A DNA stretch of 64,000 nucleotides, taken from Saksenaea vasiformis B4078 (taxonomy: Eukaryota; Mucoromycota; Mucoromycetes; Mucorales; Saksenaeaceae). Made by a program: the position numbers and the translations under genes. The DNA lies in assembly GCA_000697055.1 (NCBI GenBank), contig JNDT01002268.1, positions 1 to 64,000 of the forward strand, in the 5' to 3' direction. The notes beneath the pieces are model-generated. The model searched no databases. It saw only the letters and a list, made by a program, of their open reading frames with translations, and was not told the DNA's origin. Of this stretch, positions 1 to 64,000 are shown in pieces. How positions within the stretch are numbered: position 1 is the first letter of the stretch; each line of letters opens with the position of its first letter.

Positions 1-223
1 ACCAATGGAGAACGCCAACTTGTAGGTTCTCAATATATTATAGAATGTCTTCTCATAGTCCCAACAGGTGTGGAATCGAGACGTGAATGCTGGAAAAAAC
101 ATGCGACAAATACTGGAGGCGTACATTCGATCTGGATGTAACGTTGACTCTCGTCCAGCAGCGCTTCAGAGGCCATCACGGCCACCACAAACAGTGCAAG
201 AACAAGTTCTCACAGACAGTTAA
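1..223 (+). CDS. Fanzor (TnpB-like) protein, copy A, 3' end only
   Basis: Only the last two exons are in the window. Positions 1-21 encode TNGERQL, a GT-AG intron follows (22-67), and 68-223 encode VWNRDVNAGKNMRQILEAY and a short tail ending in TAA. The NRDVNA motif is the C-terminal RuvC-III signature of TnpB/Fanzor proteins, with the catalytic Asp in RDVN. The exon junction falls exactly where it does in copies B and D in this window, which read LWNRDVNAS and FWNRDVNAG. Fanzors are known RNA-guided DNA endonucleases carried by eukaryotic mobile elements. Whether this copy is intact cannot be judged because its 5' part lies outside the window. Confidence 0.82.
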
Positions 224-270
224 AGAGCTGTCATCTAGCCTCCTGTTAGGCACGGGTTTCGTACGGTAAG
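224..270 (+). ncRNA. candidate omega-RNA 3' element, copy A
   Basis: Fourteen bases after the stop codon there is a perfect 4-bp stem GCCT (238-241) and AGGC (248-251) with a 6-base loop CCTGTT. It is preceded by CTGTCA and followed by GGTAAG at 265-270. The same arrangement occurs at the same distance after the stop codon of copy D. In known Fanzor and TnpB systems the guide RNA overlaps or follows the 3' end of the nuclease gene. The assignment is inferred from that position and the conservation between two diverged copies. Confidence 0.5.
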
Positions 271-1014
271 CAGAAACAAAATTTTTCTGACTATCTGTAC
301 TGACGTCATTGGGGTGCGCCTGGTGGGGTGCGTGTAGCGGAACCCCGACGCTGAAGTTCATGAAACCCAGTCATAACTGACCGACGTAAGAAGTTAATAA
401 AGCTCAGTTATAATTTCTGGGATTTCACAGATAATCCGCAAAGTGTGGCGCTAAAAGAATTGGCTGCGCTGACGTTAAGCTGTCGTCGTGGATGAAGAGC
501 TCGGGACTGAGTGTAACTGTCCCTAAATGGTATGTATGTATCACCTGCAGGCCTGTCACTGTCGGAAAAATATGCCGATACTTTTGCCGACATCTCAAAG
601 CGGTTTGACGGCTTTTATTAAACTTGCCTGTGCTTTGCAGGTGAACAATCACGCCACACAAGTAGCTATTCTCTAGTTCGTTTTATTTCACATCAACAAC
701 GTAGATACGTGAAAACTCCAAGTGTTCATTTATTCACGGATAAGATGTATTTATGCAGTTGCTGTACAAATGTCATGCAATGTCAGGGTAAAATATTGTC
801 TACTATATTTAGAGTAAGCCCCGAGCGCTTTTTGTTGATTTGTGGTCTGTATGAAAGATCGACGTTTCTCACTATTCTTAGTGTCACCAGTTGACCATCG
901 GTCAATCCGATCATTGGCCAGATACTGCAGGATATTTCGCTCGTTTTATTGTGTGCCACAGGGCATCGTACGGGCTTGGCATAAAACAAAAAACCCAACT
1001 CCTTCTTTTTTCGC
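271..1014. other. intergenic, no gene recognised
   Basis: I see no open frame with coding character or family motif here. The right part is presumably the promoter of the C2-domain gene. Confidence 0.6.
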
Positions 1015-1022
1015 TTATAAAA
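1015..1022 (+). promoter_or_regulatory. TATA box of the C2-domain gene
   Basis: TTATAAAA lies about 50 bases upstream of the ATG at 1072, after a pyrimidine-rich stretch. This is the spacing expected for a fungal TATA promoter. Confidence 0.55.
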
Positions 1023-1071
1023 GCATGAACTTGCGTTCAATGTTTTCTTTCCGTATTTGCACTCATCTAAC

Positions 1072-1603
1072 ATGTTCGGTTCTCACTCTGCTCCCCGTGG
1101 TACTTTGACTGTCCAAATCATTGAAGGCAAGAAGCTTCACGATGAAGATACCGTTGGAAAGGTAAAAAACAACGATTCTCATTCCTTAGCTGGCAATACT
1201 TACAGACTTCTTTTTTTTTTTTTTTTTTGCAGAACGATGCTTTCGTTGAACTTTGGTTGAACGAGAAGTACAAACAACGCACTGAAGTTGCCCCAAACAC
1301 CAACGACCCCGTCTGGAACCAGACCTTCACTTTCCCCATTGAGGAAGGCTCATCTGTTCACAAGTTGTACCTCAAGGTGCTTGATCAGGATGTACTTGAT
1401 ACCGACAAGGTCGGTGAGGGCAAGCTCGATTTCTCTGAGGTTTTCCAGGGCCAGGTTATTGACACTTGGTAAGTATGACAGGGTGCGTGTTCGGTTGGAA
1501 TGTTCTCTTACACGAATTGAACTCCAGGGTCAAGTTGCCCGCCCACTTGGGTTTGACAAGCCATGGTGAAATCCATGTCCTCGTTTCCTTCCAAGCCGAA
1601 TAA
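1072..1603 (+). CDS. small single C2-domain protein
   Basis: Three exons (1072-1161, 1233-1468, 1528-1603) splice in phase into a 133-residue protein, almost exactly one C2 domain. It starts MFGSHSAPRGTLTVQIIEGK. Acidic loop residues typical of Ca2+-binding C2 domains are present: the LHDEDTVGKNDAFVEL loop near residues 22-36 and the DQDVLDTDKVG loop in the second half. Such stand-alone C2 proteins bind membranes in a calcium-dependent way and resemble plant elicitor-responsive C2 proteins; the exact role here is unknown. The 71-bp first intron carries a long poly-T tract before its AG. A possible polyadenylation signal AATAAA lies near 1722. Confidence 0.85.
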
Positions 1604-2286
1604 GCTGTCACCCTTGTGAATATATTTGTCTCTTTCCTTTCCCAAGTCAATACGCCCTTCATTTGGACGCAAGGCTAGTATTATATCATCGATTACAAAA
1701 AAAATTGTTCAACTATTTGTGAAATAAAGAAACTTCAAACTTATCCATGTCAGACACTTGCGGGGAAAGTTTATTTTTAGTGGAGCTATGCGGTTAAATC
1801 TGTGAGTGAATCCAAAATATAGCGGCGCGTAAAAAGCTCCCAATCCAGAATATCTGATTCTACAACCATCTTTGCATATTTAGACTAAGTTGTGCCACCG
1901 TACCAGTCGCAATCGTTTCAATTGTCAGTAACACTAGCGTTACGATAACTTTGTCGTTAACTGTTCCTTTTTATCTAACTTGACGTTCGTTACCGCAGTG
2001 ATTTCTTTGAAATTTGTGATTGTATATGATTTTGACGTGACCATCCGAAATTGATTAGTTATTCCCCTCGACCTCCATCCGACATCGACGTGCTTTAGGC
2101 TTCCTTAAGGATACGCTAGATTCACTTACCGTCGCTGCGGCACATCAATAGGTCTCGACGCTGTAAACAAGAGGTCATAGCCTTAACGGAGTTATTATTA
2201 AGAACCCGCTCCCCAACATCTAAAGTACAGGAGCAAGAGTAGTATTTTGAAGTTCTCTTGAAAAATAAAACGCTAGTCTTGCATAG
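1604..2286. other. intergenic, no gene recognised
   Basis: This is the 3' flank of the C2 gene. No coding motif is seen on either strand. Confidence 0.55.
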
Positions 2287-3349
2287 CTACTTATTGTTCA
2301 ACATAACAACGAATACATTCAATGATGCAAAATGTGCCCTTTGATGCTCCAAAAAGGTGTACAGAAGCAGGAGGTAATCCCTATAATTGTGGACTTTCTC
2401 ATTCGACAGCTCGATATTTCCTTTCCTTCTTAATGCTACTATAACGGGAGCATAATATGACACCTTAAAAGCTAGCTTAGAAATTACCATTCCCTTGATG
2501 TGGATCAGTAATGACTTTAAAAAGTTTTGACTTGGATGAATGCATATTATCGGGGTTTCGTCAGTTGAAACGCGCTAAGCTATCAAGTCATGAAGTGAGC
2601 AAATGATCCTAGCGGACACGTAGATCTTGTTCGAAGTACCTATTTTTTATCGTACACATGGGCTCAACCCTACCAATCAATCCTGGTCGATTATCGAAAG
2701 GAGAAGCAAGCTTTACACCGTTTTCTGGAAAGGAAGCCCTGGTGAATAAAATTAGCGAAATCTGCAATATATACTGCAGGAAATCTCTGTCGTTTTTGGT
2801 TATATATTCTTGTAATTTGGCAGAAATAGCCGGAAGAAACCAGAGTTTACCTGCAGTGATCTGAACTATATCCGTTCTGTCGAAAGTGCTAATAAAACTT
2901 CTCTTTTTCTGCAATATTATGACCGTAAGTTACGATGTCATACTGCACAAAGTCGATGACGGTTCTTGCATTCTAAAACTAGATAATATAAAGGAACCAC
3001 TATATACCAAGTTTTCTGGTGAATCGTAGATAACTGCTGGTTAAATTCATCGAAAGCACCCAAACATTTTGGTTATTTATGGTTAAAATAAGCAAAAGGT
3101 TCGGGGAAGAGGCTGGGATCACCAAATTTTTTTTCCCCTAGTGATTGCTTAAGGTTGAAGATTTGCCTCTTCCCTTCTCAGGATGTACCAGAGAGATTTC
3201 GCAATCGAAGGACTATCTACGTCTAAATAGTACATCAACATTTTGCAGTGTCCCACTTTGGAGGTATCTAATGTGTACGGCTGTGCGTCATAAAGAGCAT
3301 CATAATTAAGCAGAAAATGGTGATGGAAATCGTCGAGAAAAGCCAAAAA
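2287..3349 (-). pseudogene. unrecognised coding remnants (three open segments)
   Basis: Three minus-strand open segments (about 3349-3149, 2914-2609 and 2490-2287) read like protein rather than noise, for example DAQPYTLDTSKVGHCKMLMY and FLPAISAKLQEYITKNDRDF. They could be exons of one gene, but I could not join them with convincing in-phase introns. Two of the three lack an ATG. No family is recognised. A decayed gene is the simplest reading; chance open frames are possible. Confidence 0.25.
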
Positions 3350-3827
3350 AAAAGTTCAATCTTGAATCTTCATGACTGGGCCTTATTTTAGGTAAAAGAA
3401 ATCTCTATACCTCCAGCGAAGTAACGCTCCTTACTGTATCCCGGAATTTGATTACAAGACCCGCGAATTGACCTCTGAATTGTGGATTTCTATTTGTTTT
3501 GCGTTCGAACAGAAAATCCTTTGAGGCTCTTCTTTATTTGAAAGCAAAAGTAAGAAATGATTGCATTTATTTACGCTTTATCCTGATTACTGTTCTAAGG
3601 ATTTGAAGATTGTAATCTTAAGCCTGGTGACTAGATTGAGTTCCTGGGACCACTTGTAGTTGGTGTTGGTTTTGAATATTATGCCGATACGGATCTATAC
3701 CATGCGAACCTATCAAACAAACAAAACAAGTGATGTGCAGTTATGTAGATTAGTGCGTACACTGCTTCCAATATGTTTTTGATTGGGATTGTATTATCTC
3801 AACGAATGTCAAGAGGTAATTAAAAAG

Positions 3828-3985
3828 AGCGATCATAAGCATGGAGAGAGACCATAAGGACGACACCCACATGGCTTGCATCCATACCCACGACAAGAAG
3901 TAGCAAAAAGATAAACAGCGATCATAAACATGGAGAGAGAGACCATAAGGACGATACCCACATGGCTTGCATTCATACCCACGAC
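3828..3985. repeat. tandem direct repeat, period 89 bp, two copies
   Basis: Unit 1 (3828-3916) and unit 2 (from 3917) both begin AGCGATCATAA and share GACCATAAGGACGA and ACCCACATGGCTTGCAT with few differences. The second copy has drifted slightly and loses similarity near 3985. Confidence 0.85.
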
Positions 3986-4189
3986 AGAGTGAAAAGAAGT
4001 AAATAAATGTGATAGCGTTCTAAAAAATTGTACCGTTTGGTGGAAGGATCTTACGCGTAACGTTAGCATTTGCTATGGAGGGCGGATCCGAAATTCAAAG
4101 AAGGCAAATAGATTAGAATACCGTATCATGCAGGTTACCACTTGTACGCAATGTACTAGCTGCGTTAATGTCTGTAGTCTGTGTCTCGG

Positions 4190-5660
4190 ATGAACTTCTT
4201 TAGAAACACTGAGTTCTCGTATGTACATGTAGAAATCGCATCGACCATCATAAGTCTCCAGCAAAAAGGCGATATACTGAGTCTCAAAACTATAATTTTG
4301 GAAATGGAGCTTTTTATCTCCAGCACTTATCAAGAGGGCGAAGACATTCAGAACTTTAAAAGAGCCTGGGTAAGTTGCATCCGGTCAACAGCGTCATTGT
4401 TAAATATAGAACTGGTAAGCTTACAGATAATTGTGAAAGGCTAGAATGCTAACATAATTCCATCAGAGAAACAGTGTCCCGACTTGGGATACTGTGGAAA
4501 ATAACATATGTTCATGGACATCAGGTTCATCGCAGCTCTCTACAGGATTCATATCAACAAGCTCGTCAAATGCTTCAAATAGGAGGCTTTTATCTCGAGA
4601 TAAGCTTGCCATTCAAGCTATGTACGAAGGTTTAAGCAAAGATAATATGTGGGTATTATCGAGTGGGATAATAGTCGAACAGAAAATGATGGAACTTGCG
4701 CTTGCATGCAACTACGAACAGTGAGTACCAGGGGTTCCTTTGTTTCTATATGACCACAAGTGCTCATTAACTTATTAGTCCATGTTGTCGTATAGGTCAC
4801 ATATGAGGACATAGATCCACATCTAAAGATTGGCATTATATCCAAAGTCAAGACCATCTCAGGAACACAGATCTACTGACCAGGGTCAAGATTACAATCT
4901 CCGAATGAATAGAACAATAATAAGGACAGACGCGTGAATATATATACAATGATCTTTACTTTACATTCCAATAAAGAAAGAGTCTCAAAGGATTTCCTGT
5001 CTGTCAAGCTATCACTAAACAAACCGAAATCCACACATGTCACTCTTTGATTTTAGATCTCGGAGATCCGATTTGGGAAAAGTATTTCGATGCAGCAGAT
5101 CTGAAAGAGATACGTTCCTGTCGGAGAAAGGAATTTGACAGTCTGCCAAGCGATCTTGGTGAGTACCTGAATTCCTTTCGACACTTAGTAAGTGACAACA
5201 GCACTGACTAGGGAGAAATTGATATCTCTATTTGTGTACGTAGAGTGATGCAAAAAATGCGTACTTGCACGCTTTCAAAACTTTGTTTGACCCAAAAAAT
5301 GATGTAGCTTGCGCTTGGGCACAAATTACTGTTATCAAAGCAGCGAGATTGTTTGCACATAAGGATGGTATCGAACTTCGCAGGATACACAGAAACAGAT
5401 TTTCTCGCTCGTATATGGGAGTTGCGGAAACGCTCCAAGGCTAATACCAACGAGGAACAAAGTAGCTGAATACTCTGTGTTCTGTATACCCCTGTAAATA
5501 ATAAATGTGCCAACCCTGTGTGACGGGAATTCGATTCAATAGCTTCTCCTCTCCTGCGATCCGCCATCGAGCAGCACTTGAACACAATAGTCTGCACATC
5601 ATACCACGCATTTTAACTGGTCGGTCTTTATCAGACGCCAACGATATCGATACATTTACA
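4190..5660 (+). pseudogene. unrecognised multi-exon gene, probably decaying
   Basis: Exon 4190-4414 starts MNFFRNTEFSYVHVEI and joins in phase through a GT-AG intron to 4467-4720, which ends EQKMMELALACNYEQ. Further coding-like blocks follow at about 5040-5160 (LGDPIWEKYFDAADLKEIRS) and 5541-5652 (IRHRAALEHNSLHIIPRILT), each followed by GTGAGT. The second intron lacks an acceptor that restores frame before the LGDPIW block, so the copy is probably damaged. I do not recognise the family and assign no function. Confidence 0.35.
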
Positions 5661-6150
5661 ACAGTGAGTTTCTGATATTGTCCTTGCTGCCAAAGGAACT
5701 AGAGAATGGAGGGGCATCACCATTCTCGTTCTAGACAACCCGATTTTGTGAGAGTAGGAATCACGCTTCCATAGTGTCATACTATTCCCAGCAAGAGACG
5801 GTCTTTACGGGTGAACAATGCATTTTTTGTACCAAAAAATCTGCTCTCAATTCGCGTATTGCGAAAAAAAGAAAAACCTATTTCCTTGGGGAAGGTTCTG
5901 CCTAGCTGTTCCCAAAACTTCACTAAATAGATGCTGTTGTATGTTTCTCTAAGACAAGGCTTAGGGAAACCACATCATGGAGTAGAACTTATTAATTTCA
6001 GGTCTTCTGAAGATGCGACTCCATGATGTTAATAAATCGATTGCATTGAAGCAACTTTGTCATGATTCAGTACAGAGCACATTTATCAATTCAACGGGCC
6101 GAGGGATCAAATTCCCGTAACCACATCTTTTCCGCTAGTCCAGGACGCTG
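5661..6150. other. intergenic, no gene recognised
   Basis: No open frame with coding character is seen. Confidence 0.5.
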
Positions 6151-7295
6151 ATGATCACCATGATGGATAGGCTATCATAAGAAATCATTAAGAACATCAC
6201 TACTTATTTGCCAAGGGAATATCACTACACTGCCTTCTTGTGCGTCGATTTCGGAGAAACATATCTACAGTGGTACCGTGTGAGAATGTACTCATCGAGA
6301 ACCGACGTCTGTTTTTCGAAACCCTGATTCATGCAGAGACACAGGACCCGCTTGGTCGCCTTGTCCGTCGACTGTATTTGCAGGAAAATATACGTTTCTC
6401 CCGCAAATGGCTAGGACTCCTTCCACGCCTATGCCCTTTTCTTATTGTCCTCGATTACAGCGATTTTTCCCGCTCACCATACCAGCCCGTACTGACCAAG
6501 TGCCAGTTTTTTGAAGAAGTCCCAGAACTGTTTCTAAATCGGGTTCCTGCTGTCTCTGTTAATTACTTATCAGATTGCGTTACCCGTTTGCAGATATCGG
6601 CAGCAGCGTATCGCAATTGGTTTGGATTACTGATGCCAACGCACCGTCTCTAGAGCTTGTAGCTGCGTGGACCTATGTCTGGGCGCATAGCACCTAGCTC
6701 CGTACGCGTTTTACAACTGCTCACGTCGCAAAGCGTTCAACGGTACCAATATTTCGCGTACAAGTACACGGCTGTAGAAGAGTTAGAGGTATGCATGTCG
6801 TTTGAGGAACACGATGGGACATGGATACCTAGAATGGCGACGATATTAGGGCTATTTTCGCGCCTTAGGAGGATTGATATTTCCGGTAATTACGACCATG
6901 GTACATCCTTCAATCAGCTGTCTACAGAAGTTCTTCACGATTTTGGAGCCCCGTGTGAAGAGATGTCATTTTTCGGTTGGGATACTAAGACCTACGTGCG
7001 AACTATCAGTAACTTTCAGAGGATGCTGTCAAAAATCACCATTTGCATCGACTTATCTGTAGCCATAGCAGAGATGATTTCACCATTGACTTACTGCTTA
7101 TCTTTAGTGGATCTCGAGATGCGGCCGGGTCACCAAGCGGTTTTCATCGATTACGTACTGAACCGTATTACATACGTGAAAAAGTTATGTATTGATTCCA
7201 ACCTAATCAGTGTTAGAAGCCGTGAAAACCTGCAAACGCTTCATCACCTACAAAATCTGTCACTTTCTAGTTCTCATATTGACAATGTGATCTAA
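6151..7295 (+). pseudogene. F-box/leucine-rich-repeat protein pseudogene
   Basis: The N-terminus resembles an F-box: MITMMDRLS, an in-frame TAA at 6178-6180, then EIIKNITTYLPREYHYT. The frame then shifts near 6230 to continue VRRFRRNISTVVPCENVLIE and LGRLVRRLYLQENIRFSRKW, a typical F-box to LRR linker. Near 6600-6690 the sequence moves to another frame (SQLVWITDANAPSLELVAAW) and back, continuing with LRR-like text to the stop at 7295 (LVDLEMRPGHQ, LQNLSLSSSHIDNVI). F-box proteins are substrate receptors of SCF ubiquitin ligases and form large families in Mucoromycota. One stop and at least two frameshifts argue for a dead copy, unless they are assembly errors. Confidence 0.6.
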
Positions 7296-8394
7296 CAGTA
7301 CTTATCTTTATGCTGTCCTCATTTAACTTGCGCTACCTCGATTGCGATTAGCTTTCAGAACAGATGGCTTAGACAATTTACGTTAATGTGTTTCAATAGT
7401 TGTGTACTGAAGATTAATCAGATAGAATTGAGCAAACGTATTTAAAAACGAAGATATTATAGGCAGAACGACCGACAGATTGATAAGGATTAGACAAGCT
7501 GGTATGTCCAAGACATTAAACGTCGGCGTATGATAATACGGAAGCTGAAGCCTCGTGGAATTAGTTCAATCGATGCTATATCGTATGACACGTCGACCCA
7601 TAGGTGGAAAATCAGCAAAATCCACGTACGACAGCGTGGAAGAGGAATTGTCACATTATATCTCTTCAGTGCCAATCCTTAGAAAATTAACATTTAATTC
7701 ATTCGACGTCTATTGAGATCGTTGTTAAAATAAGCACTTTTTACTTCAGTCTTCGCTTCTTCAGCTGTTATTGCATGTATTGATATTGAAAGCGTCGTCA
7801 CAGGAAGCAAGGTCCACATCTGTACATAACACTGGATTTGGAACAAACATTTGCGTCAAATAAACGTCCTTTAACGCTCAAATCGAGTCCATTTTGCATT
7901 GGTGGTGGCGAGCCTTGCGCGGGGAACAGTTCTTGCATTAAGGTGCTTCAATGACGGTTTTTCAATATCCGTCAGGAGCAGTAAAAATGCCTCTTTGGCC
8001 CTGTTTCTCTTTAACGTCTCGGTAAGGATGTCAATTCTTCATCACATATACAGGATCGTTCCTGTCTTTTTATCCACCGTTTAGCCTGCATTACCCTTCT
8101 CTCGAACCGTCTCGGCTGTGGTGTAGCTCCATTTTCACCACCGGGTAAATAACTGTTGTCTCCCGCAGCGTCACTTACTTTCCGCGACAGGACCTCGCCA
8201 GACGCTGCATCATTTCAAGTCCTCTGCAGTGCATTTAACATCGGCAGCCTCGCCAGATTCTCCCAACGTCGCACCCACCCGGTCAGGGTGCCGGGTAGAC
8301 CCCCACCAATTATGCGGATTACACTGTGGTAAGTAAACTGACATCAAAGTATATTCCATTTACTAACCATGAATGATTTTTATGCTGCTCCAAT
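7296..8394. other. intergenic with possible transposon-end debris
   Basis: No gene is recognised. At 8309-8334 the sequence read on the minus strand, CAGTGTAATCCGCATAATTG, looks like a Tc1-type terminus, and the AATTATGCG core reappears in the element at 8395. This is suggestive only. Confidence 0.4.
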
Positions 8395-8522
8395 AAATTA
8401 TGCGTCCACCGAGGGCCAAGCTGATGTAAGTACATATGATTTTGTCGCCAATTCATTAACTAATGACCGTATATTTTATTATTGTCTCAGCGCAAACTTG
8501 GCTCTTCATGGACGCATAATTT
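8395..8522. mobile_element. short inverted-repeat element (MITE-like), 128 bp
   Basis: The termini AAATTATGCGTCCA (8395-8408) and TGGACGCATAATTT (8509-8522) are perfect 14-bp inverted repeats. Similarity continues to 26 bp at 22 of 26 positions. The interior has no coding capacity. A clear target-site duplication is not visible, so the superfamily is undetermined. Confidence 0.6.
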
Positions 8523-8630
8523 GTTTAGAGTAGTGTAAAGAGTTGTTCAATAAACAGTAAAGTCTCTAAGCATCAATAAAAAGAATTTTGGCATGTTGAA
8601 CAAAAAAAGAGATGCACATAACAGATGCAT

Positions 8631-10053
8631 TCAATGGACCTTGTCGTACTCAACTTCTGATATCAGGGATGTCGTAATGTCGCTCAGGCAGCTCGATTTG
8701 GGCGGTAATGCCACTGCGGTTCCATCCGACAAGCATCGATAACTTTGATCACGCCATAGAATTTCTGTTCCAAGCATGGCATACAAGTAAAGTGGTAACG
8801 CGAGTAATTCCCGAGATAACCAGCCGCGACAGAATCGCGAAAACGGAACCGGTGTTTGAGAGTATAATGGTTGCGCAATTCTTCGACTACGGAAGGACGA
8901 TGCGGATAGCAATGTCCGGTAAATGAAATAATCGTTGATAAACCAGGCCAACCAATGGATCCCGAAAAAGGACCAGAAGGATACACCAAATAAAACATAA
9001 GCACCCATGGATCCCATGACACCGCAAACAATCGATTCAGTAAATGGTTCGGTTAGTGTTGCTGCAGTCACGATGTATTTGCGCAAACGGACCCATCTTG
9101 CCCTTCGCCTACAGTATTCTCCTGGTGACAACGGACCCAAAGCCTGACATGCAATATCTGCGCTCATACAGTGACGCAGACCTAAACCCCATAAGGCCTC
9201 GCCCACTATATTATCTTCCGCCATGTAGTTTGCAAAAGCCTCGAGTCCGCCAACGCGATCTAGATCAGATCGACGATATAGGTTCGATTTTCCCATGACA
9301 CAGGATGCTACACCCACAGCGTTGATCGCAAGATACATTTTGGCGTGGTTCGTGTCCAAAAATATTTGTTCGATCTCTGCAGCGTAGCTGGACGGTAGAA
9401 TTGCGACGGGTAAGTGATGCACTAAGCCAATCCCCGGTTGCATCAGCATATCTACTGATCTTCCAAGAGTGTCGCGATCAACGTGTACGTTGGAGTCGAG
9501 GATCCAGATAATGTCGTATTTCGCAGTACGGTAAGACTCCACCATGTTGTTCACCTTGGGATTGATTCCCACCTGACGATCGCCTGTACTCCTATGCTCA
9601 GACTGATTTCCTCTTGCCTTTTTATAAACATACCGACAATCAAACGGCTATCCACATCTCTATACTCTTTCATCAATCGTTCCACAACGCTGATCGCCGG
9701 ATCATCACCTGACGCGACGGAAAAGATGATCTCAAATCTTGGATATTGTTGCTGAAACGATGAACGCAGATTCTCCTCCAACTCCAAATCAAGGCCTCTG
9801 AGTGGTCGAAGAATAGATACCCCAGGTGCATCATCAACTGGTAACTTCGAGGATATTGGACTCGGTTTCTGTTTGTAACGTTTCTGACTACGGGTGGGTC
9901 AACGGTGCACCTCTTTGGTATCACAACTATCTACCTAACCCATTGACCTAGTATGCTTAAACCGACCATGAGCGTGTACCATGTCAGCAGGATACACCCT
10001 AGAATAACAGCAACCTTTCTGGGCTTCACGTCTCCATCTATGGCGTCGTCCAT
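8631..10053 (-). CDS. GCS1: ceramide glucosyltransferase (glucosylceramide synthase, GT21)
   Basis: This enzyme transfers glucose from UDP-glucose to ceramide in Golgi/ER membranes, making the glucosylceramide of fungal membranes. Three exons (10053-9935, 9887-9634, 9583-8631) splice in phase to 441 residues, a normal fungal length. A transmembrane segment lies near residues 14-37 (VAVILGCILLTWYTLMVGLS). The family signatures are present: GVSILRPLRG, VGDRQVGINPKVNNM, the DSNVHVD Asp motif, NYMAEDN and RRRARWVRLRKY (the RxxRW motif). Hydrophobic C-terminal segments follow (SFWSFFGIHWLAWFINDYF). The exon 3 start was chosen at 9583 because it restores GDRQ before GINPK and keeps the frame. Confidence 0.93.
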
Positions 10054-11130
10054 GAGCTAATGCCTATTACTGGCGTTGAGTAACAGATGTACCAATAACA
10101 GGGTATAACAATAAAAAGAAAAAAGAAAGTGTGGCTAGTTACAATTACGACAGAATGACAGAGGGGAAGAAGGAAAAGCTTGTCTGACAATTTTTTTGTG
10201 AGAGGAACGGCGTCCGAGAGATTTCTTTGCAGCACCTTTTCTCCTCAAAGTCACAAAGTGGGGGAAGGCTGCAAATACTGAGCGAGCTTAAACGCCTTTA
10301 CAGTTTAAGTCTGTCTGCACCATAACTATGAAGCTCATATATCGCAAAGGCAAAGATCACGGATTAGAGATGGCGCTGTTTCTGTGTTTTTAACGCCTCC
10401 CTCTTGGATATGTTCCACGTAGAACATCCAGTCAGATCTTCTACATTTCAGCCTTGCATCCGAAAGCGTGTTACGATAGCACAGCCATCTGCTTATTCCC
10501 AAACCTTTATGGATCTTTAAATATCTATGATATCTTATTTTGAAAATTTTGTCTACAAATACCTAGTGTATTTTTTCGTCTCATAGGTCAAAATGGTCCT
10601 ACAAGGAAAAGAAATATCTAAAAGCCCTATATCCAAATCTCCGTCGAACATCTTTATGTATCCACTGAGTATGTAGAAATCGTACTATGCCAATTAACAA
10701 AAAACTCCTTATCATTCTGCGTCCATATGACAGCACCATGTCTTTGTGTACATACAGATTCATCGAGATTCTTCTGTGCTAGCAACTGAAGGATAACCGT
10801 AGCCGTAACCTTTCCTTGATTAAGAATAATCAATGACTATAATTGTCAAGCTGTATTTATTACTTAAAGAATCGTACACACGTTTTGTGGAAAGCGTGCG
10901 CAGTAACATTATTACACAAAGACAAACATCGGAGAAGAAAAGAGAACGCCAAGTCCGCTATCTTACCCTCAAAAGATTGCTACTGATTGAACGCATTTTT
11001 GCACTACGACTTGATTAAACTTAGTGTTAAAAAATATGATCAAGAATTAAAATTTTTACTAGGGATGGTGATCTCGTGTAGAGGGAAATAATATAACTGA
11101 AAGCTCGAATAGCTATTTCCACCGAAAAGG
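10054..11130. other. intergenic, no gene recognised
   Basis: AT-rich sequence upstream of the glucosylceramide synthase. Open frames here are short and lack coding features. Confidence 0.55.
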
Positions 11131-11981
11131 CTATTCTAATAGGGATTCAAGGTTCCACGTAATCTCAGAGTTATCTCTGAATGATTTCTGACAGTATCTA
11201 CCGGCAACATAGCGTTCTCCCAACTCTGGTTCGGGCGTCACGTTATCCGACCTCAGGCCATGTTCAGCAAGTCCAAGATATATTCCTTCACCGTCTTTAG
11301 AGTTGATGAGGGTGCTTTTAAATATCACACCTTTCTCGATATTAATATAACCCGAGTCTTTGTCTCCATCTGGAGTCAGTATTTCCCTAACAACTTATCA
11401 GCATTGGCTCGACTACACTGGATACCACTTGCCATCTTCTCTTGGCGTCATTCTCGGACCTGACTTCTTCATACAAAGGCGCCACAACGTAAGGATGTTT
11501 TAGACAACTTTTCGCTGGATTTTCAAACCATCTAATTGGTAAATGCCCCCTTAACCAACTTGGGCGTTGTAATGGCTCTTGTGATGCTTGAATAATTTCG
11601 GTTTTTTCATTGCAGACTACTTCGAGCACAACAGTGTGGCCGTGTCTGACGTACTGCTCGAGCTCTTCATTTTGGCGCAGAACCAGTCGAAGTTTCACCA
11701 AGCGTGGGTTGCTATCGCATGCGGAATCCTCATATACAACCGTCACTTTCCCTACTCGTGTCGAATGAGGCGAAAGAAAAAGAGAATTTCTCATAAGACC
11801 TACCTTCATGTTTGTTTTTCTTATGATCACGAACGCGGCGGTCTTCATCAACATAGATGTATTGCCCAGAGCCAGAGTGCCTCATGTTGGATGCGGTGCC
11901 GTAAGGTACGTGGTTTCTGTGTTCGATGAATTCATAAACTTCTTTTACTTGCTCCCGGCGCTTTTCATCTAGGAGATCGTA

Positions 11982-13315
11982 CAGTGGGGGGGGACAAAAG
12001 TGTAGACCCTCCCCTTGAAATTTTTTATTTTTTTGAAGCCACTTTGTACTTCTATTCAGTGAAAGTCAACAACCTCTATAGCTCTGAACATGAAACTTTG
12101 AAAGCTTTTTCTTTAGCTGGTACTTTACCTACATGTAAAATTTCATGAGTATTAAGCATGTAAAAAATGGAACAAAACTATATTTAATACGAGGTGCTTC
12201 CACCTTTAGCTTTGATTACTTGAGCAAGCCTCTTGGGCATAGTGTCTATTAACTTGTTGATCTTCTCCAAATCAACTGCATCCCAAGCCTCTATAAGAGC
12301 AGTCTTCATTTTTTTGGGCGATTTGACCTGCTCTTTTCTCTTCTGGATGTAGATTTTCATTTGTTGCCAAATGTTTTCGATTGGATTTAGATATGGAGAT
12401 TGAGCAGGCCACTCCAGCTTTTCCAGTTCGTATGTCTGTCTCCATTCCTTCGCGGCTTTGCTTCTATGAGTAGAAGCTCCATCTTCCATTAGGATGGGTG
12501 CAGTCATGGTAGAGAGTATGTCGAGCAATCCACCTTCGTACACCTTATCCACATAAGCATCAGCTGTCCTCTCTTTTTCGCCCATAACGACCAAAGGAGC
12601 CTTCATGTTCCATGAGATAGCACCCCAGATCATCACCGATGATCTTCCACTTCGGAATGTTGGAACCACACAGTCAAGTTCATATCCTTCTCTGGAGGTT
12701 CTCCACACATGCACTTGGCGAGAATTCTTGCCAATCTCAAACGTTGACTCATCGCTCCAAATAATCCTTTTCCAGAACTCTTTAGGGGCGTTAATGTATT
12801 TCTTGGCAAACACCAGCCTATCATCCTTGTGTTTCTGCTTCAAGAATGGCTTTTTGCGAGCAACTCTTGCATGTATGTCTTGTTGGTTTAGACAGCGGCG
12901 GACTGTACGGTTGCTGACAGTTACTGTGCAAGTGTTCGTCAGTTCATGTCAGTGTGCTGCGACGTTGTTTCTTGCTTGTCTGCACCAGGTGTCTAGCTTC
13001 CCTGTCTGATATCTTCTTTGGCCTTCCAGTGACCTGCGGCATCTCTACACTTCCGCGATCGCGAAAACGCTTCAAGACGCCCTTCACAGGATTTACAGAT
13101 AGGTCACAATTCTTGGCGATTTGCGTGGGTGTAACGCCATTTTTGTGCATTGTGACGATGAGTTCTTTTTGCTCAGTAGTAAATCTCTTTGTAGACATAA
13201 TATTATAGCGCAGAAATGAGAAGAAAAGGGTAAAACGACTGATAGAAAAATATGCACATTTATCAAAAAAGCATCAAATTTCAGGGGGAGGGTCTACACT
13301 TTTGTCCCCCCACTG
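11982..13315 (-). mobile_element. Tc1/mariner DNA transposon, about 1.33 kb, full length
   Basis: Terminal inverted repeats of about 42 bp start CAGTGGGGGG and include ACAAAAGTGTAGACCCTCCC on both ends. The G-run differs (8 on the left, 6 on the right). The left flank is TA; the right flank reads TG, so the TA target duplication has mutated on one side. It carries a single transposase gene on the minus strand and sits inside an unrecognised host gene. Confidence 0.92.
12184..13198 (-). pseudogene. Tc1/mariner transposase with a single frameshift
   Basis: The protein starts MSTKRFTTEQKELIVTMHKN at 13198, with an N-terminal helix-turn-helix region (THVQIA-like: GVTPTQIAKNCDLSVNPVKG). The catalytic DDE domain follows: IWSDESTFEIG (first Asp), MEDGASTHRSK (second Asp) and SPYLNPIENIW (Glu), the DD34E arrangement of Tc1. 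One extra base at 12946 creates a TGA (12944-12946) and shifts the frame. Everything else is open to the TAA at 12184, so the copy was probably active until recently. Confidence 0.9.
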
Positions 13316-13686
13316 TGCATCGGCCTCATGTCTGAGCGAACGATCACTTTTAGATTGCCTTTGATAGTAGGAATCCATTTCTGAACGCCCAACATTAGTT
13401 TCGTCCCATCACCTCCTGAGGCATAAGCGGTGAGCAACGACACATTGTAATTTTGGTACCGTACCAACTGCGTCGAGGTTACTCAGGTTTTGGTTAATTT
13501 TATGGAGCATATCATGCTGCTGCTTTTTGGATAGATCACTGTTAAGCTTAATACCGGCCAAGCTGAAGTCAACTCCAGCTTTCATGCTGTGATCCTTGTA
13601 TCATATATAATTATAGCTACAGAAAGGCGGGGACCAGCAATATAGCGTTATTTGCCAACTACGGTTGTTATTGGCTAGATTTAAGG

Positions 13687-15399
13687 TTAATCATCAATTG
13701 AATGCCGTCGTTTGGCAGGCGTATAAAAAACATTTGGAGAGATGTCAAGGCTCGAGGTTTCGGCGGAAGAAGCCACCAGCATTGAGAGCAGTTTCTGTTG
13801 ACCTTTCACGATGGTCGCAGGCACAATAATATCCTTCAAGTCCAAATGGTGGTTTTTCCAAGCGCATAAAACATCCAAGGTTTCAAGAAATGATGGCACC
13901 TGGTGGATGACTTCGGGCATGATCATCGATGCAACGTGAGAGGCAACAAACACACCTTCCAGAGGGCAGACCTTGAACATATAGCCCACTGAACCTATTT
14001 CATAGTTGTAATAATTAGCGTGTTCTTTTATTCTATCACCAATGCTTCTTAGCCACTCACCAGTCCAATCCATGCCGAGAGTGTATACCTTATCAATGGC
14101 GCCATCCGGGAGGGGCAAATCAAGAAGGCAAGTCAGAATCGCTTTGTTCATACGGATATTTTTGCCCTGCTGCTTGATGGACATCTTGGCCGGAACTGCT
14201 GCTTTTTTCCATTCGCTCGTTGACAATTCCACGTCGCCGGAGGAGAGGATGAGATCAATGCGACGGCCAAATGCATTTGTGGAGGACTTGCTGTCAAAAA
14301 GCCGTTCATGCGTCTTCATAATCGCCTTGGATGCTTTACACGTGGTTTCCCCGCTACAAGCAATATGATTAGATGATATCTACCAACAGCTCTTGTTTTT
14401 CAGCTCACATACTCAAGAGCATCCAGATTAGTACCAAGGAGAAGCTCATCAAGGACCTTGGAAAACTTGCGGTAGAATGCTAATTCACTGTCGTCGGTGA
14501 GCTTATTGCTGGAGGAGGTGTACTGGCAATGTTTCACGATAATGTCCATAATATCCAATATTTGGAGCTTTTCAGTATCCCGATTGCTATCTTCAAGCAG
14601 CATGACACGTTCCTTTGCAATAGCCAACTGTAACAGTTCCTGGTCGAGTTTGCCGGCTGGGTTGCGTCCACGCTACGGAATCGAAAAAAAGAACAAAAGA
14701 AAAGGAAAGAAAGGAAAGGGAGAGCCGTGAGTAAGTCAATCATCAATGACCCATTTACCGCTGCATACTTGAATCAGATCACAGTAAAGCGTTTTCAAGG
14801 ATGTGGAAAGTCCTGGGGGGAGGGTGGTATCGCTACTGGAAATTTGTCGCCAGAAAGCATCATCGACAATATGCTCCTTGAAAATGGAGTTCACGGACCC
14901 ATTGACATTATCGACAATCCTTGACAATGCCAGTCTATAAAATAATAAGGAATTACACCTCAAATTACGAGGATCCACTGATTTCACCTACTTCAACGCG
15001 TTAAGCTTGTAGATATCCGTGAGGTCACTAGACAGAAGCTTTGCTGCCATCATGTCAAGCTTTTGGCCAATGGTTGTTGGTTTGAATGTATTGACGAGTG
15101 CCTGCAAGTCTGCCGCGTCCTGTATGGAGAAATTTCCGGATAACTGATGGAAAAAAGTGAGATCAGAGGAAGAGTCACTGTTCTTGCTAACTTACTGTTT
15201 TCATGCTATAACTAAACACAGCTTCACGGAACTTTGATGGATCGGTTGGTGGCGGGGATTCGCTGTCTGTGTCTTCAAACAATCTTTCGAACTTATGGTG
15301 ATTTGCTCTCGGGGCCTACAGAGACCAGTTATGTTATTGCACTGTGCGCCAAATCATATATTTCCGCAATGTTTCGTTTACCTCACTGCCGCTTGACAT
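13687..15399 (-). CDS. unrecognised protein with a PD-(D/E)XK-like motif
   Basis: Six exons splice in phase from ATG at 15399 (MSSGSE) through KFERLFEDTDSESPPPTDPS, LSGNFSIQDAADLQALVNTF, LALSRIVDNVNGSVNSIFKE and QELLQLAIAKERVMLLEDSN to the last exon, which ends AKRRHSIDD at 13687. The last exon holds GRRIDLILSSGDVELSTSEW followed by KK. This is an Asp followed about a dozen residues later by an E-x-K, with a conserved KQQGKNIRMNKAIL helix after it. That layout resembles the PD-(D/E)XK nuclease core, but this is my inference and no named family is certain. The introns are about 45-65 bp. A basic C-terminus (AKRRH) could aid nuclear import. Confidence 0.65.
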
Positions 15400-15624
15400 T
15401 GCGTGAACGACATGTCTATGTAATAAAAACGAATTATTCAAGTGAACAAGAGAATACATTTATACAAATAAACAAGGGCATACTTGTCACCAAACATAGT
15501 TTCTACGTTCTCTATGCTTTGGATATTGACGTTCTGCACGCTGGAATTTTTACTTCGGTTATCGTTTTTTAGCCCTTCAACAAGACTCTATCAATAGATA
15601 TAGGTTAATTTTATACTTTGCTGG

Positions 15625-16465
15625 TCAACTTGCATCCCATTTTTTTATCCAGGCCGAAGCCGCTTCTTGATCTTTACAAGATCTGATGTCTTTCGATATC
15701 TTGGATAGGAGGAGGTCGTGGGACGCCTCCGGGAAGTCGGCGTTTTTCATCACATATGCATGCTTGATGGACCAGCTTTTGGGATCCACCTCATTGAAGT
15801 AATTAAGATACATGGCAGGGTAGACAAGAAGTGAAAAGTGGTTTTATGACAATGAAGTGTACGTTGCATGAGGCGGATGCACTAAAATCACCACCAAATA
15901 AGGCGCGAATGACATCACTAAAAATTCCGACAACTTGGATTTCTTACCTGACAGCACCACTCTCCGGGAATTTCGCAGAGAGTATCAGCGCGGCCCTCCG
16001 GATAATCAACAAAGGAATCAATACACCCGGGCCTGACAAAGAGGCTAGGATGACGGGTCTCTAACCGCCGTACCACTCAAGGAGTGATTTTGAGATAGTC
16101 CCAACCAGTTTTCTGCGCCTGATTGCCTAAGGGTTGGTTGGTAGCCTTTGCTGTAAACTCGAAAGGGTTCCTGCTCAGGTCTTTGAAGGCTGTAGAATAA
16201 AATGAACATATGTGTATATGGAACAGTGGATGTTTACCAAAAAGGCACTGGTTAGGACCGGCCGCTTACGGAGGCTCCCACAAAGTATGTGTTCGCATCT
16301 TAGCAGGATGACCTCCGCAGCGGTGCAAAAGGAGTCTAAAGAAATAGCTGTAGTTAATTGTTTCTTCAGATAAGAAAAATACATTCCTTTCAAGCTGTCG
16401 TTGGATCGATGCATGAAGAGAAAGCTTGCGTCACTTGAAAACGAACGTACTTGATCTTGTGCCAC
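15625..16465 (-). pseudogene. unrecognised broken gene
   Basis: Coding-like exons run 16465-16239 (SFLFMHRSNDSLKGMYFSYL), then after a GT-AG intron FKDLSRNPFEFTAKATNQPL. The frame continues to a TGA at 16077-16079 and stays open beyond it (ETRHPSLFVRPGCIDSFVDY) to a GTAAGA donor near 15963. A last exon (15813-15625) starts MYLNYFNEVDPKSWSIKHAY and ends IKKWDAS. The internal stop within a continuing frame suggests a pseudogene. No family is recognised. Confidence 0.4.
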
Positions 16466-18094
16466 ATGAAAGAGAATAGAGTGCTCTACTTTTTCAAGTT
16501 AACTGTAGTTGATTATAAACATAAGCAGCTTACCAGGTTTGACATCATATGTAAATCGCATTTTTTGTGGCAGTATCGCCATCAGAAGGTGCGCTTTTTC
16601 TTATATTTAAATACTCTGTATCAGAAAATAATGCCAGGAACTGCTGCACACTTACCGACAAAGCATAAGATAAATGTACTTGTCAGTGGGTCACGAAAGG
16701 GATTCGAAAAAAAAAGACAGTTCGTAAGAAGTCTCTTGGCGCACGTGCCACATCACGTCATCCATAAAAAGTGATCGCTTGGCATGGCAAAAATCACAAG
16801 ATAAGGACTAGACGTGACGCATCTATGTGAATAGTTTAGCGACAGATGCTTACATGCAGTCGTGGTGTATATAACCCAAGGTACTTCCCTTACCGGTTTT
16901 TATCACTTGTAATTATCATTCACAAGGCACGGCAAGATCATCTCCAAAGCATAAACGCAACGCAAATTATGATCACCAGTTTGGTTAGTCCTTATACAAG
17001 TCAAAGATGTAATTATCTTCAGTTCAATCGCTTACCAGCAGTCGTAAAATGACAAGACAAGGAAAAGAAAAAGGAGAAACGACAACTTGACGAATAAATA
17101 AATTGATCCAATCAAATAATGTTTTATGTGTCACTCCGTTCACAGGATTGATCCAGTATGTATACTATGGTGCATAGTGAAGATTAGCTATGAACCACAC
17201 AAAAGCTATGTGCAACTATACAAGAGACTCATAACTAATTCCACCAAGGCCAACCCTGGCAAGTGCTATCCGCAAGCCGTTTTGACTCTCATACGGTTGT
17301 ACGCATAATTACTTCCCACCAAAAAAAAAGTATGTTTGTTGGGTTCGCAGGTTTTCTTATGCATTCAATCGATTGTAACGTACGCGCTCGGTTCAGGTAT
17401 ATCGAATGAGGAAGTCGATCATTATTCGTCTGGACGGTTTTTTACTGAAAGTTATCCCGTTACGTGCTGTATCTCTTAATATGACATCCGTACATCCGCT
17501 GTAATAGATGAAAGAAGGCTGTTTATTATGGTATCAAGAATGCGCTAATCCAACAGGTTTGATACGAAACGGTCATCAGTGTAAAGTTAAAAATGAAACA
17601 AAAAGGTAAATAATAGGAAATAGACCAACAATACGAGCAGCAGAAGACCGTTGCAATTGATGAAGCTCAAAGACGACCGACTGTTTTTGTAATGCAAGCT
17701 GTGCCGTTGTCGAATACGGTTTGTTGGTGGCTAGTTTACCAAGGACGTGATATATGGGACCAAGGCTGACAGAAGAAAATAAGATGAGAACAGCAACATA
17801 CTGTATGATCGGTTGTGTATTCTAGTGGTGTGGTTGCAATACAACCTACCCCTTTTCACTGGTGTCTCTGCGAGGAGCCGTCGGGTAGAATCGCGTCGTT
17901 CGTGTTCGACCGTCGGGTATCAGAGAGCTGTATCAGTATCTAGCTACACGTGATCTACAACAACACAGAACTGAGATCCGCTAGTTCCATAGCTGAGCTG
18001 CCTGCCTTCAGACTGAGGTGATCGTTCAATAAATATAGAATAACATGAAAGACCATCTAATCATCATAAGACAACTAGGGACCGAGCATAGCCG
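16466..18094. other. gene-poor stretch, no gene recognised
   Basis: Only short open frames without coding character. It flanks the 3' side of Fanzor copy B. Confidence 0.5.
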
Positions 18095-18171
18095 GAATCG
18101 CCTAACGCGGAAGGATTAACACCTTTCACTCCCGGTACATTACCCAAAAAAAAGCGTTAAGAAACGCTATC
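18095..18171 (-). ncRNA. candidate omega-RNA region, copy B
   Basis: Downstream of the copy B stop there is a perfect hairpin AGCGTT-TCTT-AACGCT (18153-18168). About 40 bases further is CCTTCCGCGTTAGGCG (18099-18114), which repeats the GTTAGGC core of the copy A and D hairpins. The distance from the stop (58 bases) and the stem differ from A and D, so this is weaker evidence for the same element. Confidence 0.3.
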
Positions 18172-18870
18172 CTACGTCCTACTAGGACGACTCAGCGAGA
18201 CAGGTCGGGAATCTAACTGCTCTTCATGTTCCATGTAACTGTGCACGACCCGCCGAATGTTCCTACTAGCGTTTACATCTCTGTTCCACAGCTAAGTAGC
18301 AGGTTATGTATATACATATATATAGTTTTCTCTCTCAATGCATACCAGACGTGGTTCATGGTGAAGGCATTCCTTCACAGGATACACATCACTGCGCCAA
18401 TCGTTTAGCCCTAAAACGACACCGTTTGGTCAGTAGCTTTGTACGATATAAGAATGTTTACCAATTGGCGCTTTCTCGGGACACACAGACGTTCGATGTA
18501 TTGCGCGTCCGTCCTCGTTTAAGCAATAGCGCTTTTTGCCACTATCGTTCTTCAAACGGAGCATCTTGGTGCTGTGTTAGATATAGAACTATCAGCTATA
18601 GTAACTTTAAAGGAAAAACATTACCTGTGTTCACAACGCTGTGTTGGAACACGCAGTTGTCTTGTCTCGTGCTCGCACTCTGAGCACACCTTACTAGTCT
18701 TGTATTCATCGACTAGTAGCACGATAGCTTTCTGTGCCAGTACCCGTCGGAATTTCTGTTGATTAAAGAAAGACTATTATAGGGCAAACGGACTTTTGAT
18801 CATAATTGCCTTTATCGGCATAGGGGCATGCTTCTTCACGGGTTTCAAGTCAGCATCACCAAAGGCAACT
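18172..18870 (-). pseudogene. Fanzor (TnpB-like) protein, copy B, 3' fragment
   Basis: Five exons are readable on the minus strand: VAFGDADLKPVKKHAPMPIK (18870-18810), KFRRVLAQKAIVLLVDEYKT with SKVCSECEHE (18755-18625), KKRYCLNEDGRAIHRTSVCP, SDVYPVKECLHHEPRL, and LWNRDVNASRNIRRVVHSYM ending SRPSRT at the TAG 18172-18174. They carry the RuvC-II Glu (DEYKTSK), the zinc-ribbon cysteines and the RuvC-III Asp, with the same exon junctions as copy D. The donor after exon 1 is GC instead of GT. No RuvC-I exon or earlier sequence was found upstream, so the copy is 5'-truncated although its remaining frame is clean. Confidence 0.8.
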
Positions 18871-19820
18871 CTGAGAAAGAAAATCAATGTAATGCAGATT
18901 ATTAATGCCATTTTACATGGTTCTCATTTCGGTTTGCGTAATGACCAAGCGTCGGAAAAGTTGACAACCTCTCAGCAATAAGCGCTTGTTCTGAAGGTAC
19001 AGTCACTATATGATGTTTTGATCACTTAAGGTACGTATGCAGAGTCAACGGTAGTAATAAACTCCGAGCTGAAGCAGCACGTATGGAGACCTGCAACTCT
19101 CAGTATCACTGAAAGGTGTATAATTGGACATACGGATATAACAATCCTACAATTCAGTTCAACGCGGCCAGAACTGAAACATATTCTTCGTCTAAAGTAC
19201 CAATCGGAGAGCGTCCATAGGGGTGTCAGTTCCTGCGAAGAAAAAAAAAAATCGAGAACAACAATGTTCCACCTATTTCTGCTTCCATCCCTGATTAGAA
19301 GTGGGACAAAAGCAATGAACTATATTTGTAGCACTGTGAGAATCATCTACTCTCCGTACCTGCCCCAATCTAATAAAAACGCTTCTTCAGACTGGACAAA
19401 AGACGCAATCGCATTAACTGAGATTAGCAATCTGCTTCAAAGTCCTCAGAGGGAATAACGATAGAAGAACATCGTCTGACGTTTCAGACTGTGACCAAGT
19501 TTCACCGGCTTCCCTTTTTCTTTGCCGTTTACCTTCTTTTATTATCCTACATAACAGATTACAGCGTAGAAGTTCAAAAAAAAAAAGAAAAACGCCAATC
19601 TGAACTTGTATCTTCAAGTGTCCCTGACGAAGGACCCACTACAATCGTATAATTCTGTATGATTAACTAGAAGTAAAACAGCGTTTACTTGAGTCATGTA
19701 GTTGGTGCTCCCAAAGAGACAAAAAAAATTCAACTCATCTGAGATGTGCTACATACCCGGGTCTATCAGGCGGAGTATATTCTAACCTAAGATGGTGAAA
19801 ACAGCAGAAATTCATACAGT
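18871..19820. other. gene-poor stretch, no gene recognised
   Basis: The missing 5' part of Fanzor copy B would be expected here on the minus strand. I looked for the GVDPG motif and upstream exons and did not find them. Confidence 0.5.
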
Positions 19821-20548
19821 ATGCTTCTTTCTATCATGCCATCCCCAACAGAAAAAATTGTTTCAAAGATATGGAGAGAGGGAAGATCTGAAGGATCGGA
19901 ATTTTTTGACTTAAAAACACGAAGAGAGGATAAAAGGGAACTGCTTGAAATGGTCAACGAACAATTCAAAGAAGTAAACGATGTACTATTTCTCCGGGAT
20001 GGAGGAAGTACATGCATGGAAGTGAATTTTACCGGTAAGCAAGCACCGCTGCATGACCTAATTTTCAAGGATGGAACAGCTATTGTTAGTGCACCCCCCT
20101 GGAGCCCGGTTCAAAAGTGGTCCAACTGACACTGTATAACCTCCCCCTCATAAAGAGGGAAATCCTACTAAAGGAGATACGCAAGACCATGGAATTCTTT
20201 GGAGTGATCCTCCAAATCGATATCTCCACAGACAGAAAAACAGATATATTCCTGGGGACAGCCTTGATCTTGATCGATATTGCGGAAAAAAGCGACAAGA
20301 AGTTCCAAGAACTGAAACATATTATACACAAAGGTCGTGGGCCCCGCGACGCAACCTACGCCACCTGGGATGGGATGCCCGGTTACTGTCATTCATGCCA
20401 CGAAGGAAAGGGGCACACACCTGCATGTGCCAAAAGTCCTCACCGAAATACTGAATGCCGGAGATGTCATGGGTATGGGCATGTCTCGAAAACCTGCCCC
20501 GCCCCAAACGAAGGCAAAAAAAGAAAACGGTATTCATCGGGAAAATGA
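19821..20548 (+). pseudogene. CCHC zinc-knuckle protein (gag-like), one frameshift
   Basis: The first frame (19821 to about 20105) reads IVSKIWREGRSEGSEFFDLK and AIVSAPPWSP. The text then continues one frame over as KVVQLTLYNLPLIKREILLK to 20548. The shift lies in the C-run of CCCGGTTC near 20108 and looks like one lost base. The C-terminal half carries two zinc knuckles, CHSCHEGKGHTPAC and CRRCHGYGHVSKTC, then a basic tail KKRKRYSSGK. This layout resembles the ORF1/gag-like nucleic-acid-binding proteins of non-LTR retroelements. No reverse transcriptase follows, so it is a solo or orphaned copy. Confidence 0.6.
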
Positions 20549-21739
20549 AATATCAACTGTCTACATATCAGTTATTTGCGAAATTCTATGGGAATGCAGT
20601 TTGTTAACAGTAGCTCAATCTGTGCAACAGTAGCATTAGGACATCTCTTCCCTATCCTTTCCATCCATGTAACAGTTTTCCTTTTTGATTACATACTGCA
20701 CAATCGCCAATGACCAACTTCTGGCAACTTCATTATCCAGTAAGTGAGCTCTCCATCATTATCGGATTGAAGCACCAAATGGCCACCTCATATTGGTTAA
20801 ATGTATTAGCACACAGCAGAAGCCCTATTGTCGGGAGCAAAATATCTTCGTCCCCTTCCTTTCGAGAGCAGGAACATGTTAACGTTCTAGATTTATCTTG
20901 ATACGGTTTTGTACAATAGTTGCTCTCAGTTTAAGATGGAGTTCGAGTTCAGTTTGGGCACACCTCCAGAGGGGCATTGACCCCAAGATCGGTATATTGC
21001 GCACTTACAGTGATAAGTGAAGCGATCATCGTTGAGTATGCTTTGCTCATCCATTTCTTTTTGTATGACTCCTCTATCACTGTCCCAGTCCCAGTTTTTG
21101 TTTATTTACCCATCCCATCTTGTTCCCATTATTTATTGTTGTTTCTCGAAAGTTACTTGTAAAGCCTGAACCCTGGGAACAATGGAAAACATCAAAATCC
21201 GAAGCCAAAGCCTATATGTTTCAGGAACTTATAGAGGTTTTACTCTGTGGTACAAGGAAAAAAAGAAAGAAAAGAACGGGAAATAATTTTATTGTAAACG
21301 GACATGAGCTCAAACGATTACCTAGGAATATCTTCTACAATGGCTTCATTTCATGAAATAGCATCCAGTTTGCGAATTCAAGGAACTCAACAATCGCATC
21401 GATCGCAATAGCAAATTTAGTCTAATCCTGCGATCACTACTCCTTCTGGACTTCACGCGCCCCTTTCGCTTACCTCAGAACTGGTTCATGAAAATAAGTT
21501 AATCCACACATAAGAAATACACGATGGGCCTATCATCAAAGATATCAGTAGATAGTCCGTGTTGGGATCGAGCTCCAGTGAATGTCCGGCCTTCAGAATG
21601 GAACGGCTAAATCCAATAAAGGAAACGGTATAATATCATCATTAGGCAGTGCATACAAAGAAGTATACATTCGATGTCAAACGACACCCGCCACCAACGG
21701 AATTAATTCTTTTTTCTCATGTCGAATTACCAAAGTAGC
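20549..21739. other. gene-poor stretch with one possible remnant
   Basis: A block at about 21170-21354 on the plus strand (ELIEVLLCGTRKKRKKRTGN, FIVNGHELKRLPRNIFYNGF) reads like coding sequence but has no ATG or recognised family. The missing 3' end of Fanzor copy C should lie at 21.5-21.7 kb on the minus strand, but no zinc ribbon or RuvC-III motif is found there. Confidence 0.35.
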
Positions 21740-24700
21740 GAAGAGCTACAGAAATCGGTCCGCCAACTTGGACAACGTGCGATCACGTTCCCTCTTTAAA
21801 AACAACCGATGCTCCCTGTGTTTCTAATGGACGTTGAAGTTGAACAACCTGACAGAAATAAAAAGAACCAGAAACAATGATCAGTAGGATATCCTTAGAT
21901 CAGCAAAGCCTAAATCTTACCGTTCGTGGTGCAAGCTCAATGTTCGTAGGTATGTCCGAAATCCTGCGACAGTCGCCGTCTTTGGAGGCGTCGTCCTCAA
22001 AGCCTCGTAAACACCGCCTATATCAGCGGTTCCTCTTTTTCGGTTCTCGACAGCTTTGTTCCAGTCGAACCGCGATTCTCGCCTAAATGGTGAACGTTCA
22101 GTGCGGCATCCACCACTTGTACCACAACCCCAACTTACTGATAGCTCCTGTTCGAAATGGATATGGTATGCAGTTTACGCTGCTGCTTGTCTCGCAAAGA
22201 CATGCCAGTATCCACTGCGGTCAACATGTCCCGGATACCTGTGTACAGATGCAGGTGGTGAATAGGGCTTCTTCCTACATAACATGTCCTTACCGGGATC
22301 CACTCCAATCAATCTCGTTTGATTGACATCACCTAAGTCAGTAGGCTCCTTTTTCAGGTGATATAAACCGTGATCTCGATTGGTGAAATCGCGGTTGCGA
22401 CTCAACTTCTGGAAATCCCGCTTACTACTTGGGTAAGGGTCTGATGCAAGTTGGTGAGATAAAGTACCTGGCGAAGCAGTGCAGTAATCTTCACTTACCT
22501 TTTCCCCGATGTTGGAACAGGGCGGATGCTCTAACGCCATCTGTTTCCATGTAGAATGCAAAGGACAGAGCATTCTCTTCTGCTCACCAATCGTGATAAT
22601 ACAATTATTAGTACGATAACATGAGATTCGCCACACCCCTTCCTTATCTACCTGCTTCAGGATTGTTAAAACGACGTCGTCGCGGCTTGACCTGATCGAG
22701 GTCGAAAACTTGTTCCCACAAGTTCTCTCGCCACATGTAATTCCTGCAGCTCTCATCGAAGTTATTCTTGCTCATAACCCGTATCTCAGCGTCCTGCCAA
22801 AATCATTGATTAGTAAGTCGTGTCAACTTCATTTTTATCGTATAACCTCTTCCTGGCGCTCTACGGTTCTCAACATTTGGGGTGGGACAGCTTCGCCAGC
22901 GCAATGGGCTCGTCGTAGGATCGCCCACAGGACGCGGGGCGGTACAGGCATGAAACCTACCTGGTAAGAGGCAATCAGTAGTACAGACCGCCTCTTGGAT
23001 TCCAACCTCTCTGCATCACGATCCAGGAAACATGAAAACTTGATACAAGCTTTCAGCAAGTCAGCGCTGACAGACGCGTCTTCGTCATCATCAATTTCTT
23101 CTACATCTCTAAGAGCTGGAAGCTCAAGAAACCTTCTGAAATGTTCCCTAGTACATAAACAGTTGTCAATGTCTTCCCCTATCGATTCCGCTTACCGGTA
23201 CAAATTCCTCGTGCTGCTGTTCCGTACAGGATCATGGGCGTTCCAGTTTCCTTCCGCAATCGCTTTCCCTTCGAACAGCAATCCCACGACCTTGTTTGCT
23301 AAGATGATAATACGGTATGATTATCCAATGTTCTTTAACTTTTCATTACGATACCTAAGGTCTTTGCATTGGTACACTCCATGTCTAGGAAATGTTTCTG
23401 CCACACATATTTTGCGTACACGCTGATGTTATTGACAACATGCAGCCTCATATCTATGCGGCGTGTGAGTTTGATATCGCGTTGCCCTAATACAATTTTA
23501 CTCGCAATCGTTCTCTTTTGATACGCATCTGTCAACTGCTTCGCCAACTCATCGTTTTGAGGCGAACGATACAGATCTAATCCAAGTTTTAGCAAAAAGT
23601 CATTCCGCTCAATTAAATTATCCTTACATTCATTGTCCTCATTTTTCTTGCATGGGATAAAAAATGAGAAAAACGTGATCCCCATGTGGAACTGCCATAT
23701 GGTAGTGATCCTCTCCATCTTGAGACGCAAGTCTTCTTCCGACACCATCAGGTAGGCACGGCGCCAGAAGCTAATATCCTGCAGCGGTGGGAAAGGGAAC
23801 TCGTCCTCATTATCCACCTCCGCCCACCGGCGCACATGCAGATTTACGAGATTCATTGCATCTCGTCTGAGAATACAATGATCCTCCGCGGCCCTTCTCA
23901 TCACAGCCTAATATGAGTGTTAATCGATGTACATTGATAAGAACATACTTTGAGCCCTTTGTGCTCCTCTTTGAGAAAATTTCTCAGCTTCAGCTGTACT
24001 GTAGAGTGCCCTATCCTGCCCTCTTCCTTTCTCAGAAGGGATTGCTTGAAATTCCTTCTTTTTGAGGGTCCTGAGTATACAGTATGTTAAACGACAGAGA
24101 AACGGTAGGTTTCTTTTACCAGCTGAAACAGGAAGTTCCACAGCATCTTCTGCAACTGCAAGGAGATCGACTGCATCATCACTGTCCTCAAGAACCGCCA
24201 CAGCCGAAGTCGGTGAAGCTGTGAATAAATGAACTTTTTTAAAGGAAGGCTTCTGCGAGAACACAAGGATCCAAAAAGAAAAATACGTACTGGCTTCACA
24301 CAGCTCCAGTGGAGCCACGGCCTTCTCCTTTCCTTTTCTGGAGCTCGCACCAGTGACAGCTTACGAGAGAAAGTTAGTCAAATTGCTCCACAATAATACA
24401 GCAGTAAGATCCTACGTGCGGTTCGGTGACTCTCCAAGAGGATCGCCTCGCGCGATCCATCATCGTCCACTGTAACAGCGGGCGAAGCTAACATACAAAA
24501 TAGAAAATACTGTAAGTACGTATGCAGAAACCGGATTAAGGCGATAAGTACATGATTCGCACAACTCCATTGGCTCTGCAGCCTTCTCTTTCCCTTTTCT
24601 TGAAGGAGCACCAGATGTAGCTTATGTAAAAAAGTTAATTGTTTCATAAATAACGTTACAACGGCAGGACTTACGTGCAGCTCGTCGCCTCTTTAGGACG

Positions 24701-25049
24701 ATCGGATCCTGAAAGTCATCGTCGTCAGAATGGGCTACAACTGTGGCAGACGATGCTGATACATGGCGTTACAAAATAGATCCTGTAAGGATACAATACT
24801 CAAATAAGATGTTACAGTACATGGTCTGCACGGCTCTGTTGGCGTCGTGGCCTTCTCTTTCCCCTTCTTTGAAGGGGTACCAGAGACCACTTATGTAAGA
24901 TAATCAGTAAAATTGCATCCCAAACAGTGTTACAGTAGCAGAACCTTACATCTTGGTCTCTTACGCCTAAAGGGAATCGGCGGTTGGAAGTCGTCATCTT
25001 CCGATTCCCGCCCGGAGTCAGCTTTGCGTTTCTTTTTTTTCAGTGGCAT
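21740..25049 (-). pseudogene. Fanzor (TnpB-like) protein, copy C, long but decayed
   Basis: ATG at 25049 starts MPLKKKKRKADSG, a likely nuclear localisation signal, followed by repeat-encoded acidic/basic modules to about 24100. The conserved body follows: RNFKQSLLRKEEGRIGHSTV, RRDAMNLVNLHVRRWAEV, EHFRRFLELPALRDVEEIDD, MWRENLWEQVFDLDQV, ALSFAFYMETDGV, and RuvC-I in TRLIGVDPG (near 22290) joined across an intron to IRDMLTAVDTGMS. Next come SRFDWNKAVENRKRGTADIG and GFRTYLRTLSLHHE. The next exon (LFNFNVH) has TAG stops at 21824-21826 and 21746-21748. The RuvC-II, zinc-ribbon and RuvC-III exons present in B and D are missing. It is homologous to D throughout but clearly diverged. Non-functional as it stands. 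Confidence 0.82.
24130..25010 (-). repeat. tandemly duplicated exon pairs in Fanzor copy C
   Basis: Exon pairs recur about every 260-290 bp. An acidic/basic exon appears as SEDDDFQPPIPFRRKR, SDDDDFQDPIVLKRRRAA, VDDDGSREAILLESHRTA and LEDSDDAVDLLAV. A second exon appears as SGTPSKKGKEKATTPTEPC, SGAPSRKGKEKAAEPMELCE and TGASSRKGKEKAVAPLELCE. The intron sequences between them are also similar, so this is genomic tandem duplication and not convergent low complexity. Confidence 0.75.
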
Positions 25050-25459
25050 GATGAAGAGGGATTTTTTAAGTTCCCGATCAACAAAAGCTAAAATACAAGG
25101 TTTCGTTCTTTAGAAGCCCGCTCTCTTATTGTCCCTGTAGGTACGCTAACCAGCGAGACATGATTCCCGTCAATGATCCATTATCGTATTCATCATAATA
25201 AAGTTAAAAAAAATATTTCAACTGAGCACTAAGACGTTGAAGGTACCGCTCTTTGCAGATATCTATAGAAATCTGAACACTCAGGAAATGCTTCATTGTG
25301 TGAAACTGACACTGGATTGATCAATGCACCAAGGTCTTGATTTACTTTCCAAAATTGGTTATCTTCTTCCCATATCTGCATGTTTACACCATGTAAAATA
25401 AAAGCTGCTCAGAAAGCAACACTGGGATGACAGTTTAATCGGTTGTTCTTTTATCCTGA

Positions 25460-25583
25460 GATTAAAGTATAGTTACAGCTTTCGGTTAACCTTGGATTCA
25501 AGGATCGTCCCTTGAATAAGGTCGAGGATCCTTTAACAATCATTTAATTCAAGGCTTCTCAGCCTTATTTTTTTCCCGTAGTG
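25460..25583 (-). repeat. transposon-like terminus, CACTACGGG type (inverted)
   Basis: Read on the minus strand from 25583, the sequence begins CACTACGGGAAAAA, then TAAGGCTGAGAAGCCTT and several TTCAAGG motifs. The same terminus occurs at 30418 in the other orientation. It appears to be one end of an element; a matching second end was not found. Confidence 0.5.
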
Positions 25584-28500
25584 ATAATTAATATGCTTCT
25601 GCAGAGCAGAAGGCGTTGAGAAGTTCTTTTCACAATATTCACATTGGGATCTAATAACTTTTCGTCAGAAATTTCTTTACAAGGGGTCGGATATCTTACA
25701 GCATAGTCTGTTGTTTTAGACGAGAAAGGGAAACTACAGGAAAACACTAATTTTTTTTTATAACTGCTCCACTTAACTTGAACTCCAGCGTCAAAGCCAG
25801 ACTATCTTTACTTTCTTTATGGTTAATTAACGTAGATCGATCCATACTGAACTTTTATTTACAAGTATTTTCCTACAAGCGACTTTTACCAAGAACTTTT
25901 TTCTACAAGAATTTTGCTATCAGTACCTTCCCACAATAAAAGTTCTCATACGAACGCATCTTCTGGACGCAAACATATCTAAAAGTCATCGGCGTCATCG
26001 AAGATTCAAACACCGCTTATTTGGTGGCGATTTACGGGCATACCATATTTGGTGTGGCAGATTGTCTGTAGCACAAAGCATCTTAAAAAGATTCCGCGAT
26101 CAGAAAGTGGATCTAGAAGAAGTGTCGGCAACCATGCGGATGAGATGCAATAGACGCATGCATAACACGCTAGACGGAGGTTATATGTCAAACTTATCTG
26201 TTTATTTAATCTCTGCAATGACAAATGTGTAACTGCAGAATAGCATGGCATGTAGGGATCGAGCCACCAAAATAAAGCTCCATTTGTCTTGTCCCAGGAA
26301 AGAAGTTTAATTTTTTAAGACCCTTATGACAGAAACACATGTTTTCCCCAGTGCAATAAGGAGGAACAATACACAGCCCACATTCAGATGTCGAGGCAAA
26401 ATACTTAATTGGGAATACAGAAATGTAATAGTACGATGTGAGTCGGGTACTTCACCACATAGAGCTTAGGTTTTTTCATAGAATAACAGCCGATATTGCC
26501 GAAAGTCACAAGCAACGTTAAAAAAAAAATGAATGGCTAAGCCATGTGCTTAGCTTTTCTTGATAGGCTTACATGCTGTTGACATTTACACGAGAAGCTG
26601 CTAAAAGGAGATATCCGATCCGCGCTACTAGATAAAGGCCTAAGATTATAGTAGACATACGTACAGCAATGTAAGAAGATCTGTGTTTCACAAACAGCAC
26701 GCTTTAGTTATCATTGGTAACATATTGTGGCGTAAAGTTGGAAGTGTGGGTTGTCAGAGCTTGAATCTACTAAAGACGCAAAGATCAAAGTTCGTGTAGC
26801 AGCAGCAGTCATGCTTGCCGTAACAATTTGGAATCATCGTCCACATTGATCATTTTTGTAGTATGATAACTAACCATAAACTACTCGCCTATTTACTAAA
26901 GTTTGTGCTCGGTTGACCGAAACCTAGTAACATATTGAGAATTTGGGAGGAGAAATAGTCTTATTTGGTAGGTCGACACAAAACAGGCTACACTCGTACA
27001 AGCGCATTGTTTTTTGTAACATGTGAGTTGATCATTAACATACCACGACGGCCAGTCTTTGAACTACAACAGGAACAGTTATAAAGCTAAGGAAAAGAGA
27101 ACTCGTCCAGGCTCGTTAGGAGATCCAAGCAAAAGGCCTAAAAAAAGAGAAAAGAAAGAAAGGGGTACAAGACCGATATCCGAGAAAGAGGTCGCCTTCT
27201 GATCTATCCTTGCGTACGGCGGATCTTTGATTAGGTATGGAGTTGCACTGTTACAGGTAATACGTTGTTCAGCGTATCTCTTAAACAGATGAGATGAAAT
27301 CATCTTGATATCGGGTTTGAAAGAAGCAATCGCCGTTCCTTGAACAATTTCGAACAACTGCCCTGAAAATTATCACGAGGTTGTGGGACTCCCGTCGTCT
27401 CTGACGCGGCGTGATTGACTGTCAGACCTGCATAGATAAATAATGATGTATTTTAGAATTCTTGGAAAACTTTCTATTAAATTCATGTGGCTATTGTCTG
27501 CAATGATCATCGTGCACAGAGGCATACAGTGCGCATAATCAGTCTAGAAGAAAACAGCATTAGCTCAATGATTATTTGTACCCGTGCTTTTAAGGTGATA
27601 CGTCAAACAACTATTCTTCTCTGTATCATTCTACAACGTAACTGACAAGAGGTGTAATGACTGCGTAGTATCTTCCTTCGCGCTACAAAGACTATCAGCT
27701 TGGGGTAATGGCTGATTGACGCTGCCCTGCATCCAAGCACGAATGCTGTGATCAAATTAGACGAAATACAAGATGAAAGTTCCATTAGTTGTCGCGTTCC
27801 TTAGAAACGGGTCGTAGTCGAGAATATTCAATTTCTGCGTTTCATGCTGATGTTTGTATCGCAATAATCACCTTGTGTCGCCTACAAATGAATTTGGATA
27901 TGAAGCTAATCCCTTTTTGCGCCAAATAAAACTGTGTTCCTGTGCAGGGTAAATCGACGTCTGCATATTGAACTGCTAGTTGGGTCACCCTCACTATGGG
28001 AAAAATGTTGAAGCCTTTTGTTGCTTTCAGGTAAATACTCAGGAGTATTGTAGTACCACAATGCTATCGAACCCTTACCTACTCGCCTGAAAGCAACAAA
28101 TAGCTGTGGATAGTCGGCAGTACTTTCCTTATAGTGCACGCGTTTTAGACATTATATCATTATAAAGGAATGACGTGAATGAGCTGCTCCGAAGTAGTGT
28201 CGTTGTAGAGAAAAGCAATCGAATAGAGATACATGACTGGATATATTCACGTTTGAGACATGCGTGAGACGAGCACGTTATGGGACACAATTATTGGAAG
28301 GAGATGGGATGATAGAAAGCGACAGACATGGTTTGAGGTAGAGTTTCTCTTTCATACATCAAAGTATCTGCCTTTCTGCACAAAAGCTCGCAGTTTCCCA
28401 GCGCAAAATCAACTTGGGAAAGTTTTCATGCCGTACGGCACACAAGAAGTATATTTCCTATGTATTCTGTAAGGCTTAAAGTCTTTGATGCTTCAATCTC

Positions 28501-28613
28501 TGACAGCACATTATGCAGCCTTTGAAAACGAAAGTAGAATAATCTATTCTACATTGCACTTTTTGGCCGCTTTGTGCTCGCTCTGCTGCCTGCACAAATT
28601 AGAGTTCGTCTAT

Positions 28614-28615
<2 letters not shown>
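25584..28615. other. gene-poor stretch, no gene recognised
   Basis: About 3 kb of AT-rich sequence. One open plus-strand block near 26010-26230 (FGGDLRAYHIWCGRLSVAQS) has no family match and no clear gene structure. Confidence 0.5.

Positions 28616-28645
<30 letters not shown>
28616..28645. repeat. (TA)n microsatellite
   Basis: An uninterrupted AT dinucleotide run of about 30 bp. Confidence 0.95.
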
Positions 28646-28648
<3 letters not shown>

Positions 28649-28888
28649 GATCCATTCCTTTCGTCTCTTCCCATTCTTGTATGGAGAAGGCGCCCTATTG
28701 AACAATAGAGAAGTATAAGGTTGCAAGGAAATCGTCATGTCTGCTCAGAGACAAGAAATTTATTGAATTTTTTTTGGGCCAATAGGTTTACAAAATTAAC
28801 CAATTAAGTGCTCAGTATCCTCATCCCTCTCAAACCCCGTACGAGCGACTGGCTAAAGGTTCACGTATCCTCTGTTCTGCCAGTAAAC

Positions 28889-30085
28889 ATGTCAAAGAAT
28901 CAGTACAATGTCTTGGTTGACATGGACGAATCAGCCTTTACTCAGGTACATGCAGGATATGATGAGTAGCTTATAGAAGTGTGAGAGAAGAAAAGGACAA
29001 AGCAAAAGCTTGGCAGTACACATAACATACGTTTGTAGGCTGCGACCATTGAAAATGATGGTTTAGAGTTTCAAGGTAGGTCAATGTGTCTTGAATACGT
29101 GATGATGTCTAACCGCGAGGTTGATTCCAGATTTCTCAAGCGGCACGGCAAACAAATCGTCTACAGGTGAGTAACAGGTATCTTAACAACGCGTTCCTGT
29201 ATTTATGCGAGTACCCGCAGCTGCTCCACCGCCTCCACCACCTTCAGCAGGAAACAGCAACTTTTTTGAACCACAGCAGCAAAGAAGTGCAGGGACGAAT
29301 AAGCCTATCTGGTCTTTGGATTACTACGCACGATTTTTCGATGTTGATACTTCTCAGGTTTGTAGACGACGTAGCTAGGATCTCTTGCACTAAAAGAGCC
29401 AACGGAGATATAGGTTATCGAGCGATGTTTGAAAACACTTTATCCTGTGGGTGATTTTGCAAATGAGACGCTCAACAACCAGCCTGATCTGTACGGTCCA
29501 TTTTGGATTTCCACAACTGTCGTTTTCCTCCTTTTCGTCTGTTCATCACTTGCGGGCGCCTTGACAGCGATCATCGAGAAGGGAAAATACGATTACGATT
29601 TCCGACTGCTCAGCTATGCGGTTTTTGTTGTCTATACATATTCGTTTTTATGCCCTGTATTGGTATGGGCTTCTACCAAGTATTTTGGGTGTCAGCCGAG
29701 TCTGTTGGAAATCATTAATTATTATGGTTACGGTTTAACTGTCTGGGTCCCTGTCTCGGTAACTATGCGCAAATGATTCCTTGATTACTGATCTTTGCTG
29801 TTAGATCTTGTGTATCATGCCGTTCGACATTGCCCGATGGGTTTTCGTCGGTGTTGCATTCTTACTCACAGGTATGGAAAGGGGCTTCTTCATTCAGCAT
29901 TTTAATATGGTATACATATGATAGCATACTTCTTGGTGAAAAACCTCTATATCGTTATTTCAAGAGCCGACGCCAAAACATCTCGTCTCATTCTTTTAGC
30001 TATCTTGGCCGCACACACAATTTTTGCCCTAATTCTGAAGGTTGCATTCTATAGCTATGATTTCAGACAGGAGGCTAAGCCGTAA
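28889..30085 (+). CDS. Yip1-domain membrane protein (YIPF1/YIPF2-like)
   Basis: Seven exons (28889-28945, 29039-29075, 29131-29166, 29221-29357, 29414-29758, 29805-29871, 29925-30085) splice in phase to 279 residues starting MSKNQYNVLVDMDESAF. A cytosolic N-terminus with a proline run (APPPPPPSAGN) is followed by SLDYYARFFDVDT and then a five-helix Yip1 domain: LYGPFWISTTVVFLLFVCSS, YSFLCPVLVWASTKYFGCQP, EIINYYGYGLTVWVPVSILC, and hydrophobic segments to the end. Family members work at the Golgi with Rab GTPases in vesicle traffic. The YGY motif and the PF..RWV region fit the YIPF1/2 group better than Yip1 itself. Confidence 0.88.
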
Positions 30086-30417
30086 CTGATTGAAGAGCAA
30101 AAAAAAAAACTGCATCTTTTGACGCGAATTAGTTCAAACAACTTGTTTTTTTCACATTTCTGCAAAGCTGAAGGACGATAGAGTAGTCCAAGCAATATAG
30201 ATACAGGCGTCTCTTATATAACCCGTATTTGAGCTTAAAAGTGGATGTTATGCCAATTATTGGACATGGATCTATACGACAGCTTCGCACCGCAGTTAAG
30301 CTAAGATGTTTGCAAAGCCAGCGGAAGGCGAAAAAGCGCAGAGGCTCAATATATATTATTTAAGTTGTACGATGGTCTTTTCGCATTGGTATCAGCCATC
30401 GCAAACGATGTCTAGCT

Positions 30418-30655
30418 CACTACGGGAAAAATAAGGCTGAGAATCCTTTACTTATTCTTTAATTCAAGGATTCTCAGCCTTATCCAAGGATGATTCTTTA
30501 ATTCAAGGATAATTTAAAGCCTTATTCAAGAATCAATCCTTTAATTCAAGGTTAACAAAAAATAAAATAAAACAGTAATTATTCTTTAATCGCAAGGTAA
30601 AAATCAGGCTTTATTCAAGGATTGATCCTTGATTTCAAGGATAAGACTATTTCAC
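30418..30655 (+). repeat. transposon-like terminus, CACTACGGG type, with subterminal repeats
   Basis: It begins CACTACGGGAAAAA and contains AAGGCTGAGAATCCTT (30433) and its perfect inverse AAGGATTCTCAGCCTT about 30 bp on, then repeated TTTAATTCAAGG motifs to about 30.65 kb. The same terminus occurs inverted at 25583. The two face each other, so they are ends of separate insertions. Confidence 0.55.
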
Positions 30656-31598
30656 GTGTAATACAGAATCAGATTTTTATTTCTTGTGAATGACTTTTAC
30701 TGAAATCACAATAGATATACTCTAACTACAATCAAGATACCATCTTGCTTTTACTCGATTTTGCCTTGAAAATGTCTTCTAGTTTATTGCATTGTGTAAG
30801 CGTGCAGTTATCAGAGTCATACTTTACTTGAGCAGTTAAAAGCGATTTCTATGTCGCTTTCTTGCAACGTCGCTACATTCAGGTATCGTATCCGTAACAT
30901 CTTCAGGTAGGTCATCAAAGCTGATAGGTGCATTTTTAGATTCTGCTGCAGTAACCAAAAAGTTATATACTTGCAATCTGTTCAGCAACAGTATCCTGAT
31001 ATCAGCGTCTTAGTACACAACAACTATGCCATGTTTTGTACCTTTTCACGTCGCTTGAGATATTGTTGGGCATTGCCCCACTTGTACTGCAGCAGCCACT
31101 TGGCGGCCCATGAACTTTTACATTCATTCAATGGCATTCCCATGCTTAAGGTGCGGTAATTCCTATTTGCAGGAAAAGAGAAAGGGAACTTTGTATCCGT
31201 TTTTAGTGAATATGAACACATTGATAACGTTCTCATCGGTTTGCTACGTTCAGCAAACGAAGTAGCTGTCTTCAAAATGCCAGACATGATGACTAGTCTC
31301 ACTTATGTGAAAGCATTTTGATATCGGACTTACCCCAGTCGTGCTTTTTACTTTCGCGGTTAGCGCAGTAACAACAACACATCCAACTTTTCCTAGATCA
31401 AGCTATTAAGAGTTTCATATTTATATGGAATGCAGGCTGATTAAGAAACACACAGTCCGTTTTCATTGTCGAATCCAATCATGTGGTTCCTGAATCTCTT
31501 CTGGACTTGAGATCAACTCTTCAATGCAAGGCTGCACCTGCTCTCATAAGATCATAGTTCTCTCGCTTATATAGTATATCCTTTTATATTGTTCTAAG
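30656..31598. other. intergenic, no gene recognised
   Basis: A minus-strand open segment at about 31302-31024 ends LLQYKWGNAQQYLKRREKVQ and could be a remnant, but no family or gene structure is apparent. Confidence 0.4.
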
Positions 31599-33676
31599 CT
31601 ATATCATGGTGTCTAAATTCACAAATACAAAATTCTCGTCCCCTAGAGCCTTTTTAAGGAGCAGCAGGTCCTGTGTCCGCGTGCTCTCATCCTCGCCGTT
31701 CCACATACCCACAATAGCTCCACCACTTCCTGGGAATTTTGCAACGCAGCGATGTTGTCGTGCAATTTCGATCATCCTCAAGTTAGCTTCCCCTACTACG
31801 GCATCACCATAGGTTCTTCGACGAAGCTCAAAATTACTTGTCATAAGCTGTGCAAAGCGTTTATGGTCATGCTGCTCAAGACTTTCGCGCGCTTCCACGG
31901 TGTATGCAGCGAATTGCTGCATAGCTTCTACGATCTATTCAAGCTTAACCTATCTGCTCCTTGCATTTAAAAGCTTACCTCCGGATCCCCGTCCAGAAAC
32001 CGTTTCTTGACAGTGCTATGCACTTTTCCTGAATCTTCTGGTTTAGCTACGTAAGCTAACCATAATGACGGTAACAGTTCGTGATCCAATCGTTCATATT
32101 TTCCATGACCGTGTGATTGCATGTACTCCTTGTCAAAATCCATGTAGACAAGCCCTCCGTAAGACTATTGCAGATCATCCATAAGAAAGAGATCTTACAG
32201 TGTCTTTTCTCAGTACCTGGATTACTCTGTCTTGGAGTCCAGCCGCAATGCCCAATTCATCCGTCTCCACCGACAGAATTAGACTTGCTTGACGTTGCAA
32301 TGAAATCTGCTCGTTGGAGACATGATAAAATTCCATCAACGCCTTCCAAAGGGAAGTAATGATGGCCGAAGAACCTGCCAAGCCAACCTGTCGCGGAATG
32401 TTTGTATCAAACATCACACGGAAACCTTGCGACGTATCTATAGGGATACTCTCGCTCTGACAATATGAATAAAACACCTTGCAGCACGCTAGCAAGAGTC
32501 TATCGCCATTCTCGTAGCCATTCGTTTTACAGAATAGCACCAACGATTCTAGCGTACTGAATCCGCGTGTGTCCGCAGCAGGACTAGGGAGAATGCTAAT
32601 ACTACCATACGCACGTTCATCGTTCTCATTAGGAATGAGAGTTGTCTCTGCCCAGAAGTTCGATACCAATAATGAAAGCGTTTTCCCTGCGATTCATTCG
32701 TTTGTAAGATGACAACGTGACCTCTTCCACCAAATCGATATTACCGTAAAATCCGTCGCTTGGATTTCCCATCAATCCCACACGTGCGTAAGCTTTGCTG
32801 TGAATAGGTGTGTTCTGATGCTGTTTGTCCCCGTACTGGTCAAGATCCTTATCAAAATAGGAGGCCCAAGTGCTTCGATAAGATGGGAGCGATAGAGTTG
32901 ATTCGAGGAAGCCGAAAACTGGTTTTTCGCTCTCATAACGTTTTCCTTGCTTTTGGATCATGTATCGTTCAAGCTGCGCAACAAAAGTGTGCTCTTGTAG
33001 ATCCTCATGCTTTACATCTTTTTCCAGTGACGCAAATGTCTCTGCTGATAGACCGAACCCAATTGGCTGTGTTATACCGTACACCGAGTAATCACCCTTC
33101 TCCATAGTCATCAATTTAACCACATATTCACATTCGTTTGCCTTGTACAAGAATTCTGGCACAGTTAAAAACACATCGCCTTCTAACTTTCGGACGCGTT
33201 GGACCAGTGCGATATCAGATAACGCTCCCAAGCTATGTGAAACAAGTGATCAGTATTAAGCGAGTACCATCGTAACTTATACCTGAAACCTGTGTTTAAC
33301 ACGTTATCTAATGGGAACGCGTTGCTTGTTGCCCATCGTTCATAATAGCCATAGCTATTTCAATTTGCGTGAGAACAGGTGCGGGGTAGACTCAACTTAT
33401 ATACTTGTGTGCGTTACAGATAATAAATATGTCTTTAAAGAGTTTATTGGCCTCATCATACCACCAGCTAATCACTGGTTTTCCCGAGATGGGTAGTAGT
33501 GCCTTGGGAATACCTCTGAGCTGTAGAAAAGGCGCTTCGTACTGACCCTATTCGAGAACAGCGAGTGTTATTCAATCGCAATTGAGGGGCAAAGTGAGTA
33601 CCTTGATGTCAGTTTCTAGCTGATTTGCACTCGTGCCACTAGCGAGGACGATGAGGTACTTCGACGATGGGGTCAT
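31599..33676 (-). CDS. nucleotidyltransferase-glucuronokinase fusion (GHMP kinase)
   Basis: Seven exons (33676-33602, 33547-33405, 33354-33283, 33232-32745, 32686-32217, 32164-31979, 31934-31599) splice in phase to 589 residues. The N-terminal third resembles a sugar nucleotidyltransferase: LIVLASGTSANQL and GIPKALLPISGKPVISWWYD. The rest is a GHMP kinase of the glucuronokinase type: ARVGLMGNPSDGFYGKTLSL, the ATP-binding PRQVGLAGSSAIITSLWKAL, and the closing motif KFPGSGGAIVGMWNG. Glucuronokinase makes glucuronate-1-phosphate; a uridylyltransferase would turn it into UDP-glucuronate for glucuronan wall polymers. The GTRL-type motif and the catalytic GD of the first domain are altered, so that half may be degenerate. 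An upstream in-frame start cannot be excluded. Confidence 0.85.
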
Positions 33677-33908
33677 ATCAGAACTGGACCAGTTTGTGTT
33701 GCGAAAATTATATATTCCCCATTCTAGAAATGCTTGTACTACATTTAAGTGTCTGAGCGGCGTCCCAGTGTCAGGCAGTATCCAACACGCCAAAAAAGAT
33801 CTCGAAGTTCGGTGGAGTGACTGCAGGTTCTTATCGTTGTAACAACTTCAGGCGTCATGCAATGAATGGCTCAAGAGAGGTATAGCTATTGCTGTAGCTT
33901 GACGGAAA

Positions 33909-35622
33909 ATGAGTGACATACTCGAAAATGAGCAGGACATTATTACCGAAGACATGGTTGCAAGTGGTGGCGACATGGTAATGCAGAACCCTCTACACGT
34001 CCTCTTATCTGTTTTTGCAAATAGCAAGGTATAAACTGGGATTTGCTTCAGTGTTCAAGAGGAGCCTACCAGGAACACCGGTAAGATAAGCAATACATCA
34101 AGGCAAAAAACGATTTGGTTTAAACTTGATATGCACAATAGGAAGGCTATTTTCAAAAGGTTTTCGTACGCGAAGAACATATTTGTGGCAACACAGGTAA
34201 ATGATTAGACCAAAACAGCGTTTATCCTTATATGTTATTCTTATATATTATTCTCTTACAGTCCAAACCAATCTCAAGGTGTGACGAAGAGTTTTATCGA
34301 TTCAAGTATGCCAAGTTGGGCGAGAAATGTAGCGTTGGCCACCTCCAGTTGCGAAATCTGATCTGGGCTCCGGACAAAAATAATGTCTACTATCAGTGTG
34401 AGGATGTTCAGTCTTAACCGCGAACGCGAAGAACTCAGCAATGTCTAGCTCACAACACAATTCGGCAATGGTCCCCGCAACTTAGCTGTAGCCGCTCACT
34501 ATTCAGTGTCGCTTTCGATGTGATTAGCATGGCATGTGCACATGGAGTAGCTGTTGTGGGCGATAGAAGGGGAAAGTATGCATATATGCAGTTGGACGAC
34601 GGTAAGGTTTATTCTGGGACGGCATCGCGCGATTCGGAAGGCACGATAAACAGCCTTGACGTTATCAGTGGATTTAATGGAGGTAATATATTGCCGAGGA
34701 TCTGGATGTCGTTTTTTCTCATTCAGTTTAGAACTCTTGGCTATATTGTCGGGGAATGACAAGAAAACGCAATTTATGAACTTGAATACATTAACTGTCG
34801 TGAAGAGCTTCTCGTTCCCTTACGCGGTGAACGTAGGTCGATATAACAAACGAAAGAGACATAGTAAAAGTACTGCGAAATAGTATTCAGCAATAACTGC
34901 AGACCATAAATTACTTTGCGTTGTCGGCGACTCAACGCAAACGACCATAGTAGACGCTGAAAACGGTGAAGGTATCTGAGATTATTAAGAAAACAAAGCA
35001 TGTTGACTGTGAATGAAAGTGGTAGCAGTAAACAATGAACATGTCGATTATTCTTTTGCTTGCTGCTGGCATCCCGATGGCAGGACATTCGCCACCGGAA
35101 ATCAAGACATGACAACGAGGTAATTACTAAATGGTGCGCAGCTATAGACATCTTATTATACATAGAATCTACGACATACGTAATCCTTCGAAAGCTATGC
35201 ATATCCTTGGTGGCAGGGCAGGTGCTATCCGATCGCTCCGCTTTTCACACGATGGCAAGTATTTGGCAGCTGCAGGTAATCCCTGATAACCGAGGAAAAA
35301 TTGGATGTAAACTTAATAATATTTGTAATGACAGAACCAATCGATTATGTCCATCTCTACGACACAACAACTTATGATAACAGCCAAGTCATTAACCTGT
35401 TTGGTACTGTGGCAGGCACAGGTAAAGGATCTGTGATCAAGCAGATGTATGCTTACTGGTTTGGCAGCTTTTACCCCAGAAGATCAAGCCTTGTTCATAG
35501 GCATATCTGACAATGAAATAGGGTGAGTAACTACCTATTAAATGTGGCATGTCCTCATAAGGTCTTCTAGAACCGGTATCTACGAATTCCAAAAGAGACG
35601 CCTGGAGTTCTCCATGTTCTAG
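33909..35622 (+). CDS. WD40-repeat protein of the SPAC2A9.03-like family
   Basis: The gene starts MSDILENEQDIITEDMVASG and spans about ten short exons. Recognisable blocks are EEFYRFKYAKLGEKCSVGHL-QLRNLIWAPDKNN, VISMACAHGVAVVGDRRGKY, LLAILSGNDKKTQFMNLNTL, HVDYSFACCWHPDGRTFATG-NQDMTT, IYDIRNPSKAMHILGGRAGA-IRSLRFSHDGKYLAAA, EPIDYVHLYDTTTY and FTPEDQALFIGISDNEIG, ending LEFSMF at the TAG 35620-35622. The HxDYSFA-WHPxG-FATGNQD-R-YDIRN series is diagnostic of this conserved family, found in fission yeast and plants, whose function is poorly defined. Exon borders in the first third are the least certain. Confidence 0.8.
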
Positions 35623-35706
35623 CGATAAATATGGAGAGTGGATAGACTAAGTAAATAAAATTGTAATACTAATCATAATCAAAAGAAACATATAAACATG
35701 GATATT

Positions 35707-35756
35707 CATCATCCTCATCCTCATCCTCATCCTCATCCTCATCCTCATCCTCATCA
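35707..35756. repeat. (CATCCT)n hexanucleotide repeat
   Basis: About eight perfect CATCCT units just downstream of the WD40 gene. Confidence 0.95.
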
Positions 35757-35916
35757 AACATTATTGGAGTAATTGAACAGCTCTCATGCTTGGAGGTTCA
35801 TAGTGTGTAAAGTATTGCCGGACAAGGTTACGCGTCCCTAGGCGAAGTTATCATGCGCAACACTTTTGTTTCCATTGCCACTGCTTTCTCATATTAATTA
35901 AGAAAGCATTTTTGCT

Positions 35917-36297
35917 ATGCTGATATGCTCAGAAATCCTGGTTAAGGGCTGTAGACTCCTTGTTTCTGGAACACCAGAATATTTCTCTCTATCAGGCAGC
36001 CAAATGTACGGAAATATTGAAATTTTTTTTAGTAATTCTGAGTCACTGTTAAGCCGTTTCGCGTTAAGTCTAGAGGATAAAAATCCATTCAATAAGCAGC
36101 AAATTAGCTTAAAGAAGAGCATTGTGGAGCTCAACGGATCCTGCGCCAATGAGGAAGGTGGGACTCTCTTTACTTATCCTGTTTTTCCGTTTCGAGTCAT
36201 GGCTTCGCAAAAAAGACCTCGCTTCATACCAAAATACGCTTCAAGCCAAGCAATCTTATTCCATCCGTCAAAGCGAACCAATTTTCAAGCAAAGTAA
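35917..36297 (+). CDS. hypothetical ORF, 126 residues
   Basis: An ATG-started single-exon frame, MLICSEILVKGCRLLVSGTP to HPSKRTNFQAK. No domain, signal peptide or membrane segment stands out. It lies just before the 3' end of the convergent carrier gene. It may be chance; listed because it is the only sizeable ATG-started frame in this gap. Confidence 0.2.
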   Translation: MLICSEILVKGCRLLVSGTPEYFSLSGSQMYGNIEIFFSNSESLLSRFALSLEDKNPFNKQQISLKKSIVELNGSCANEEGGTLFTYPVFPFRVMASQKRPRFIPKYASSQAILFHPSKRTNFQAK

Positions 36298-36354
36298 AAA
36301 GAAAAGAAAAGAAAAGAAAGATGCAAAAATCCAGTATGTACATGTTGTTAACTT

Positions 36355-37578
36355 CTAAATAGGTTGAGAGACTGATTTTTGGGCGTGCCAGCGCAACACT
36401 TCTTCGTAGATAGCCCAAGAGATGGCTGAGTTCAGCGGTTTCCGGATCAATCGGACACTGATACCATCAAAGAAACCCATCATTCCCTCCTCCTAATTCC
36501 AAATTGTCAACTGTATTCCATTCTTTTCTTCTTTTTTCCCTCACTTACCCTGAACACCTTCCTTGCAGCTTGAATTAAGTATTTATATAGATTTGGCTTC
36601 AGCTGCATTCTGGTTTTCAGCATATCAAAGGGTTGAGTTGTACATGTAGCTGCCATTCCTGCCACAACGCCTGAGCCTAAATTAATAGCAACGTTGGCCA
36701 CGGCAAGTTGTTGTGATTGAACAAATGCTGTCAAAAAAAAAGACGTGAGTCAATCTTTTTGTTTCCCTTGTTGCACCTACTGTTGGCCCACGTCTTTGTT
36801 TGTTCGTAGAAGAATAAATAAATGCCTGCAAAAGGTGCGTCTCGAATAAAAGTTGCGCCATAGCCGGCGAATAAGCCTATTTGACAACCAATTACAAAAG
36901 GATCCATCGTGATATGTCAATGCTCCTTACCTCGAAATCCGTCGTGTCTGATGATTGAACGGAATGCATCGCCCATGCTCTTGTAATTATAGAAATTACT
37001 TTCGTACCTGACTTTGACCACTGTAATTGGCATCATCACGTATCCTACTGCTCCTCTTGCTGCAGCACCGGAAATTAAATTCTCCCATCGCTTCTGCTTA
37101 TCCCACTTCGGCCATGACGACGACGCCGTTCGTGCCATGCGTAGAGCTTCCCTAATCTCCGCTAACGTGAAGAAATACAGGGCAGAACCAGGCACGTTTC
37201 TGTCAAATAGGATGATAGGTTCATAAAAACGATGTATGTCCGGTATAAGAATTATACCTCACAATGGTTGGTACTGTGCCGCGCCAGAGTCCCTGTACTC
37301 CGTTTGCCTGGACAATACCGCGAATGGTGGACAAAATTGTACTTTGTGGCATAAGAAAAAGCAAGGCATTAGGGCAGCCTTTTATTGTCGAAGAGCATTC
37401 ACCTCTTCTGTGGAGCCACAAGTAATCCTCTTTGCTTAGCCTCACGCAAGAATGCAAGGTGATCTTGTCGTTGCTGCTGGAGTCGCGTTTTGATCAGATC
37501 CAAAGGTTGTAAGGTCACGCATGCTGTCATGCCAGATAGTGCACCGCCAACAAGGTGCAGTGCGGGATTCTTTTCCAT
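36355..37578 (-). CDS. HEM25: mitochondrial glycine carrier, SLC25A38/Hem25 type
   Basis: Members import glycine into mitochondria for 5-aminolevulinate, the first step of haem synthesis. ATG at 37578 starts [20 protein letters not shown], and six exons carry three mitochondrial-carrier repeats. The PX(D/E)XX(K/R) signatures are [34 protein letters not shown] and [15 protein letters not shown]. The phrase [13 protein letters not shown] and the following [20 protein letters not shown] are characteristic of SLC25A38/Hem25. The gene ends [14 protein letters not shown] at the TAG 36355-36357. Introns are 50-60 bp and the frame is open throughout. Confidence 0.92.
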
Positions 37579-38004
37579 GAAAGTAACAAGTGCAGAAAAA
37601 GGTCTTCAAGGGCAGAGGTCAAAAGTGCGAACATATAAATGCCTGGTTCGACTAGGGGTACCAACTCCGCTTACCAGTGGAAGGCTGTGGGAGCAAGTTA
37701 CCATTTACAGCAGAAAGAGATACGTATTTCTTTGTAAGCTGATTTAGGTAAATATTATTTGCTTTATGAAGCATTCTGTTCTTGACTCCTAGTGTGGAAT
37801 CTAGATAAGCAAGAAGATAAACAAAGGAAGACATTCCAAGAATTTCTTGTGTTCCAAAGCTGTACAGAATTCTTCTTTTTCTCTACGTGTATTTATTATT
37901 TATTTAATTTTTTTTTTTTTTTTGGGGGTTTGGGAATTTGTTCATGTGGAAGCAGAAGATATCAGTAAGAGAAATTTGTAATAAGCAGTTATAAGGTGAA
38001 GATT
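37579..38004. other. intergenic with poly-T tract
   Basis: Shared space between the carrier promoter and the 3' end of the multifunctional enzyme gene. It contains a T-run of about 18 near 37908-37923 and no gene. Confidence 0.6.
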
Positions 38005-41000
38005 TTACAGCTTGCTGTCGCGGTTGGCACCGGCAAGCTCAACAGCGGCGTTGGAGATTGCAATCACGTCGCGCTCAACCACGCGCGTTTGGAAGATAAT
38101 CTTGGAACCTTCCTTCCACATTTGGGTCTCCAATGTTTCTCCAGGGAAAACATGTTTAGCGAAACGAGCCTTGATATTCTTGAAAGAAGCAGGGTCGTTG
38201 TTGCCAAATGCCTTCAATACATGCTTGCCAGAGATACCGAAGGAGCAAAGGCCGTGCAAAATAGGCACTTCGAATCCACCCTAAGGTTACCAAAGTTTTG
38301 AGTCAATTGCGCTCCTTACTTTTCCGAGTGAGTCAACTTACAATGGCAGACATGGAAGGATCGATGTGCAAGGGATTGTAATCGCCGCTCAAACGGTACA
38401 ATGCCGCCTGATCTTCATTTGTCTTCTCCGTCACGACAACATCGGGCTTACGGTTAGGGGGTGTGTTAGTGGCCGTAGCGGCGCCACGATCAGTACCCTT
38501 CTTAGGTCCACCAAAGCTGCCGCTGCCACGGATGAAGAGAGTGAATTCGTTTTCGAAGACAACTTCACCTGATCCATCCGTTGTGGTTACACCAATTGTA
38601 ACCGCAGCGCCCTTGCCCTTGTCAAGGATGTCAACAACACGTGCCTGGGACTTGAGCGAGCCACTGGTAGGAATTGGCTTCTTCAAAGAAAGGAACTGCT
38701 CACCGTGCAACAACATCATCTGATACGTACACTAGTTTAGTACACATGCTGGATGTAGCATACAATGCTTGTACTTACGGGGTTGAAGTTGGGGAGGAAC
38801 TCGCCGAATGGAACGGTCATCATAGCCGTAAAGGAAGGAATCACGCCAAAGGTAGGGAGGACGGAGAAGTTGGCGTCATTCTCATAGACGTATTGAAGAT
38901 CGGTACGCTTGCAACCGACACCAAGAGCGTACAAGATTGCCTCACGTTCAGCGTATTCAAAGTCCAGAATATCAAACTTCAATTTCTTGGTGGCTTCGAC
39001 ATCCAATGAACCGTCATCCTTGATGGGCTTCTCTGCTTCTTCACTTATGTTGCTGAAGTTTTCCATAAAGCCTTGGAAGGAGTCCTGGGTAGAGTTGGGG
39101 TTGGTAGCGCGACCATCGTCGAAGTCGATGATACGGGGCCATGCCTCGGCAACCTGTTCGGGTGTCAAGGTGCGGTTGGCAGGGAAACCAACACCACCAG
39201 TGCGTTGCCAGCGGACCTTCGCAATCCAGCCACTGCCGACTTCGAAGATACCACCAGTCTCTTCATTGCTGCTATGGCCGAGGTAGGCGACGAGAGGAGC
39301 AACATACTCAGGCTTGAAAGCCTCGACCATCTCAGGGGGCATGACGGTAGCAGTCATACGGGTACCAGCGTTGGGAGCGATGACGTTGGCGAGAATGTTT
39401 CTGCGTTGGCCTTCAAGAGCGAGGGTCTTGGTGAAACCAACAATACCAAGTTTGGCAGCGCTATAGTTCGTCTGTCCAAAGTTGCCGTAGAGACCGACAG
39501 CAGAAGCGGTGTTAATGATACGACCATACTTCTGCTTGTGGAAGTGGGGCCAGGCAGCCTTGACAACTGTATTTGAAGAAAAATTAAATTTTGCATCCTT
39601 CATAAATCATGTGTCTTTGTTTTTTACCTTTGTAAGTGCCACGCAAGTGAACTCTGTGAACGAGATCCCAGTCAGCGTCGCTCATTCTGGCGAACGACTT
39701 GTCGCGAAGTATACCGGCGTTATTAACCAAAATATCAATACGGCCGAATGCCTTGAGAGCTGTCTCAACGACCTTGTCGCCGTCTTCAACGGAATCGTAG
39801 TTGGCAACAGCCTTGCCGCCAGCCTTGCGAATTTCATCGACAACTACGTCAGCTGCACGAGAATCCTGACCTTGACCATGAGTCGAACCACCAAGATCGT
39901 TGACAACTATTCAGGAAAAGTTAGTTGCTGCCAGCATAAACAAACGTTTAAGGTTCTTACCGACAGATGCACCCAATTTGGCCAAAAGCAACGCATAAGC
40001 ACGACCGAGACCGCCGCCAGCACCGGTAACGATAGCAACCTTTTTTCTTTATCATTAGCAAACAGCTCTCCTCTTTTTTCTGTTCTTTTTACCTGTCCAT
40101 CAAAGTTCAAAGGTTCAACATTAGGGTTGGCTTCAGCGGCTTTGGCACGTTCCAATAAGGCCATGAAATCGGTATCCATTACGGAGTTAGGATACTCTGC
40201 ATCTTTTTCAAAGTCGGTGATTTGATCCCACTTGGCGCCGACGGCACCAGGTGTGAAAGTCTCATCAGCCTTGAAGACGACACCAGAGGATCGTTCCCAT
40301 CTGAGTTTAGAAACAAAACCACCACCAACTTCAAAGACACCACCGTTGTCTTCGGTATTTTCATGGCACAAGTAGCCAACGACAGGAGTGACAAATTCGG
40401 GCTTGAGGGATTCCAGGATTTCGGGAGGCATGACCGTTTCCGTCCTAAAAAAAATTAGTTAATCAGAAATCGCAAAGCTTTCATATGCTTACATTCTAGA
40501 CGCCGCCATGGGTGCAATGGTGTTGCTGTGAATATTATCCTTAGCACCCTCCTTTGCCAGAGAGTTGCTGAAACTAGCAAGAGCAAGTTTGGCTAACATC
40601 CACGTGCGTGAGAATCAATAACAACAAAACAGCACGGAGGAAAATAGAGAACGAACTTTACCGGCACTGTAGTTTGCTTGACCGAAGTTACCGTATAAAC
40701 CAGCAGCAGAAGCGGTCATGATAATACGTCCATACTTCTGCTTTCTCATGATAGGCCATGCTGCTTTAGTGACGGCATAGGAGCCTTTGACGTGGACAGC
40801 CTGAATGAGATCCCAGTCGGCATCGGTCATTCTGGCAAAGGACTTGTCACGAAGAATGCCTGCATTGTTAATGACAATATCGACGCGTCCGAAAGCTTTC
40901 ATTGCGGTTTCAACGATCTTTGCACCATCCTCCACGGAGTTGTAGTTTGCGACAGCTTGACCACCGGCCTTACGAATCTCTTCGACTACAACATCAGCTG

Positions 41001-41218
41001 CACTGGAACTGGTGCCATCTCCAGTTCGTGAGACACCAAGGTCATTAACGACGACACTTGCACCGCGCGAAGCAAAGTACAAGGCATATGCTTTACCGAG
41101 ACCTTTCAAAAGCAGAAGAAGGTAAGGAATCGCATAAATAGACAAAGAAGTATAGCAAACCTCCTCCTGCACCGGTGATAATGGCGACTTTTCCATCGTA
41201 TCGAATTTCGTTAGCCAT
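38005..41218 (-). CDS. FOX2: peroxisomal multifunctional enzyme type 2 (Fox2)
   Basis: This enzyme performs the hydratase and 3-hydroxyacyl-CoA dehydrogenase steps of peroxisomal beta-oxidation. ATG at 41218 starts [20 protein letters not shown]. Two short-chain dehydrogenase domains follow: the first with [14 protein letters not shown] and ANYSAGK, the second with [20 protein letters not shown] and TNYSAAK (the YxxxK catalytic pair in each). A MaoC-type 2-enoyl-CoA hydratase domain carries [12 protein letters not shown] and [11 protein letters not shown]. The protein ends GANRDSKL, and SKL is a canonical PTS1 peroxisome signal. About seven short introns. Length near 890 residues fits the fungal family. 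Confidence 0.95.
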
Positions 41219-42605
41219 ACTGTGTATATGTAAGAGAAAAAAAACTGCAGAAGATGTGGGGGAAGCGGATAAGAGTGATTTATAGCAGATTGATCATTAA
41301 AAAATACGCCGTGTCACTGTGGGGTATTTTTCACATGGGCTCATGTGAACGGCCTGTCTTTTCAGCGCTTATCCAAATTTCCTAAAGGGAAAATATTTCA
41401 CCCATGGTTACATGACTCGCGGAAAGTACAAAAAAAGATTCGGTAATCCAGCTGAGAGCGATCGCTCTACAATTCATCACGCATTACAAACTTCGTTAAA
41501 ATGAATTCTTGTTTTTTTTTCCTGCTGCTTGAACTGCGCACTCCCACGATAATGCCCCAAAGAACGCGACTATTATTCGTTGAAGTTTTGCAGTTTTGTT
41601 TGTCGCGTTCTAGGACATGCTACATAGGCATCGTATGACGAGCACAGAGTATTCAAAAAGCAGGTATGATTCTTCACAGAGATTTGTACTCGTTATCAAG
41701 TAGTGAATCAGCAGAGCTGGTAGGTTTTTTCTGAGTAGGATCGATTTCTTTTATTTTTTTTTCCACTTTCAAATGATACTTTCATCGCGTTAAAAGGCTA
41801 CTGGCGCAATTATTGAATCAAAAGTCGTTTCTAATCATTTAGTTCTCCACAAGTTCCCAATCAGGTATCCTTTTGGCAGTAACGTCTCGGTAATTACCGC
41901 GTTGACGCGTTCGGGTCGCAGTATTGTAGTGTCTCAAGCCAAAATATGTCTTAAACTTCGTACAATATCATTATACCTTTGATTCATTGTATCTCACGCG
42001 TTATGACTGAAGAACTTCAGCGCGATCTTTCCGTGCTGCCAGCGCTTTACGCACAGAAATAGCCCTGGCGTATTTAGGTATTTAATCCAACTGTATGATT
42101 TCATATGTAAGTTCATTCTGCTGCGATACCAAGATAATCTTCATCTCTTAATAACACCAGTTGATTGTGGCCGCTACGATTTAACAGAGACAACGCTGTG
42201 TCATGACAAATTATCCTAAAACTGGGTGTATGTCATTGCAATTTACTCCCAGAAAGGAAAGTGCCAAGTAGACACAACTGCTCCTATTCGTTAGATGAAT
42301 TGGCATAAAAGTAAACGCCTTATCTATTTGAAGTCGTCTTGAATTAAGCGTTCATGACCAGTTATAGGATGCTCATTTTTCCAGTTTCCTTGTAAGCCTT
42401 TCACAGAGGGTTCCGCCTATCCTTGTGATTTGGTTGTTTGCTCGGTTAGATCATAAGCTACTCTGTCGTCTACAGTTCCAGACGCAGAGCAAGGCCTACG
42501 GACTCTAAGCGGGAATAATCATGCTCATTGAAATACTTCCAAAAAGTTTATTCTTTCTTTTGGCGGAAAGGTACATATACTGAACGGACGGTAGTAAAAA
42601 AAAAG
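41219..42605. other. intergenic, no gene recognised
   Basis: This 1.4-kb stretch should hold the FOX2 promoter and the 3' flank of the exonuclease gene. No coding motifs are seen. Confidence 0.6.
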
Positions 42606-45600
42606 CTAGCAGAAGGGGTTAAGAGGGTATATGTGAATGAGAGGTGGGGAATGATATATGTTCACTTCGACACTGACGTCCAACCTAGAGAATACCTTGA
42701 ACCTCTGTACCTTCGCCTGCTCATCAATATCCGCATCTTGAACCAAGCTACTTGGCACCTTCGGCACCATCAAGCCTGAGCTCTCATCTTCCTCCAATTC
42801 ATCCGCATCCATCTGTTCTGCAGGAGAATCTCTACCAATCTCGGCTGCATCGTCGTCCTTGCCATTTCCTTGTCCCTTGTGCATCCCACGACGTGCAAAC
42901 AAGTGCTCCTCCATGGCACGGTCAGCCTTTAGGCCTGGTTTCCATACCACCACAAGGGACTTGGTTTCGTTGTCAAATTTAAAGGATTCAATTGGTAATA
43001 TATCCATGTGAATCCGTTTCTCCAAACCGTACTCAGGCACGTAAATATCGATCGCGTTGTCGAGAACGCTAATCACAAGCCCTTGCATAACCAGAGGTTC
43101 TTTTTCCTGTATAGAACGATGAAGATAATGCGCAAAATATAGCATAATATGTGCATCTTGCGCATTCTTTGCCGCATCTCTTGAATAGTTGCACTTGAAA
43201 GCAATGTTCTGTGAAGCACGTTTGCTTAAGGGAGATGCTATGAAACAGTTAAATTACAGGTCACGTTTGACATACACTTACATTGATCACGAAGAGCAGC
43301 GTCGAGTTGCCGATGAACAGCAATATCGGCATACCGACGAATAGGGGAGGTGAAATGAGTATATAGAGGTTCGTTAAGGGCATAGTGTTCGTATTTCGAT
43401 ATGTCTATCGATCCTGTGCAAAAGTATTTGGCGCGTCGCATAGGCTTGATAGCTAGTTGTAGAAGAACCTCCTTAGCATCTCCATCTGTTACCGCGTTCA
43501 AAGAACTTTGGAAACCACCAGCAGACGCTATATCAAATTCGTATCCTAATTCCGAAGTGATGCTATACAGTTCACGCTATCATTTAAGGTAAGATTCCAA
43601 GGGCGAGCAGAAGTAGTATTTATACCAATTTCTTTGTAATAGGCGGTTGATGATGTCGCAGAAGAGCCTCATTAGGAAAATGCTTGGTGATTTTCTGCGC
43701 CACGCTAACATTCGCGCGTATCATAAACTCCTCGATCAGATTGTTCGCTTCTTTCTTTTCGTAAGAATGCACCGCTTTGATGTTACCGCTGTCATCTAAA
43801 TCAAAGTATAATCTGACGGAGTTCATTGATAGCGCTCCTTCATCAAAGCGTCGTTGCCGCATCGTCGAAGATAATTTGAATAGATCACATATAGCATTCT
43901 CGATAGATGGCACGTTATCAGGGGATCCGACTTCTGCTGTCGACGGTAAACCATGACCGTCAATGACACTTTGGGCGTCATCATACGACAGTTTGGCACA
44001 TGACCTTGAAAACGAAGAAGAAAAAAAAATTAGACTATTCGGAATTCGTATTACAGCAGTACTTAATGATCGTTCTGCCCATCCATGTTTCCACTGGTCG
44101 TCCTGATATATCCATTTTCCAGACAACAGAGAAAGCCAATCTACTCAGCCATTGAGTGATAATGTCCTTCCTCTCGTAAGGAATCACCTTTCTACATTTG
44201 GGTTTAGACTGCATAACTTCTCACACAGGGTATTCGGTAACATTGGGATCACCCGATCCACCAAGTATGTACTAGTCCCGCGTTCCGCCGCTTCTGTATC
44301 TAGTGGGGTATTGGGCTTGACAAAGAAAGTCACATCCGCAATATGTACTCCCACTTCAAAGAGGCCGTCCTCCAAGGGCTTGATATGGACAGCGTCGTCC
44401 AAATCTGAGATAGTGTTCAATTCCTTAGGCTGTCCTCAGTTTCAATGGTACCTTTTGCCGTAGCAGGGTCTATCGTGAAAATCTTTTCTTGTCTGTAATC
44501 TCGTCTTTTCAGATACTCGTTCTCTGGAATCGTCCAGTGTGGAGGAGGAAGGCCTTGGAGAGCAACCGTAGGGTACGGCTGATCACGGATGCTACAATCG
44601 TTAATAATGGCACTCGTCTCGACTGCTATGGTCCCAATGTCACCAAGAACTCTCAGAACTCGGCCGAAGGGGTGTGTTGACGTGATACACCAACGCTGAA
44701 CTCTTGCCTGCCGCAAAAGAGAAGAGCATAAGGCTTACATCTAATTTATCTTTTCTCTTACCAGCACAACTTTGTCCCTGTAGCTTGCTTCGTTGTCCAA
44801 TAAGTCTTTAGGGGCCTCGTGGATAGGAATGATAATCAACGGATAGCGCTTATCGCTTGGTTTAAACCAAGCGACCTTTGCATCCCATCGTTTGATCTCT
44901 TCTGGAGGTAAATGTCCTTCCTCCCAATCAGTGCTACTGTCACCGTCTGCCTGACTACTGACACTAGCCTTTTTCGCTTCGTTGCTTTCTGGCTTCTTCC
45001 TACGAGGCCGTTCGATTGAAATCAAGCTAAAGAAATGTTACGGGTAAGTTCATAGAACAGACTAATTGACTTACCCAGCAAGACACAAGTTATTGCCACG
45101 ATGGATTATTCCCACGACTCGACCACAAAATTTTGGTTTAGTAGGGCCATTTTCGTCTTCATCTTTATCGCCTTCATTGTTATCTTGGTCATCTTTCTTC
45201 CGCGCTCGGAAGAGCTTTTGTCGCTCTTCCCAAATGCCATCGACATCAGCTAAAAGTTTTACAGCAACAATATCTCCTTCAAGTGCACGATTCCGATGTT
45301 GATCGCCGAAAATATAGATGTCCGAATCCAGACTATCACATGTCACATATGCATCCATCCGTTTCCTCCAGTTGACGCGCATCATACCGTAATACAGTTG
45401 ATGGCGGTCAATTTGATTTTGTATCTCCTCCGGGCTTAAATACCGTTCATACATCTCCCTGCGATTTTTGGGATTTCGGTCAAAGGCGTGTGTGTATTTT
45501 TTTGTGGTGTCCTCTGGAACTGTCGGATATGCGTCTACAATTTAACGGTTAGCTCCGCTCAACAGTTGGCGTAACGTGTCTTACTCCATCGCCTTTTGTC

Positions 45601-46173
45601 GTTTGCTTGTACCGCGACCGGAGCTGTGGGAGGACGAGAATATGTGAAATTAGAACCGGCAACGGTTGATCCCCTAGTTTGTTCGACAGGTTGTAGTGAA
45701 GTCCAGACAATGGCTGCATCGTCGATCGATATATTATTTGATCGCTTGCTGGTATGGAGAACAAATCTGACTTCATAATCATCATAGACCCTTGGACGAG
45801 TGGAAATATCACCATTTATAACCTTTTCAGACTTTTGCTGGTTCTGCGTTGGTGGTGCGGCCCCGCGCACATCTTTCCGTTTCCGGTACGTCTTTTTCCG
45901 ACGAGTGCCTGCGTTTTTATCGTCTTTACTTATATCCTGTCCAGCCGACGGCCTCTCAGCTCCTTTTCTCATAGACAAGCGACGATTTCCATTCGTACGT
46001 CGTAAATCTGGGGCGCTTTCCTCCGGGGTAGGATTTTGAATGGCGTAATTGGGTGCCATTCCCGGTTGAATGATCGGGTCAGGTGAAGACGGATTCTGCT
46101 GGGTGTTTTCGCCAGCAGATGGTGGCGGCTCAGGGACAGTTGAGGGCACTGCACTTGGTGTTTGAGTGCTCAT
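42606..46173 (-). CDS. DIS3L2: DIS3L2/Ssd1-type 3'-5' exoribonuclease (RNB family)
   Basis: ATG at 46173 starts [20 protein letters not shown] disordered, basic N-terminus ([14 protein letters not shown]) is followed by cold-shock domains ([39 protein letters not shown]), the RNB catalytic domain and a C-terminal S1-like region ([15 protein letters not shown]) ending HIYPLNPFC at 42606. The catalytic Asp cluster is intact once a 46-bp intron is removed: TIDPATAK joins DLDDAVHI. The RNB motif [18 protein letters not shown] is present. Yeast Ssd1 has lost these residues, so this copy is predicted to be an active cytoplasmic RNase degrading oligouridylated or structured RNA. Confidence 0.9.
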
Positions 46174-47456
46174 AGCTTCTCAGGCAGAAGAGGAAACAAA
46201 GGAAAAGACGGAGTAAAGTTGCATGGTTACGTGACTCTTTAATATCTGATGTGAATCTTCCACGATTAAGGGATATCATTGTTTATCTTCCCTTTGGGTT
46301 ATGAAGGAATTAGAAGTATGTATGATTATCTAGTATCATGTAGAATGAATTACCATCGCACTGATGCTATTGCACGATCGATTATATGTATATGAATCCT
46401 TTTTCATCAGCGGAAAATACTTTTTCCTTCGTATATGAGGCAGCCATGATGGTTTGACAAGTACTCTCGCAGTATGTGGATGATTTATTCAAGCTACACC
46501 TTGCTAGGCTTAAATCGTGGTGAAATCCATAACTTCAACTCACTACGTTTCGTCACCGTGTTAGTCTGTCACGAATTCTGCAAACTGCTCTCAAACGGAA
46601 GTCAAAGCAAGGGTGTCACAAGGATATTCGTAGCTTGTCATGTCAACGGAGACAAATCATAGACCTTGCTTGTTTGCAGAATACAGCAAACTGTAACGAC
46701 TTAGAAGGCATCCACTGGTGTCCCAAGGATGTCCAAAGGGAAAAGCAGAAGGTGCATATACAATATTAAAAAATAGTTGGAAAAGGCTTGCAGATATTGG
46801 GATATGTGTTACGTGTGAGTAACGAGGAGTGTTGTTGGTTTGAGATAAGTGCACGGTTACATCAAACACCAGCTGCAATCCCGTTTAGACTACATTGTTG
46901 TTTCATCTTTTCATGTATTTCAAGGCTTCATTTGGAAAGGTGTCTGCAAAAGTCAATGCTAAGAAATCTTCACCATCATATCTCATCAACTTAACCGTTT
47001 TACAACGTACTTTCTGTATCTCTCCTAGATCAGAGTATAGAGTATCAATAAACAGTGTCATAAATAGCTGGCAACAAAATGCCCAAACATTCAGTTTGGT
47101 TATACTAGAGCCACAGTAAGCATTGACATCTATTTTATATAGAGAATGCTGAAACGTTGTGCAGCGAAGATGGCAGAAAGCCTTGAATTGGGGAATGCAC
47201 CCACAGAGGGGCCATATGTGTGTGATCTATGTGCATTGTCTTACGATTTGACGGCCTTGCGTCACGGCAATCTGTCAAAGCTCTCGATGAATGTATTTGG
47301 GAAGACTCAGAGAGCACAATTGTGGGAATTAGAGGGACCAGAAATTATTGCGATATGATTGGGCGGTTTCCTTTGCCGGTGCTCGGCCGCCCGGGGATAC
47401 CTGTCCCCGCCAACTGTGAAAGATCGAAGCTCTTCCTCTTTTCTTGAATCCACATC
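46174..47456. other. intergenic, no gene recognised
   Basis: Divergent promoter space between the exonuclease and the eL27 gene. No supported gene. Confidence 0.6.
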
Positions 47457-48264
47457 ATGGTCAAATTCATCAAGGCCGGAAAGGTACGTCTAGATATTTT
47501 CGACCGTTGATGGATCATCTAGTTTCAGCGATGGATTGAAATGGAACCCGTCGACGCTCGCCTTTCTCGAAAACCGTCGTGGACAGTGAATTTACTCGCA
47601 TTCTATAGGTTGTCGTCATCTTGCAGGGCCGCTATGCTGGCAAGAAAGCCGTCGTTGTTCGCAGTATGCATCTATTTTTTCTTTTTTCTTTTGTTAATGG
47701 GAGGCACGCGATGGAGACACGATTTGGAAATAGAGCGACGTTTTATTGAGTGCGATCATTGGAGATGGAGAAAACGCGTATTACTTTATCTCGAGAACGG
47801 TGATGATTGATACTGTTGCTTTCCGCAGATCACGACGAAGGAACCAAGGATAGACCTTATGGTTACGCCGTTGTTGCCGGTATCGAACGTTATCCTTTGA
47901 AGGTCACCAAGGCCATGGGCAAGAAGAAGGTTGCCAAGCGCTCCAAGGTCAAACCTTTCGTCAAGATCGTCAACTACAACCATATGATGCCCACTCGGTA
48001 ATAACGGAATGGAAAAGCTGGAAGGAATGAGGGACTGAGATGAGTCTTGTAGTTATGCTTTGGAAATGGAACAGATCAAGGGTACCGTTTCCGCCGATAC
48101 CTTCAAGGAGCCCACCCAGCGTGAGGAGTCCAAGAAGGTAAGAACGAAGCTATCAGTTATTATGCAGTGACTAATGTACATGAGACAGGTCATCAAGAAG
48201 CTGTTTGAGGAACGCTACCAGACCGGCAAGAACAAGTGGTTCTTCTCTAAGCTCAGATTCTAAG
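47457..48264 (+). CDS. RPL27: 60S ribosomal protein eL27
   Basis: The gene starts MVKFIKAGK, with the first intron immediately after, as is common in fungal ribosomal protein genes. Exons continue [77 protein letters not shown] and the ending [13 protein letters not shown] at TAA 48262-48264. All match the eL27 family, which sits on the large subunit. Four introns; AATAAA follows at about 48294. A length near 136 residues is normal. Confidence 0.96.
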
Positions 48265-49829
48265 TGTTTAATTATATGAACCATTAAGATTCTGAATAAA
48301 AATAGCACAAAAAAAAAGAACAAGATGAACAAAATGTGGTCCCTTCGTTCCATAACGACATGGAATACGTGTAAATCAATATCAATAAGAAACTCCAGTC
48401 AATTGAGGTAGTTCTTTAGATTGTGTCACCTCCAAGGTTCGTGCACGTCAGTGATAACATCCGGAACAAGCGCATCTCTAATGCTATCCGCTGGGGGGGG
48501 GGTTCTTTGATCGACCCATTAATTACCAGCCTTCTAAGACCCGCTCGTTGAGAGCCTCACATAGTGCTGTTTTCTTAAGGAAGCAGTCAATACTGCAGTA
48601 CTATATGGAAAATGACCTTGAAGGTTTCTACAACTTTTAGAGAAACTGTACACATACGTCAATTAGGTGGACTCAAGAATAGAATGCGTAGCTGGTGTAT
48701 CGGACTACCACTGTCATGCTTCCAGTAATTTTCAACCACATCAAGTTGGCAGATACTGCCCCTCCTCGCTTTTACCTATAATTGCACCGTTGAACTCAAC
48801 ATTGCTACCGCTGCTTCTGGTCTTTAATGGCAAAGACCAGAACAATACAAGACCTAGATCAATGTTTCCGAGGAAATCGGCATCCATCCCCCAAAAGTGA
48901 CCCATGCCAACCGCAAAACTGCATTAACCGCGATTGCTCACAATCTGAACAGACTTACACAATGAAATCGAACAACCAGCAGTTTGAGTAATGGAATAAA
49001 TTGGCGAGGTATTTTCTTCTAGTCAAACGATCCAGATGGCGACCCCTGAGCTTGTTCCAACCTCGAAGTGGCGACTTGATTCTCCTTATAGTACTCTGTT
49101 TGCGGTGCAGAATCCGAATGCATCAGATCTCCAGAAAATCAACATGAAGTTTGCGGATTTCTGCGCCTTAGGTAACACCTGATTCAATTGGCAGCTCCGA
49201 TCTACTTCCATTGCTCCCACTGTTCCTGGTCACCATCGGATCAGTTCAACAGAAACATTGTTATTATGACACAACTCTGAGGGGAGGAGATTAGTTAGTC
49301 CATACGTGAAACGCATTGTTCGCAAGAGGCAATATCGTCCAAAGTTCTTGATCCAACATCTTCAAATGATTACTGACGTGAGGCGTATAAAGATAGTTCG
49401 GACTACACTATGCAATGGTATATGATATTTTACGAGAAATCAGTAGCTCTAGGTTACTCGGATTATGCATAATTTACAAACCGTAGCAGCGGGATTTGAG
49501 CGAATTTCTTCAAGGGGGATGTACGTATTTCAATTGGGACTCACTTCACTTGGGATTGCCATCCGTCAGTCTCAGGTCTGGAGTCCAGGCCAAGTCCAAA
49601 AAAGAACTATCACTGCATCTGCAAGATGCTTCCCTTTTTCCCTGCACAATCAGTATGTATCAGCTTGTTGACGAAAATGAAACGTGATCGACCGCTTTTC
49701 CCAAGATGGATGACAAACAGATGGATGATCGTTTCCATTTTTGAATTGGATTCTATAAGGTTATTGTGACACTGGGTTCACAAAACTTTGTATGTGTATA
49801 GCAATATCCCGCCTATCTACAATTCTCAG
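48265..49829. other. intergenic, no supported gene
   Basis: Contains a run of nine G near 48493. A short ATG frame at 49035 (MATPELVPTSKWRLDSPYST) followed by a GTAACA donor could be an exon, but nothing joins it. Confidence 0.45.
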
Positions 49830-50762
49830 CCCCATGGAGGAAGATATTCAGCTTTTGTTGAGTGTCCAACGCCACGTTGGTACCAAAAACGTCACCTCCA
49901 GCATGACCCCTTACGTCTACAAGCGTCGTGACGATGGCAAGATCAACTGGGACAAAGTAAAATAAATCCCAAGTCGACTGACAGCACATCATCCTCCATA
50001 GGTATCAACTTTATTAACATCGGCAAGACATGGGAAAAGCTGATCTTTGCTGCTCGTGTGATTGCAGCCACTGAGAACATAAGTGAAATTAAAAGAAAAA
50101 AAAAGAGAGGAACAGCTTTCAAACCCTCGTTCGGCAACATTGGTATACAGCTTCACGTCATCGTCGTTGTTGCTGCTCGTCGCTACGGTCATCGTGCTGC
50201 GTTGAAGTTCGCCAAATACGTTGGTGCTGAAGCAACTGTCGGCCGATTCACTTCTGGTACTTTCACCAACTACAACACCCGCTCGTTTCGCGAACCTCGT
50301 TTGATCATCTGTACGGATTCCTTTCCGATTTCCAAGACATCAAGGAAGTTTCCTATGTCAATATCCCTGTTGTCTCCCTTGCCGACACCGATGCTCTTCT
50401 CCAGTAAGTTGACGTCGCCATCCCTACCAACAACAAGGGTAAGCACGCACTTGGTCTGATCTACTGGCTCTTGGCCCGTGCCGCTTTGCGTCTCCGTGGT
50501 ACTGTGGTTACGAACTCCTTGGGAAGTGATGGTGGGTATGTCCTTCTACCGCGACACTGAGGAGGCAGAGAAGGAACAGGCCGCCGCTGCTGATCTTGAC
50601 AAAGAGGCCACTGCTGAAGCTGGTGCTGACAGAGCTGCTGAAGGTGCTGCCGGCGGTGTTGCCGGTATTGCTGCGATCGCCGGCTGGTCAGCCACTCGCA
50701 CCACTTCTATTGACTGGCCCGAAGGTGCTGCTGCACTCGTTACATCTTCTTGGGAAGCATAG
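49830..50762 (+). pseudogene. RPS0: 40S ribosomal protein uS2 (Rps0/RPSA) pseudogene
   Basis: Conserved uS2 text is clear but scattered over frames: [125 protein letters not shown] and [20 protein letters not shown]. There is a shift at the first intron, another after [10 protein letters not shown] near 50315, a TAA where the family has Tyr before VDVAIP (50404), and another shift after RLRGT. Introns are retained, so it is a duplicated rather than a retrotransposed copy. A functional uS2 gene must exist elsewhere. Confidence 0.88.
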
Positions 50763-51191
50763 TTATTTTGTTTCAATGATTAAAGAAGACGAAAAAAAAT
50801 GAGTATAGCATTCTGTTTCTCTCTCTCTTTTTTTTCTACCATGTGGCAGTGTATGACTTATCTATACTGTGTAAATTTCTGCATGGACCCACAAGCATGG
50901 GCAAGGCAACAGAAAAGGAGTATTGTATGCTATTCTCCCCTCCCTGCTTTCCCATGATCCTCCCCGCATTTCTCCGTTTGTCAGTTATACTTTTTGTTTT
51001 GCTCCTCTCGGGTAATAGAAACACAAAAGGGGGGTATACACTAATGCATTAATTTCCTTACGATGCTTATGGAAGGTGTACGCTTGCTGTCATGTTACAC
51101 CGATTTCCATTCCAAAGACCGAGAATAAATTGTTTTTTTATTTTCTTCTCTCTATCTCTCTTCTTCATTAACTCTTCCTCCTCTCCTGACT
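50763..51191. other. intergenic, promoter region of the Rab gene
   Basis: Pyrimidine-rich tracts (TTTTTCTACC, CTCTCTATCTCTC) precede the Rab6 start. No gene. Confidence 0.6.
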
Positions 51192-52317
<1,126 letters not shown>

Positions 52318-52434
52318 TGAGCAAACTTCCCCCCTCTGGCTGGGAAATCCATGGATAGAAGCTACAAATGCTTTATTCGTAATTACACTTAACAAACATA
52401 GATGCTCTTTTTTTTCCTTTTTCTTTCCTAATCA

Positions 52435-54082
52435 TTATTTCATGTTCACCAGTTTGATCTGAAAATAAATATATCTGTTTAGACAAACACTATTTTGCGG
52501 AAAGATGCACTTTGTCCTTACCTCAAAAACAAGTGTAGCATTTCCAGGGATATCTGGGGGTGCGCCACGCTTGCCGTAGGCCAGAGGTGCAGGGATCGTC
52601 AACTTGCGCTCACCCCCCAGCTTCATGCCAGCAACACCAATATCCCAACCCTTGATTACTTCACCGCGACCCAACATGAAGCTGAAAGGCTTTCCGGACA
52701 CATTCTTGTCGAAAACCTTACCGTTGGTCAACTTGCCAATGTAACGCATGCTGATCTAGTAAACATTTATAAATATGACTTGGACTGAATTGTTATTTAT
52801 AACTTACTCTTTGGCCACTCTTGGCAGCAGCACCAACGCCAACCTTAATGTCCTCAATGATCAGACCATTAGGCAGCTTGACAACCTTTTGTATCACAAG
52901 TTAATGTTAACCATGGTGACACTCACCGTGATCTGTCAATTACCTTTTTCTCATCTTGCTTCTTTTTCTGCTCAGCTTGCTTCTTCTGTTCCTCCTGCTT
53001 TTTTTTCTGTTCAGCCTGTTTCTTTTGCTCCTCCTGCTTCTTCTTTAATTCAGCTTGCTTCTTTTGTTCCTCCTGCTTCTTTTTCAACTCGGCTTGCTTT
53101 TTCTGTTCCTCTTGCTTCTTTTTCAGCTCAGCCTGCTTCTTTTGCTCTTCCTGCTTCTTCTTGAGTTCGGCTTGCTGTTTGGCCTCAGCTTGTTTCTGCT
53201 CAGCCTTTCTCTTCTTAGCAGGCTGTTCATCCTGAGCCTTGGCAGGGCGCTTCTTGTTCTCTTTGACTACGACTTCCTCTTCCTCTTCTTCTTCCTCCTC
53301 TTCCTCATCTTCCTCCTCCTCATCCTCTTCCTCGCTTTCTTCTTCATCCTCCTCTTCTTCAGAATCGTCGTCCACTTCAGCTTCATCATCTAAATAGGCA
53401 GCTGTCGAAATAGGAGTCCATTTTTTTAAAAAAAAAGTCATCGAATAGAAAACATACCAGCACGCTTAGCGTCAATGCCATTGGGAAGACTAAAAGAAAA
53501 AGGAATGATGCGGTTAATAAAAGTGGTGATAGCAACGTGTTTTAACACTTTACTCCATGTCCACATCATCGAAATCAGAGTCGTCTTCGTCAAACGTGTA
53601 GTTACCAGTCAAATGGATGGTGCTGAAAAAACGATTGTTAGAGCAAATAGATCAATACTTGACCTACGTACTTGGAACCCTTCACGGAAAAAGTAACTTC
53701 TTCACCTTCCACAAAGGTGACATCCAAGGATTGTTGCTCGACCTGGAAATGCAACGCGTCAAAATTACTGTACTAGAAGTCTCTCTACAGCTTACCTTTT
53801 CGGGGATCAACGAGCACAAAACGAAGCTCTTTCCGTCAATCTTCACGCAGACACTGGTACGCTTGTTGTCGGAAACTTCATCAGAAAGAGATGCCTTGAA
53901 AAAATATTAATGATCCTGTCCTCCCCGAACATGTAAATGTTACTCACCATCGCGATCCGGAAAGGTGCGGTGACAATTTGGCTGTATGTCTTGCCAGGAA
54001 CGACATGAAGACCTAGCTACAATGTTAGACACCATCTCTCTAGAGAGTTTGATACTGTACCCCAAAAACCCTGAATACTCAT
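52435..54082 (-). CDS. nucleoplasmin-like FKBP-type peptidyl-prolyl isomerase
   Basis: ATG at 54082 starts [20 protein letters not shown], the nucleoplasmin-like fold of nuclear and nucleolar FKBPs (Fpr3/Fpr4, FKBP39/46). Then come [17 protein letters not shown] and [20 protein letters not shown], a long acidic stretch of E/D, a Lys/Gln/Glu repeat region and the C-terminal FKBP domain ([77 protein letters not shown]), ending IKLVNMK at TAA 52435-52437. These proteins are histone chaperones and proline isomerases acting in ribosomal DNA chromatin. The last exon start was chosen to give the canonical VFE-IKLV ending. Confidence 0.92.
52955..53195 (-). repeat. 39-bp coding tandem repeat in the FKBP gene
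   Basis: About six copies encode the 13-residue unit [13 protein letters not shown] with third-position variation. The predicted product is a long, charged single helix between the acidic region and the FKBP domain. Confidence 0.85.
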
Positions 54083-54216
54083 ATTAAGGAGACGCGAAAT
54101 AAAATAATAGAAGAGGTGTGCACGGTTTCAGAAAAAAAAATTAGAGAAAGTGGGACTGTTTTGGCAAAGGGCCACTTTTATTCGGTCATTGAAAATCGAA
54201 ATGTGATCATTTTTCT

Positions 54217-54880
54217 TTATTTATCTTTGGGTTGACAAATTCGTATTGGGAAACACTTCTTCTTTGCTCCAAGCATACTCCATAGCATCAAATACTTCTT
54301 TATCTCCAGGAACTTTTCAAGCGAGCATCCTTCACAGCTTTGGAACTCTTGCAGGAAGTTTTGCATTCTCTGTTCCAAGACTGTCTTCTGTGACGCGAAG
54401 TCCAATGTGCCATCTTCCGTGTTTTGAACTGGAACAGTTGATGTCACATGTGAGTAAGTAGACACTATTAACAGCATTACGCGTTAGAAGCTGTATGCAA
54501 GTACTTTTCTACAATACCTTGAAGGACGTTTAGGTTGGAATTGGCACGCTGGAGGAGATGCATATGTTTGCATGCTACTTGGCGCATGCTGTCATGTTCG
54601 AATTTTCGACAGAAATATTATATGCTACGCCCTCCTGTGTGAATGATCTGACAGTATGACTCGAGACCATATCGTCAACTACAGCACTAGGTATCTGGGC
54701 AGCTGCAATCTCTCGTCGTCTTCTCTCTCTTTCGGCAGGGCCCATTCTTCCGACATTCGCGCTTACTCGTGCCGTGGTCATTTGGAAGTCGAACTCCACA
54801 TCGTGTATTAAGATCAAGTCAGCAATGATCTTGTGATCCGTTTGTTCTCTGCTGTATTTCCAACGTCGATTCACTTGCGA
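54217..54880 (-). pseudogene. SWIM-type zinc-finger protein remnant
   Basis: The minus strand reads SANVGRMGPAERERRRREIA, VDDMVSSHTVRSFTQEGVAY and NISVENSNMTAC, then shifts frame to MRQVACKHMHLLQRANSNLN. The C-K-H ending is the second half of a SWIM zinc finger (CxC...CxH), while the first half is partly deleted. A GT-AG intron leads to the C-terminal exon (LEQRMQNFLQEFQSCEGCSL), ending at 54217. Such proteins in fungi are often related to MULE transposases or their domesticated derivatives. Coding-like text may extend upstream to about 55.4 kb but is broken. Confidence 0.45.
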
Positions 54881-55715
54881 GTATTATCCCTACACGATCT
54901 AGCTACGTGGAAGAGCCATAGTTGGATACATACGTTCAAATGTGCAAATCTGTCTTGCAGCTCGACACGTATATCTTGCTGTTGGTTTTTGTTGAATCTT
55001 ACTGAAAGTGATTTTCTTCCACCCCTTGCATTCTGCTTATTTACGGGTACATTTGCACTTCATTTTGCAAAGTTTTTATCACATCATCGAGATCCAACTG
55101 TGGCAACGTCTACCTGTGTCCCAATTATTGCTGCATTACACAATCGCTTGTTATCTTCAATATGGAAGATAGCTCTGCATCTACAAGCTTCTTCCAGATT
55201 ATTTTCTCTTTAAATAAAAGGGATAGTTTCTTTTGAGACAGGACAACACTTCCACAGAGACCAGTTTCTGACAGGAATTGTTTGTTTGTGATTAGCTGCA
55301 GGAATATCTTTCCGATCTGACGGACAAAGAACAGGATTTACTCGCACGGAGCGATCAAGTATTGGCCAATAGGCTTTAAACAGTACGAAGGTTAATATGG
55401 TTTGGTGGCCAGACTGCATGTGGACTAATCCTAAAAAGCTGGGAACCTACTGTTGATCTCGTAGGCGTAAGGATGATAAATTCTGAAACACTGATTTATC
55501 ATGCGCTTAAAAAGGCCAAAACATTACGTCGACTGATGAAGTTCAACACAATGAATGTCCAATGTGACACAAGCTTGCTACAGTTCATCATAATGAAAAC
55601 AGGCAGATAAATAAGCTCAATTTTTGACAACGTCCTCTGATCTTTATCGTTTTATTCTTCTGTTACCCTTTGGAGCTTTCCCTCGTCGCCTGCTGTTTTA
55701 CTCTGCCTGCAACTG
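54881..55715. other. no supported gene
   Basis: Fragmentary coding-like text on the minus strand (for example KLVDAELSSILKITSDCVMQ) may belong to the 5' part of the SWIM remnant. Confidence 0.35.
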
Positions 55716-58700
55716 ATGGAGCCCCTCGCTGAGAAAGGTCCGCCGAGGCAACGGCAACGACAGCGATATCGCCAATCACTTCTACCGCGAACCGATGGCA
55801 AGATAGGAAGAGTTACCAGAAAACTAAAGCTGTCCAGTTTTCTAAACAATGACTATAAATACTTACGAGTGAGTATTCATTCCAACAAGCAATATCTTGT
55901 TGACACGCTATTGACAGGAGCAATTTCGACTTGTCGCCGAAGAATACCATGTAATGAAACGCGATGCAGTTAACCTGGCGAACCTCCATTTGCGTCGCTG
56001 GGTCGAAGGACTTGGTACAGAAAATGCTTTCCAGTTCCCACCCATTACGGACAAAGATTTTTTGGAGCAAGGCCTACCGGTTCGCCAACAACCGAGTCAG
56101 TACGGTGACCCGAGGCGTAGATGTAAGTACGGAATAGTTCTATCAAGATATCTAACGGAAAGCTACGTTGTTTAGCCGGAATGGCAGGTCGATCTACTCG
56201 AAACTTTCATGTCGCACTTCCATCCTCTCCGTAGGAATGTTGATGCTAATGAACGTAAGATATATATACTGCTGCCAGCTGCTCATATGCATCGATTATT
56301 CCTAAAAATATACGTAATAGCCTTTTACGAGATCGTAGAAGTTCAAGGAGTGTACGGTCCATTTGCAGATACTTTTCCCGCCCAAATAATTCAAAGTACT
56401 TTAATGTTCATATTATCAATGCTCCATAATCATTAATAATTTGTACCAATAGACGTAAAACGACATTTGGTAGTAAATGTCCCTATATTCCTGAAAATGG
56501 TCTTCCGCGCATACTTTGTCTATTTGAAGGAACAGATTAGAGGGAGCCTTCCTGGTGGCGGCCCCGCTCGTCATGGTAAATAAGCTCTTTCAAAGGTCCG
56601 GTGATCTCATCTCTATCATTTATAGCTGATGTAGCTGTAGCAAACATCTTCAACCATGAACCATTGGAAGATGACATGTGGGAAGAGATGCCTCGTCGAG
56701 CAGAAGTGGCAGAGTTTTACCGGTAAGCACGACAGACTAACCGTCTGTAATTGATTAACATTTACGCCACTTTCATAGTGTCCAGCATGAACTTTACGAA
56801 CGTCATATGGCTGGTGTGGAAATCCATGATTTGGATCCAGAAGACGACGAAGCTGTTCCGCTCATGCCGGGTATTGTTCAGTATATATATCACTTGCACC
56901 ATTACAGTACGGAATATAACGGGAAAGCCTGGTCTTTACTTCCGATAACCGACCATCAGATTGGCCATTTTCCTATATTCACGAGAGTGCTGTAGTATCT
57001 ACTGCGAGACGCCTACTTAGCAAATCAGCACGTACCCGAGCGCTTTCTGGTAACAAAGTTTGTGCAATATATACAACTAATAATTTTCATTCTAGGGCCC
57101 ACAACGAGGTCCACTGCGAAGGACATACATGCCTCAACAACAATTCGAGTATCGTTGCCGCGACAGCGAGTGGAAAGAGGCACTTTGGGAAGAAATTTTT
57201 AATATTGATAAATGCCAAGCGAAACGTCGACGATTTGATCCTGAACGTAAGCAATATTCTGTTTTAAGTCCATCGTCCAATTGATTTTGTTTTTTGATGA
57301 TCAACCAGAAGTGCAGTTGGAGTTTGCCTATTACTTGCAAACCGATGGAGTGTCTGTCTCTGTCTCTGTACAATTTGACCGACGACGCTCAGGTACGCCA
57401 ACGGAAGGTCTCCAATAACTCACTGTGTTTCATTAGAACGTTACCCATCTTCGAAGCGAGATTTCCGACTTCTTCCTCGAGAGATCGATCTGAGTGATTG
57501 GCAAAGAGGTATATATCGCCTCAACAAAGAGCCTCGTGGGATGGATGAAGACAGACTGGCTCATTCCAGGATCATCGGTGTAGATCCAGGTATAAGCCAA
57601 GTAGCTATTCTCTTGCTATAACTAAAATTTCGACAGGGATCCGATCAATGTTCACAGCCGTAGATACAAATGAAGCTATGGACACCCCCGAGCCTCGCAG
57701 CACTCATTCTGCCACGATCAGTAACAAGGAATACCAGTAAGCAACCAATATCTGCCTCTTTTTGAGCTAATCGTCTGATGTATAGATTGCGGTCAATGTC
57801 TACATGGTCAAAGCAAAATGAATTGAAATCTCGTACAACAGCGGAAATACAACCTCATTATGACCTACTGTCGAACAATCCTCCTACTGTCATGAGCGTA
57901 CAAGGCTTTCAGCGGTATATCACTGCTTTGAGCATCATCCACAACACGTAAGAAAAAGCACTTTAAAACCACTTCTCACAAACCTTTATTAGACTACATA
58001 ACTTCAACAAGAGCTACCGACATCGGGAAAACCGACTGCTTCTGTACTCCGCAAGACGGAGCACACTCGACGTACTGGCGGACCGCATTGCTAATTGGAC
58101 TCCCCGAGACGTAAGTTTGTAACGCCTTCATATTATGCTAACTTAACTGAAAAAAAAAAAGCCGGACGTTCGACCACACTACAAGTCAACCCCGTCATCG
58201 CGGAAGCATCGCCGTCGTAAGGCCGGCCGACAACAACCTCGCCCGGAACAGCCAGCAATCATTGCGTATGGTGACGTGGATTTGCGACCTACAATGCGGG
58301 GCCAGGGTCCAGTTCCAGTGAAGGTCAGCATTTACAAGTTCTTATAGACAAGTCTCACGCATTCCAAATACTAGACATTCCGGCAAGTTCTCGCAAGGCA
58401 CGCTCTCGTTGTTCTGGTCTATGAATACAACACTAGCAAGGTGTGTTCAAACTGCGACCATGACATGGAACAGTTTCGAGCACCAACAGCACGATGTCCA
58501 CACGAGTATGTATCAAACCGCTGGAAATATTCGAAAATTGACTTCATCAATAGAAACAAAGTAGTTCGGTTTGTCGGGGCTGGGAGAGCCAAACGATATT
58601 GTCTTGATGAGAACGAACGAACGATGCATCCGACATCACAATGCCCAGAGCTTCGACCATTAGGCAAGTAAATATCAGGCTGCATACTTGTTACTCTAAC

Positions 58701-59004
58701 TGGATCTTTTAATATAGCCATTACAGATAATCGCAGCAGCGTGTATCCGATCAAGGTGTGCCACCACCATCAGTTGGGACAAGCTGCCGATGATCAAGCA
58801 CTCAGACCATTAGTAGGTGTTCTTATATCTGTTGTTCTGTTCTCATTAAATGTATAGTTCTGGAACCGTGATGTGAACGCGGGAAGAAACATAAGAATTC
58901 TAGTTGCCTACATGGAAAATGGACATCAGCTAGAGTCAAGACCCCTCTCATTACAACGACCGCAGCAGCAACAACAACCGCCCCATATCGGGGCTAGGCA
59001 GTAA
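55716..59004 (+). pseudogene. Fanzor (TnpB-like) RNA-guided nuclease, copy D, near complete
   Basis: About 18 exons. ATG 55716 starts MEPLAEKGPPRQRQRQRYRQ, then EQFRLVAEEYHVMKRDAVNL, an alpha-helical middle (DVAVANIFNHEPLEDDMWEE), FAYYLQTDGVSVSV, and the RuvC core. RuvC-I is RIIGVDPG-IRSMFTAVD (Asp codon 57583-57585), RuvC-II is LVYEYNTSK (Glu 58423-58425) and RuvC-III is FWNRDVNAGRN (Asp 58870-58872). Zinc-ribbon cysteines lie in VCSNCDHD, RYCLDEN and TSQCPE. The last exon is 58858-59004. One TAG (56993-56995) falls where copy C has Trp (VLW). The join near 56122-56176 needs a weak donor to keep frame, and one intron near 58670 is GC-AG. All other junctions are in phase. Probably recently inactivated. 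Confidence 0.85.
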
Positions 59005-59061
59005 TGAACTGCCAATAAGCCTCTCGTTAGGCACCTGGTGTGCTGTCTTCGGGCAGGTAAG
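59005..59061 (+). ncRNA. candidate omega-RNA 3' element, copy D
   Basis: Fourteen bases after the stop codon lies GCCT (59019-59022), the loop CTCGTT and AGGC (59029-59032). It is enclosed by a longer-range pairing of CTGCC (59009-59013) with GGCAG (59052-59056). Copy A has the same GCCT-N6-AGGC hairpin at the identical distance, the same upstream CTGYCA, and GGTAAG downstream. Guide RNAs of Fanzor and TnpB elements lie here. An alternative is that the GGTAAG is a splice donor used by a downstream transcript. Confidence 0.55.
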
Positions 59062-59108
59062 AATTGCTGTCACGTTAAAAAGAAACTTACGTCTTACTTC
59101 TTCCGTGA

Positions 59109-60224
59109 CTTAAGTGCACTGGTGTAAGATCTTATTCCTTTTTGGCGTCAACCACGATTCAGTACGAAGCATACAACTGTCCGCTATGTCAAGAAGACTT
59201 GACGCACATCAAATCTTCTGTCCTGCGTCAAAGACACGTAGAACAATGTCTTGAGTCACCAGATTCCATGTCGCATGCGACATCACAGCCATCGGACGAC
59301 ACATTTGATTATTGCATCTTTTGCGGCAAGAATATCTCTCTTTACAATGGCATCCGAAAAGAATCGCATTTTTCACATTGTATGGATGAAATGGCTCTGG
59401 AAGATCAGCAGATCAAGGAACAGGAGCGACAGCAGAGTTTGATGTCTTTCGCAGGTCAGCCTCTCCCATTTTTGGTTCAGCTTGAGGTCTGTCCGTGTTG
59501 TTATGATGATTTTTCGCGTCTTTCATTACGTGGCAAGGTCACACACGTTAAAAAGTGTTCAAGGCGGCAGGGTATGACGATGGAGCAGCTGCTAAATAAA
59601 TTTCGATGGATTCAATGGGGCCACCAGCCTATGCAGCGACCATCCGACCCTGTTGAGGTACCAACATTGCGTCCCACCAAACAAAGTGAAATTCGAGCAA
59701 CGACTATTGACACAGACGATGATTTTAGTCCGAAAATCCTCCTTCATCGACGTGCACCTACCTTGAAACGAAACTCAACAAGGAACGATAAAAATGAGGA
59801 TGAGCTCCAGCTGGTACTGGCACTGTCAAAATCGATGCAACCATCCAAGGAGAACAAACACAAAGATCGTCCGGCACCCAACGCGTCAACTGTCGTGACA
59901 ATTGAAGAATCACGTCGTCTCGTATCTGAAAGACTCGAAACGCTATTGGATCGCTCAGATAATGAATTACAAATACCATGTGACCACCACACATTTTCCT
60001 TGCCATCCTCTAGAGTGCAAGTGAAGGAACATACCGCTCAGGAATCTAAAGCTCGACCATCCCTCTGGAACTTGGCATCTGCAGATCAGACTATGGATAT
60101 CTTGGTATTTCGCTCCGATTTTATGAAGGTAACTTAAAACATTTGAAACATGTATCGTGATCTAACGCAGTTACCAATGAAAGAACATTGGACCAATATA
60201 GTAACATTTTTTAGGAAAAGTTGA
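59109..60224 (+). CDS. SLX4-like protein with UBZ4 zinc fingers (5' end unresolved)
   Basis: The frame is open from 59109 to the donor at 60128, then across a GT-AG intron to TGA 60222-60224 (LPMKEHWTNIVTFFRKS). It has no ATG before the first finger; an upstream exon probably supplies it. Three CCHC/UBZ4-like fingers are visible: CPLCQEDLTHI...RHVEQC, CIFCGKNISLYNG...HFSHC and CPCCYDDFSRL...THVKKC. The last is followed by SRRQGMTMEQLLNKFRWIQW, the helix typical of SLX4/BTBD12. SLX4 scaffolds structure-specific endonucleases in DNA repair. This protein is short and lacks an obvious SLX1-binding C-terminus. Confidence 0.65.
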
Positions 60225-62164
60225 CATGATGTAACTAAACCAAAAAGGAAGAAATCCAAGTAATGCTCTGCACCTGACATTTGTAAGCTCTTTGTGTTGA
60301 ATCAATCTTGTTATCCACGTATTTGGATGGGTGACGGATCTCTAGCTAGGTGGCTGCCCTGATAATTGTTTATTAAAAGTTGACAACAACTCGTTTTTTT
60401 TTATCGCTTTTACTTTCCGGTATGGATACATAGTGGTGGAGGGAAAAGAAAGTTCTGGGAGACGGTTCGTTCCAGCTGCGCACTGCGGACGAATATAATG
60501 TAATTGAATCTCTGCAAGCTCAAACCCTAAGAATACAATCAATACTAACCTGCACACACAGGGATTTTTTTAAATTTAGCACGGGTACCTGCTCCGTATC
60601 TAATGTTAGAAACTAAAACAATGCAATGCACAGTTCCAAACTATAGCAGTGTACTGTGTGGAACGTTGACAAAGAAATTGAAATAGCATCTTTCTACCGG
60701 GTGAGGAATCCTAGCTGTTCTCGAATAATGGGATGATGACCTACCCTGCATTAGTCTATCTCATATTTGGTATAATCTTAAAAATAAAAACATAATAACT
60801 TTGTTTTGCATTTGATGGAGAATTAGGATGATCGCTAATAGCAAGACTTTCATTCCGCTTGTCACCGTCGCAAGCATGATCTCTCAAATGATCGATGGCG
60901 TCGAGTATGACCTGTCAATGTAAAGTCCGTAAGGTTCGTAAAGATAAGCGAAGAGGTATGTACGGCCTTTTAATCCTTTTCTAGCTATTCATGGTACATT
61001 TGGATATCATCTTGGGGTCCCGCTCCTTGCCGTAGCTAACGATTGCTCGAGGCCCAGATTTGATCTTCCTTTCCGTTCTAAATATGGGAACTCAATTGTA
61101 ACCCATTGATGGTTATCTGGAACATCGACTTGAGCCAAAAATACCACCCTGAGGTTCTCAGTAATCCTGGTTCCTTGAAATTCTAGTTCGGAAATTCTAT
61201 TGACAACTCTCCAAATTCGAAGCAAGCAGCCAGACAGCAGTTGCAGCTGTATTCGTCCGCACTTCCGATCCAAAAAGAGTAAAGACCGTACTGGTTCTGT
61301 GGGTGAGTCTATTTGTCGATGCCAGTACATTGGGAAAAAAAACAGGATATTGCATGTAGTAAACTTTAGCCATGCAAGCAAATAGTGTTTACAACAGCAT
61401 CATATACAGCGATTTTCCTACGTGGATGGGTTTGTTTATCAGCTAGTTCATAAGTTACCGGCTCATTCCAGAATCAACAACGATAGATAGATTCCTTCTT
61501 CTTTTTTTTGTAGGCACGATTTGGGCATGCTATTAAACTCATCCCAGTTGTCACATGCATAGCCAAGTGATGAAGGTTCACGTATCCTTGTCCCATTGTT
61601 TTCTTTGTCTGGATGAAGTCCATTCCCTTCAAGCCCGATTAAGTTACTTGAATAATTTAAATTGATCGTACTATGTCCGTCAAGCGAATACGATCGCCAC
61701 ACATATTTAAGTACTTTTTGATCCAGCAGGAACAGTGAATCAAAACATAACTGGGTGATTAAATATTGAACGACGGAGTATTCACACAGACATATGCGTC
61801 CTTGTTTTTCCTTGCGTCCTGCTGCTACTACCAACTGTCACCCTTTTATCAGTACTCGACTAACTGATGGAGCGTTGATTTCATACATTATGAATCTTCC
61901 TGATACATCCCATTTGCTGGCACCTGGTTAAAAATGAAGCCGTGATGACAGGAAACGTAAAACAGAAGTCTTTCGAATTAGATGATAAACTTGGTTTTCT
62001 ATCCATGCATCGTGATATTTTCTCCTCGTTTCTTTTCTCCACCTCCTCATTGAGCCCCTTGCCGGAGACCAAAATCAGCATTTTTCATCCCCCTTTATAT
62101 CAGATCCTACTTTTTAAAAGGAGCAAACTCTCCTCTTGCAACCCTTCACGTTGTAAACACCATC
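60225..62164. other. intergenic, no gene recognised
   Basis: About 1.9 kb without a supported gene on either strand. TTTATAT near 62095 may be the TATA element of the next gene. Confidence 0.5.
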
Positions 62165-62929
62165 ATGAACTTTTTCTATGCATTGATTTGTGGATGTATG
62201 GCTATGCTATGCTTTGTAAAAGCTGTCTCGGCCCAAGATGAATCATCGTGTGCAGCAGCCATAGTGTAGGATAGAATGTATTGGTGACAACCGTTAGAGG
62301 CTGACAACAGGAAAAAAAATCCCCCAAAAAAACAGCTTTGACCAGTGTCTCCGAAACCAAGACGATTATTTGAAAACATGCAAGAGCCAGCAAGGTGTGT
62401 ATTGAACTAAACCGTAGTGGCACTCTTTTTCTGATGAAAGAAAACAAAAACTATTTTTTTTTCTGTCTTACACATCCACAGACTATCCATGTCTTTGCAA
62501 GGTCAAAGCCTTTCCTTTAATAAGCAAAACGTTGACTGCTGACAGCAAAATTTCTTTCTTTATTTTAGTGGCACACGGCTAAGCTAAGCTGCTGGGATAA
62601 CTGCCCTAATCTTCCGTCACGAGGAACACAAGAAGCCCTTATGACAACTTTTTGTTCGATCGCCGGAGCAAACAGCGCGTAAACTAGATTGTAGGACAAA
62701 GAGCAATCCCAAATTCTCACATCCTTTTTTTAGAACAAATAGCATAAGCAGTACAACACTATCGTCTCCCACTGTTCTAGCAAGTACGACTGCGACTGGT
62801 TCCTCTTCGGTAGCCCCTACAGCGACAACAAGGACGACAAGCTCTGGTGCAGATAGAGTAATCACACGTACAGGGTCTAGTTTCGTCATTATCACGCTAA
62901 GTGCAGCAGCGTTTAGCTTGATTTTTTGA
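62165..62929 (+). CDS. GPI-anchored cysteine-rich secreted protein
   Basis: Five exons (62165-62265, 62336-62394, 62482-62501, 62569-62678, 62734-62929) splice in phase into 161 residues; the third exon is only 20 bp. MNFFYALICGCMAMLCFVKA begins a signal peptide cleaved around AVSA/QDES. The mature domain is cysteine-rich: SSCAAAIVFDQCLRNQDDYL, KTC, YPCLCKWHTAKLSCWDNCP and MTTFCS, about eight Cys in a CFEM-like spacing. A Ser/Thr-rich stalk (TTLSSPTVLASTTATGSSSV) and a hydrophobic C-terminus (FVIITLSAAAFSLIF) indicate GPI anchoring at the cell surface. The function is unknown; CFEM-like proteins often bind haem or act in the wall. Confidence 0.85.
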
Positions 62930-63570
62930 CAGTACCGCGTTTGTGTGGCGCGCTTGGCAAAGTTAAAAGCTGTTGTTTGTTTCTTTGGTGAAGGCCCTAT
63001 TTTTCTATTTTATTTTCTTTTCTTTTTTTAGTGATATCGGATCCGAAATCATGTAATAATGTTTTCTTTTATTATTAGCTGAAAATTGACAAATGGAATG
63101 GTTGGTGAGGAAAAAGAAAAAGGCGGGCCGATGTTTTCTTTGATCGAAGCTACATTTTCTCAGCCCTCAAAGTACAGGCGGGTGACTGCTAGGGTTCTAA
63201 CCAAAACAGTTGCTGTGACCCATCCGGTGCAAAAACGCCGACTGAAATGCATCATGCACAGCAGAATGATTTACTGGGCCAAAAAAGAAAAGAGGAAGAA
63301 GAAGAAGTAGTAGAAGAAGAAGAAGAAGGAAAGAAAGCGTGTCTAATCATGTCTAATCCAGGACAATCGAAATAAAGTTCTTTTTCTCTTGTTGCTAAGG
63401 AGATAGGATAAAAGAGTTATGTTATTTTTACAAGCAATGACACCAAACTGTCACGAGTGGGAGTAAAAATAAATCAGTTGTGATTATTCTCAGCCCAGTG
63501 GATGACAAGGAAACCCAACCGTTACACAGCAACACAAAATCCTTTCCGCTCGCCCCTTCCTTTCCGTGCG
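62930..63570. other. intergenic with purine-rich repeat
   Basis: Includes a GAAGAA/AGTAGAAG trinucleotide-like run near 63295-63332. No gene. Confidence 0.6.
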
Positions 63571-63577
63571 TTATAAA
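63571..63577 (+). promoter_or_regulatory. TATA box of the aspartic protease-like gene
   Basis: TTATAAA lies about 70 bases upstream of the ATG at 63647, with pyrimidine-rich tracts between. Confidence 0.5.
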
Positions 63578-63646
63578 TTTCGCTCGACTTGTATTCCTTT
63601 CCTTTCTTTTTTTCTTTATTTATATTTTTCATTCTTTAACCTATTC

Positions 63647-64000
63647 ATGCGCTGCCTCACCTTGCTCATCTCGGCTGCTATCGCCTCTGTAGCAGCAGCA
63701 GATGAACTTCAACGTGTTCCGCTCTATCGCCGATGGAACACTCCCGGCATCAAAAAAGAATCCATGATTATTGACGATGGACTGGTAAACTAATTTAAAC
63801 CTATCCATTCCGCGTTCAACTAATCCTGTAATAAAAAACCGATAGCTGGTAGCCAAAGTAGAAGTTGGTAATGATTCGGTTATCTTTCCGGACGTCCGGT
63901 CACTAAAAGAAATTTACAGGAACTCCGGCCCAAACCTTTCCTGTCTTGTTTAATACGGATACTTCTATCACTTGGGTACCATCCAAGAAGGTAGGGAACG
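63647..64000 (+). CDS. pepsin-like aspartic protease homologue, 5' part, altered active site
   Basis: Exons 63647-63784, 63846-63867 and 63920-63990 splice in phase, with the next GTAGGG donor at the window edge. The protein starts with a signal peptide, MRCLTLLISAAIASVAAADE, then a short propeptide-like stretch (LQRVPLYRRWNTPGIKKES). The mature-domain motif reads KVEVGTPAQTFPVLFNTDTS followed by ITWVPSKK. Family A1 has FDTGSS at this point, with Asp as the first catalytic residue. Here it is FNTDTS, so the catalytic Asp is Asn. The protein is probably secreted but unlikely to be a normal protease unless the neighbouring Asp compensates. The 3' part lies outside the window. Confidence 0.82.

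Follow-up and report, generated by a model that had tools for sequence, protein, structure and literature searches.

In the mucoralean fungus Saksenaea vasiformis B4078, the gene at 55716–59004 of contig JNDT01002268.1 (here termed copy A; the window is the whole 64 000-nucleotide stretch analysed) is likely to have encoded an RNA-guided DNA endonuclease of the Fanzor1 type within a DNA transposon, one that probably once had a Mutator-like transposase and whose 3′ end would specify an omega-RNA taking its guide from the flank. Fanzors are eukaryotic relatives of CRISPR nucleases. Copy A is a genuine and useful addition to a kind already known and brings nothing new in principle; the novelty lies in a candidate guide-RNA scaffold that, as judged from comparisons between copies, appears to lie across the stop codon and to contain an internal arm co-varying with the right tip of the element.

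Copy A (forward strand, like all features below unless stated otherwise) runs from an ATG at 55716 to a TAA at 59002–59004, and comprises about 804 codons in 18 exons (55716–55868, 55918–56122, 56176–56254, 56321–56395, 56453–56575, 56626–56722, 56779–57049, 57096–57246, 57309–57392, 57437–57589, 57637–57736, 57786–57947, 57993–58110, 58162–58323, 58375–58505, 58554–58663, 58718–58812 and 58858–59004). Sixteen of the 17 introns are GT–AG and one (intron 16, 58664–58717) is GC–AG, as it is in all seven copies compared. The same 17 introns emerged from the model made by hand and from a spliced-alignment script that took the copy C662 protein as its guide, which bears out the intron-rich gene of about 18 exons outlined in a preliminary description, and across the seven copies the splice-site pairs were those of copy A in 112 of 119 cases. 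A relative at 55% protein identity shares 16 of the 17 intron positions, and one at 40% still shares 11; on this evidence the family seems to have been resident, with its introns, for a long time (as that description had also held), and most introns of copy A appear from their positions to be old. The proteins of the family are under purifying selection: dN/dS lies between 0.08 and 0.39 in all 21 pairs of the seven family copies, which supports the reading frames assigned to copy A.

The motifs on which the Fanzor assignment was originally based (GVDPG, YEYNTSK, NRDVNA and the zinc-ribbon cysteines) were all found, and their codons could be located. The RuvC-I catalytic aspartate (residue 462, GVDPG, exon 10; 57583–57585) is invariant in four of four aligned Fanzors, and aligns with the GADP of C419, a lesion-free Fanzor-type ORF of 768 codons in the same genome. 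The alternative RuvC-II glutamate (residue 661, YEYNTSK; 58423–58425), equally invariant, lies six residues before the CxxC of the first zinc-ribbon pair (CSNC, C668 and C671; 58444–58455); the second pair (CHHH, C739 and H742; 58759–58770) is likewise present in all four, as are C685-x-H687, C704 and C718 among the 67 residues between the pairs. The RuvC-III aspartate (residue 761, WNRDVNA) is encoded at 58870–58872. Two features are given as Fanzor signatures in PMC10711439, namely DPG at RuvC-I and a glutamate relocated to six residues before the first CxxC (Ealt), with none at the canonical site. Both occur here: DPG is present in copy A and in all four aligned members, and copy A reads E661-YNTSKV-C668, the preceding stretch (AYGDVDL...VLVY) having no glutamate. 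From its size and context, copy A would be a Fanzor1 rather than a Fanzor2.

Profile comparisons point the same way. When the family was aligned with the C419 ORF by hhalign (98.5%, E 2.1e-15), the acidic residues D, E and D fell into register, in agreement with the original identification, and the TNB stretch of C419 scores 34.8 bits, above the Pfam cut-off. The search against TnpB/Fanzor models that had been suggested as a check succeeded for the family: all four aligned members match PF07282 (TNB) with E no higher than 0.1 (1.6e-6 for the best), and two of the four match the NCBIfam model guided_TnpB (best E 1.2e-4). It fell short for copy A itself, which scores 23.4 bits against the PF07282 cut-off of 26.3 and matched none of the NCBIfam models up to E 1. 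Among solved structures, a single-sequence search with copy A returned PpFz1 alone (E 0.045), the four-sequence profile nothing up to E 10, and the C419 ORF no Fanzor structure. In a large protein set none of 4417 candidates scored, and 73 pattern matches in viral contigs included no relative. The queries for an initial PF07282 scan of copy A, the PpFz1 match, the copy search and the large protein set contained about 25 misframed residues where exon 2 ends, and the corrected reading of copy A was used for the four-sequence alignment and profile, the PF07282 and NCBIfam member scores and the C419 alignment. In terms of the Bao–Jurka motif, D-X(125,275)-[TS][TS]-X-X-C4-X(5,50)-RD, copy A has fitting spacings, with 201 residues from D to TS and 17 between the final ligand and RD, but a ribbon of the form CxxC...CxxH (67 residues between) rather than a plain C4.

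The extent first proposed, 55716–59004, holds for the gene, but the body of the mobile element is wider, about 4.95 kb at ~54174–59122, with a nearly exact right tip and a left tip that is fuzzy between copies. With a query beginning at 52800, 16 of the 46 other matches began at 54172–54174 and none earlier; because the comparison of copy ends used a reference beginning at 54174, only this longer query bears on the left tip. At the right, with a reference extending to 59140, all 19 further lineage I ends stopped matching at 59119–59131 (nine of them at 59122), and four lineage II ends at 59038. Outside the element ends the flanks differ between copies. The final bases of the element, GTGCACTGG, occupy 59114–59122. 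Copy A has no inverted repeat of 14 bases or more linking its ends, and inspection by eye revealed a short subterminal likeness, TAWGTCAC/GTGACTTA. Both ends were read in seven copies. Of these, C538 shows a perfect 9-base target-site duplication, and the junctions in C606, C272, C525, C456, C233 and copy A showed no clear one (five copies were analysed by script, with none at the junctions, and C233 and C538 by eye). When the flanks of each of the seven copies were joined and used to look for empty sites, there were 44 listed matches, none extending past a junction beyond a few bases; the flanks of C525, located within a repeat some 350 bp long, give no clean empty site because the right one is inverted.

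What moved the element is suggested by a remnant at 54480–54814 on the reverse strand, its frame broken, which resembles the C-terminus, including a SWIM-type zinc motif, of Mutator-like (MULE) transposases. In tblastn it matches the C-terminal one of two ORFs in element C606, and only that one (95% over 77 aa and 83% over 36 aa in two frames, E 1.7e-44). The two ORFs of C606 score 15.8 bits for SWIM and 13.9 for MULE, both below the Pfam cut-offs, beside 16.4 for the unrelated XdhC_C. Elements C606 and C272 have the same left end and the Mutator-like gene (with weak profile support), and we consider that the element probably once carried such a transposase. It is somewhat unlikely that an IS607-like or other recombinase moves the element, the Mutator-like sequence being an uninvolved passenger acquired at its left end. 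The lack of a long terminal inverted repeat and, in six of seven copies, of a clear target-site duplication would suit that history, as would the fuzzy left tip and the different left parts found in some subfamilies; however, the perfect duplication in C538 is as long as those reported for Fanzor elements of the MuDr type, and one left end is common to two diverged Fanzor lineages.

At the 3′ end of the gene, the candidate omega-RNA scaffold core (58975–59036) overlaps the stop codon, which would lie in the loop of a hairpin with arms at 58997–59001 and 59009–59013; a second predicted hairpin (59019–59022/59029–59032) is followed by an internal arm (59034–59043) predicted to pair with the right tip. 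The guide would be the first 14–15 bases of the flank (59123–59137), which differ between copies, this length being that reported for SpuFz1 (PMC10432273). Between lineages I and II, 58991–59034 is 86% identical, compared with 66% for the part of exon 18 before it and 48% for the sequence after it. A pattern for the core had 45 matches in the genome and none in a reversed control (a looser one, 32 and four). In 18 chosen sequences, with arms set by hand because MAFFT misplaced the 5′ stem arm across the four lineages, 83 of 90 positions of the central hairpin are paired; this count includes C184, paired at one position of five, and C596, C95 and C623, each with one pair broken, and the set leaves out C565 and C139 (no such hairpin by eye) and the looser-pattern matches C78 and C263. 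The stop codon lies in the hairpin loop in three lineages. Compensatory changes occur in this hairpin, with three standard pair types at one position, and RNAalifold on a loose alignment gave 14 pairs, two of them changed on both sides; since arms exchanged between lineages still pair at three to five of five positions, the covariation signal of the hairpin is modest. Duplexes between arm and tip are on average stronger within than across lineages, and they are weak in damaged copies (for example C214, −8.4). For lineage III, the tips were placed by visual inspection at the point where the flanks of four copies diverge, and C344 (a right end without the arm) and C445 (without the subterminal bases) are in set A1 and left out of A2 and of the arm–tip tests.

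An omega-RNA at the Fanzor 3′ end, ending at the right end of the element, is the published layout (PMC10432273 and PMC10711439). We tentatively suggest, as something that may well turn out otherwise, that the scaffold begins in coding sequence, that the stop codon forms the loop of the central hairpin in at least three diverged lineages, and that the right tip co-evolves with the internal arm, so that one transcript end would serve as the end of both the nuclease message and the guide RNA, translation and guide formation being mutually exclusive for each molecule. In the portions of the Fanzor, omega-RNA and reRNA literature that we consulted we did not encounter a stop codon in an omega-RNA hairpin loop, which is not proof of its absence. 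It is unlikely that the conserved core is instead a DNA structure of the transposon end, or a UTR or termination element. That interpretation could take the arm–tip complementarity as subterminal repeats for a transposase, and it gains from the absence of any Rfam family at gathering score within the window, from single-copy arm–tip duplexes that 2–8% of tip shuffles match or beat, and from the folding of the lineage II core, which is no better than that of shuffled sequences (RNAfold z −0.5, compared with −2.9 and −3.4 for two copy A windows). It is opposed by the three pair types at one hairpin position, by a layout, placed at the Fanzor stop and ending at the right tip, that is the one published for omega-RNAs, and by conservation exceeding that of the neighbouring coding DNA, all of which favour a guide-RNA scaffold.

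Other Fanzor copies are present in the window. A lineage III element cut by the window edge (68–255) retains a Fanzor C-terminus (68–190; tblastn 56% over 41 aa), a stop codon (221–223) placed by eye in a hairpin loop, and an RNA core (214–255; model R1, 25.6 bits, E 4.4e-7). On the reverse strand at 18178–24071 is an older related Fanzor, which had been counted as two separate copies, B (~24071–21755, matching residues ~8–584) and C (~18870–18178, residues ~625–794); because the residue ranges are in order on one strand, these are better read as one gene, probably interrupted by about 2.9 kb of inserted DNA. A weak match to the RNA core at 16090–16027 (9.8 bits, E 0.15), 2.1 kb beyond, may or may not be part of it. 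For the lineage IV cores (C95, C526, C538:59006, C588 and 16031–16072 of the window), tblastn on the fetched stretches did not find an adjoining Fanzor end. The 38.7-Mb genome contains at least 137 TNB-domain matches (150 of 388 candidates scored), and the family of copy A is a many-copy mobile family with decayed members.

Copy A is itself decayed. The single nonsense codon reported earlier was confirmed (an in-frame TAG in exon 7, 56993–56995), but the supposedly awkward junction is sound: the exon 2/3 junction is GT..AG in all seven copies, and in phase 0 once the frame is corrected. A one-base frameshift in exon 2 (56040–56065 by comparison of copies; ~56050 by the spliced-alignment script) destroys the frame about 70 bases upstream of it; our first model, out of frame past exon 2, was replaced when reading exons 3–18 separately and comparing copies revealed the frameshift. 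Near-intact is apt only as a description: on this reading two lesions disable the gene, and the full protein would no longer be made. That both are assembly or sequencing errors in a gene intact in the living fungus is very improbable: one-base frameshifts are frequent assembly errors and several copies reach contig ends (e.g. C537 and C214), but each of the seven copies read has at least one lesion, the kinds differing, as expected for ageing transposon copies. Also very improbable is a protein that no longer cuts, acting as an RNA-guided DNA-binding regulator or a host-adopted gene, since, although purifying selection is compatible with any function and TnpB-derived regulators that do not cut are known in bacteria, the three RuvC acidic residues are invariant in all four aligned members (40–84% identity to copy A), and this is a mobile multi-copy family with decayed members, not a single-copy gene.

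For a cutting nuclease, the multi-intron message would be spliced and translated, and the 3′ end of the same strand, from within the last coding bases, would give a scaffold omega-RNA ending at the right tip and taking the next 14–15 flank bases as guide. The ribonucleoprotein might then cut DNA matching the flank, such as the insertion site in a copy that lacks the element, and repair using the occupied copy would help the element to persist or spread. Copy A, though unable to make the full protein, may still supply guide RNA. The diverged lineages in one genome, which have retained introns and a conserved 3′ core, form a natural series for studying the co-evolution of Fanzors and guide RNAs with transposon ends, and bear also on the production of a guide RNA from an intron-rich message and on a continued supply of guides in trans by decayed copies.

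The closest parallels by description are ROr-4, PBl-3 and MCi-4, Fanzor1 proteins that Bao and Jurka (2013; PMC3627910) describe from MuDr-type elements of Mucoromycota, with which copy A has in common a fit to the spacing of the Fanzor1 motif, residence in a fungal DNA transposon and a probable association with Mutator; one copy of its family also has the 9-base duplication. As described there, those elements have terminal inverted repeats and encode no MuDR transposase, whereas here C606 and C272 carry the probable Mutator-like gene, copy A retains only its apparent tail, and there is no long inverted repeat; the fuzzy left tip recalls the fuzzy 5′ ends of MCi-2 (PMC3627910). PpFz1 of Parasitella parasitica (PDB 9cf0; PMC11423790) is very distant (E 0.045); its zinc-ribbon-adjacent glutamate aligns with that of copy A, in whose family the ribbon has an insertion with extra conserved cysteines and histidines. 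Introns are known in Fanzor1 genes of Chlamydomonas (CRe-1, -2 and -3, with 5 and 10 exons, against 18 in copy A), which reside in Helitrons, another class of transposon (PMC3627910). SpuFz1 of Spizellomyces, as described in PMC10432273, consists of one ORF, and its 2.1-kb locus has inverted repeats of 30 nt, unlike copy A with its 17 introns and no long inverted repeat; yet it too has many loci per genome, and its 3′ omega-RNA, ending at the right end of the element with a 14–15-nt guide, has a layout that the candidate omega-RNA described here resembles.

Copy A, the Fanzor gene carried by the mobile element at about 54174-59122, reads as a single plus-strand gene of 18 exons (55716-59004), with introns of 44-66 bp (16 GT-AG and one GC-AG, 58664-58717) and a spliced product of about 804 codons that includes GVDPG at RuvC-I and WNRDVNA; YEYNTSK, with its glutamate, stands immediately N-terminal of CSNC. 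The preliminary description had proposed these motifs and some 18 exons, and both are borne out: a spliced-alignment script, supplied only with the protein of a related copy (C662) and the DNA, arrived at an identical set of 17 introns, with a single frameshift and a single stop. Across 17 introns in each of seven copies, 112 of the 119 splice-site pairs are of copy A's type, and intron 16 is GC-AG in all seven copies aligned. The junction of exons 2 and 3, previously regarded as awkward, is sound, being GT..AG in 7/7 aligned copies and of phase 0 in the right frame; the frame is lost through a single-base frameshift within exon 2, near 56050, that is absent from the six other copies. The single nonsense codon was correctly recognized, and constitutes the second lesion (TAG at 56993-56995). 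Copy A can no longer encode the full protein.

Copy A has both of the signatures published for Fanzors (PMC10711439), namely DPG at RuvC-I and, six residues ahead of the zinc finger, a relocated glutamate. In an alignment of copy A with C662, C272 and the older window gene formed by pieces B and C (84, 55 and 40% identical to copy A, respectively), D462, E661 and D761 are invariant. The two pairs of the zinc ribbon are separated by 67 residues, among which C685-x-H687, C704 and C718 are invariant, and the final ligand position is His. Comparison of this alignment by hhalign with a lesion-free, intronless Fanzor-type ORF of 768 codons from another family of the same genome (C419, L103 796-3102, minus strand) gave a match of 98.5% (E 2.1e-15) in which the D-E-D triad lines up; the TNB stretch of that ORF scored 34.8 bits, above the Pfam cut-off, but comparison of the ORF with solved structures found no Fanzor. 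All four aligned proteins matched PF07282 (best E 1.6e-6), copy A taken alone scoring 23.4 bits, below the 26.3 cut-off, and two of the four, copy A not among them, matched NCBIfam guided_TnpB. Among solved structures copy A matched PpFz1 only (E 0.045), and the four-protein profile matched none. The signatures and the alignment of the triad with the C419 ORF uphold the identification as a Fanzor.

Pieces B (residues about 8-584, at about 24071-21755) and C (residues 625-794, 18870-18178) had been described as separate Fanzor copies. Their relatedness to Fanzor stands, but they cover successive stretches of the protein and both lie on the minus strand, so that a single older gene, its halves some 2.9 kb apart, would account for them. 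Between the halves lies a plus-strand ORF with zinc-knuckle cysteines (20090-20548), resembling by eye a piece of a retroelement Gag. Copy A has intron positions in common with C272 (16/17), C606 (14/17) and the B-C gene (11/17; seven in B, four in C), in line with the earlier proposal of long residence with partly shared introns. It follows that most introns are older than the divergence of lineages that today share 40-55% identity, and that spread was via DNA rather than spliced RNA. In all 21 pairs among seven copies dN/dS was 0.08-0.39 (0.08-0.11 for the six involving C662), fourfold sites and intron interiors having diverged similarly (0.39 and 0.31 for copy A and C662, as an example). 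In the script's reading, every one of these seven copies, which are part of those found, is interrupted by a stop or a frameshift at one point or more.

The genome searched (38.7 Mb, 666 contigs) has no fewer than 137 TNB-domain matches (E up to 1e-3), from 150 scored candidates out of 388, and no fewer than 167 matches, counted exon by exon, to the copy A protein, from 56 scored candidates out of 711; the element's final 183 bases match it at 40 places. At the left, 16 of 46 other matches begin at 54172-54174 and none before (query from 52800); at the right, all 19 further ends of lineage I, that of copy A, stop matching at 59119-59131, nine of them at 59122, and their flanks differ. No inverted repeat of 14 bases or more linking the ends was found. 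One copy, C538, shows a 9-base duplication that is perfect; none was seen at the junctions of the six others with both ends read (C606, C272, C525, C456, C233 and copy A). The first 640 bp are about 92% common to the C272 and C606 elements, which carry a diverged Fanzor lineage. Minus-strand ORFs in elements of that type scored weakly against MULE (13.9 bits) and SWIM (15.8 bits), in both cases under Pfam cut-offs and no better than against an unrelated family (XdhC_C, 16.4 bits); it is the order of motifs, judged by eye, that suggests a Mutator-type transposase. Copy A retains only the C-terminal part of the Mutator-like ORF (54814-54480, minus strand; E 1.7e-44 to the C606 ORF), with no trace of the other C606 ORF at E up to 0.1.

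Some further observations concern the ends and surroundings. All five copies of the C662-like subfamily that were compared (L077-L080, L043) have N-A-G after the tip GCACCG, perhaps as part of the end or as a target preference. At C445 (L081), 9 bases lie between the right end and a following CGATTTACTT, which resembles the left tip; several left flanks have CCAA a little ahead of CGATTTAC; and the left flanks of C413 and C645 (L053, L054) hold GGAACCCC, a sequence similar to the lineage III right tip, as if elements adjoin one another's ends. Copy C525 has a repeat of about 350 bp on both sides, inverted at the right (L104-L107). A 342-codon stop-to-stop frame running from the right end of copy A's element (59109-60137, plus strand) has several Cys/His pairs; by eye it suggested SLX4, but the frame gave no Pfam match above the cut-off. 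Elsewhere, a minus-strand ORF (12184-12948) resembles by eye a Tc1/mariner-type DDE transposase.

A candidate guide RNA scaffold overlaps the coding end. Its 44-base core (58991-59034) is identical at 38/44 positions (86%) between lineages I and II (that of C272), compared with 97/146 (66%) upstream in exon 18 and 44/92 (48%) in the remaining 3' part. A genome search for a 15-base core pattern gave 45 occurrences, and none with the pattern reversed. Of the 45, 39 are places already matched by the 183-base query, of which the core is part; the remaining six lie in C409, C547, C552:237, C565, C596 and C624:239755. A looser pattern gave 32 matches against four reversed. RNAfold z was -2.9, -3.4 and -2.3 in three windows of copy A and -2.2 in C662, but only -0.5 in lineage II. 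In the central hairpin, 83 of 90 cells are paired over 18 chosen sequences (including lineage IV, for which no adjoining Fanzor was found in the stretches searched); among 11 distinct arm pairs the count is 48/55, against a shuffled mean of 43.0, and was reached by 6 of 5000 shuffles. One position shows A-U, C-G and G-C, and arms exchanged between lineages still pair at three to five of five positions. When only lineages I and II are considered, both sides have changed in a single pair (a count reached by 314/500 shuffles), while the covariation score was reached by 2/500. By eye, the stop codon TAA lies within the hairpin loop in lineages I, II and III. At its left edge (68-190, plus strand) the window also holds the end of a second Fanzor lineage, with its own RNA core (214-255, plus strand) and its stop codon likewise inside a hairpin loop.

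The element's last nine bases can pair, as a predicted duplex, with an internal arm directly 3' of the core. For 27 arms and 27 tips (19, 4 and 4 from lineages I, II and III), mean duplex energies were -12.4, -12.3 and -13.9 kcal/mol within lineages I, II and III, and -6.5 to -8.8 kcal/mol across them. Duplexes of single copies are not decisive, because shuffles of one tip reach the real duplex in 39-152 of 2000 cases (2-8%; five copies tested). The likeliest mechanism is that the element encodes a nuclease guided by RNA, with the guide drawn from the DNA that flanks the element's right end; the predicted guide is the first 14-15 flank bases (59123-59137). Cutting of an unoccupied copy of the insertion site would favour the element. 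Since copy A retains its 3' region, it could still provide a guide in trans.

The literature already describes Fanzor1 genes within Mucoromycota elements of Mutator type, as well as Fanzor genes with introns (PMC3627910). As far as the literature searched shows, this member family is new, as are the sharing of most of the 17 introns across diverged lineages, the layout with the stop codon in the loop, and the co-variation of tip and arm. The predicted pairing of tip and arm fits the scaffold role described for transposon ends in Fanzor1 reRNA (PMC10711439), and an omega-RNA that overlaps the coding end, as the candidate scaffold does, is already known from GtFz1 (PMC10432273).
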